This document shows, in pieces, positions 1 to 36,637 of a stretch of 36,637 bases of DNA. The stretch is taken from assembly GCA_007121025.1 (NCBI GenBank), contig SKMO01000030.1, positions 1-36,637 on the forward strand, written 5' to 3'. The stretch's first letter is position 1. Each line of letters opens with the position of its first letter. The position numbers and the translations under genes were made by a program. The notes under the pieces were generated by a model. That model was not told where the DNA came from. It was given only the letters and a program-made list of their open reading frames with translations, and did no database searches. This stretch comes from Bacillota bacterium (lineage in GTDB: Bacteria > Bacillota > TC1 > UBA5767).

Positions 1-1
1 G

Positions 2-361
2 GTCTGGGTTGGGCGGATTACCGTTGTCGTCGTGGCGATGATCGCGTTCGTGATTGCCCTGAATCCCGACAGCCAGGTGCTCGATCTGGTGGCGTATGCC
101 TGGGCTGGTTTTGGTGCTGCGTTTGGTCCGGCCATATTGATTTCTCTGTTCTGGGACAAAATGACCAGAAACGGAGCTGCAGCTGGAATATTTACGGGCG
201 GGGTGACCGTCCTTGTGTGGCGGCAGCTGTCCGGAGGACTGTTTGATTTGTATGAAATCGTGCCTGGGTTTGTCTTGGCGTCCCTGGCGATTTACCTGTT
301 CAGCCGGACAGGGACGAAGGCCTCAGACGAGATTCATGATGAGTTCCACACAGTGAAATAA
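2..361 (+). CDS. putP: Sodium/proline-type symporter, C-terminal part (5' end outside window)
   Basis: The reading frame is open from the window edge, so only the last 119 residues are present. They show the PutP/SSS-family pattern: a helix ending in VAYAWAGFGAAFGP, then LFWDKMTRNGAAAG, another hydrophobic segment and a final helix before a short charged tail. PutP proteins couple inward sodium movement to uptake of L-proline or related solutes through the cytoplasmic membrane. The wording YAWAGFGAAFGP and FW-KMTRNGA-AG is typical of the proline branch rather than the pantothenate or glucose branches, but substrate cannot be fixed from the C-terminus. It sits directly upstream of an amino-acid dehydrogenase operon, from which a terminator and a new promoter separate it. 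That makes it a plausible importer of the dehydrogenase substrate. Confidence 0.85.
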   Translation, partial: VWVGRITVVVVAMIAFVIALNPDSQVLDLVAYAWAGFGAAFGPAILISLFWDKMTRNGAAAGIFTGGVTVLVWRQLSGGLFDLYEIVPGFVLASLAIYLFSRTGTKASDEIHDEFHTVK

Positions 362-370
362 TCGAACCCG

Positions 371-400
371 AAAATCCCGCTGTCGGAGCAGCGGGATTTT
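371..400 (+). terminator. Intrinsic terminator after the symporter gene
   Basis: An 11-bp perfect inverted repeat (AAAATCCCGCT at 371-381 and AGCGGGATTTT at 390-400) with an 8-nt loop lies 9 bp after the symporter stop codon. The TTTT closing the stem serves as a short U-tract. Confidence 0.8.
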
Positions 401-420
401 CCATGTGTCAATGCCCGGGA

Positions 421-449
421 TTGACATGTAACATGTTAGGTGGTAAGAT
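421..449 (+). promoter_or_regulatory. Sigma-A promoter of the dehydrogenase operon with palindrome in the spacer
   Basis: TTGACA (421-426), a 17-bp spacer and TAAGAT (444-449) form a near-consensus promoter. The predicted start point falls in or near the run of nine A residues at 451-459, leaving a leader of only about 20 nt. The spacer holds the perfect 10-bp palindrome TAACATGTTA (429-438), with an extra ACATG overlapping it upstream. A repressor bound there would block RNA polymerase. The GntR/FCD regulator encoded by the last-but-one gene of the operon is the obvious candidate; this is inference. Confidence 0.7.
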
Positions 450-475
450 GAAAAAAAAATGCTGTGGGGTGCATC

Positions 476-1603
476 ATGGAAAGAAAATCGGAATACTTGG
501 TGGTGGGTGCCGGGGTGGTTGGACTTGCCATCGCGACGAGTTTGGCTGACCGGGGCCGGTCTGTGGTTCTGGTGGATCAGTCGGAGTACGGGAGAGGAGC
601 TTCAGGAACCAATTTGGGACAGATTTCCATGTCGGACCGGGAACAAGGTCTTGAACAGACCCTTGTTTTCGAGACGTTGGATCAATATGAAAAAGCCAGC
701 CCCTTCTATCAACTTGAGTTTCGTCAGTCCGGGGGAATCTGTGCTTTCGAAAAGATCGAAGATGAGAGGATTGCCCGGGAGATTGTCGAAAAGAAGAAAA
801 AGCAGGGATACCGTCTGGAGCTTGTGACCAACGAACGACTTGGAGAGATTGAACCGAATCTGGAGAAGATCCGGGGTGGGGTGTATTCACCTGAAGAAGG
901 ACAAATCAACCCGCTGCGGGTGAATTGCTGGCTGTACGACAGAGCTGTCCGGGCGGGGGTCTGTTATCACCCCCATACACGGGTGACAGGATTTGTAAGG
1001 CATGAGGGCCACCTGAAAGGGGTTGCCACTGAACAGGGGGACCTGCTTGCTGACCAGGTGATTCTTGCCACGGGATCCTGGACCCGGGAACTGATGAGAA
1101 CGCTGGAGCTGGATTATCCAGTGGATTATATCAGGGGAAGTGCTGTTGTCACGGAGCCCTGCCCGCCGGTGTTGCATGGAATCATCGAGGATGGGGGATA
1201 CTTTACCGGAAACGTTCCAGACGGAAGCGCCATTTATTTCGGTGGTGTTCAGGAAGAAAACGGGTCTGTTCTGATTGCCCAGGCGAACCGGATGGTTGAA
1301 GATTATGATACCGGGATTCACGGAGGCGATCTGGCGGCCATGGTGAAACTGTTTCTCGACCATGTTCCTGTCCTGCGGGATGTGCAGATCCTCCGGGCCT
1401 GGTCAGGGGTGACCACTCTGACCGAAGATGAAAAGCCATTCTGGGGGCACAGCGGTGTTTATCCCAATCTGTTTCTTGCCGTTGGGTTCAAAGGGGCGTT
1501 CTCAGTGGCTCCGGCGGTTGGAGAACGAACGGCCCGCTGGTTGTGCGACGGGATTGCAGAAGAAGATTACCGGGCTTGGAGCCCCGTCAGGATTAATGGA
1601 TAG
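476..1603 (+). CDS. FAD-dependent amino-acid dehydrogenase, DAO family (beta/catalytic subunit)
   Basis: A 375-residue FAD oxidoreductase of the D-amino-acid oxidase / glycine oxidase / sarcosine oxidase fold. The N-terminal dinucleotide motif G11-A-G-V-V-G16 is followed by an acidic residue (D34) at the end of strand 2, and RGASGTNLGQIS is the usual FAD-contact region. A second FAD segment (ILATGSWTRELM) and a C-terminal GFKGAFSVAPAVGE complete the fold. In HcnABC, opine oxidase, D-hydroxyproline dehydrogenase and archaeal proline dehydrogenase complexes this is the substrate-oxidising subunit. It heads an operon of four further electron-transfer subunits. I chose ATG 476 because GGGGTG lies 6 nt upstream. 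An in-frame GTG at 464 is possible, and ATG 448 lies inside the -10 element and out of frame. The substrate is probably an imino or N-methyl amino acid, judging from the symporter next door; not certain. Confidence 0.85.
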   Translation: MERKSEYLVVGAGVVGLAIATSLADRGRSVVLVDQSEYGRGASGTNLGQISMSDREQGLEQTLVFETLDQYEKASPFYQLEFRQSGGICAFEKIEDERIAREIVEKKKKQGYRLELVTNERLGEIEPNLEKIRGGVYSPEEGQINPLRVNCWLYDRAVRAGVCYHPHTRVTGFVRHEGHLKGVATEQGDLLADQVILATGSWTRELMRTLELDYPVDYIRGSAVVTEPCPPVLHGIIEDGGYFTGNVPDGSAIYFGGVQEENGSVLIAQANRMVEDYDTGIHGGDLAAMVKLFLDHVPVLRDVQILRAWSGVTTLTEDEKPFWGHSGVYPNLFLAVGFKGAFSVAPAVGERTARWLCDGIAEEDYRAWSPVRING

Positions 1604-1613
1604 GAGGGATCCC

Positions 1614-1931
1614 ATGCGCGTGAAAGATCATCCGATTTTAGGAAAAAATGAGAGCAGTCGAATCGTAACGATTTATGTTGATGGCAGACCTGTGGAGGCC
1701 TGGGAAGAAGATACCATTGCATCGGCCATGCTGGCGGCAGGAATGCGTATCTGCCGGGAAACGCCCAGGACTGGGGAAGCGCGGGGCGTTTTTTGTGGCA
1801 TTGGGCAATGCACTGACTGCGTGATGCAGGTGGATGGCATTCCGAATATCCGTACCTGCATCACACCTGTTCGCGAGGGTATGGATGTGCGGTTCCAAAA
1901 AGGGATCGGACAATGGAGGAGTGGCTCATGA
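1614..1931 (+). CDS. Small [2Fe-2S] ferredoxin-like subunit (gamma)
   Basis: A 105-residue protein of the Fer2_4 type (beta-grasp plant-type ferredoxin domain). The cluster ligands are clear: C61-x4-C66-x2-C69 and C82 after VDGIPNIRT. Strand VTIYVDGRPVEAWEEDT at the start matches the usual N-terminal hairpin. In HcnA, LhpF and the sarcosine oxidase alpha N-terminus this domain hands electrons from the flavin subunits onward. Start ATG 1614 follows GGAGGG by 5 nt. The gene begins 10 nt after its upstream neighbour and overlaps the next start codon (ATGA, 1928-1931), which points to translational coupling and a stoichiometric complex. Confidence 0.9.
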   Translation: MRVKDHPILGKNESSRIVTIYVDGRPVEAWEEDTIASAMLAAGMRICRETPRTGEARGVFCGIGQCTDCVMQVDGIPNIRTCITPVREGMDVRFQKGIGQWRSGS

Positions 1932-3034
1932 TTAATTCGGAAATCGATTGCCTGGTTGTGGGGGCCGGACCTGCCGGACTGGGTGCCGCAACCCAGGCGG
2001 CCCGCCATGGCGCCCGGGTTTTGGTGGTAGACGAAAACACACGCCCCGGAGGACAGCTGTTCAAGCAGATTCATAAGTTTTTTGGGTCTCAGGATCATAT
2101 GGCCGGGACCCGTGGTTTCAGAATTGGCGAGCTTCTCCTGGAACAGGCCCGGGAACTTGGCGTCCAGGTGCATCTCGACACTTTGGCCTGGGGAATATTC
2201 GACGACAATGTGGTCTCGATCCGAAAAAACAATCAGTCGTATACCATTGCAGCCAAAACGGTTGTGATCGCAACAGGTGCGACAGAAAATGCTCTGAGCT
2301 TTCCAGGCTGCACCCGGCCGGGAGTGATGACCGCGGGAGCTGCTCAGACCATGATAAATATTCACCAGGTTCTTCCGGGGAAAAAAATCCTGATGGTGGG
2401 CACTGGTAACGTGGGGCTGATTGTCTCGTATCAGTTGATGCAGGCCGGGGCGGAAGTGGTGGCCATCGTGGAAGCCATGCCGGACGTGGGGGGCTATGAT
2501 GTGCACGCCAAAAAAGTCCAGCGGGCGGGCGTTCCCTTTTTCCTGCAGCATACCATTGTGGAAGCCCGGGGAAATCCGGAAGTGACTTCCGCGGTGCTTG
2601 CACCGGTGGACAATCGGTTCCAGCCCCTGATGGATCAGGCGTTCGAAGTGGACGCGGATACCGTTTGTCTTGCGGTGGGGCTTTCACCCCGGATCGATTT
2701 GGCGCTGCTGGCCGGATGCAAAACAGACTACGTCCCGGCCTTGGGAGGACATCTTCCGGTGCACAGCGGTTTACTGGAGACCCGGGAGAATCTGTATGTC
2801 GCAGGCGATGCTGCGGGCATTGAAGAAGCGAGCACCGCTCTTGAAGAAGGCAAGCTGGCGGGAACGGCTGTTGCCATGCGGCTGGGCCTTCTGAGCGAAG
2901 AGACAGGAAGACAGGAATTGAACCTGATTGAAGACCGGCTGCGGAATTTACGCAGCGGCTGTTTCGGAGAAACCAGACAGATCGCCAAGCAGGATGTGAT
3001 CGTAAAGGGGTGCAAATTCTATGGCTACAAATAA
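1928..3034 (+). CDS. FAD/NAD(P)-dependent oxidoreductase, HcnB/opine-oxidase alpha-like subunit
   Basis: A 368-residue pyridine-nucleotide-disulfide-type flavoprotein with two Rossmann motifs: G12-A-G-P-A-G17 for FAD and G158-T-G-N-V-G163 for NAD(P). A third FAD motif is LYVAGDAAGIEEASTA near the C-terminus. Relatives such as HcnB, OoxA and LhpE are usually about 100 residues longer because they carry a C-terminal BFD-like [2Fe-2S] domain. Here the protein stops short and that domain appears as its own gene at 3449. The start is ATG 1928, preceded by GGAGG at 8 nt and overlapping the previous stop; the in-frame ATG 1913 lies upstream of that ribosome site. Role: the electron-exchanging alpha subunit, in the archaeal proline dehydrogenases the NADH-active one. 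Whether it uses NAD here is not shown. Confidence 0.85.
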   Translation: MINSEIDCLVVGAGPAGLGAATQAARHGARVLVVDENTRPGGQLFKQIHKFFGSQDHMAGTRGFRIGELLLEQARELGVQVHLDTLAWGIFDDNVVSIRKNNQSYTIAAKTVVIATGATENALSFPGCTRPGVMTAGAAQTMINIHQVLPGKKILMVGTGNVGLIVSYQLMQAGAEVVAIVEAMPDVGGYDVHAKKVQRAGVPFFLQHTIVEARGNPEVTSAVLAPVDNRFQPLMDQAFEVDADTVCLAVGLSPRIDLALLAGCKTDYVPALGGHLPVHSGLLETRENLYVAGDAAGIEEASTALEEGKLAGTAVAMRLGLLSEETGRQELNLIEDRLRNLRSGCFGETRQIAKQDVIVKGCKFYGYK

Positions 3035-3452
3035 GCTGAAAGCAGACATCGATTGCATCGAGCCAATCCCCTGCAATCCCTGTCAATGGGCCTGTCCGTT
3101 TGGAGCCATTCACATTGGAGATGACATCACCAATCAGCCTGTGGTAAGCGATGAAAAATGTACCGGCTGTGGGATCTGTCTGGCCTACTGTCCCGGACTG
3201 GCCATCCGTTTGATCGGTCCCGGGCAGCAGTCCGGTCGTTCAGTAGTGGTCTTCCCCTATGAATACAGGCCCCTTCCGGAAAAGGGAGAACGGGTATCTG
3301 CTGTGGATCAGGGGGGAACGGTTCTGGGTGAGGGGGTCGTTCTGAGAATCCGGCGCCCGTTGAAAGATGATCCGACAGAATTGGTTTATCTGGATGTGGC
3401 GGACGCGATATCCAGGGAAGTCTGGAGCATGAGGAGGCTGGAGACAAAATGA
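3021..3452 (+). CDS. 2x[4Fe-4S] ferredoxin-type subunit
   Basis: A 143-residue protein with two cysteine groups: C12-x5-C18-x2-C21-x3-C25-P and the classical C47-x2-C50-x2-C53-x3-C57-P (KCTGCGICLAYCP). The first group is atypical in spacing but has four cysteines and the following proline. The C-terminal 80 residues form a small beta-rich domain with no motif I recognise. The gene overlaps the 3' end of the alpha-subunit gene by 14 nt and overlaps the next gene by an ATGA. An extra ferredoxin subunit of this kind is known in the heterotetrameric proline dehydrogenase of Thermococcales. In this operon it would carry electrons between the flavin subunits or out to an acceptor. Confidence 0.85.
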   Translation: MATNKLKADIDCIEPIPCNPCQWACPFGAIHIGDDITNQPVVSDEKCTGCGICLAYCPGLAIRLIGPGQQSGRSVVVFPYEYRPLPEKGERVSAVDQGGTVLGEGVVLRIRRPLKDDPTELVYLDVADAISREVWSMRRLETK

Positions 3453-3787
3453 ACGAAAAAAATTACCGGGACCGGATCATCTGCCGGTGCGAGGAAATCA
3501 CAGAAGGACAGATTCTGGATGCAATTGAACGGGGGGACCAAACCCTTGATGCAGTGAAACGCCGGACCCGTGCAGGGATGGGCCTGTGTCAGGGGAAAAC
3601 CTGCGCGCGTCTGGTGGCCCGTCTGATTTGCGAGAAGACCGGGGTGTCTATGGCGGCGATCGATCCGCCGCGCAAACGTCAGCCGGTCAATCCGATTTCC
3701 CTGGGAACCCTGGCCAGTGGAGCCGGACGGGAAACTGTGACCCGCTGGGACCAGCTGGATGAACAGCTGGATGAGGAAGAAAAATGA
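3449..3787 (+). CDS. Stand-alone BFD-like [2Fe-2S] protein
   Basis: A 112-residue protein whose first 60 residues are a bacterioferritin-associated-ferredoxin-like domain. The [2Fe-2S] ligands C12-x-C14 (IICRCEEIT) and C47-x4-C52 (GLCQGKTC) are all present, with the RAGMG element just before the second pair. In HcnB, OoxA and nitrite reductases this domain is fused to a flavoprotein; here it is separate, directly complementing the short alpha subunit. The C-terminal 50 residues (proline-rich, then acidic QLDEQLDEEEK) look like a flexible docking tail. The gene starts and ends in 4-nt overlaps with its neighbours (3449-3452 and 3784-3787). Confidence 0.87.
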   Translation: MNEKNYRDRIICRCEEITEGQILDAIERGDQTLDAVKRRTRAGMGLCQGKTCARLVARLICEKTGVSMAAIDPPRKRQPVNPISLGTLASGAGRETVTRWDQLDEQLDEEEK

Positions 3788-4491
3788 AAACAGACAGCCT
3801 CTATCAGAGCAAAAGTGAAATCGTGTACCGGGCGGTCAAAGAAAAGATCGAAGCCGGGCAACTGATGCCCGGAGACCGGTTCAGTGCAAAAGAAATGGCC
3901 GAAGAACTGGGTGTCAGCCGAACACCGGTAAACGACGCGATGAAAAAGATGGCGGAATATGGGTTGATCGAAATCCTCCCCCATGTGGGTTATGAAGTCC
4001 GGGCCCTCAGCTGGAAAGAGATTCGTGACATCATGAGAATTGAAGGCCACCTGGAAAGGGAGGCGATTTCCTGGAACAATCAGGCGCCGGATCCCGAAGT
4101 CATTGCGGACTTGCGCAGGATTTCCGGTCTGATTCAGGAGGCACTGCAGGAACGGGACCGCAAACAGTACAATGAACTGACCAATCTTTTTCACAAGCGA
4201 TTCATGGATTTGTCCGGCTCCCGGGTTCTCAAGGACATCTTTCTGAAAAGCAGGCATTATGCCGGCTGGGATGATGCAAAGATGATTGCGATGACTGATG
4301 AACTCATGGCGATCAACCAGGAGCATGACCGGATTTTAACGGCCATTGAAAAGAGGCAAATTGAAGAAGCCCGTCGTTTGATGGATGAACATTCCGACCA
4401 CTGCGAACGTCTAATCTATCAGGGACTGAAAGAGCAGGGATACCCCGGACTGACTGGCGTTGAACCGACTTTCACGGACCCGGAAAGATAG
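3784..4491 (+). CDS. GntR-family transcriptional regulator, FCD (FadR) subfamily
   Basis: A 235-residue regulator. Residues about 10-75 form the GntR winged helix, with the recognition stretch EELGVSRTPVNDAMKKM and wing HVGYEV. The rest is an all-helical FCD effector domain with histidines at the usual metal positions (LFHKRF, QEHDRIL, DEHSDH). FCD regulators typically sense carboxylic or amino acids and repress the catabolic operon they belong to. The start codon overlaps the preceding stop (ATGA), so the gene is co-translated with the dehydrogenase subunits. Autoregulation through the palindrome in the operon promoter (429-438) is a reasonable guess. The metabolite sensed is unknown. Confidence 0.9.
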   Translation: MKTDSLYQSKSEIVYRAVKEKIEAGQLMPGDRFSAKEMAEELGVSRTPVNDAMKKMAEYGLIEILPHVGYEVRALSWKEIRDIMRIEGHLEREAISWNNQAPDPEVIADLRRISGLIQEALQERDRKQYNELTNLFHKRFMDLSGSRVLKDIFLKSRHYAGWDDAKMIAMTDELMAINQEHDRILTAIEKRQIEEARRLMDEHSDHCERLIYQGLKEQGYPGLTGVEPTFTDPER

Positions 4492-4503
4492 GGAGGAATG
4501 GAC

Positions 4504-5139
4504 ATGAAGAAACGAGTGGTTCAAGTGTGCACAATCATGGTTGTGCTGTTGCTCCTGGCAGGATGCGGGTTGCAGGGAAGCGGACCCGACTCGCCGGCGG
4601 ATCCACCAGCGCCGACTGAGCCTGGAGAACCGACAGCGCCGGGGGATCCCGAAGGAACTGAGCCTGACTTCCCGGAGCCCCCGGTGAGTGAGTTTTCCCT
4701 GATTGGCAATGATGGTGTGTTGACACTGAAAGCTTGGGAAGATGAGCTTCATGCAGACGCGTTTCTGGGCCGGCCCGGAGCCGAAGAGGTGATTCAGCTG
4801 GAAAACGCCGATACATTTACAGGTTCCTGGTTGAAAACACAGGAGTTTGACCGGTTGCAGCTGCAGTGGTTTTCTCCGAAGGGAGACGGGGAACGGTTTT
4901 GGCTGATGAATATGCGGACCGACGATCCTGACTATAGAACCCTGCGAAACATTGGGGTTGGAAGCACCCGGCTGGAGATGGAAGAAGCCTATCCGGAGAT
5001 CCAGCAGACGTTGGATGGACGGACGGATCCGGACAACAGCGCTTATGAATGGGTGGATCAGGCGGAATACAATTATGGTTGGTTTGAAGTGGAAGACGGT
5101 GTGGTTCGCGAAGTGCGGCTGGAACACCTCTTTCCATAG
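4504..5139 (+). CDS. Uncharacterised lipoprotein with proline-rich linker
   Basis: A 211-residue secreted lipoprotein. It has a lysine-rich start, a hydrophobic helix and the lipobox LLAGC, so the mature protein would be anchored by a lipid-modified cysteine on the outer face of the membrane. A linker of about 35 residues rich in Pro, Glu and Gly (PGEPTAPGDPEG) leads to a globular domain. That domain carries IGVGSTRLEMEEAYP followed by a Tyr/Trp-rich strand region, reminiscent of small BLIP/PepSY-like repeats in Bacillota lipoproteins. I do not recognise a defined family. ATG 4504 is preferred over ATG 4498 because GGGAGGA ends at 4497, leaving correct spacing only for 4504. It follows the GntR gene by 12 nt, so it is probably transcribed with it. 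Confidence 0.75.
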   Translation: MKKRVVQVCTIMVVLLLLAGCGLQGSGPDSPADPPAPTEPGEPTAPGDPEGTEPDFPEPPVSEFSLIGNDGVLTLKAWEDELHADAFLGRPGAEEVIQLENADTFTGSWLKTQEFDRLQLQWFSPKGDGERFWLMNMRTDDPDYRTLRNIGVGSTRLEMEEAYPEIQQTLDGRTDPDNSAYEWVDQAEYNYGWFEVEDGVVREVRLEHLFP

Positions 5140-5155
5140 GAATCATCGGACAGGA

Positions 5156-5191
5156 AAAGAGCGAGGAAGGGGCGCCCCTTCCTCGCTCTTT
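5156..5191. terminator. Bidirectional terminator, 18-bp perfect palindrome
   Basis: Positions 5156-5173 and 5174-5191 are perfect reverse complements (AAAGAGCGAGGAAGGGGC and its mate), centred on GGCGCC. It serves the lipoprotein gene on + and the permease gene on -, whose stop codon (5190-5192) touches the palindrome. Each arm ends in only TTT. Confidence 0.85.
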
Positions 5192-6509
5192 ATTGTGGCG
5201 GTTCTTCGGGCAACACGAAACGGCTGCGGAACAGAACGTTTTCCAGGAACAGTGCCATCAGAACACCGATGAACAGTCCGTTTCCCAGAATACTCGACAG
5301 ATACCCATAAGTGGCAAAAAAGGAAGTGGGCAAAAACATGATGCCGGAGCCGACCAGAATGGACACGCCGGCGATGCTTAGTGTTCGTTCGTCAAGTCCG
5401 CCAACAAAACAGTTTTTCAGACCCATGTACATGATTCGCGCTACGATGCTCAGACTGACGCTGTATGATACAGCAGGGGGGATCGCGGCGAAAAAGCTGC
5501 CGACCGGACCGATCAATCCAAGACCGATCAGTATGGTGGCGCCAACGGCCATCGGTCGCCTGGCGCCGACCCCTGTGGTCGCCACCAGGCCGGCTCCCAT
5601 GGCTGCGGGAACCAGGGTAATGGAAGAAAAGAGGGCCGCCAGCATATGGCTGGCTCCGGCAACGTAGGAGGTGCGGCGGATGGTCTGGTCAGTAACAGTA
5701 ACTTTCATCACGTCCCCGCCGGCGTTGACGGAGGCGATTTCATTGGAGAGGTAGATCATGACGATAAACAGTGCGATGGGGACCAGACTCCAGTCGGCGA
5801 CCGGTGGCCCAAAGGCAAAGGGTTCGGGAATCAGGAACCCCGGCATAGCGGAGGGAGCCGCGGCGGGCAGCCTGAGCAGGGTGTATGTCAGCCAACCTCC
5901 TCCAAGACCAATGAGCCCGACAAAAGGCTGAAACCGTCCTCCCCGAAATCCGATGGTCAGTGTAACCAGGAACAGCACAGTGGAAAAAAGAACAAGACGC
6001 ATGTCTGCGGTCTGTTCAGGGGTGCTCATCATGCCGGGCAGCATGGCAGCGCTCATCTGAATGCTGATCAGAATGAGGGTGACGCCCATGACCATGGGAG
6101 TAAAGAACCGTTTCAGCCGGCCGGCTAAACCGGATGCGGTCAGAAGAATCATGAACAGGCCGGTAACGATCTGGAGAAACTGAAGTTTTCCAAGAGCAAC
6201 GTTCAGACTGATGCCGAGTGACTGCTGTGTCTGCCCCACAAAAATAAAGGTGCTCAGCCAGAAGGACGCCACCACGTCAAAAATGGTCAGCCGGTGCCCC
6301 AAATAGATCTGCAGGAGGCAAGACAGACCGATAAACATGAGAGACCGTTGAACAAAGCGGGCAGCCATGTCGAGGGGAAACCCCATGTTGCCGGCGACAA
6401 GCAGCAGGAGGAAGATGTTGCTGGATAAGATCATTGCGGTCCACTGCAGGCCATAGACGGCGGTTTCCCAGTGACGGGGTTTTTCGTCCACCTGGTATTT
6501 CAGACGCAT
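5190..6509 (-). CDS. NCS2-family (xanthine/uracil-type) permease
   Basis: A 439-residue integral membrane protein with about 12 to 14 hydrophobic segments. The opening KPRHWETAVYGLQW resembles the NCS2 N-terminus (aligned before the first helix), and MGAGLVATTGVGARRPMAVG corresponds to the conserved substrate-proximal loop. IGPVGSFFAAIPPAV matches the conserved GP-G-..-IP..V segment before the last helices. NCS2 proteins import nucleobases (uracil, xanthine, guanine/hypoxanthine) with protons or sodium. The signature region is divergent, so no substrate should be assigned. The ribosome site GAGGA lies 6 nt before the ATG on the minus strand. It is transcribed divergently from htpG and has no functional partner nearby. 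Confidence 0.8.
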   Translation of the reverse strand: MRLKYQVDEKPRHWETAVYGLQWTAMILSSNIFLLLLVAGNMGFPLDMAARFVQRSLMFIGLSCLLQIYLGHRLTIFDVVASFWLSTFIFVGQTQQSLGISLNVALGKLQFLQIVTGLFMILLTASGLAGRLKRFFTPMVMGVTLILISIQMSAAMLPGMMSTPEQTADMRLVLFSTVLFLVTLTIGFRGGRFQPFVGLIGLGGGWLTYTLLRLPAAAPSAMPGFLIPEPFAFGPPVADWSLVPIALFIVMIYLSNEIASVNAGGDVMKVTVTDQTIRRTSYVAGASHMLAALFSSITLVPAAMGAGLVATTGVGARRPMAVGATILIGLGLIGPVGSFFAAIPPAVSYSVSLSIVARIMYMGLKNCFVGGLDERTLSIAGVSILVGSGIMFLPTSFFATYGYLSSILGNGLFIGVLMALFLENVLFRSRFVLPEEPPQ

Positions 6510-6582
6510 GGATGTTCCTCGCTTTCATGAATGGTTTCAATCCATCATAGCGAAGCCCGACACCATTGTCCAGAGGATGACT

Positions 6583-6611
6583 TTGCAACCGGCTGTGATA
6601 TTGAGTATAAT
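6583..6611 (+). promoter_or_regulatory. Sigma-A promoter of htpG
   Basis: TTGCAA (6583-6588), 17-bp spacer, perfect TATAAT (6606-6611). The start point would be near 6618, about 30 nt before the GTG start codon. No CIRCE element (TTAGCACTC-N9-GAGTGCTAA) is seen. Confidence 0.8.
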
Positions 6612-6648
6612 CTATCATGAAAACGAATTGAGAATGGAGGAAGTTGCC

Positions 6649-8487
6649 GTGGATGAAAACAGACAACACAAACAAGAACAGCTGGAGTTTCAGACTGAAG
6701 TCAAGCGAATGCTCGATATTGTGGTTCATTCTCTGTATACCGATAAAGACATTTTCCTGCGGGAGCTGATTTCCAATGCTGCCGATGCGTTGGAAAAAGC
6801 CCGGTACATTGAAGTATCAGGGCAACAGGTTTCGGCATGTCCGCTGGAAATCCGTATCGATACGGATGAAAAGGCCGGAACGCTGACCATTCGGGACACG
6901 GGGATCGGGATGTCACGGGACGAGATCATCGAAAACCTGGGAACCATTGCCCATTCCGGCGCAAAAAAATTTCTCGAGACACTGGGTCAAAAGGACAGTT
7001 CTGATGTGAACCTGATCGGTCAGTTTGGCGTTGGTTTTTACTCCGCGTTCATGGTGTCCGACCGGGTGGAACTGCTCAGCCGGTCTATTCACGGGGACAA
7101 TGGGGTACGCTGGACCAGCCAGGGGGATGGCACATACACCATTGAAGACGCTGAGGTTGATGAACGGGGAACCACCATTACGCTTTACATGAAAAAGGAC
7201 ACTGCGGAATACGCCGATCCGTTGCGGGTCAAGGAGATCATCCGGCAGTATTCGTCGTTCGTCTCATTCCCGATCCATGTGGATGGTGAAAAAGTCAACA
7301 CCATCGGGGCCCTGTGGCTGAAAAACAAAAATGAGGTTGAAACGCAGGATTATGAGGAGTTTTACAAGTTCCTGGCAGAGGACTACATGAACCCGCTGCT
7401 GCACTATCATTTTTCGGTGGATGCGCCGCTGTCCATCAATGCGGTGTTGTTCTGCCCAGCTGAAAACATGGAAATGCGTGGACTGGGGCAGATGGAACAT
7501 GGGGTCAGACTTTACAGCCGCCGGGTCATGATCCGGGAGCGGGCAGAGGATTTGCTGCCGTCCTGGATGCGGTTTCTGCGGGGGGTGATCGACAGCGATG
7601 AGATCCCCCTGAATATTTCCAGGGAAACCATGCAGGACCGTCTTCTGATGCAGAAGATTGGACGGGTGATCACCGGGCGCTTTCTCAGTTATCTGGATGA
7701 ACTGTCTCGAAAGGATCCGGAGGCTTACCTTGTGTTTTACAAAAAATTTGGTGTTTTCCTGAAAGAAGGGTTAGCCGGCGATTCAGAACATACGGAAAAA
7801 CTGCTCAAGCTTCTTCGCTTCGAGATTTCTGATGGTGAAGCGGAGGAAATGGTTAGTCTCGATGAATATCTGGATCGCGGCGACGAGCCCCTTGAGGCCA
7901 TCTACTATATTTCGGGAAGCAGTCGCAATGCGATTGAACAGGGACCTTATCTGGAGGTTTTTCGTGAAAAGAACATTCCAGTGCTGTATTCCTATGAAGG
8001 CCTTGATGATTATGTTCTCTCCATGGCCGGGGCCTACCGGGAGGTCTCCTTCGTATCGGCAGAAAGTGCGGATCTTTCCCTTGAGCGCGAGATGAAGCTT
8101 ATGACCGAAGAAGAAGCCGTTGCATTGGCGCAGTGGATGGCGGGGGCTCTTGGTGAGAAAGTCACTGACGTCAGTGTATCCCGCAGACTGACCGGGAGTC
8201 CGGCGCTTGTCAAGAACCCATCGGGAATCCCCAGCAATTTGGAACGTTGGTTTTCCATGATGAACCAGGAAGTCCCCCGCAGTCCGAAGGTTTTGGAAAT
8301 CAATCCGGACCATGGTCTGATTGCCAAGATCAATGAACTCCGGGAAAAAGACGAAGACCGGGCACGCAGAGTGGCGGACCAGGTGTTTGACAACGCCATG
8401 CTGTCTGCCGGGTTGCCGGTTGACATTCAGGAAATGGTCAACCGGATGAACGGATTGTTGGAAGAAAGCCTCAGTGAGCAGGCCTGA
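6649..8487 (+). CDS. htpG: Molecular chaperone HtpG (bacterial Hsp90)
   Basis: A 612-residue Hsp90. The N-terminal GHKL ATPase domain shows ELISNAADAL (the ATP/Mg-binding N43), D83-T-G-I-G-M, GTIAHSGAKKF and the lid/glycine loop GQFGVGFYSAF. The middle domain has SREMQ-type sequence (NISRETMQDR, containing the catalytic-loop arginine), and the C-terminal dimerisation domain ends at QEMVNRMNGLLEE. Length is typical for bacterial HtpG. It remodels client proteins in the cytoplasm with ATP, usually together with DnaK/DnaJ. I chose GTG 6649 because GGAGG (6636-6640) lies 8 nt ahead; the in-frame ATG 6634 has no ribosome site and overlaps that element. An MscS gene follows 20 nt downstream, probably on the same transcript. 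Confidence 0.97.
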   Translation: MDENRQHKQEQLEFQTEVKRMLDIVVHSLYTDKDIFLRELISNAADALEKARYIEVSGQQVSACPLEIRIDTDEKAGTLTIRDTGIGMSRDEIIENLGTIAHSGAKKFLETLGQKDSSDVNLIGQFGVGFYSAFMVSDRVELLSRSIHGDNGVRWTSQGDGTYTIEDAEVDERGTTITLYMKKDTAEYADPLRVKEIIRQYSSFVSFPIHVDGEKVNTIGALWLKNKNEVETQDYEEFYKFLAEDYMNPLLHYHFSVDAPLSINAVLFCPAENMEMRGLGQMEHGVRLYSRRVMIRERAEDLLPSWMRFLRGVIDSDEIPLNISRETMQDRLLMQKIGRVITGRFLSYLDELSRKDPEAYLVFYKKFGVFLKEGLAGDSEHTEKLLKLLRFEISDGEAEEMVSLDEYLDRGDEPLEAIYYISGSSRNAIEQGPYLEVFREKNIPVLYSYEGLDDYVLSMAGAYREVSFVSAESADLSLEREMKLMTEEEAVALAQWMAGALGEKVTDVSVSRRLTGSPALVKNPSGIPSNLERWFSMMNQEVPRSPKVLEINPDHGLIAKINELREKDEDRARRVADQVFDNAMLSAGLPVDIQEMVNRMNGLLEESLSEQA

Positions 8488-8507
8488 GTAAATGAAAGGA
8501 CCGTGTG

Positions 8508-9617
8508 ATGGAGCTGATCAATGAATTGCTTGTGCAGTATCGGGACACCATCAGTTTGGGGTTCATCATCCAGACGGCAACCGCTTTCGGATGGCTTCTT
8601 CTGTTTCTGATTCTCCGAAAGGTTCTGGCCGGCCGGCTGCTGTCTCTGATGACTCGTCTGACGGAGAAAACGCATTACAGATGGGACAGCCGACTGGTTC
8701 GGGGGTTGGAAAAGCCCCTGAAGGGACTGTTTCTTTTGAGCGGCCTCTATCTGTTTGCAATTCATTTTCCGCCAACATCCGGGGGGCAGGAATTCTGGCT
8801 TAAAGCCTTCAGGAGTTTGGCCGTCCTTCTTGTCTTCAGCGGGCTGGCTGGTTTCTTCGAAGCCATGGTCTCCCGTCAGCTTCGGGAAACAGAGGAAATC
8901 GAAGACACACTGATTCCTTTGATCAGAACCGGGGTCAAGATTGTGGTGTTCCTGTTGGCGGCCCTTGTGGTGGCAGAAGAGTGGAACTATGACATCAAAG
9001 GGTTCATTGCCGGTCTTGGGCTGGCCGGCTTTGCCCTGGCCATGGGTGCACAAGAGACCATCCGAAATGTACTGTCCGGTTTCTTTATCATCTCGGACAA
9101 AATCTTCAAGGTGGGTGACTGGATCGCCAATGATAAACTGGAAGGGATTGTTGAAGAACTGAACTACCGGACGACAAAAATCCGAACGTTCGCGCAATCG
9201 GTGATCACCGTCCCCAACAGTGTGCTGGTCGATGGTCCGCTGACCAACTGGTCGGAGATGAAAATGCGTCAGCTGCGGTTCACGCTCGGCGTCACGTATG
9301 GAACGACACCGGAGCAGATGTCCCGGATTGTTGCAAGAATTCGGGAGCTCCTTGTGCGGCACGAACAGGTGACTGACGAGCCGGCACGGGTCTACTTTAC
9401 GGAGTTCGGCGACAGCTCACTGGATATTCTGATCTATGTGTTCCTGCATGCACTGGATTTTGACGGATTCCATCATGCGCGCCAGGAGATCAACTTGGCA
9501 ATCATGGAGATCCTCCAGGAGGAGGGAGCCACAGTGGCGTTTCCCTCCCGCTCGGTGTATATGGAGAACCCGGTCCGCACGGTGGTGCGCAATTTGGAAG
9601 AACAGCAGGATATGTAA
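8508..9617 (+). CDS. Mechanosensitive ion channel, MscS family
   Basis: A 369-residue membrane protein with about four N-terminal hydrophobic helices. The pore helix is GLGLAGFALAMGAQETIRN, the small-residue-rich TM3 of MscS, and it runs into the beta domain (FKVGDWI, GIVEELNYRTTKIRT, VITVPNSVLVDGPLTNWS), which is the MscS family core. A mixed alpha/beta C-terminal vestibule follows. MscS channels open under membrane tension and release solutes on hypo-osmotic shock. ATG 8508 is preceded by AAAGGA at 7 nt. It lies close behind htpG, so it may share the htpG promoter, linking it to stress conditions by position only. Confidence 0.92.
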   Translation: MELINELLVQYRDTISLGFIIQTATAFGWLLLFLILRKVLAGRLLSLMTRLTEKTHYRWDSRLVRGLEKPLKGLFLLSGLYLFAIHFPPTSGGQEFWLKAFRSLAVLLVFSGLAGFFEAMVSRQLRETEEIEDTLIPLIRTGVKIVVFLLAALVVAEEWNYDIKGFIAGLGLAGFALAMGAQETIRNVLSGFFIISDKIFKVGDWIANDKLEGIVEELNYRTTKIRTFAQSVITVPNSVLVDGPLTNWSEMKMRQLRFTLGVTYGTTPEQMSRIVARIRELLVRHEQVTDEPARVYFTEFGDSSLDILIYVFLHALDFDGFHHARQEINLAIMEILQEEGATVAFPSRSVYMENPVRTVVRNLEEQQDM

Positions 9618-9623
9618 CAAAAG

Positions 9624-9655
9624 AAGAGCATCCCGTATTCATGGGGTGCTCTTTT
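9624..9655. terminator. Terminator between mscS and the dnaJ-like gene
   Basis: AAGAGCATCCC (9624-9634) pairs with GGGGTGCTCTT (9643-9653), with one T:G wobble, an 8-nt loop and trailing T residues. It overlaps the 3' end of the convergent dnaJ-like gene and can act in both directions. Confidence 0.75.
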
Positions 9656-10637
9656 GTGAATGCAGTTGATTCAATTGTTCGACCAGTGACTGCTCTTCGG
9701 GGGACAGGTTGCGCGGGGTGGCGATCCGGATCTTTGCGTACAGATCACCTTGCCCGGTTCTGTTCTTCAAGCCCCGTCCTTTAATCCGGAACCGCTCACC
9801 GCTGCTTGTTCCAGGGGGTATTTTCAAGCTCAGGGTCTCACCGAACAGGCTGATTCGGGCCTGGTGTCCCAGGATGGCCTCCCAGGGGCTGATGGAAACC
9901 TCGGTCAGCAAGTCCTTTCCATCCACCTCGAAATCCGGATGGGGTTTGATTTTAATCTTGAGAAACAGATCTCCCGGCTTTCCGCCATGGCGGCCGGGAG
10001 AGCCTTTGCCTTTAAGGCGGATTTTCATGCCCTCCGTAGCACGCTGTGGCACGTTCACATCCAGATTTTTGGTGGTTTGCCGCCGTTGTCCGGCGCTGGT
10101 GGTTTCTGTTGTTTTAAGGCTCAGCGTCTTTGTAGTCCCAAAATAGGCCTCCTCAAGAGTGATGGGCAAGTCGGTTTCTTTGTCCTGTCCATCAACAGGT
10201 GGCTGTGAACGGTTCCCGTAGGTGTACGAAAACCCGTCGGAGTCGGCAAATGGATTTCCGCTGCTCCGTGAGGCTCCCCCAAAGATGGCATCAAAGAAGT
10301 CAGAAAAGCCAGAATCCCCGGTGCTGTATCCACGGTTTGCGTTTCCAAAATCAAATCCACCGAAGTCGAACCCGGAAAAATCTGTTCCGTATCCCGTAAA
10401 CGCCTGTCCGTCCTGCCAGTTGCTTCCCAGTTGATCGTAACGTTTCCGCTTTTCAGGATCTTTCAGAACCTCGTAAGCTTCGTTGATTTTTTTGAATTTG
10501 CTGTCCGCGTCGGAGTCCTTGTTGACATCCGGATGGTATTTCCGGGCCAGCTTTCGGTATGCGGATTTGATTTCCTTGTCGCTGGCATCGTTGTCGACGC
10601 CCAGTGTTTTATAATAATCATGATATGTCACGCTCAT
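9639..10637 (-). CDS. DnaJ/CbpA-type J-domain cochaperone without zinc finger
   Basis: A 332-residue class-II Hsp40. The J domain occupies residues 5-70 with the essential H35-P36-D37. A Gly/Phe/Asp-rich linker (about residues 85-130, [10 protein letters not shown] and similar) follows, then two beta-barrel client-binding domains and a C-terminal DnaJ segment ([26 protein letters not shown]). The four CxxCxGxG zinc repeats of true DnaJ are missing, so this is CbpA-like. It stimulates a DnaK ATPase and delivers unfolded clients; no dnaK lies in the window. The start is ATG 10637, preceded on the minus strand by a G-rich ribosome site. The upstream in-frame GTG at 10643 overlaps that site. It faces htpG-mscS across a shared terminator. 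Confidence 0.9.
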
Positions 10638-10684
10638 GGACACACCCCCCCCTTAAGATCAGTAAAGGTCAAAATCTCACTTTA

Positions 10685-10713
10685 ATTATAGTGTTTTCAA
10701 AAAAGATTTGCAA
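10685..10713 (-). promoter_or_regulatory. Sigma-A promoter of the dnaJ-like gene; palindromic -35
   Basis: Read on the minus strand: TTGCAA (10713-10708), 17-bp spacer, perfect TATAAT (10690-10685). The core is identical to the htpG promoter. TTGCAA is its own reverse complement, so the same hexamer could serve as -35 for a plus-strand promoter (GAGAAT at 10731-10736, spacer 17) towards the YgiQ gene; that -10 is weak. Confidence 0.75.
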
Positions 10714-10828
10714 GTAGGCCCCAAAAAGATGAGAATGGAAGTACTTGGAAGCGATTGGCTCGGATCAGAATCGGAATTCACCGGATTGCAGATCGAAGTG
10801 ACGCAGGTCCCAGAAAGGCAGGAACCCC

Positions 10829-12646
10829 ATGGAACAGCAATTTTTACCGGTGTCACCAAAGGAAGTGCGGAGCCGGGGATGGCAACAGCCAGACTTCATA
10901 CTGGTCACCGGAGACGCCTATGTTGACCATCATTCGTTCGGCGCAGCAGTGATTGGCCGTTCACTGGAAAGGGCCGGGTACAAAGTGGCCGTGATGGCAC
11001 AACCCTATTGGCGGGATTCCCGGGACTTTCAAGTTTGGCCGGAGCCGAGACTGGGGTTTCTGGTCACTGCCGGGAACATGGATTCCATGGTGAGCCATTA
11101 TTCGGTTAACAAAAAGCGGCGAAAGAAAGATGCTTACTCCCCTGGCGGGAATCCGGGTCATCGGCCGGACCGGGCCGTGATTGTTTACACGCGCCTGATT
11201 CGGGAGGCGTTTGGGGACGCGAATGTCATCGTTGGCGGACTGGAGGCCAGTTTGCGCCGGTTTGCCCATTATGATTACTGGAGTGACCGTGTACACCCAT
11301 CCGTCCTTGAGGAATGCGGGGCGGATTTGCTGGTCTTTGGGATGGGAGAGCGGATTATCCGGCAAATCGCCGAACAACTGAATCTGGGATTTTCTGCCCG
11401 ACAGATCACCTGGATTCCGGGAACCTGTTTTCTGACGGACGCCGTCTCCGTTCCGGAAAACGCCAGTTGGATTCCCGGGTTGTCTCAAATCCGAGAGGAT
11501 CCGGAGGCCTTTAACACGGCGTTTAGGATTCAGTATGAGGAGCAGGATTTCTGTCGGGGGGGAACCTTGTGTCAGAAACAGCAGAAGGGGATTCTGATAC
11601 AGAATCCCCCGGCGCCGCCTCTTTCACGTGAGGAACTGGACGAAGTGTTTTCTCTGCCGTATACCCGGGCCATACACCCTTCCTATGAGGGACAAGGAGG
11701 GATCCCGGCGTTGGAAGAAGTTCAAAACAGTGTGACATCCTGCCGGGGTTGCTTTGGGAGTTGCAGTTTCTGCGCGATCACGTTTCATCAGGGGCGTGTG
11801 GTGGTGAGCCGCAGTCCTGGTTCGATTCTCGAAGAAATTCGCGGGCTGGCCCAACAGGAGGGGTTCGATGGGGTCATCAGTGATATTGGCGGCCCGACGG
11901 CCAATTTCCGCAACGCGGCCTGTTCAAAACAGATGAGCGAGGGCAGTTGCCGGCACCGGCAATGCCTGTATCCGGAGCCCTGTCCTAATCTCGAAGTGGA
12001 TCACAGTGAGTATCTGAAGATTCTCCGGCAAGCCCGCAGGGTTCCCGGAGTCAGACATGTTTTTGTGCGTTCGGGTATTCGGTATGATTATGTCCTGGCT
12101 GACCGGGACAAGTCTTTTTTGAAAGAACTGTGCAGCCATCATGTCAGTGGCCGGCTCAAAGTTGCGCCGGAACACATCAGCCCGGCGGTACTGGAACTGA
12201 TGCAAAAGCCCCCGGTGGAGGTGTATGAGCAGTTTCGGCAACTGTACGCGAAAACCAACCAAAAACTGGGCAGGGAGCAGTATCTGGTGCCCTACCTGAT
12301 TTCCAGTCACCCGGGTAGCACGCTTCAGCATGCCATTGAGCTGGCGCTTTACCTGAAACGGACCGGTACCCGTCCGGAACAGGTGCAAGACTTTTACCCG
12401 GTTCCGGGAACACTGGCAACCGCCATGTACTACACAGGGCGACACCCTGTGACCGGGGAGACGGTCTATGTGGCCCGTTCTCAAGAGGAAAAGCAGATGC
12501 AGCGTGCGCTGCTGCAGTATGACCAGCCTCATAACCGGGCACTTGTCCGAAAAGCGTTGCGAAAAGCAGGCAGAGACGATCTTATCGGGACGGGAAAGGG
12601 CGCCCTGGTCCCCCCTGAACGGCCGACCAGTCGCCGTAAACGGTAA
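10829..12646 (+). CDS. YgiQ-family radical SAM protein
   Basis: A 605-residue radical SAM protein of the YgiQ/UPF0313 family. The N-terminal 300 residues carry the family's conserved region (FILVTGDAYVDHHSFG, VIVGGLEASLRRFAHYDYWS). The radical SAM cluster motif is C308-x3-C312-x2-C315 (CFGSCSFCAI), preceded by an extra C305. The barrel continues with DIGGPTANF and HVSGRLKVAPEH, and the C-terminal DUF3362-like part ends in a basic tail. It would hold a [4Fe-4S] cluster that cleaves S-adenosylmethionine; the reaction of the family is not known to me. The start ATG follows AGGAA. The last 65 nt overlap, antisense, the end of the cupin gene. Confidence 0.93.
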   Translation: MEQQFLPVSPKEVRSRGWQQPDFILVTGDAYVDHHSFGAAVIGRSLERAGYKVAVMAQPYWRDSRDFQVWPEPRLGFLVTAGNMDSMVSHYSVNKKRRKKDAYSPGGNPGHRPDRAVIVYTRLIREAFGDANVIVGGLEASLRRFAHYDYWSDRVHPSVLEECGADLLVFGMGERIIRQIAEQLNLGFSARQITWIPGTCFLTDAVSVPENASWIPGLSQIREDPEAFNTAFRIQYEEQDFCRGGTLCQKQQKGILIQNPPAPPLSREELDEVFSLPYTRAIHPSYEGQGGIPALEEVQNSVTSCRGCFGSCSFCAITFHQGRVVVSRSPGSILEEIRGLAQQEGFDGVISDIGGPTANFRNAACSKQMSEGSCRHRQCLYPEPCPNLEVDHSEYLKILRQARRVPGVRHVFVRSGIRYDYVLADRDKSFLKELCSHHVSGRLKVAPEHISPAVLELMQKPPVEVYEQFRQLYAKTNQKLGREQYLVPYLISSHPGSTLQHAIELALYLKRTGTRPEQVQDFYPVPGTLATAMYYTGRHPVTGETVYVARSQEEKQMQRALLQYDQPHNRALVRKALRKAGRDDLIGTGKGALVPPERPTSRRKR

Positions 12647-12938
12647 GCCATAGGGCGGGGGGTGACACAGATGTTCGGACCACCCGATGACGGCAATGCC
12701 TGGGGATCACCAGGGAGTCCCCGGGATGAAGCTCTTGTTCCGTTCCGTCCTCCCACCCAAGAATGGCCGAACCGGCCAGCAGAAGGACGAACTCATCTTC
12801 GGAGCTGTCATACCAAGAACCCACAGGGGTGTGCTGCCCCCAGGAAACGATTCGTTCAATACGCCCGGATGAGCCATGGGCGACCGTTTCGGTGAGCTCA
12901 ACTTGTTGGGGAGCGGGGAGATCAAACCAATTCATCAT
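12582..12938 (-). CDS. Small cupin-domain protein
   Basis: A 118-residue single-domain cupin. The barrel strands are visible in VGSWYDSSEDEFVLLLAGSAILGWEDG (cupin motif 1, where the usual HxH is replaced by Y-D-S-S-E-D-E) and HPGDSLVIPRHCRHRV (motif 2, with H-P-G-D and a C-R-H). Metal binding is therefore uncertain. Two ATG codons (12938, 12935) follow AAAGGA; either may be used. Its 3' end runs 65 nt into the convergent YgiQ gene, and a terminator stands between it and the phosphofructokinase gene upstream. Some transcription may come by read-through. No function can be assigned. Confidence 0.75.
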   Translation of the reverse strand: MMNWFDLPAPQQVELTETVAHGSSGRIERIVSWGQHTPVGSWYDSSEDEFVLLLAGSAILGWEDGTEQELHPGDSLVIPRHCRHRVVRTSVSPPALWLTVYGDWSAVQGGPGRPFPSR

Positions 12939-12952
12939 GAGATCCTTTCAGG

Positions 12953-12978
12953 AAAAAAGCGGCCAGCGGCCGCTTTTT
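12953..12978. terminator. Terminator downstream of the phosphofructokinase gene
   Basis: AAAAAGCGGCC (12954-12964), loop AGC, GGCCGCTTTTT (12968-12978). On the minus strand the stem is followed by a six-T run, so it fits the pfp transcript best. Confidence 0.85.
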
Positions 12979-12980
12979 GG

Positions 12981-14192
12981 TTAACGGAGGAGTTTGGGCA
13001 CCCGGGGCGCTTTGAGACTGTATGCTTCCGGCAGATCACTCCCCGCAAGGGGACGGACATAATCAATGAATGCTTTGGTCACATCATTGTGGTCCGGGCC
13101 AATATACTCGTCAGGCATCAGCCGGGTTTTTGCAGCGATTTCCTCAAGATCGACAAGGACATAATCTGTTTCGTAGTCACCGGTCCGTCGGATGGTGATC
13201 GATCCGGTCTGTCCATTGGCAATAGCAAAATGGGCGGCTTTTGCCCCGACTTCCCGGGCTTCCCGGCTGTCTGTATCACTGACGCAGCCAATAAAACTCC
13301 GTTGCAGATACCCGAAAGTATCGGCTCTGACCCGGCTGATGCCGGTGGTTTTCTTGATGTGATCAACCAGCATGTCGCCCAGCTGACCCCCGGCAAGCTG
13401 AACATTCCCGTGGGCATCGCGCTCCACCGACTCCTGCAGCTTGGTGGCCACGGGTTCGCCGTCGGCAGACGAGATTCCTTCGGATACAGAAATGACACAG
13501 CGCCCGTAACGGTTGAATACGGAAAGGACATCTTCTGAGAACTTGTCCAGATCGAAAACCCGTTCCGGCAGATAAATCAGGTGAGGACCGTCATCGGGCA
13601 TCTTGCGGGCCAGTGCCGATGAGGCGGCCAGGAAACCGGCATGACGGCCCATGACGACACCGATGTAGACACCGGGAAGGGCTCTTGTTTCCAGGTTTGC
13701 ACCGATAAAGCACTGAGCAACGAAACGGGCGGCGGAGCCGTACCCCGGGGTGTGGTCATTGAGCACCAGGTCGTTGTCAATGGTCTTGGGGATGTGAACA
13801 GCACGGAAAGAATAATGTTCCTTCGCGGCATAGTCGTTGACGATCCGAACGGTGTCCGAAGAGTCGTTGCCTCCGATATAGAAAAAGAATCGAACGTTAT
13901 GGGCCTTGAGTGACTGGAATATTTTGGCGCAATACGCTTCATCCGGCTTAACCCGGGTGGACCGTAGGGCAGCACAGGATGTGGCGGCCACCCGCTCCAG
14001 ATTCTCAAGTGTTTCCTGAGTCAGGTCCAGCAGTTCTTCATTCACAATGCCTTCAACCCCATGAATGGCCCCATAAATGTTTTCGACCTGTGGGTAGCGC
14101 CGTGCTTCCAAAACGGCCCCGATCAGGGACTGGTTGATCACGGCTGTAGGGCCTCCGCCCTGTGCAATCAATACATTTCCATTAAGATCCAT
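12981..14192 (-). CDS. pfp: 6-phosphofructokinase, predicted pyrophosphate-dependent
   Basis: A 403-residue PFK-superfamily protein. Diagnostic residues: G107-G-N-D110-S (the second position after GG in ATP enzymes is Gly, in PPi enzymes Asp) and P135-K136-T-I-D-N-D141 (Lys in PPi enzymes, Gly in ATP enzymes). MGRHAGFLA and the C-terminal region match the longer PPi-type lineage. It would phosphorylate fructose 6-phosphate to the 1,6-bisphosphate reversibly with PPi, in the cytoplasm. The asparagine in GGND, where GGDD is usual, is characteristic of one subgroup. The minus-strand start has GGGAGG 7 nt upstream. It is monocistronic, between its own promoter and a terminator. Phosphoryl donor is inferred from two residues only. 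Confidence 0.88.
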   Translation of the reverse strand: MDLNGNVLIAQGGGPTAVINQSLIGAVLEARRYPQVENIYGAIHGVEGIVNEELLDLTQETLENLERVAATSCAALRSTRVKPDEAYCAKIFQSLKAHNVRFFFYIGGNDSSDTVRIVNDYAAKEHYSFRAVHIPKTIDNDLVLNDHTPGYGSAARFVAQCFIGANLETRALPGVYIGVVMGRHAGFLAASSALARKMPDDGPHLIYLPERVFDLDKFSEDVLSVFNRYGRCVISVSEGISSADGEPVATKLQESVERDAHGNVQLAGGQLGDMLVDHIKKTTGISRVRADTFGYLQRSFIGCVSDTDSREAREVGAKAAHFAIANGQTGSITIRRTGDYETDYVLVDLEEIAAKTRLMPDEYIGPDHNDVTKAFIDYVRPLAGSDLPEAYSLKAPRVPKLLR

Positions 14193-14232
14193 CTTTTCGC
14201 CTCCCGAGAATTGTTATTTCGCAAAAAAGTGT

Positions 14233-14260
14233 TTGATAAAGATCAGTTACATTATACACT
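14233..14260 (+). promoter_or_regulatory. Possible promoter of the glycoside-hydrolase-like lipoprotein gene
   Basis: TTGATA (14233-14238), 16-bp spacer, TACACT (14255-14260). The -10 overlaps the minus-strand -10 of the phosphofructokinase promoter, so the two could not be occupied at once. The match is moderate. Confidence 0.4.
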
Positions 14261-14283
14261 AGAAAGGAAAACAGTGAACTGTT
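14251..14283 (-). promoter_or_regulatory. Phosphofructokinase promoter and adjacent inverted repeat
   Basis: The minus strand has a perfect TATAAT (14256-14251), with TTCACT 16 bp upstream (14278-14273) as a weak -35. That -35 lies inside the inverted repeat AACAGT-GA-ACTGTT (14270-14283), a candidate operator. Confidence 0.5.
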
Positions 14284-14329
14284 GACAGCAAAGACAGACC
14301 AAAGCGGGAACGTTGAAGGGGGATTGGGA

Positions 14330-16081
14330 ATGCAAAATCAGAAATGGATGTTGGTCATTTTGACAGGGATAATGGTGGTTGCGTTACTGGCCGGATGTGG
14401 CAGTGCAGAAGCACCTGATGTGGATCCGGGCAATGGGGTGGAAGAGCCGGTGGAGGAACCGGAACCGGAGATGACGGAAGAAGAACAATTGGCGCTTCTC
14501 CAAGAGGAACGAAGGGAACTGGAGTCCCGGCGCAAGGAAGAGCTGGGGGCATTTTATGTACCGCTTCCAGCCATCGGTGAAGAACGGGAACGGGTGACTG
14601 TAGAGGCAAAAGGGCTTTATGTGACGAGTTCAGTGGCCGGTTTTACTTTCGACGAAGAAAATGTTGAGTATTTTGCCGAATACATCCGCCGGCAGACCGG
14701 ACAGAGTTCCGGTGCAGCGGACACCAGCCGGTTGGGGGATATCAATAAACTGGAACAGATCCTGGGGATGTGCCTGGCGTCAGAAATCAATGCGCTGGTG
14801 ATCGATGTCAAAAATGATGACGGCCTGGTTTCCTGGGAAAGCGAGATCGCATATGTCGAGGAAATCAATTCCAACTGGGTTATTCCGATGCGGCATTATG
14901 AACGATTGATGAACTACCTGAAAGCCAATGACATCTACACCATTGCACGGATTGTGGTGTTCAAGGACCCTTATCTGGCAAAAGTGCGTCCGGACCATGC
15001 CATCCAACTGTCCGCCGGAGGCACCTGGCGTGATCGAAGCGGGGTTGCCTGGGTAAATCCGTACGACGAGGATGTCTGGCAATACAACATTGCTGTGGCC
15101 CAGGAAGCGGCCCTGCGGGGATTTGATGAAATCCAGTGGGATTATGTCCGGTTTCCAGACAATGCCCGGACCTACGATCCCATTACCCATTTTCCAAACA
15201 AAAACGACCGGCCCAAAGACGTGGGCATTGAGGACTTCCTGATCCACTCGCGACAGGAACTGGCGCCATATAATGTTCACATTGCAGCGGATGTATTTGG
15301 TGTGATTACCCGTTCCTGGGACGACAAGCCCGAACTGATCGGCCAAACCTGGCGCCGGATTTCCCGCAACACGGACTATATCTGTCCGATGCTGTATCCC
15401 AGTCATTATGGAACCAACTGGTATGGGTTTCAGTATCCGGATGCCCATCCCTATGGGGTGTTGAGGGGCGCGTTGCTCGAAGCCATAGAACGAAATGCAG
15501 CCATTGAAGAACCGGCGGTGATCCGTCCCTGGATTCAGGGATTTACAGCGTCCTGGGTGCCCGGAAACATCCGGTACACACCGGAAGTGATCGCAGAGCA
15601 GATCATTGCCGGTAAGGAACTGGGAATTAACGAGTATCTGATCTGGTCTGCCGGAAACAACTACGACTACCGGACGTTCTTCTACCATGATCGTATCGGG
15701 GACCGGGGTCCGGCTCCCGGGAAAGACCTGATCGACCGGACGCCTGAAGAAGCCTTACGGCGGTTCTTATCCGGACAGCAGCATGGCCGGCATCACCATG
15801 TGTTTCTGTTAACGCCCATTGGTGATCGAGAGGCTCATTACAGTGATATGGAAGCGCGGCTGGGACAAAGCGAGTTGCGGCTGACCCGGTATACGGTCGG
15901 AGACATTGAACAACAAAGTGACGGGACGTATGTGGCATTGGTGGACTACCGGTATGAGTCCCGTGACGGGATTGCCGAGGCCGAAAAGGGCCGGTTCCGG
16001 ATTGTAACGGAGAACGATGTGTTCAAGGTGGTACCACCCACACTGCGGTTTGAGCAACCCCAGGAAGAGCAGAGCGATTAA
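14330..16081 (+). CDS. Lipoprotein with putative glycoside hydrolase domain (DUF4015 type)
   Basis: A 583-residue protein with a signal peptide ending in the lipobox LLAGC (Cys23). An acidic linker (VEEPVEEPEPEMTEEEQ) and a short charged helix follow. Residues about 95-450 form the TIM-barrel 'putative glycosyl hydrolase' domain: ALVIDVKNDDG, YTIARIVVFKDPYLA, GVAWVNPYDEDVWQYN, GFDEIQWDYVRFPD, and later ICPMLYPSHYG and WIQGFTASW. The acidic residues in IDVKNDDG and IQWDYVRFPD sit where catalytic acids lie in related barrels. A small beta-rich C-terminal domain of about 100 residues follows. It would act outside the membrane on a polysaccharide, possibly cell wall; the substrate is unknown. ATG 14330 is preceded by GAAGGGGG; the upstream in-frame TTG 14282 is poor. 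Confidence 0.82.
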   Translation: MQNQKWMLVILTGIMVVALLAGCGSAEAPDVDPGNGVEEPVEEPEPEMTEEEQLALLQEERRELESRRKEELGAFYVPLPAIGEERERVTVEAKGLYVTSSVAGFTFDEENVEYFAEYIRRQTGQSSGAADTSRLGDINKLEQILGMCLASEINALVIDVKNDDGLVSWESEIAYVEEINSNWVIPMRHYERLMNYLKANDIYTIARIVVFKDPYLAKVRPDHAIQLSAGGTWRDRSGVAWVNPYDEDVWQYNIAVAQEAALRGFDEIQWDYVRFPDNARTYDPITHFPNKNDRPKDVGIEDFLIHSRQELAPYNVHIAADVFGVITRSWDDKPELIGQTWRRISRNTDYICPMLYPSHYGTNWYGFQYPDAHPYGVLRGALLEAIERNAAIEEPAVIRPWIQGFTASWVPGNIRYTPEVIAEQIIAGKELGINEYLIWSAGNNYDYRTFFYHDRIGDRGPAPGKDLIDRTPEEALRRFLSGQQHGRHHHVFLLTPIGDREAHYSDMEARLGQSELRLTRYTVGDIEQQSDGTYVALVDYRYESRDGIAEAEKGRFRIVTENDVFKVVPPTLRFEQPQEEQSD

Positions 16082-16105
16082 CGGGCGACAAGGAGGAAGC
16101 AGCAG

Positions 16106-16738
16106 ATGCGTATTCACATTATTTTTCACAGCATCCATGGTCACTGCTACCAGATGGCCAGGGAAATCGAGCAGGGAATCAGACAGGTGGAGGGCATCAT
16201 TACCGGGATCTACCGTGTACCGGAAACATTGCCCGCCAACACATTGGCAGACATGGGGGCCACACAATCTCTGGCCCGGATGAGCGGAGTTCCGGTGGCA
16301 ACAATGAATGAGCTCGAAGATGCAGATGGCATTGTCCTTGGGGCTCCCACATACTTTGGAACGCCCAGTTGCCAGATGATGTCCTTTCTTCATGGGGCCG
16401 GGCCCCAGTGGGCTGAGGGCCGGCTGATGGGGAAAGTCGGTGCATCCTTTACCACGGCTTCAGAACAAAACGGTGGGGCGGAGACCTGTCTGCATACGCT
16501 TAACGATTTTTTCTATCACCAGGGTATGTTGATCGTCCCCATGCCAACGGCGCTGACCGTAAATGAAATGCACGAGGAGCAGATTCCGGTGGGAGGGTAC
16601 GCTTATGGTGCTTCCATGATCACCGGAGGGCTGAATGACCGGGACATCACTGATCAGGAAGCAGCGATTGCCCGGCTTCAGGGTCGTCAAATTGCCGGAG
16701 TCGTCAGAGATTTGCTCCGTAGCCGAAAGGAGAAATGA
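16106..16738 (+). CDS. WrbA-like flavodoxin-fold NAD(P)H:quinone oxidoreductase
   Basis: A 210-residue flavodoxin-fold protein. The phosphate-binding loop is near HSIHGHCYQMA (the T/SxTGxT loop of flavodoxins is altered to S-I-H-G-H-C). GAPTYFGTPSCQM is the WrbA hallmark (GxPTRFG-like), and the FTTASEQNGGAETCL segment matches the WrbA SxxxxxGGxE region. WrbA proteins bind FMN and reduce quinones by two electrons. The C-terminal ITGGLNDRDITDQE, with the final helices, also fits. AAGGAGG lies 10 nt before ATG. It follows the lipoprotein gene by 24 nt and precedes a second flavoprotein by 4 nt, so the two flavin genes are probably cotranscribed. Confidence 0.85.
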   Translation: MRIHIIFHSIHGHCYQMAREIEQGIRQVEGIITGIYRVPETLPANTLADMGATQSLARMSGVPVATMNELEDADGIVLGAPTYFGTPSCQMMSFLHGAGPQWAEGRLMGKVGASFTTASEQNGGAETCLHTLNDFFYHQGMLIVPMPTALTVNEMHEEQIPVGGYAYGASMITGGLNDRDITDQEAAIARLQGRQIAGVVRDLLRSRKEK

Positions 16739-16742
16739 CGCC

Positions 16743-17246
16743 ATGGAAGAAGTTCGTTATGAGGAGTACGCAAAAGAGTACTTGGAACAGCTGAAAAAAG
16801 GGGCCTTTCTCACCGTCAAGGGAGCACGGGACAACACGATGACCATCGGCTGGGGAACCATCGGCTACATGTGGAAGAAGCCTGTGCTCATGGTGATGGT
16901 CCGGCCGACCCGCCACAGCTATGCCCTTCTGGAGCAAGCCCGTGAGTTTACGGTCAGTGTGCCACTCCATCAAAACTTGCAGGACCAGCTGTTGGGTTGC
17001 GGGAAGCATTCTGGCCGGGATATGGATAAATTCAAGGAGTTTGGACTGGATAAACAAAACGCCCTTTCCCTTCTGGAGACACCGGTGGTGGGGAACTGCC
17101 GGCTGCACTATGAATGCCGGCTGTTGTACCGGCATCCTTTGGACCCGGAGGAGTTGGATGAAGTCATCCGGGACACTGCGTATACTCAGGGAGACTATCA
17201 TGTGCTGTATTACGGAGAAGTCCTTGAATCGTATTTGACGGATTAG
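16743..17246 (+). CDS. Flavin-reductase-like (FMN-binding split-barrel) protein
   Basis: A 167-residue protein of the flavin reductase / FMN-binding split-barrel type, close to the short clostridial members related to flavoredoxin. Indicators: KGAFLTVKGARDNTMTIGWGTIGYMWKKPV near the start (the flavin-contact strand pair), RPTRHSYALLEQAREFTVSVP, then CGKHSGRDMDKF, which matches the usual G-x-x-SGRD-DKF segment. It likely binds FMN and shuttles electrons in the cytoplasm. ATG 16743 is preceded by AAAGGAG at about 10 nt. With the adjacent WrbA-like protein it may form a small redox pair; the electron donor is not evident. Confidence 0.85.
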   Translation: MEEVRYEEYAKEYLEQLKKGAFLTVKGARDNTMTIGWGTIGYMWKKPVLMVMVRPTRHSYALLEQAREFTVSVPLHQNLQDQLLGCGKHSGRDMDKFKEFGLDKQNALSLLETPVVGNCRLHYECRLLYRHPLDPEELDEVIRDTAYTQGDYHVLYYGEVLESYLTD

Positions 17247-17305
17247 GCACCTCTGAAGCCCCGGCGTGTCGGGCTCAAACATCCGAAAGATTTTCATCGG
17301 GAGCC

Positions 17306-17333
17306 TTCAAAAAAAGTTTTTCTGTGATATACT
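17306..17333 (+). promoter_or_regulatory. Promoter upstream of ridA
   Basis: TTCAAA (17306-17311), 16-bp spacer, TATACT (17328-17333). An AT-rich leader of about 55 nt leads to the GGGGGGA ribosome site. The -35 is only a 4/6 match. Confidence 0.55.
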
Positions 17334-17396
17334 AGCAGTGTAAATCACATTTAATTATCGATTGATTATTTAACTAGAAAACAGGGGGGACGGATG

Positions 17397-17858
17397 ATGT
17401 CATACGAAGCCAAATGCAGGGAACTGGGTATTGAGATTCCCGTACCGGGTAAGCCCGCGGCGGCATACGAACCGGGTGTCCTGATTGATGGATATGTGTA
17501 CGTCTCCGGCCAGCTGCCCATGGTGGATGGAACATTGAGCCTGGCCGGCGTTGTCGGTGAGGACGTGTCGCTTGAGCAGGCCTATGAGGCGGCCCGTATC
17601 TGTGCAATCAACGGCCTTGGTGTGGTCAAAAGCCTGTTGGGCTCTCTTGACCGCGTCGAGCGGGTGATCAAGGTAGAGGGATTTGTAAACAGCCCTCAGT
17701 CCTATGGAATGCAGCCCAAAGTCATTAATGGAGCGTCCGAGCTACTTGGGGAGATTTTTGGGGACGCCGGCAAGCATGCCCGATTCGCCATTGGGACCAG
17801 CGGATTGCCGCTGGGCGCTGCTGTGGAAGTGAGCATGGTGGTCAAAGTCAAAGAATGA
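17397..17858 (+). CDS. RidA-family protein (enamine/imine deaminase)
   Basis: A 153-residue YjgF/YER057c/UK114 family protein of the slightly long subgroup. The trimer core shows VYVSGQLPMVDGTL (strands 1-2), LGVVKSLLGSLDRVERVIKVEGFV and HARFAIGTSGLPLGAAVEVSMVV. The last segment contains the conserved Arg (HAR) and Leu-Pro/Glu pattern needed to hydrolyse imines. RidA proteins hydrolyse 2-aminoacrylate and related reactive enamines formed from serine and cysteine by PLP enzymes. It stands just upstream of the aminotransferase-SerA-DUF1015 genes, so protection of serine metabolism is a sensible role. ATG 17397 fits the GGGGGGA spacing better than ATG 17394. Confidence 0.88.
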   Translation: MSYEAKCRELGIEIPVPGKPAAAYEPGVLIDGYVYVSGQLPMVDGTLSLAGVVGEDVSLEQAYEAARICAINGLGVVKSLLGSLDRVERVIKVEGFVNSPQSYGMQPKVINGASELLGEIFGDAGKHARFAIGTSGLPLGAAVEVSMVVKVKE

Positions 17859-17889
17859 GCAGTTGGTGGTTGCCGAAACCGCACACACG

Positions 17890-17921
17890 TTGCTGATGAT
17901 ATCTGAACAAGATATATCATA
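17890..17921 (+). promoter_or_regulatory. Hairpin and possible promoter before the class-V aminotransferase gene
   Basis: TTGCTG (17890-17895), 17-bp spacer, TATATC (17913-17918) is a weak promoter-like arrangement. The same stretch can fold as TGATATCT, loop GAACA, then AGATATATCA with a 2-nt bulge. Either reading, or neither, may be real. Confidence 0.35.
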
Positions 17922-17965
17922 GAGGGGTATCAAAAATTTTACTGGTCAAAGAGGAGGAAATGGGA

Positions 17966-19039
17966 ATGCACAAAAAGTTATTTATTCCAGGTCCTGTGGA
18001 CGTGGCGCCTGACGTTCTTCAGAGAATGGCATCGCCAATGATCGGACACAGAACCAACGAGGCATCGGTTCTGCAGAAAAGTTGTCATGACAAAATGCAG
18101 AAACTGTTCTACACGGAAAACATGATCATGTTTTCCACGTCATCCGGAAGCGGCTTCATGGAAGGGGCGATCCGGTCTTGCACGCGGAAAAGAGCAGCGG
18201 TCTTTTCCATCGGAGCGTTTGGCAACAGATGGTACAAGATGGCAACGGCCAATGGCGTGCCTGCGGACAAATTCGAAGCAGAATGGGGGACACCGACAAC
18301 GCCGGAGATGGTCGATGAAGTCCTGGCCACCGGAAAATATGATCTGATTACGGTGACACACAACGAGACATCCACCGGTATTCAAAACCCTGTGGAAGAG
18401 ATCGCTGAAGTCATGAAAAAATACCCGGATGTGGTCTGGTGCGTGGATGCGGTCAGCTCTGCCGGCGGCGCAAAAATTGAAGTCGACAAACTGGGCATTG
18501 ATGTTCTCATTACGGCAACACAGAAAGCCCTGGGACTGCCTCCCGGACTGGCCATCTGCTCTTTCTCAGAAAAAGCCTACGAGGCCACAAAGGAAGTGGA
18601 AAACAGAGGGTTGTACTTTGATATGCAGGAGATCTACGATACGATCATCAAAAAGAATCACCAGTATCCGTCTACACCGTCGGTTTCCCACCTGTATGCA
18701 CTGGACTACCAGCTGGACAAGATCATGCTGGAGGGCCTGGATGCCAGATGGGCCAGACACGAAGAAATGGCCAAGTATGTCAGAACCTGGGCAAACAAGC
18801 ACTTTGAACTGCTGCCTGAGGAAAGATATGCGTCAAGAACACTGACCAACGTGAAAAACACCAGGGAGATCAGTGTGGGCGCACTCAACAAGGAACTGGC
18901 CAAAAGAGGCATGTGCATCTCCAACGGTTACGGCAAGATGAAGGATGTTACGTTCAGAATTGCCCATATGGCCGACACGACTCTGCCGGAAATCAGAGCC
19001 CTGCTGTTTGAAATCGAAGATATTCTTGGTCTGAACTAG
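17966..19039 (+). CDS. Class-V aminotransferase (alanine/serine-glyoxylate or phosphoserine type)
   Basis: A 357-residue PLP enzyme of fold type I, class V. FIPGPVDVAPDVLQRMASPMIGHRT is the family's N-terminal signature, STSSGSGFMEGAIRS is the phosphate-binding loop, CVDAVSSAGG holds the PLP-contacting Asp, and TATQKALGLPPG carries the Schiff-base lysine K187. Members of this group act as alanine-glyoxylate, serine-glyoxylate or, when next to serA, as phosphoserine aminotransferases. Given SerA and DUF1015 downstream, conversion of 3-phosphohydroxypyruvate to phosphoserine is the likely role (inferred from context). ATG 17966 has GAGGAGGA at 7 nt; ATG 17960 is too close. Arginine is coded almost only by AGA (13 of 16), unlike most genes around. 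Confidence 0.87.
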   Translation: MHKKLFIPGPVDVAPDVLQRMASPMIGHRTNEASVLQKSCHDKMQKLFYTENMIMFSTSSGSGFMEGAIRSCTRKRAAVFSIGAFGNRWYKMATANGVPADKFEAEWGTPTTPEMVDEVLATGKYDLITVTHNETSTGIQNPVEEIAEVMKKYPDVVWCVDAVSSAGGAKIEVDKLGIDVLITATQKALGLPPGLAICSFSEKAYEATKEVENRGLYFDMQEIYDTIIKKNHQYPSTPSVSHLYALDYQLDKIMLEGLDARWARHEEMAKYVRTWANKHFELLPEERYASRTLTNVKNTREISVGALNKELAKRGMCISNGYGKMKDVTFRIAHMADTTLPEIRALLFEIEDILGLN

Positions 19040-19057
19040 ACCAAAGAGACGACTGAA

Positions 19058-19091
19058 GGGGACTTAGGGCCGTATAAGGCTCTAAGTTTCC
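19058..19091 (+). promoter_or_regulatory. Intercistronic RNA hairpin between the aminotransferase gene and serA
   Basis: GGGGACTTAGGGCC (19058-19071), loop GTATAA, GGCTCTAAGTTTCC (19078-19091). As RNA this pairs over 14 bp with three G-U wobbles. It is followed by TTTTT after 5 nt (19096-19100), then the serA ribosome site. It may be an attenuator or a stabilising or processing structure. Confidence 0.6.
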
Positions 19092-19124
19092 GCTGTTTTT
19101 GAATCAACGAAGGAGGATATAACA

Positions 19125-20033
19125 ATGGCAAAAATTCTTGTAACGGATGGAATGGATAAGAGTGCGGTGGCGTCCCTGAAAGGACTGGGACACGATGTGA
19201 TTGAAGAGTTTTTTGAGCCGGCAGACCTGGCCAAAAAAGTTCAGGAAGTGGACGCCCTGGTGGTTCGTTCTGCAACCAAAGTTACGGCAGACATTCTCGA
19301 TGCAGCAGCGAAGAGCGGACAACTGAAGGTGGTCATCAGAGCAGGCGTGGGCATTGACAACATTGATGCAAAGCATGCGGACAAACGGGGGATCCAGGTC
19401 AGAAACACACCGGCAGCCAGCTCCTCAGCGGTTGCTGAACTGGCCCTTGCCCACATGTTTGCTCTGGCACGGTTTATTCCGGCAGCCAATGTGACCATGA
19501 GAGACGGACAGTGGAACAAGAAAGCCTACAAGGGCATCGAACTGGCGGGCAAAACCCTTGGGCTGATCGGCTTTGGCCGGATTGCCAGAAGCCTGGCCGA
19601 AAAAGCCAATGCTTTGGGAATGAAGGTTGTTTACACCGATATTCTGGGCAAGTTTGAAGGGTTTGACCAGTACGAGTATATGGAACAGGATGAGATTCTC
19701 AAAACCGCTGATTTCATCTCCCTGCACATTCCGTATGACAAGGCAGTCGGCCCAACCATCACTTCCCGGGAAATCGGCATGATGAAAGACGGCGCTTACC
19801 TGATCAACTGTGCCCGTGGTGGAGTTGTTGAAGAAAAGGCACTGGTTGAAGCGCTGAATTCAGGAAAACTGTCCGGAGCAGCTGTGGACGTTTTTGAAGT
19901 TGAGCCGACGCCCAACGAAGATCTGGTATCTTGCAGCAACGTGTCCTGCACACCGCATATCGGTGCGTCGACCCGGGAAGCCCAGGCCAGAATTGGTGAG
20001 GAAATCGTTGAGATTGTTAAGGAATATTTCTAA
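19125..20033 (+). CDS. serA: D-3-phosphoglycerate dehydrogenase, short form
   Basis: A 302-residue D-2-hydroxyacid dehydrogenase. VIRAGVGIDNID and the NAD-binding GLIGFGRIARSLAEKA identify the family. The catalytic set is R231 (NCARGG), E260 (VFEVEP) and H278 (TPHIGAST). The protein lacks the C-terminal ACT and intervening domains of the long PGDH, so no serine feedback site of the classical kind is present. It oxidises 3-phosphoglycerate to 3-phosphohydroxypyruvate with NAD, the first step of serine synthesis. The assignment over other hydroxyacid dehydrogenases rests on the neighbouring aminotransferase and DUF1015 genes. AGGAGG sits 8 nt before ATG. Confidence 0.88.
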   Translation: MAKILVTDGMDKSAVASLKGLGHDVIEEFFEPADLAKKVQEVDALVVRSATKVTADILDAAAKSGQLKVVIRAGVGIDNIDAKHADKRGIQVRNTPAASSSAVAELALAHMFALARFIPAANVTMRDGQWNKKAYKGIELAGKTLGLIGFGRIARSLAEKANALGMKVVYTDILGKFEGFDQYEYMEQDEILKTADFISLHIPYDKAVGPTITSREIGMMKDGAYLINCARGGVVEEKALVEALNSGKLSGAAVDVFEVEPTPNEDLVSCSNVSCTPHIGASTREAQARIGEEIVEIVKEYF

Positions 20034-20055
20034 ATAACGGAAGGAGGATGGTTCA

Positions 20056-21303
20056 ATGGCTGTCGTAAAACCATTCGCAGCAGTCAGACCGAACAAAGGT
20101 CTGGCAGAGAAAGTGGCATCGTTGCCCTATGATGTTATGAACCGGCAGGAAGCCAAGGAAATGGCTGATGGGAACCCTTATTCCTTCCTGCATGTGGGCC
20201 GTTCAGAAATTGACATTGCAGACTCAGTCAGTCAGTACGATGACGCGGTGTATGCCAAGGCCCGGGAAAATTTGGACCGGATGATCAGCGAAGGAACGCT
20301 GATTCAGGAGGATGCTCCCTGCTACTACATCTACCGGCAGATCATGGACGGACGGGCACAGACCGGACTGGTCGGTTGCACATCCATCGATGAGTATATC
20401 GATGACACCATCAAAAAGCACGAGTTCACCCGGGAAGAGAAGGAAATCGACCGGATCAACCATTTTGATGTATGTGATGCAAACACTGAACCGGTGTTTC
20501 TGACTTACCGGAACAAACCGGAGATCAATGAGATTGTTGGAAACTGGATCAATGAGCACGATACGATCTTTGATTTTGTGTCGGACGACGGAATCGCCCA
20601 TGTGGGCTGGAAGATTGATGACGGAGAACTGGTGTCAAGGATCGATGGATTGTTTGCCGAGCTGGACAATCTCTATATCGCGGACGGCCACCACCGGAGC
20701 GCTTCGGCGGCCAAGGTTGGCCTGAAGCGCAGACAGGAAAACCCGGATTACTCCGGGGATGAGGAGTTCAACAGATTTCTGGCGGTGATCTTTCCTGACC
20801 ATGAACTATTGGTGATGGATTACAACCGGGTGGTCAAAGACCTGAATGGACTTTCAGAGGAAGCGTATCTGGAAGCGGTTCAAAAAGTGTTTTCTGTGGA
20901 GGAGTACAAGGGAAGTGGTCCATACAGGCCGGACAATAAGCACCGGTTCGGGATGTACTTGGACGGGAAATGGTACATTCTGGAAGCCCTGGAGGGGACA
21001 TACGACCCGTCCCATCCAGTGAACAGTCTGGATTCTGCCATTTTGCAGAACAATCTGCTCGACCCAATCCTGGGGATTGAAAATCCAAGGACAGACAAGC
21101 GGATCGATTTCATTGGTGGGATCCGGGGCTTGGAAGAGCTGGAAAGACGGGTTTCCGGAGGCATGAAGGTCGCTTTTTCCATGTACCCAACCACCATTGA
21201 TGATTTGATGAGTGTGGCTGATGCCGGTGAAGTGATGCCACCGAAATCAACCTGGTTCGAGCCAAAACTCAGAAGTGGATTATTTGTGCACAAACTCTGC
21301 TAA
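20056..21303 (+). CDS. DUF1015 family protein linked to serine biosynthesis
   Basis: A 415-residue DUF1015 protein. Family landmarks are KPFAAVRPN at the start, SLPYDVMNRQEA, the block around K121-H122-E123 (KKHEFTREEKEIDR), and the invariant-looking D210-G-H-H-R214-SASA. A short DGHHR motif of this type recalls ParB/SerK-like nucleotide-binding proteins; I infer but cannot prove a nucleotide or phosphoryl-transfer role. It follows serA by 22 nt with AAGGAGG 7 nt before ATG, so the three genes form one unit. No SerB-type phosphoserine phosphatase (DxDxT) is encoded nearby. That makes this protein a candidate for a serine-phosphate-related step. Confidence 0.85.
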   Translation: MAVVKPFAAVRPNKGLAEKVASLPYDVMNRQEAKEMADGNPYSFLHVGRSEIDIADSVSQYDDAVYAKARENLDRMISEGTLIQEDAPCYYIYRQIMDGRAQTGLVGCTSIDEYIDDTIKKHEFTREEKEIDRINHFDVCDANTEPVFLTYRNKPEINEIVGNWINEHDTIFDFVSDDGIAHVGWKIDDGELVSRIDGLFAELDNLYIADGHHRSASAAKVGLKRRQENPDYSGDEEFNRFLAVIFPDHELLVMDYNRVVKDLNGLSEEAYLEAVQKVFSVEEYKGSGPYRPDNKHRFGMYLDGKWYILEALEGTYDPSHPVNSLDSAILQNNLLDPILGIENPRTDKRIDFIGGIRGLEELERRVSGGMKVAFSMYPTTIDDLMSVADAGEVMPPKSTWFEPKLRSGLFVHKLC

Positions 21304-21312
21304 ACGTGATAA

Positions 21313-21354
21313 CACCACCAGAAAACCCGCCGGACGGCGGGTTTTCTGGTGGTG
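21313..21354. terminator. Bidirectional terminator, 19-bp perfect stem
   Basis: CACCACCAGAAAACCCGCC (21313-21331), loop GGAC, and its exact complement (21336-21354). It separates DUF1015 on + from the convergent cupin on -. Confidence 0.88.
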
Positions 21355-21361
21355 AAACAAA

Positions 21362-21679
21362 TCAGTCTGAGTCGGTTGAAAAAAGCTTGATGTTGATCAG
21401 CTCAAGTGTCTCATTGCCCTTGTTGTTGACGTTCATCAATGTGCGGTAAGGAATGCTCAGCAGACTTCCCGGGCCGTATGTGTGGTCCGGCTGATCGCCC
21501 AGCTGCAGGGTGACGACTCCCCGAAGAACGGTCATGAGCAGATGGGCATTGGCCCGGTGTTCCGGGAGTCCTTCTCCCGGAGGAAAGACCAGGTGAATGT
21601 AGTGCAGATGGCTTTCGTCAATGAGTCGTTCAGTCAAGCGCTGGTCACTTTGGGTCAGTTCGTACAGGGTTTCAATCAT
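21362..21679 (-). CDS. Small cupin-domain protein
   Basis: A 105-residue cupin. Motif 1 is PEHRANAHLLMTVLRGVVTLQLGDQ, with H-x4-H instead of HxH, and motif 2 is GPGSLLSIPYRTLMNVNN, in which the usual histidine is replaced. It resembles small anti-sigma-like or sugar-sensing cupins, with incomplete metal ligands. The start at 21679 has AAAGGAG 8 nt upstream; the longer open frame to 21874 includes the next gene's terminator and is not used. The ribosome site can be paired in a hairpin with an upstream copy of GCTCCTTT (see 21686-21725). Function unknown. Confidence 0.75.
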   Translation of the reverse strand: MIETLYELTQSDQRLTERLIDESHLHYIHLVFPPGEGLPEHRANAHLLMTVLRGVVTLQLGDQPDHTYGPGSLLSIPYRTLMNVNNKGNETLELINIKLFSTDSD

Positions 21680-21685
21680 GGGAAA

Positions 21686-21725
21686 GCTCCTTTGCGTTTT
21701 CTTTAACGGTAGTCCAAAAAGGAGC
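21686..21725 (-). promoter_or_regulatory. Inverted repeat covering the cupin ribosome binding site
   Basis: On the minus-strand transcript GCTCCTTT (21725-21718) can pair with AAAGGAGC (21693-21686), which contains the ribosome site. The loop is 24 nt. This could hold the site closed until another structure or factor opens it. Confidence 0.4.
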
Positions 21726-21788
21726 ATCTGTATGTGATCATTGTTACCAAACAAGCGGTCGCCGTCCACCTTAGGTTTCACTCGTGGG

Positions 21789-21815
21789 AAAAAAAGCCAT
21801 CCGGTTTCGGATGGC
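21789..21815 (-). terminator. Intrinsic terminator of the class II aldolase gene
   Basis: Minus strand: GCCATCCG, loop AAAC, CGGATGGC (21815-21796), then a run of seven T (21795-21789). It starts 7 nt after the aldolase stop codon. Confidence 0.92.
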
Positions 21816-21821
21816 GAAGGT

Positions 21822-22478
21822 TCAGGATGTTTTGGTCGGTTGACCATAAGTTGAAAATTTGGCAAGGACGTCATCCATCTGTTCTTCAGTCAGAATGTTG
21901 GGTTCGCCAACGGCGAGCGCCCGCCAGTAGATTTCCGCGCAGAGTTCGATCTCTTCGGCAGCGCTGAATGCATATCCAATGGTTCCTCCAGCGGTCAGCA
22001 GGCCGTGATTCGCCAGCAGAACCCCATAGTAGCCGTCCATGGCCTCACAGGCGAATTGCGCCAGCTCCTGGCTGCCAAACGTCGCATAAGGGGCCAGTGG
22101 GATCTTGTTTCCCCCGCCAAATCCCACCAGATAATGAGCTGCCGGCAGTTCGCGCCCCAGGCAGGCCAGAGTGGTGGAATACACGGAGTGGGTATGGATG
22201 ACCGCATTGATGTCCGTACGGTTCTGATAGAGGATCCGGTGCATGTTGTGTTCGCTGGACGGTTTGCTCCGCCCGTCAACGATGTTGCCATCAAGGTCCA
22301 TCACAACCACATCAATTGCAGTGATGTCTTTGTATTCGACGCCGCTGGGCTTGATCGCATAAAGACCTTTCTCCCGGTCAAAGATGCTGAGATTTCCGCC
22401 GGTTCCAGTGGTGAGTCTCGATTCGATCAGTTTACGGCCAAAGACGACAATTTGCTCCCGTTCGGTCTGTAAAAGCAT
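21822..22478 (-). CDS. Class II aldolase / L-fuculose-phosphate aldolase-like protein
   Basis: A 218-residue zinc enzyme of the class II aldolase/adducin family. TGTGGNLS (phosphate-binding loop), the catalytic acid E76 (PSSEHNMH) and zinc ligands H95-x-H97 (HTHS) and H157 (ANHGLL) match E. coli FucA E73, H92, H94 and H155 in order and spacing. Reactions in this family include cleavage of fuculose, rhamnulose or methylthioribulose 1-phosphates to DHAP and an aldehyde, and epimerisation of pentulose 5-phosphates. No sugar kinase or isomerase is nearby to tell which. ATG 22478 has AGGAGG 5 nt upstream; the longer frame to 22562 runs through the promoter region. TATAAT on the minus strand at 22566-22561 may be its -10. 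Confidence 0.87.
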   Translation of the reverse strand: MLLQTEREQIVVFGRKLIESRLTTGTGGNLSIFDREKGLYAIKPSGVEYKDITAIDVVVMDLDGNIVDGRSKPSSEHNMHRILYQNRTDINAVIHTHSVYSTTLACLGRELPAAHYLVGFGGGNKIPLAPYATFGSQELAQFACEAMDGYYGVLLANHGLLTAGGTIGYAFSAAEEIELCAEIYWRALAVGEPNILTEEQMDDVLAKFSTYGQPTKTS

Positions 22479-22593
22479 GGGAACCTCCTTTTCTGGCGGA
22501 TTGGCAGAAAACAGTGCATTGTTCTGTTGTACAATGTAAGAAACCATCCGCACACACACCATTATATCGGATATCTGTTAAAGGGGAAGAACG

Positions 22594-22863
22594 ATGATCA
22601 TTGAATTGTACAGCATGATCCGCCACCTGACCGGATCAAAGGAAATCAGGGTCGAAAAAAATACGCTGGAAGAGGCGTTGATCCAATTGGCCCGGGAACA
22701 CCCTGAAACCTTTGGTGCATCCGTGTATCACCCGGAAACGGGACTCAAATCGGGGGTTGTGATCCTGTATCACGGAAAGAACATGAACAGCCCGGAGGGA
22801 CTGAAGACGACCATACCTTTGAAAGACCGGGTCGCCATTTTTTCGAGCATTGAGGGGGGATAG
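22594..22863 (+). CDS. MoaD/ThiS-like ubiquitin-fold sulfur carrier
   Basis: An 89-residue beta-grasp protein ending in the di-glycine required for adenylation and thiocarboxylation (IEGG). The order of segments, MIIELYSMIRHLTGSKEIRV, a central helix (LEEALIQLAREHPETF), and DRVAIFSSIEGG, is that of MoaD, the small subunit of molybdopterin synthase; the tail is like MoaD rather than ThiS. No moaE, moeB, thiF or thiG lies in the window, so it is an orphan whose partner must be elsewhere. Alternative uses of such carriers include tungsten cofactor, tRNA thiolation or amino-acid sulfur transfer. Transcribed divergently from the aldolase gene; AAGGGG precedes ATG. Confidence 0.82.
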   Translation: MIIELYSMIRHLTGSKEIRVEKNTLEEALIQLAREHPETFGASVYHPETGLKSGVVILYHGKNMNSPEGLKTTIPLKDRVAIFSSIEGG

Positions 22864-22975
22864 GCAGGGAGCGTCCCTTTCAGCGGGATGCCGGCTGTCG
22901 ATGTGATGTGACATTGACAAAGACCAACGCATACAATCGACGGATTCATGTGCCAGAAAAGTATTTATCTCTCAG

Positions 22976-23013
22976 AATAACCCCCCGGATTCATTTGAAT
23001 CCGGGGGGTTATT
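22976..23013. terminator. Bidirectional terminator, 17-bp perfect stem
   Basis: AATAACCCCCCGGATTC (22976-22992), loop ATTT, and its exact complement (22997-23013). It serves moaD-like on + and the aminotransferase on -, whose stop codon begins at its edge. The interval 22864-22975 holds nothing else I can recognise. Confidence 0.88.
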
Positions 23014-24188
23014 TAAAGCTTTCTGACAGCCGTTTCAATCCGGTTGAGCGCTTCCTGAAGATTTTCCACTGAATTGGCGTAAGACAGTCGGATGTAGCCC
23101 TCGCCATGTTCTCCGAATGTGGAACCGGGCAAAGTGGCGACCTGCGCCTCATCCAGCAGGTAATCAGTCATTTCCTGGCTGCTCAGCCCGAAAGAACCGA
23201 TGTTCGGAAAGGCATAAAAAGCTCCGGAGGGCTGGACGCAGCGTATTCCAGTGATGCTGTTGAGGCCTTCGATCATGACGTCACGCCGCTTGCGAAATTC
23301 CTGGATCATGTCAGTGACGGCTGTCTGGTCACCGGTGAGTGCTTCAATGCCAGCCATCTGTGTGAATGATGCGGTACAAGAATTTGAACTGACAATGAGT
23401 GGGTTGAAGATGGCTGCCGCTTCCTGAGACATCACCCCATACCCCAGTCTCCAGCCGGTCATGGCGTAGGTCTTTGAAAAACCGTCAAGAATGATTGTTT
23501 TTTCCTGCATCCCGGGCAGTGATGCGATGGACACCGGGGTTTCCTCCGTGTAGATCATCCGGTCGTAAATTTCGTCCGAAAGGATCATGAGATCCCGGTC
23601 GCGAACCAGGTCTGCCACCCCCTCGAGGTCTTCCCGTGTCAGAACCCCGCCGGTGGGATTCTGGGGAGAGTTGAGGATGAGTAGTTTGGTTTTGCTGCTC
23701 AGCCGCTCTTCCAAATCGGTCAGACTGAATCTGAAATTCGATTCTTCAGTCATGGGAAGTGGCACGGGGATGCCTCCGACGAACCGGGTCATGGCTTCGT
23801 AGATCATGAACCCCGGGGATGGAATAATCACCTCGTCTCCCGGATTGACCAGCGACAAAATGGTGTAAAACAGGATAGGCTTTGCGCCCGGTGTGACGAC
23901 AATGTTTGAAGCGTCGACCTGGATATTCTTGTAGGAGGACACGTACTTGGCAATGATTTCCCTGAACGCAGGAAGGCCCAGAGCCGGACCGTAGTGGGTA
24001 AAGCCGTCCTCCATCGCCTGCATTCCGGCCCGGACAATGTTTTCCGGAGTGTCAAAATCAGGTTCTCCAAGCTCCAGATGAATGACCTTAAGGCCTCTGT
24101 CTTCATACTGTTTGGCTTTTTGCTTGATTTCAAAACCGGAAACAATATGGATGTCCTGCGCCTGGGGAGTGAATAGATGCTTGATCAT
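23013..24188 (-). CDS. Class I/II pyridoxal-phosphate aminotransferase
   Basis: A 391-residue fold-type-I aminotransferase of the aspartate/aromatic family (group I-gamma). LELGEPDFDTPENI and HYGPALGLPAFR are N-terminal signatures, VTPGAKPILFY is the phosphate-cup region and NSPQNPTGGVLT the PLP ring-binding Asn. LSDEIYDRMIY contributes Asp and Tyr, DGFSKTYAMTGWRLGY holds the Schiff-base K239, and YIRLSYANS the substrate-carboxylate Arg. The substrate cannot be told from sequence; aspartate, alanine or aromatic acids are all possible. The AAGGAG ribosome site is about 12 nt before ATG, longer than elsewhere here. It is apparently monocistronic. Confidence 0.92.
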   Translation of the reverse strand: MIKHLFTPQAQDIHIVSGFEIKQKAKQYEDRGLKVIHLELGEPDFDTPENIVRAGMQAMEDGFTHYGPALGLPAFREIIAKYVSSYKNIQVDASNIVVTPGAKPILFYTILSLVNPGDEVIIPSPGFMIYEAMTRFVGGIPVPLPMTEESNFRFSLTDLEERLSSKTKLLILNSPQNPTGGVLTREDLEGVADLVRDRDLMILSDEIYDRMIYTEETPVSIASLPGMQEKTIILDGFSKTYAMTGWRLGYGVMSQEAAAIFNPLIVSSNSCTASFTQMAGIEALTGDQTAVTDMIQEFRKRRDVMIEGLNSITGIRCVQPSGAFYAFPNIGSFGLSSQEMTDYLLDEAQVATLPGSTFGEHGEGYIRLSYANSVENLQEALNRIETAVRKL

Positions 24189-24304
24189 CGGTTAATCAGA
24201 CTCCTTTTCGATCGAAGGGTATAGGTTCAATGGTGTAACCTAAATGACATTTTATATCATAATGGAACCAATGAAAACCTTCTGTTGCGATTTCAGATGA
24301 ATTC

Positions 24305-24363
24305 TTGCCCAGACCTTGCCCAGAATTGATATCCAGGAGTATGGAACATTTGTCGTGAATGTT
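24305..24363 (+). promoter_or_regulatory. Direct repeat and inverted repeat upstream of the ABC export operon
   Basis: CTTGCCCAGA occurs at 24304-24313 and again at 24315-24324, an 11-bp period. Downstream, AACATT (24345-24350), 7 nt, AATGTT (24358-24363) form an inverted repeat of the size bound by MarR/TetR-type dimers. Both lie just before the ATPase start at 24396. Confidence 0.5.
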
Positions 24364-24395
24364 TCGTCATGCATTATTGGAAAGGATGTGGGACG

Positions 24396-25088
24396 ATGTA
24401 TGGAAAAATCGAAGTGAGCGGTCTGAAACATTCCTTTCAGATGGGAAAACTGCAGGTTCCGGTCCTTCATGGGATCGATTTGACCGTGGATTCGGGGGCG
24501 TTTATAGCATTGTGCGGCGCTTCCGGGTCTGGAAAATCAACACTCTTGAATCTGATTGGCGGACTGATGCAGCCGACTGAAGGGTCGATTCTGGTGGATG
24601 GACAGGACATCACAGGGCTCAGTGAAAACAAACTGTGTCTGTTTCGAAGGGACAATATTGGGTTTATTTTTCAATCGTACAATCTGATGCCGTACCTGAC
24701 AGCCCTGGAAAACGTGGAACTGCCTCTCGTTTTTTCGCGGGTGGCGGAGGAAAAACGAAGGGCCATGGCGGTTGAAGCGCTGGAACAGGTGGGCTTGGCA
24801 GACCGGATGGATCACCGTCCGGGAGAACTATCCGGAGGCCAGCAACAGCGGGCCAGCATTGCCCGTTCGCTGGTCACAAAACCCCGGGTGATCCTGGCAG
24901 ATGAACCCACAGGAAATCTGGACAGCCAGACGGGCAGTGAGATTATGCTGCTTCTGAAGGAGCTGAACCGGGAAAACGCAAGCACATTTCTGATTGTGAC
25001 CCATGATTTGCACCTGGCTGAAATCTGCGGCCGGACGGTCTACCTCAAAGACGGTCTGATTGTCGATGAGCAGGAGGTGGCCCAATGA
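24396..25088 (+). CDS. ABC transporter ATP-binding protein, MacB/LolD type
   Basis: A 230-residue ABC ATPase with Walker A GASGSGKST, Q-loop IFQSYNLMPYLTALENV, signature [13 protein letters not shown], Walker B VILADEPTGNLDSQTG and H-loop VTHD. The LADEPTGNLD wording and the short linker NLMP-LTALENVELP place it with the MacB/LolD/FtsE-like group that pairs with FtsX-type permeases. It hydrolyses ATP in the cytoplasm to drive the neighbouring permease. The start ATG 24396 follows AAAGGA; the upstream in-frame ATG 24369 has no ribosome site. Its stop overlaps the permease start (ATGA, 25085-25088). Confidence 0.95.
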   Translation: MYGKIEVSGLKHSFQMGKLQVPVLHGIDLTVDSGAFIALCGASGSGKSTLLNLIGGLMQPTEGSILVDGQDITGLSENKLCLFRRDNIGFIFQSYNLMPYLTALENVELPLVFSRVAEEKRRAMAVEALEQVGLADRMDHRPGELSGGQQQRASIARSLVTKPRVILADEPTGNLDSQTGSEIMLLLKELNRENASTFLIVTHDLHLAEICGRTVYLKDGLIVDEQEVAQ

Positions 25089-26431
25089 GGACCAGAGACG
25101 GGATCAGAATGTCTGTCCGAAACCTGAAAAAACGTAAGGGACGAACCATCCTGACGGCACTGGGGGTGTCCATCGGGACGGCAGCCATTGTGTGCATGGT
25201 GGCCCTGGGAATTGGACTGCAGAGAACGGCCACTGAGTCCCTGGGAGACTTCGGGGACCTGAGCATCTTACAGGTGCACCCCAACTGGGAAAACGTTCCG
25301 GGAGGGCGTGTGGATGAGTTCTCTCAGCCCAAGATCCGGCAGGGAGACATTGATGCCCTGGAACAGCTTTCCGGAGTGCAGGCCGTCATGCCGTCTGTCG
25401 GCTTTTACGGAATGGCCGAAGTACAACTGGGCCGCCAGTGGAATCAGCCCAACATCACGGGACTGGATTTCAGCAAAGCGGATGCTTTCGGGTATACACT
25501 GGGTGAAGGATCCATGGCGGACGGAAGTCCCCGCGAAGTCCTTGTGTCATATCATTTTCCGTCAAGCTTCTATGAAAAAACCCGGTCGCGTCCAAGCCGG
25601 ACCGATGACGTTGTGGATCCGGGGATGCACATGGAGATGTCTGTGGGAAACGGCATGGACAGGATCCCTGTTGTGGGTCGCAACATTACAGTGACGCTGG
25701 AACAGTATCTGGGGGAAGGTGAGGTTCGCCGGAAAAACTATCAGTTTCGGATTGCCGGTGTGATGGCAGACGGTTCAGGGGACTGGGGAAATGTGCTATA
25801 CGTTCCGCTGGATGTGGTGCAGGAGATGCGTGTCTGGCAGGGAGATGAAAAAGCAGCCGGCGGGCGTCAGGCTCCGGAAACCGGGTACGACAGCGTGCGG
25901 ATCAAGGTTGCCGGGAACGACCAGGTGACAGAGGTGGTGGAGGGCGTCCGCGGTCTTGGTTTGCAGACCTGGTCACCAACCGATATGCTGGAGGAACTGA
26001 ACCGGTTCTTCCTGATGGTCCAGCTGATCCTTGGAGGCATTGGGTCAGTGGCCCTTCTGGTGGCAACCATCGGGATTATCAACACCATGATTATGGCGAT
26101 TCTGGAAAGGAACCGGGAGATCGGTGTGATGAAAGTGCTGGGAGCGACCCTGCCGAATGTCAAGTTTCTGTTTCTGACGGAGGCAGCGATTATCGGCTTG
26201 CTTGGTGGATTGTGGGGACTGTTGTCAAGTCTGGTGCTGGTGAGAGTGATCAATCTGGTGGGGCGAAGCGTTATCCCCGGTGCTGAAGCGAACACCAGCC
26301 TGGCCATTATTCCCCCCTGGTTGGTATTGTTTGCTCTAAGCTTTTCCATTCTGATCGGGCTGCTGGCCGGTCTCTACCCAGCAGCCCGTGCAGCAAGGAT
26401 CAGCCCGATGGAAGCCATCCGCAATGAATGA
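25085..26431 (+). CDS. FtsX/MacB-type ABC permease
   Basis: A 448-residue permease. One helix at about residues 20-42 (ILTALGVSIGTAAIVCMVAL) is followed by a large extracytoplasmic domain of about 240 residues (MacB-PCD type, beginning LQVHPNWENVPG). Three C-terminal helices form the FtsX domain (SVALLVATIGIINTMIMAIL, LRVI region, LALSFSILIGLLAGLYPA), ending with the conserved ARAARISPMEAIR. The conserved coupling sequence ERNREIGVMKVLGA contacts the ATPase. MacB-type pumps are mechanotransmitters that push substrates through an adaptor rather than moving them across the membrane. Overlaps the ATPase gene by 4 nt and precedes the adaptor gene by 11 nt. Confidence 0.93.
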   Translation: MRTRDGIRMSVRNLKKRKGRTILTALGVSIGTAAIVCMVALGIGLQRTATESLGDFGDLSILQVHPNWENVPGGRVDEFSQPKIRQGDIDALEQLSGVQAVMPSVGFYGMAEVQLGRQWNQPNITGLDFSKADAFGYTLGEGSMADGSPREVLVSYHFPSSFYEKTRSRPSRTDDVVDPGMHMEMSVGNGMDRIPVVGRNITVTLEQYLGEGEVRRKNYQFRIAGVMADGSGDWGNVLYVPLDVVQEMRVWQGDEKAAGGRQAPETGYDSVRIKVAGNDQVTEVVEGVRGLGLQTWSPTDMLEELNRFFLMVQLILGGIGSVALLVATIGIINTMIMAILERNREIGVMKVLGATLPNVKFLFLTEAAIIGLLGGLWGLLSSLVLVRVINLVGRSVIPGAEANTSLAIIPPWLVLFALSFSILIGLLAGLYPAARAARISPMEAIRNE

Positions 26432-26442
26432 GGAGGAAAGTC

Positions 26443-28029
26443 ATGAATAATGTCAAACAATGGGGCCGAAGTATCAAAGAGGCTTCCTGGAAGAAAAAAG
26501 CAGCCGGTGTGGGGTTTCTGGTGATCTTTGCCGGAGCCGGCTGGCTTCTCAATGCACAGGGAGGCGATGTTCCTCAGGAGTGGAGTGAGGAAATGCCCGT
26601 GATTGAAGTGGCTGTGGACAGGGGAGATGTTCGTCAGACCATTTATGTTGCCGGGAACGCACTGGCGGAAAGTGAAGAACGGATAGCCGCGGTTTCCGGT
26701 GCCAGGGTTCGCAGGGTGCACGTCCGGGAAGGACAACAGGTGCAGCCTGGCGATCTGTTGTATGAACTGGATGACACCGATGCGCGGCTGGCGTACCAGG
26801 CTGCCCAGATTCAATATGAGAAGCAGCAGTCTGAATTCAGGGAGGCAACCGGGGAAACAGCGGGAGATCCCCGAATCCTCACCGGGGGTTCCGGTGTCAT
26901 CACCGCCATGAATGTCAGCCCGGGCGACAGTGTGACGCCGGATACCGTGGTGGCCACCCTTCAGAACCGGGAAACACTGGTGCTGCGACAGGCCATGAAT
27001 GTCAATGATGTCCGTCGTCTGTCAGTGGGTGACCAGGTCCAGGTGTTCCTGCCTGCGTATATTTCTTTCCTGGAGGCAAAGGTGGCTGAGATTGATGCCA
27101 TGGACTCTCCGGGTTCCAGCGGGGGCATCCTGCGCTACGTGACACTTGCGGTTTCCAATCCCGGAGGACTGAAAGAGGGAGACAAGGCAAAACTCCAGAC
27201 AGATGTTGGGGGCCGGACCATTTCGGCCATGGACATGGGAGAGCTGACATACCGGGATCCGGTGGAGATCCGGGCAGGCGTACGCGGGGTCGTGTCATCA
27301 AGGCACCGCAGCAAGGATGACCTTGTGGGAAGTGGAACCCTTCTCTACACCATTGAAGAGGACAGCCAAGACCTGCGTGACCGGGAACTGTCTCTGGAAC
27401 TAGAACGAAGCCGGCTGGGCCTGGAGGAGGCCCGAAAGGCGCTGAATGAAACGAAGGTGCGCACCTCAGTTTCCGGTCAGGTGATCGAACTCAATGTCCG
27501 GGATGGAGAATTTCCGGATGCGTCCGTTCCGGCTGCAGTGATCAGCAGCACAGGGCGGCTGAAGATGCGCGTTGTGGTCGATGAGTTTGATGTGGCCAGG
27601 ATCTTTGAAGGACAGCCTGCGGAGGTGTATTTCAATGCATTTGGCAATGAGCTGTTTGGGGGCGTGGTCAGTTTTGTTTCCCGCAGCGGGACATCCGAAA
27701 GTGGGAATGTCAATTTCAGGGCGGAAATTACAATTGAGGCAGACGAGCGTGTGCTTCCGGGAATGAGTGGCGATGCGGACATCTTTGTTGAGATGAAGGA
27801 AAATGTGGTCCGTGTCCCCCGTGATGAGATCACCATTCTGGAGGATGGCCTTGGCGTGGTGCAGATCAAGCAGCCCGATGGCTCTGTCGAACCAAAGGAA
27901 GTCCGGACGGGGGTTGAGGGTGATCAGTTTATTGAGATCATCGAAGGCCTTCAGGAAGGAGATACGATCGTATCACATTCTTCCGTAGGAGCGATGGGAA
28001 TGCATGGACGTACAGAAATGTTCTTTTAA
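26443..28029 (+). CDS. Membrane-fusion (HlyD/MacA-like) adaptor with two adaptor units in tandem
   Basis: A 528-residue protein with one N-terminal membrane helix (about residues 20-40, KAAGVGFLVIFAGAGWLL). Unit 1 has lipoyl half-motif RVRRVHVREGQQVQPGDLL (about 88-106), a second half SGVITAMNVSPGDSVTP (about 149) and barrel LVLRQAMNVNDVRRLSVG (about 180). Unit 2 repeats the plan: RGVVSSRHRS (about 281), a short helical hairpin, SGQVIELNVRDGEF (about 344), barrel LKMRVVVDEFDVARIFEG (about 374), then a membrane-proximal domain (VPRDEITILEDG). Most adaptors carry one unit. In this monoderm setting it would bridge the permease and the wall side. GAGGAGGAAAG lies before ATG 26443, preferred over ATG 26428. 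Confidence 0.82.
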   Translation: MNNVKQWGRSIKEASWKKKAAGVGFLVIFAGAGWLLNAQGGDVPQEWSEEMPVIEVAVDRGDVRQTIYVAGNALAESEERIAAVSGARVRRVHVREGQQVQPGDLLYELDDTDARLAYQAAQIQYEKQQSEFREATGETAGDPRILTGGSGVITAMNVSPGDSVTPDTVVATLQNRETLVLRQAMNVNDVRRLSVGDQVQVFLPAYISFLEAKVAEIDAMDSPGSSGGILRYVTLAVSNPGGLKEGDKAKLQTDVGGRTISAMDMGELTYRDPVEIRAGVRGVVSSRHRSKDDLVGSGTLLYTIEEDSQDLRDRELSLELERSRLGLEEARKALNETKVRTSVSGQVIELNVRDGEFPDASVPAAVISSTGRLKMRVVVDEFDVARIFEGQPAEVYFNAFGNELFGGVVSFVSRSGTSESGNVNFRAEITIEADERVLPGMSGDADIFVEMKENVVRVPRDEITILEDGLGVVQIKQPDGSVEPKEVRTGVEGDQFIEIIEGLQEGDTIVSHSSVGAMGMHGRTEMFF

Positions 28030-28030
28030 G

Positions 28031-28056
28031 AAAAGCCGGGCGGTGCCCGGCTTTTT
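28031..28056 (+). terminator. Intrinsic terminator after the ABC export operon
   Basis: AAAAGCCGGGC (28031-28041), loop GGT, GCCCGGCTTTT (28045-28055) plus T. It begins 2 nt after the adaptor stop codon. Confidence 0.92.
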
Positions 28057-28080
28057 CCTGGCGGGCCCGAGGAATGGGGG

Positions 28081-28109
28081 TTGTGGAGACGCATGAATAC
28101 TGGAATAAT
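28081..28109 (+). promoter_or_regulatory. Promoter of the tex-rsmA unit
   Basis: TTGTGG (28081-28086), 17-bp spacer, AATAAT (28104-28109) with an extended -10 TG (28101-28102). Expected start is near 28116, leaving a leader of about 48 nt that contains a CCGGA/TCCGG hairpin. Confidence 0.6.
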
Positions 28110-28163
28110 GGAAAGGGCCGGAGGTTTTCCGGTCGATGACAGGAATCATGAGGTGGACACAGC

Positions 28164-30302
28164 GTGAACATAGTCAAACAGATTGCCGGGGAACTGGGTG
28201 TCAGCACGGAAAGAGTCAGTCAGGCCGTTGCTCTTCTTGATGAAGGCAACACAGTGCCCTTTATCGCCCGGTACCGTAAAGAGATGACAGGATCCTTGGA
28301 AGACGAACAGTTGCGCAACATCGAGGAGAGACTCGTTTATCTGAGGAATCTTGAACGCAGAAGAGAAGAGGTCCGAACGTTTCTTCAGGAAAACGGCTTG
28401 CTGACCGGGGATCTGGGCCGCATGCTGGACGCTTCACGAACGCTGGTTGAAGTTGAAGACATTTACCTTCCGTATCGCCCCAAACGGGTAACCCGGGCCT
28501 CCAAAGCCCGGGAACAGGGGTTGGAACCGCTGGCAAGCACCATGTTGACAGCCAAGGTGGGTGACCGGCTGGAGATCCTGAAGACGTTCGTAAACCCGCA
28601 ACTGGGTGTAGGCAGTCCTGACGAGGCACTGCAAGGGGCCAGAGACATTTTGGCCGAACGGTTTTCTGAAGACCCCAGGATCCGCCGGTTTTCCCGGGAA
28701 CAGGCCTTTTCCCGGGGGACTCTGACGGCAGAGCCCAGGAAGAAAACGCAGGAGCGAAACCCCTATGAAGCGTACTACGGGTTTTCCCAGCCTGTCGCCC
28801 AACTGGCCCCACACCGGGTGCTGGCGCTTAACCGGGGTGAGCAGGAGAACTTTTTGACAGTGAAGCTGACTCTTCCGGAACTGGATATCATGAACCGGAT
28901 GCTCAAGAGCCATGTTCAGGAGAAAGTTCTTTTTCTGTCAGAGATTAAGCTTGCGGTATTTGATGGTTTCAAGAGGCTTTTGGCTCCGGCGGTTGAGCGG
29001 GAAGTGCGGGCAGAGCTGACGGTTTTGGGAGAGCAAAGCGCCATCCGTGTGTTCGGGGCCAACCTGAAGAAACTTCTTCTTCAACCCCCCGTCCGTGGCC
29101 GTCGGGTGCTTGGATTTGATCCGGCGTTCAGGACGGGGTGCAAGCTGGCCTGCGTGGATGAGGCAGGGAACCTGCTGGCCTACGATGTGATCTATCCAAC
29201 ACCGCCAGAGTCACGAATCATGGAAAGCAAGGAGACCCTGAAACAGATGATCCGCCAACACGGCGTGGATCTGATTTCCCTGGGAAATGGGACAGCCTGC
29301 CGGGAAAGCGAGGAATTCCTGGAACAGGTTCTTCAGGAGCTGGATATGCCGGTGGTGTACACGATCACCAGTGAAGCCGGTGCGTCGGTGTATTCGGCGT
29401 CGGCTCTGGGAAAGGAAGAGTTTCCGAAACTGGATGTGACATTACGAAGTGCAGTGTCGATTGCCCGGCGGGTGATCGATCCGCTGGCAGAACTGGTTAA
29501 AATTGATCCCAAGGCCATTGGGGTCGGTCAGTACCAGCATGATGTGAATCAGAAACGGCTCCGGGGAGCATTGGACAATGTCGTGGAAGATTGTGTCAAT
29601 GCGGTGGGAGTGGATGTCAATACCGCATCGGCGGCCCTTCTTGAACGTGTTGCTGGGATCCGACCGACCGTCGCGCAGAGTATTTTGAAGGCTCGAACGG
29701 AGAAGGGAAGATTCCAAAACCGTCAGGAGCTGCTGAAGGTCCGGGGCCTGGGCCCAAAAATGTTTCAGCAGGCAGCCGGTTTTCTGCGGATCAGTGGGGG
29801 AGACCAACCGCTGGATGCCACCGGGGTGCATCCGGAAGCCTATGAAGCAACGCAACGGCTCCTGCAGGAAACGGGTCTGACCATCGGAGACATGAAGACG
29901 CAGGCAGATCATCTGGATGTGCAGGAGTATGCTGCCCGCCTGGGGTTTGGTGAGCCGACGCTTCGTGACATTCTCCTGGAATTGAAAAAGCCCGGGCGTG
30001 ATCCAAGGGACCAGTGTCCGCCCCCCATGTTCCAGTCTGGTGTGACGACGATGGACGATTTGAGGGAGGGCATGTGTCTGAAGGGGGTTGTGCGCAATGT
30101 CGTGGATTTCGGGGCATTTGTGGACATCGGTGTGCATCAGGATGGACTGGTGCACGTCTCTGAACTTTCCGACAGTTTCGTCAAGGATCCGTTCACAGTG
30201 GTCGGTGTCGGCGATCAGGTGGATGTTCGTATTCTGGAGATTGACAAAGAACGTGGCCGCGTCTCGTTGACAATGAAAACCAGTGGAGGGTGCAAACGAT
30301 GA
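28164..30302 (+). CDS. tex: Tex-family RNA-binding transcription accessory protein
   Basis: A 712-residue Tex protein. The start (VKQIAGELGVSTERVSQAVALLDEGNTVPFIARYRKE) matches the Tex N-terminal helical domain. The YqgF/RNaseH-like domain shows LGFDPAFRTGCKLACVD and ISLGNGTACRESEEF. The HhH pair lies around TASAALLERVAGI and FQNRQELLKVRGLGPK, and the C-terminal S1 domain is KGVVRNVVDFGAFVDIGVHQDGLVHVS. Tex binds RNA and affects transcription, related to eukaryotic Spt6. GTG 28164 has GAGGTGG upstream; no in-frame ATG lies between. The stop overlaps the rsmA start. Confidence 0.97.
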   Translation: MNIVKQIAGELGVSTERVSQAVALLDEGNTVPFIARYRKEMTGSLEDEQLRNIEERLVYLRNLERRREEVRTFLQENGLLTGDLGRMLDASRTLVEVEDIYLPYRPKRVTRASKAREQGLEPLASTMLTAKVGDRLEILKTFVNPQLGVGSPDEALQGARDILAERFSEDPRIRRFSREQAFSRGTLTAEPRKKTQERNPYEAYYGFSQPVAQLAPHRVLALNRGEQENFLTVKLTLPELDIMNRMLKSHVQEKVLFLSEIKLAVFDGFKRLLAPAVEREVRAELTVLGEQSAIRVFGANLKKLLLQPPVRGRRVLGFDPAFRTGCKLACVDEAGNLLAYDVIYPTPPESRIMESKETLKQMIRQHGVDLISLGNGTACRESEEFLEQVLQELDMPVVYTITSEAGASVYSASALGKEEFPKLDVTLRSAVSIARRVIDPLAELVKIDPKAIGVGQYQHDVNQKRLRGALDNVVEDCVNAVGVDVNTASAALLERVAGIRPTVAQSILKARTEKGRFQNRQELLKVRGLGPKMFQQAAGFLRISGGDQPLDATGVHPEAYEATQRLLQETGLTIGDMKTQADHLDVQEYAARLGFGEPTLRDILLELKKPGRDPRDQCPPPMFQSGVTTMDDLREGMCLKGVVRNVVDFGAFVDIGVHQDGLVHVSELSDSFVKDPFTVVGVGDQVDVRILEIDKERGRVSLTMKTSGGCKR

Positions 30303-31180
30303 ATCTGACGGATTACAGCACCATACAGAACTTGCGCAAGAAACACGGCTTCTTCCTGAAAAAAAAGTTGGGCCAGAATTTTCTGCTTGATTCCCGTGTG
30401 GTGGAAGAAACCATCCATGGTGCAGGTGTCGGGCCAGAGGACGTGGTGTTGGAAATAGGTCCGGGTTTCGGAACGCTGACCCGGGCGCTGTCCGGGAATG
30501 CCCGTCATGTGATCGCAATTGAGCTGGACAGTAAACTGCGACCGATCCACCAGGAAACCCTGGGAGACCTCGCCAACGTGACTGTGGTTTACGGGGATGC
30601 GCTGTCCATGGATCTGGACGAATTGGTGCAGGAACTGTGTCCGGTGAGTGCATCCGGACGGATTCGCGTGGTCGCCAATCTACCCTATTACATTACAACC
30701 CCGATTCTGTTTCACCTTCTGGAATCGGGCTTCAGACTGGACAGCATTACGGTGATGGTGCAGAAGGAAGTTGCTCAAAGAATTCAAGCACCGCCGGGGG
30801 GGAAGGATTACGGAGCGCTGTCGGTGGGAGTGCAATTCAGGAGTCGTCCGGAGATCCTTCTTCGGGTCAAAGCTGGATCGTTTTATCCGTCGCCCAAGGT
30901 GGATTCCGCGGTGATACATCTGGAGATTCTGGAGACACCGGCTGTCTCAGTGCACAATGAGACCTTGTTTTTCAGGGTGGTTCGGGCGGCATTCGGTCAA
31001 CGACGCAAAACGCTTCTCAATGCTCTGGGGAATCAGTTTGCTGAGTTCGGTCGTCCATGTGTGGCGGAGATGCTTCAGGACGCAGGGATTGATCCGGGAC
31101 GCCGGGGTGAGACATTGTCGCTGGACGAATTTGCACGGCTGGCAGATCGGATGGACATGGAAAAGAGACTGAAAGACTGA
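30299..31180 (+). CDS. rsmA: 16S rRNA (adenine-N6) dimethyltransferase RsmA/KsgA
   Basis: A 293-residue SAM-dependent methyltransferase. LKKKLGQNFLLD is the N-terminal signature, VLEIGPGFGTLT is SAM motif I, AIELDSKL the ribose-binding acidic loop and VANLPYYITTPILF the catalytic NLPY motif. FYPSPKVDSAVI and RAAFGQRRKTLLNAL are C-terminal domain markers. It dimethylates two adjacent adenines near the 3' end of 16S rRNA. ATG 30299 is preceded by GGAGGG and overlaps the tex stop codon (30300-30302), so translation is coupled. Losing KsgA gives kasugamycin resistance in other bacteria. Confidence 0.97.
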   Translation: MNLTDYSTIQNLRKKHGFFLKKKLGQNFLLDSRVVEETIHGAGVGPEDVVLEIGPGFGTLTRALSGNARHVIAIELDSKLRPIHQETLGDLANVTVVYGDALSMDLDELVQELCPVSASGRIRVVANLPYYITTPILFHLLESGFRLDSITVMVQKEVAQRIQAPPGGKDYGALSVGVQFRSRPEILLRVKAGSFYPSPKVDSAVIHLEILETPAVSVHNETLFFRVVRAAFGQRRKTLLNALGNQFAEFGRPCVAEMLQDAGIDPGRRGETLSLDEFARLADRMDMEKRLKD

Positions 31181-31218
31181 AAAAGGGCTGAAGAGCCCAG
31201 AAGATAACGGAAAAACCA

Positions 31219-31247
31219 TTGACAAGCCCAATTGGTTTGAGTAAAAT
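31219..31247 (+). promoter_or_regulatory. Strong sigma-A promoter of veg
   Basis: TTGACA (31219-31224), 17-bp spacer, TAAAAT (31242-31247): six of six and five of six matches. A second -10-like TATACT with extended TG (TGGTATACT, 31273-31281) lies 29 bp downstream without a good -35. Confidence 0.8.
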
Positions 31248-31313
31248 GAATCTTTATTTTTCCCTCATTCTGTGGTATACTTATTCCAGTGCCCATTAGA
31301 AAGAGGTGAGCCT

Positions 31314-31574
31314 GTGGCCAGTAAGCAGGAAGTTACCAGCATTCGAAACGGACTTAAAAAACGCATCGGCAGTCAGGTGGTTGTTCGCGCAAACACCGGA
31401 CGAAAAAGGATTGTCGAAAAAAATGGGGTCTTGGAACAAACATATCCAAATGTGTTTGTTGTTCTGATCAATGATTCGGTGGAAACCCCATCAAGGCGGA
31501 TGTCCTTCAGTTATGTGGATGTACTGACAAAGACCGTGGAACTGGAAATCTGCCCAGATCGATCGACTGCCTAG
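31314..31574 (+). CDS. veg: Veg protein
   Basis: An 86-residue protein matching Veg of Bacillota: SKQEVTSIRNGLKKRIGSQVVVRANTGRKR, then VLEQTYPNVFVVLIND and RRMSFSYVDVLTKTVEL. Family length (about 80-86) fits. In Bacillus subtilis veg lies near ksgA/rsmA, is strongly transcribed and has been tied to biofilm control through SinR. Here too it follows rsmA with its own strong promoter. The GTG start at 31314 lies about 8 nt after the GAGGTGAG ribosome site. Confidence 0.93.
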   Translation: MASKQEVTSIRNGLKKRIGSQVVVRANTGRKRIVEKNGVLEQTYPNVFVVLINDSVETPSRRMSFSYVDVLTKTVELEICPDRSTA

Positions 31575-31599
31575 AGAGCCTTTGGCTCTCTGTTTTTTT
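31573..31599 (+). terminator. Terminator or attenuator between veg and lgt
   Basis: AGAGAGCC (31573-31580), loop TTT, GGCTCTCT (31584-31591), then G and seven T (31593-31599). The T-tract is followed directly by the lgt ribosome site GGAGGG (31600-31605), so no separate lgt promoter fits between. lgt expression should depend on read-through. Confidence 0.88.
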
Positions 31600-31610
31600 G
31601 GAGGGAAATC

Positions 31611-32402
31611 ATGAATCCAATTGCGTTTGAATTTGGCCCTATGACAGTGTACTGGTACGGTGTATTCATTGGATCAGGAATTGCTCTTGCCCTGTTGTCG
31701 GCGTATTTTGAATCCCGGCGCAGAAGAGTCAACCCGGATTTAATCATGGATGGCGCACTGTTCATGCTCCCGGTGGCCTTTTTGGGAGCCCGGTTGTATT
31801 ACGTGCTGTTTCGCTGGGAGTATTACAGCTCTCATCCCGAACACATCCTGGCTATTTGGCGGGGGGGGCTGGCCATTCACGGTGGCATTCTGGCCGCCAT
31901 GGTCTTCTTTTATTTCTACGCACGGAAGAAAAATGAGCCCTACCTGATGATCCTGGACATTGTGGCACCGGGGGTGGTGCTGGCCCAGGGGGTCGGTCGC
32001 TGGGGAAATTTTTTCAACCAGGAAGCTCACGGAGGCCCCGTATCGGAGGCCTTTATCAGCCGGTTTCCGGCATTTATTCAGCGGGGTATGCTCATTGGAG
32101 ATACGGTTTACCATCCGACATTTCTCTATGAATCTGTCTGGAACCTGGGTGTCTTTGCAATTCTTATGCTGATCGCCTCGCGCAGGACAAAGCCCTGGGG
32201 GCTTATTGCCGGGCTTTACATAGGACTGTACTCCCTGGGACGGTTCTTTATCGAAGGGCTCCGGACGGATAGTTTGATGCTGGGCCCTCTGCGCATCGCT
32301 CAGGTGGTGAGCCTGAGTGGCGTGATCGCTGCAGTCCTGATCCTGTGGTGGATACACCATTCAAAAGACGGGAAGGAATCACCCTCTGACCCCAATCAAT
32401 AA
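31611..32402 (+). CDS. lgt: Prolipoprotein diacylglyceryl transferase
   Basis: A 263-residue membrane enzyme with about seven hydrophobic segments. The Lgt signature GRWGNFFNQEAHG is complete. GGLAIHGGIL carries the essential His, and the RTDS and YSLGRFFIEGLR region near the end holds a further conserved Arg. It transfers diacylglycerol from phosphatidylglycerol to the lipobox cysteine of preprolipoproteins; the three lipoproteins in this window (4504, 14330, 32561) are among its likely substrates. The ribosome site GGAGGG abuts the veg terminator. Confidence 0.97.
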   Translation: MNPIAFEFGPMTVYWYGVFIGSGIALALLSAYFESRRRRVNPDLIMDGALFMLPVAFLGARLYYVLFRWEYYSSHPEHILAIWRGGLAIHGGILAAMVFFYFYARKKNEPYLMILDIVAPGVVLAQGVGRWGNFFNQEAHGGPVSEAFISRFPAFIQRGMLIGDTVYHPTFLYESVWNLGVFAILMLIASRRTKPWGLIAGLYIGLYSLGRFFIEGLRTDSLMLGPLRIAQVVSLSGVIAAVLILWWIHHSKDGKESPSDPNQ

Positions 32403-32410
32403 AAACGTTT

Positions 32411-32449
32411 CTTCCCGAAGACCCGGAGTGGTCTGCGGGAAGTTTTTTT
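32411..32449 (+). terminator. Intrinsic terminator after lgt
   Basis: CTTCCCG (32411-32417) pairs with CGGGAAG (32436-32442), with an inner AGACC/GGTCT pair (32419-32423 and 32430-32434), followed by seven T (32443-32449). Confidence 0.9.
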
Positions 32450-32473
32450 ATTCCTCAAAACAAGAGATACATC

Positions 32474-32527
32474 TTAACAGAACCTTAATCCGGGGATAAA
32501 ACGCAGTTAATCTGTTGTGGGTATGAT
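32474..32527 (+). promoter_or_regulatory. Pho box and promoter of the pst operon
   Basis: TT-A hexamers recur every 11 bp: TTAACA (32474), TTAATC (32485), ATAAAA (32496, degenerate), TTAATC (32507). This resembles the TT(A/T/C)ACA repeats with 5-bp spacers bound by PhoP of Bacillus. TATGAT (32522-32527) is the -10 and no -35 is evident, as expected for PhoP-activated promoters. The repeats would span about -60 to -22. Confidence 0.7.
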
Positions 32528-32560
32528 GTACTTGGAAATAAATTTGAGGAGGATATGTAA

Positions 32561-33544
32561 ATGAAACTGAAGATGTTGAAAAAAGCAGTTGTTCTGGGGA
32601 TGGTGGCCTTCATGGCCGTTTCCCTGTTCGCGGGTTGTGGCGGGGGAGCCACTGGATCTGATGCAGGAAATGGCAATGGAAACGGAAATGGAAACGATCA
32701 ACCATCCGGTGATGCCACGTCACCGGTGATGTACCAGCTGGCCGGTTCGGATTCCGAAGTCAACGTGGTTCAGCGATTGACGGAGGTGTTCACTGAAACG
32801 GATTCAAATATTGCATTTGCGGTGACCGGAGGCGGATCGGGAACAGGAATTGCCTCTCTGGTCGACGGACAGATCGATGTAGCCAACTCGTCACGGGAAA
32901 TGAGAGATGAAGAGATTGCCGCTGCTCAGGCAAACGGCGTGGACCCCAGGCCATTCATCTTCGCCCAGGACGGTCTTGCGGTGGTGATCAATGACTCCTT
33001 GCCGATCGAAGAACTGACTGTTGATGAACTCGGCGCCATCTTCCGCGGAGACATCACCAACTGGGCCGATGTGGGTGGTCCCGACCTGGAGATCTCTCTA
33101 TACGGACGGCAGAGCACGTCAGGAACCTATGTGTACTTCATGGAAAACGTTGTTAAGGGAGACTATTCCGAAAACAAGAAAATGCAGTCAGGAAGCGCCG
33201 CCATTGTGGAAGGTGTGATGGCTGATGGGGCAGGGATCGGTTACACAGCCATTGGTTATGCAGTGGACTCAGCGGGCAATGAAAGAGACGGACTGCGGGT
33301 TCTTCGGGTGGCCCCGGACGCCGGTTCTCCGGCCGTGACGCCCTTGGACCTGGACAACATCATGGAGGGCCTTTACCCAATCGTCCGCCCCCTCTTCCAC
33401 TACGTGGACGGTAAAGCGGAAGGCGGTCTGAAAGCATACCTGGAGTTTGTGGTCAGTGCTGAGGGACAGGCCATTGTGCAGGAGGAAGGGTTCTTCCCCA
33501 TCATGGATTCTCATAGACAAGCCAACATGCAGGTATTTGAATAG
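32561..33544 (+). CDS. pstS: Phosphate-binding lipoprotein PstS
   Basis: A 327-residue substrate-binding protein. Signal peptide with lipobox LFAGC (Cys26), then a low-complexity G/N linker (GNGNGNGNGND) that tethers it. The binding core shows AGSDSEVNVVQRLTEVF, GGGSGTGI (phosphate-contact loop), IDVANSSREM, and STSGTYVYF, all PstS signatures. It captures inorganic phosphate outside the membrane and delivers it to PstCA. AGGAGG lies 8 nt before ATG, behind the phased Pho box, so phosphate limitation should induce it. It needs Lgt, encoded just upstream, for anchoring. Confidence 0.95.
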   Translation: MKLKMLKKAVVLGMVAFMAVSLFAGCGGGATGSDAGNGNGNGNGNDQPSGDATSPVMYQLAGSDSEVNVVQRLTEVFTETDSNIAFAVTGGGSGTGIASLVDGQIDVANSSREMRDEEIAAAQANGVDPRPFIFAQDGLAVVINDSLPIEELTVDELGAIFRGDITNWADVGGPDLEISLYGRQSTSGTYVYFMENVVKGDYSENKKMQSGSAAIVEGVMADGAGIGYTAIGYAVDSAGNERDGLRVLRVAPDAGSPAVTPLDLDNIMEGLYPIVRPLFHYVDGKAEGGLKAYLEFVVSAEGQAIVQEEGFFPIMDSHRQANMQVFE

Positions 33545-33568
33545 ACTGTAAGACAGACATTGACGGTT

Positions 33569-33604
33569 AAAGGGCGCGGGACTGTGCAAACAGTCCTGTC
33601 CTTT
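33569..33604 (+). promoter_or_regulatory. Intercistronic hairpin between pstS and pstC
   Basis: GGACTGT (33579-33585), loop GCAA, ACAGTCC (33590-33596), with an outer AAAGG/CCTTT pair (33569-33573 and 33600-33604). No T-tract follows. It is likely a stabilising or partial-termination structure that keeps pstS mRNA more abundant than the rest. Confidence 0.65.
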
Positions 33605-33624
33605 GCTGTCCGGGAGGTGAAACA

Positions 33625-34500
33625 ATGAAAACTGGAAAGGCAAAAGAACGGCTGATCCGCTGGTTTTTTGGACTCAACGGCCTGTTTGTGATTTTCATTC
33701 TGATGGCCATTTTGGCCCTCTTGGTCCGAAACAGTCTGCCGTTTTTCCAGGAGATGGGTTGGACCACGGTGTTCACAGATTTGCGGTGGAATCCCGGGTC
33801 CTACAATGAACCCCAGTATGGAATCCGTACCCTCATGCTGAGCACCGTGATGGTGACCGTAGGCTCCCTGATCCTGGCAATTCCTCTGGGTCTGGCCTGT
33901 GCGGCCTACCTGTCCGAGGTGGCATCGTCAAGAGAACGGGAAATACTCAAACCGTTCATCGAGATTCTGGCGGGAATTCCGTCGGTGGTGGTTGGCTTTT
34001 TTGGTCTGGTGGTCCTGAACCCGATCATCGCCCGGGTGTTCGGGCTGGGTAACGGGCTTAATGCGTTGAACGGCTCCATTCTGCTGGCCATTATGGCTAT
34101 GCCCACCATCATTTCCTTGTCGGAGGACGCCATAAACGCTGTCCCCAGGGAATACAAGGAGGCGGCCTATGCTCTGGGGGCCAACGAGTGGCAGACACTC
34201 TGGAAAACCACGGTTCCTGCGGCGAAGTCCGGAATTCTGGCATCCTTTATGCTGGGCATGGGCCGGGCGATCGGGGAAACCATGACCGTGTTGATGGTCA
34301 CCGGGAATGTCCGGGCGATGCCGTCGTCCTTTCTGGACCCGGTAATGACCCTGACGGCCACCATAGCCATTGAAATGGGAGAGGTGGCGTTTAACACCAC
34401 CCATTATTATGGGCTGTTTGTTGTAGGTCTGGTGCTGTTTATTATGACGTTTCTCGTCAACCTGGCATCTGACATCCTTGCCCACAGAAAGAGCTGGTGA
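33625..34500 (+). CDS. pstC: Phosphate ABC transporter permease PstC
   Basis: A 291-residue permease with about six membrane helices. The binding-protein-dependent transport (BPD) consensus loop is present: the EYKEAAYALGANEWQTLWKTTVPAA segment with EAA---G, and later GRAIGETMTVLMVTGN, the PstC signature. IPSVVVGFFGL is also characteristic. With PstA it forms the channel for phosphate. GGGAGGTGAAACA precedes ATG. It follows pstS after a hairpin and overlaps the start region of pstA. Confidence 0.95.
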   Translation: MKTGKAKERLIRWFFGLNGLFVIFILMAILALLVRNSLPFFQEMGWTTVFTDLRWNPGSYNEPQYGIRTLMLSTVMVTVGSLILAIPLGLACAAYLSEVASSREREILKPFIEILAGIPSVVVGFFGLVVLNPIIARVFGLGNGLNALNGSILLAIMAMPTIISLSEDAINAVPREYKEAAYALGANEWQTLWKTTVPAAKSGILASFMLGMGRAIGETMTVLMVTGNVRAMPSSFLDPVMTLTATIAIEMGEVAFNTTHYYGLFVVGLVLFIMTFLVNLASDILAHRKSW

Positions 34501-34502
34501 AT

Positions 34503-35363
34503 ATGAAAACAAACAATCGCAAGGCATCGGTCCTTTTGGGGTTCTCTATTCTAAGGGGCGCCAACGTTTTGGTGGCAGCGATCCTTCTCATCATCCTATA
34601 TGACATTGTCAGTAAGGGCATCGGGACGATCAATTGGACATTTCTGACGGACATCCCCCGGCAGGGGATGACTGAAGGGGGGATCTTCCCGGCCATTGTC
34701 GGGACGCTGTATCTGACCATCCTGACCACCTTGTTTTCCGTGCCCCTGGGTGTCTGTGGGGCGATCTACCTGAATGAGTATGCAAAAGAAGGAATTCTGA
34801 CCCGGTTGATCCGGCTAAGTTTGCGCAATCTCGCCGGGGTTCCGTCTATTGTCTTTGGTCTGTTTGGTGTTGCGTTTTTTGTTCAGTATCTGGGGCTGGG
34901 GATGTCCCTGTTGTCCGCCAGTCTGACGCTGGCCCTGTTGACCCTGCCGATCACCCTGACAGCCAGCGAGGAAGCCCTCAAAACGGTGCCCGATTCCTAC
35001 CGCCAGGCTTCTCTGGCTCTGGGAGCAGCGCCCTGGCAGATGATCCGAACTGTGGTGATTCCCCAGGCACTGCCTGGAATGATGACCGGCGCCATTCTGG
35101 CCCTGGCCAGGGCGGCCGGGGAAACCGCTCCCATTTTGGTGACGGGAGCAGCGTTCTTTCTGCCGTTTCTGCCATCGTCTTTCCGTGATCAGTTCATGGC
35201 ACTGCCTTATCACCTGTACATCATGGCCACCCAGCACCACTCGATCAGCACGGTCAGACCGATTGCGTACGGGACAGCCCTGGTGCTGGTGGTGCTGGTG
35301 TTTATCCTGAATCTGGCGGCGACTTTGCTGCGTTCCCGGTTCCGGAGAAAATTTGAGCGATAG
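34503..35363 (+). CDS. pstA: Phosphate ABC transporter permease PstA
   Basis: A 286-residue permease with about six helices. EYAKEGILTRLIRLSLRNLAGVPSIVFGLFG and SYRQASLALGAAPWQMIRTVVIPQALPG (the EAA-type ATPase contact loop), then ARAAGETAPILVTGAAFF, identify PstA. The start is ambiguous: GTG 34497 overlaps the pstC stop, ATG 34503 lies just after it. I chose ATG, though the ribosome site is weak in both cases, so translation probably depends on coupling to pstC. Confidence 0.93.
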   Translation: MKTNNRKASVLLGFSILRGANVLVAAILLIILYDIVSKGIGTINWTFLTDIPRQGMTEGGIFPAIVGTLYLTILTTLFSVPLGVCGAIYLNEYAKEGILTRLIRLSLRNLAGVPSIVFGLFGVAFFVQYLGLGMSLLSASLTLALLTLPITLTASEEALKTVPDSYRQASLALGAAPWQMIRTVVIPQALPGMMTGAILALARAAGETAPILVTGAAFFLPFLPSSFRDQFMALPYHLYIMATQHHSISTVRPIAYGTALVLVVLVFILNLAATLLRSRFRRKFER

Positions 35364-35384
35364 AAGTGGCGGATCCGCACTTCT
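35362..35384 (+). promoter_or_regulatory. Hairpin between pstA and pstB
   Basis: AGAAGT, one bulged G, then the palindrome GCGGATCCGC, and ACTTCT (35362-35384). It overlaps the pstA stop codon and lies before the AAGGAGGA ribosome site of pstB. It has no T-tract. Confidence 0.5.
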
Positions 35385-35400
35385 GAAGGAGGAATAATCT

Positions 35401-36165
35401 ATGGAAGAGAAGAATACGTTTCAGATCCGTGACCTGAACCTCTATTACGGAACCGTACAGGCTTTGAAAAATGTCAATATTGGCATCGAACGGAACAGGG
35501 TGACAGCCCTGATTGGACCGTCGGGATGTGGAAAATCAACATTTTTGCGGGTGCTCAACCGGATGAATGATCTGATCGACAGTGTGAAGATCACCGGTGA
35601 GGTGCTCTTTGACGGAACAGATATCTACAGCGATGACGCCTGTGATGTGATCATGCTCCGCAAGCAGGTGGGGATGGTCTTTCAAAAGCCAAACCCCTTT
35701 CCCATTTCCATCTATGACAATGTTGCTTACGGACCGCGGATCCATGGGATCAAGGACAAAAAGGTGCTTGACGAGGTTGTGGAACGAAGCCTGAAGGATG
35801 CAGCCCTGTGGGAAGAGGTTCATGACCGGCTTCAAAAGAATGCCATGGGGTTGTCCGGGGGACAGCAACAGAGGCTGTGTATCGCCCGGGCTCTGGCGAC
35901 AGAACCGGAAGTGGTGTTGATGGATGAACCCACGTCCGCCCTGGATCCGATCTCCACGGCCAAAATCGAAGATCTCATCGAAACACTCAAAAAAAAGTAT
36001 TCCATCGTCATTGTCACCCACAACATGCAGCAGGCAGGCCGGATTTCTGACGAAACAGCGTTCTTTCTCAATGGGGAGATTGTTGAAATGGGCAGTACAG
36101 AAGACATATTTTACAATCCGAAGAACAAGAAAACAGAAGACTATATTTCAGGGCGGTTCGGTTAA
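35401..36165 (+). CDS. pstB: Phosphate ABC transporter ATP-binding protein PstB
   Basis: A 254-residue ATPase. Walker [11 protein letters not shown]-loop [19 protein letters not shown] (a PstB hallmark), signature [15 protein letters not shown], Walker [14 protein letters not shown] and H-loop [27 protein letters not shown] is also typical of PstB. It drives phosphate import with ATP. AAGGAGGA lies 7 nt before ATG. Phosphate limitation signalling in many bacteria runs through the PstSCAB-PhoU complex. Confidence 0.97.
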
Positions 36166-36190
36166 GCCGGATGCGCAGGGAGGAATGACT

Positions 36191-36637
36191 ATGATCAATC
36201 GGCAAAGTTATGTGGAAAAACTGGAAGCCGTGCAGGAAGACGTGCTGCGGATGGGGACCCTGATGGAAGAGGCCGTGGAAAAAGCCATTCGGGCACTGGT
36301 GGACCAGGATGTGGAGCTGGCCAGGGAAGTGATCCGGGATGACGATCTCATTGACGACATGGAGCATGAAATTGAGGAACATTGCATGAAAATCATTGCT
36401 ACTGAACAGCCGGTGGCCCGCGATCTGCGGATCCTGTTTACCGCCATGAAAATTACCACGGATCTTGAGCGGATGAGTGATAACGCTGTGAACATCGCTA
36501 AAATCGCCCGGAAGATCGGAAAAGAGAAACACATCAAGCCGCTGATCGATATTCCGCGGATGGCTCAATTGGCTGTATCCATGGTGCGGGATGCCGTGGA
36601 CGCCTATGTCAAGCTGGATGTGGAAAAGGCTTTTGAA
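36191..36637 (+). CDS. phoU: PhoU phosphate regulator, N-terminal part (cut by window end)
   Basis: The frame is open to the window edge; 149 codons are present. PhoU repeats are visible: LEAVQEDVLRMGTLMEEAVEKAI, VIRDDDLIDDMEHEIEEHCMKIIATEQPVARDLRILFTAMKITTDLERMSDNAVNIAK, in which E-x-x-x-D metal-binding motifs recur. PhoU links the PstSCAB transporter to phosphate sensing and lowers Pho activity when phosphate is plentiful. ATG 36191 follows GGGAGGA by about 7 nt. Start and end of the domain set cannot be judged past the edge. Confidence 0.93.
   Translation, partial: MINRQSYVEKLEAVQEDVLRMGTLMEEAVEKAIRALVDQDVELAREVIRDDDLIDDMEHEIEEHCMKIIATEQPVARDLRILFTAMKITTDLERMSDNAVNIAKIARKIGKEKHIKPLIDIPRMAQLAVSMVRDAVDAYVKLDVEKAFE

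Follow-up and report, generated by a model that had tools for sequence, protein, structure and literature searches.

DUF1015 proteins with a SerK-like fold as candidate replacements for phosphoserine phosphatase in bacterial serine biosynthesis

Described serine kinases and phosphoserine phosphatases

The serine kinases SerK and SbnI, which are the characterised relatives of the DUF1015 family, all act in the direction from serine to phosphoserine. A pyrophosphate:serine phosphotransferase activity (EC 2.7.1.80) has also been described and remains an orphan. For the SerK operons of the Desulfurococcales, a role in the assimilation of serine into glycolysis has been proposed (PMC5120207).

No enzyme has been assigned to the last step of serine biosynthesis in hundreds of Firmicutes genomes, so that metabolic models have to guess whether these bacteria make serine. 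Four phosphatase types are all absent from 450 gut genomes of diverse Firmicutes that do contain SerA and SerC (PMC9026213), and C. perfringens grows without serine, yet has only low-confidence SerB candidates (PMC7311316). Unrelated phosphatases, namely YsaA of B. subtilis and PspA of Hydrogenobacter, are able to carry out the SerB step (PMC9026213, PMC8002221); DUF1015 is not among the phosphatase replacements proposed in PMC9026213.

DUF1015 corresponds to PF06245 and to COG4198. Single-aptamer glycine riboswitches have been described upstream of COG4198 genes in Firmicutes, in a study which assigns no function to the family (PMC2211319), and a survey of the ParB-CTPase fold published in 2025 reports, in the accessible part of its text, no nucleotide bound by ‘DU1015’ (PMC12704722). 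A search of the open-access literature found neither a link between DUF1015 and serine biosynthesis, an earlier proposal of which is possible, nor anything on a pyrophosphate- or ADP-dependent DUF1015 kinase. Here we propose, with a probability of roughly 70%, that the branch of the family to which the protein described below belongs is a SerK-fold enzyme which dephosphorylates phosphoserine and replaces SerB.

A four-gene run containing serA and DUF1015

The window (the whole stretch of DNA that was analysed, 36,637 nt) is contig 20 of a draft genome of 2.23 Mb that is 86.9% complete. Open reading frames and Pfam matches bear out the predicted arrangement, in which a RidA-like gene precedes a run of three genes encoding a class V aminotransferase, SerA and a DUF1015 protein, all on the forward strand (Table 1); the intergenic gaps are 101, 85 and 22 nt, the last being that between serA and the DUF1015 gene on its 3′ side. 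All seven genomes fetched from the same family and order contain the four genes in the identical order, and the run is therefore not a chance arrangement. At the position of the stem-loop between the aminotransferase gene and serA, seven relatives also have a stem-loop, which differs in sequence; neither a riboswitch nor a T-box was detected when the window and the loci of seven relatives were scanned with Rfam.

Table 1. Genes, motifs and structural elements of the serA-DUF1015 locus (positions in the window).
Feature	Positions	Strand	Length	Remarks
RidA/YjgF-type protein	17394..17858	+	154 aa	PF14588, PF01042; first gene of run
Class V aminotransferase	17960..19039	+	359 aa	PF00266; presumed phosphoserine aminotransferase, ‘SerC3’ kind
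Stem-loop	19058..19091	+	14 pairs	aminotransferase-serA gap
SerA, putative D-3-phosphoglycerate dehydrogenase, short form	19125..20033	+	302 aa	PF02826, PF00389
DUF1015 protein	20056..21303	+	415 aa	PF06245; SerK fold; proposed phosphoserine-dephosphorylating enzyme
KKHEFT motif (K120-T125)	20413..20430	+		H122-E123 aligns with SerK H29-E30
ADGHHR motif (A209-R214)	20680..20697	+		aligns with SerK DGHHR
PPKSTWFEPK motif (P395-K404)	21238..21267	+		K397-T399 aligns with SerK K-T-T at 221-223

By Pfam, SerA contains the 2-Hacid_dh domains and lacks an ACT domain; its best model is TIGR01327, matched with 322 bits over the first 300 positions against a cut-off of 454, which was set for the 525-aa form. 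The aminotransferase falls below every NCBIfam SerC cut-off (64 bits versus 402 for the best SerC model), and is presumed to be a phosphoserine aminotransferase of the SerC3 group on the basis of its operon context and of the SerC3 proposal of PMC9026213, according to which SerC3 is a predicted phosphoserine aminotransferase that adjoins serA in Clostridium. In other genomes, too, the DUF1015 operons have a class V aminotransferase gene next to serA.

The RidA-like protein scores above the cut-offs of PF14588 (82.6 bits) and PF01042 (41.1 bits) and below the NCBIfam Rid cut-off. Its gene stands at the head of the run in all seven of the fetched genomes, and was absent from the other DUF1015 loci in the same type of search, 29 of these loci having short flanks in which it would escape notice. 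It is limited to this family and order, and is therefore a lineage-specific companion of the operon; a role in guarding against 2-aminoacrylate, which is a guess from the known RidA family, is plausible. Two ATG codons are present at the start of the gene, at 17394 and 17397, the second of which was taken as the start in the original prediction.

Fold and conserved motifs of the DUF1015 protein

The DUF1015 protein is a full-length member of its family, with a PF06245 score of 390 bits (cut-off 25.8) covering positions 1–324 of the 325 in the profile. It gives no NCBIfam match, and hence none to TIGR00338. At another locus (L112), an 884-aa ORF was considered as a possible fused-domain protein and set aside, as Pfam finds DUF1015 alone, with no match beyond it; its length is probably a start-codon artefact.

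An AlphaFold2 model of the DUF1015 protein, built with a 51-sequence alignment, has a mean pLDDT of 96.6 and a pTM of 0.92. Foldseek searches of this model against the PDB gave nine matches at E ≤ 0.001, which comprise SerK, its Pyrococcus orthologue and SbnI exclusively; the best of these (E 4e-8) is the SerK E30A variant in complex with phosphoserine and AMP. The structure of SerK shows that the fold accommodates phosphoserine and a nucleotide together. The structural alignments are loose, as is to be expected with large insertions in the DUF1015 protein, with TM-scores against SerK and SbnI of 0.51–0.61 on the target and 0.34–0.38 on the query, and an RMSD of approximately 6 Å over 300 columns.

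Of the two folds, SerK and ParB, with which a comparison had been suggested, the likeness thus lies with SerK; no significant match to ParB was obtained. A role for DUF1015 as a nucleotide switch resembling ParB, or as a DNA-binding regulator of the operon, is very improbable; in its favour one might cite the presence of ‘DU1015’ among the fusions recorded in the ParB-CTPase fold survey (PMC12704722). The Foldseek matches are significant for serine kinases alone, Pfam detects PF06245 with neither a ParB nor an HTH domain, and the catalytic glutamate of SerK is kept; we rejected this reading on the evidence of the fold.

The SerK-like assignment is also supported by the arrangement of conserved motifs. 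The two motifs noted in the original prediction, K120-K-H-E123-F-T125-REEKE130 and D210-GHHR214-SASA, are both present, and the DGHHR of the latter aligns with that of SerK, in line with the earlier statement that motifs of this type are carried by SerK/ParB-like serine kinases. PDB searches with a single sequence or a narrow profile gave chance matches only, and a diverse profile was required; a DUF1015 profile from a diverse set matches the P. furiosus structure 1vk1 (E 0.0037) in three segments that occur in the same order, pairing PHE30 with HE123, DGHHR with DGHHR210–214, and K-T with KST397–399. The PHE30/HE123 segment scores below zero bits when taken alone and is supported by its order with the other two. 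The DGHHR and C-terminal K-T motifs align in order to both 1vk1 and 5x0b.

Twelve residues (Y91, H122, A209, G211, H212, H213, R258, P395, K397, T399, F401 and P403) are invariant in a set of 33 members, nearly all of which are 19–29% identical to the DUF1015 protein of the window; E123, T125, R133, D210, R214 and K404 are conserved at 97% and S398 at 91%. In 143 sequences, H122 is conserved at 100% and E123 at 99%. The counterpart of E123 in SerK is E30, whose mutation was used to trap the SerK complexes, and the retention of this glutamate in DUF1015 argues for catalysis.

In the proposed reaction, E123 would act, as the equivalent of SerK E30, as an acid/base at the serine hydroxyl, whilst the phosphate would be held by D210–R214 and K397–T399. 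Three acceptors of the phosphate may be envisaged, namely water, inorganic phosphate, which would yield pyrophosphate, and a nucleotide, the last transfer being pulled by the demand for serine. For SerK, the reverse reaction with AMP or ADP as acceptor is thermodynamically unfavourable, and a hydrolytic or Pi-accepting variant therefore has to be assumed. That the acceptor used by the DUF1015 branch is inorganic phosphate or a nucleotide, so that the bond is conserved as pyrophosphate or ADP/ATP, is a possibility we entertain tentatively; if so, many anaerobes and flavobacteria would complete serine biosynthesis with a serine kinase fold that works backwards.

SerB, gene linkage and the direction of the reaction

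A search of the window's own draft genome for serB agrees with the original prediction that no recognisable phosphoserine phosphatase is present; canonical SerB (TIGR00338, cut-off 144 bits) was not found, the best score being 39.9 bits. Zero TIGR00338 matches at E ≤ 1e-30 were obtained in three further genomes from this family, which include a single-contig genome at 99% completeness. Across the phylum, SerB scores above the cut-off in 1 of 300 genomes and DUF1015 is present in 149; SerA is found in 285 of the 300, and, being nearly universal, is therefore uninformative for co-occurrence. SerB likewise stays below the cut-off in all 23 genomes, drawn from several phyla, that carry the close DUF1015 type.

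A different phosphatase, of the HAD or histidine type, might make serine in these organisms, leaving DUF1015 an accessory or some other role that involves phosphoserine or serine, for example in regulation. We regard this as unlikely, although the genome encodes several HAD proteins and YsaA and PspA provide precedents (PMC9026213, PMC8002221). The best SerB scorer of the genome is an HAD protein (HAD-IB-hyp1) adjoining mnmA, which could be a phosphoserine phosphatase. However, no such phosphatase is located within the operon, and the residues of catalytic type in DUF1015 hardly vary across the family, unlike those of a pure regulator. The PF00300 histidine phosphatases of the genome appear, by reading, to be of the phosphoglycerate mutase and SixA types, and were set aside as candidate PspA-type enzymes.

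Gene linkage points to a role for DUF1015 in the serine pathway itself. A SerA-family gene is located no more than four genes away in at least 53 of 109 DUF1015 loci (directly upstream in at least 42 and directly downstream in at least 3), and the SerC family is found near DUF1015 in at least 49, with the next families reaching at least 15 and at least 14; many of the contigs end early, and these neighbour counts are lower bounds. Going by record titles, members of the SerA or SerC families are encoded directly beside DUF1015 in Firmicutes, Elusimicrobia, Gemmatimonadetes and Acidobacteria. Two loci (L139 and L149) whose DUF1015 proteins are approximately 25% identical to that of the window are serC-serA-DUF1015 runs; most of the divergent DUF1015 set is not in such runs.

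The neighbourhoods in Bacteroidota form a sample separate from the 109 loci. Of 118 genomes, 104 carry one DUF1015 gene and 37 carry SerB. Of the SerB-negative genomes, 50 of 69 have DUF1015 linked to serA or serC, versus 0 of 35 SerB-positive ones (Fisher p 3e-14). This value overstates the evidence, since the DUF1015 tree shows only six changes in SerB status and an independent-pairs test on it is without power; in the other 19 of the 69 SerB-negative genomes DUF1015 is unlinked. The linked type, including the protein of the window, falls within one supported clade (clade I), three members of which are from SerB-positive genomes, all of them unlinked. Most SerB-positive genomes carry a clade II protein; the clade II members that were checked have other residues in place of K129-E130. 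The complementarity with SerB is clustered on the tree and is in part explained by phylogeny; moreover, the coexistence of clade II with SerB means that substitution for SerB does not by itself describe the entire DUF1015 family.

The operon would, in our proposal, make serine from 3-phosphoglycerate: SerA would produce phosphohydroxypyruvate by oxidising 3-phosphoglycerate, O-phosphoserine would be formed from it by the class V aminotransferase, and the clade I DUF1015 protein would remove the phosphate in place of SerB, yielding serine. We infer the substrate, direction and catalytic roles of DUF1015; the dephosphorylation reading is based on the fold, motif conservation, gene linkage, the T-box in some relatives and the complementarity with SerB.

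T-boxes are elements that activate genes in response to a lack of charged cognate tRNA. They are present upstream of the run in Clostridium magnum (L051), Lutispora (L055) and Clostridium sp. cel8 (L057), and upstream of serA-DUF1015 in Desulfosporosinus (L086); expression under conditions of uncharged tRNA points to serine synthesis, not breakdown. On our reading of the alignment, the specifier in L051 and L057 appears to be UCC (Ser), and serine T-boxes with the specifier codon UCC are known at clostridial serA (PMC8002221). The gap between serA and DUF1015 in L057 is 20 nt, and DUF1015 should therefore be in the same transcript as serA.

These observations bear on the converse assignment, in which DUF1015 would be a serine kinase producing phosphoserine, with SerC and SerA running backwards and feeding serine into glycolysis. 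Every characterised relative is indeed a kinase, and SerK of the Desulfurococcales is encoded beside genes for a 3-phosphoglycerate dehydrogenase and an aminotransferase (PMC5120207). Such a role is nonetheless rather improbable for DUF1015: the T-boxes at four clostridial loci, apparently specific for Ser (UCC) in two, imply expression on serine starvation, and SerB is lacking in the groups with the strongest linkage, such that phosphoserine would have no exit to serine in organisms that have the rest of the equipment for making it. The original prediction that DUF1015 acts on phosphoserine or serine in a SerK-like manner is thus supported by fold, motifs, linkage, T-boxes and the SerB pattern, and of the phosphatase, kinase and regulator roles that it left open, phosphate removal is favoured. 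If this is correct, the missing step of serine biosynthesis would be accounted for in a large part of the Clostridia and Bacteroidota, and the fold of a serine kinase would have been recruited against its known direction.

With respect to known systems, SerB (TIGR00338), SerB2/PspA, YsaA and SerB4 carry out the same step as that proposed for DUF1015, but SerB and its replacements have HAD or histidine-phosphatase folds, to both of which DUF1015 is unrelated. SbnI (Staphylococcus, ATP-dependent; PDB 5uje, 6nr6) has the same fold as DUF1015 (E 2e-6 to 4e-5), whereas the two share 8–11% identity and the role of SbnI is in siderophore synthesis, not serine synthesis. SerK (TK0378 of Thermococcus kodakarensis, ADP-dependent, PDB 5x0b–5x0k; Pyrococcus 1vk1) shares with DUF1015 the fold (E down to 4e-8, TM-score on the target 0.53–0.59) and the three motifs in order, and, in the Desulfurococcales, SerA and aminotransferase neighbours. 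It differs in size, as DUF1015 has 415 aa compared with approximately 240, with extra N-terminal and inserted segments, and in sequence, with an identity of approximately 15–17%. DUF1015, unlike SerK, is found where SerB is missing and is preceded by a T-box in some clostridia, and its net direction is therefore probably the reverse of that of SerK.

DUF1015 and SerB-like proteins

In the second DUF1015 clade (loci L195-L214 and L249-L272, from Bacteroidota genomes with SerB), the HE, DGHHR and PKST motifs are all retained, while K129-E130 is replaced by P/A-K in the members checked. Serine genes are not found near these loci, and SerB is present alongside DUF1015 in the same genomes. The closest SerB-like protein in the window's own genome is a HAD-IB hydrolase, whose gene adjoins mnmA and which is a candidate backup for the phosphatase step. 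In locus L041, from another draft genome (G262:C325), the DUF1015 gene is broken by an in-frame TAA, reflecting either a pseudogene or a sequencing error.

Features in the window and its genome, with coordinates
Feature	Location	Strand	Family
Phosphofructokinase	window 12981-14192	-	PF00365
WrbA-type NAD(P)H:quinone oxidoreductase and flavin-reductase-like protein	window 16106-17246		
Stem-loop (14 pairs), then short T run, aminotransferase-serA gap	window 19058-19091		
HAD-IB family hydrolase	G000:C26:10739-11314		TIGR01490

Neighbouring genes in the window

The phosphofructokinase carries GGNDS and PKTIDND motifs, which we take to suggest the pyrophosphate-dependent type; this enzyme would be relevant if DUF1015 made pyrophosphate. 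The WrbA-type oxidoreductase and flavin-reductase-like genes stand before the RidA gene.

Putative RNA elements

The stem-loop between the aminotransferase gene and serA may be a partial terminator, a processing site or an operator; the same gap in seven relatives also holds stem-loops, differing in sequence from that of the window. Upstream of serC-serA-DUF1015 in Clostridium magnum (L051, 3275-3690), a first T-box is followed by a second T-box-like end (GGGTGGCACCGCG ... CGTCCCT), the two perhaps forming a tandem T-box.
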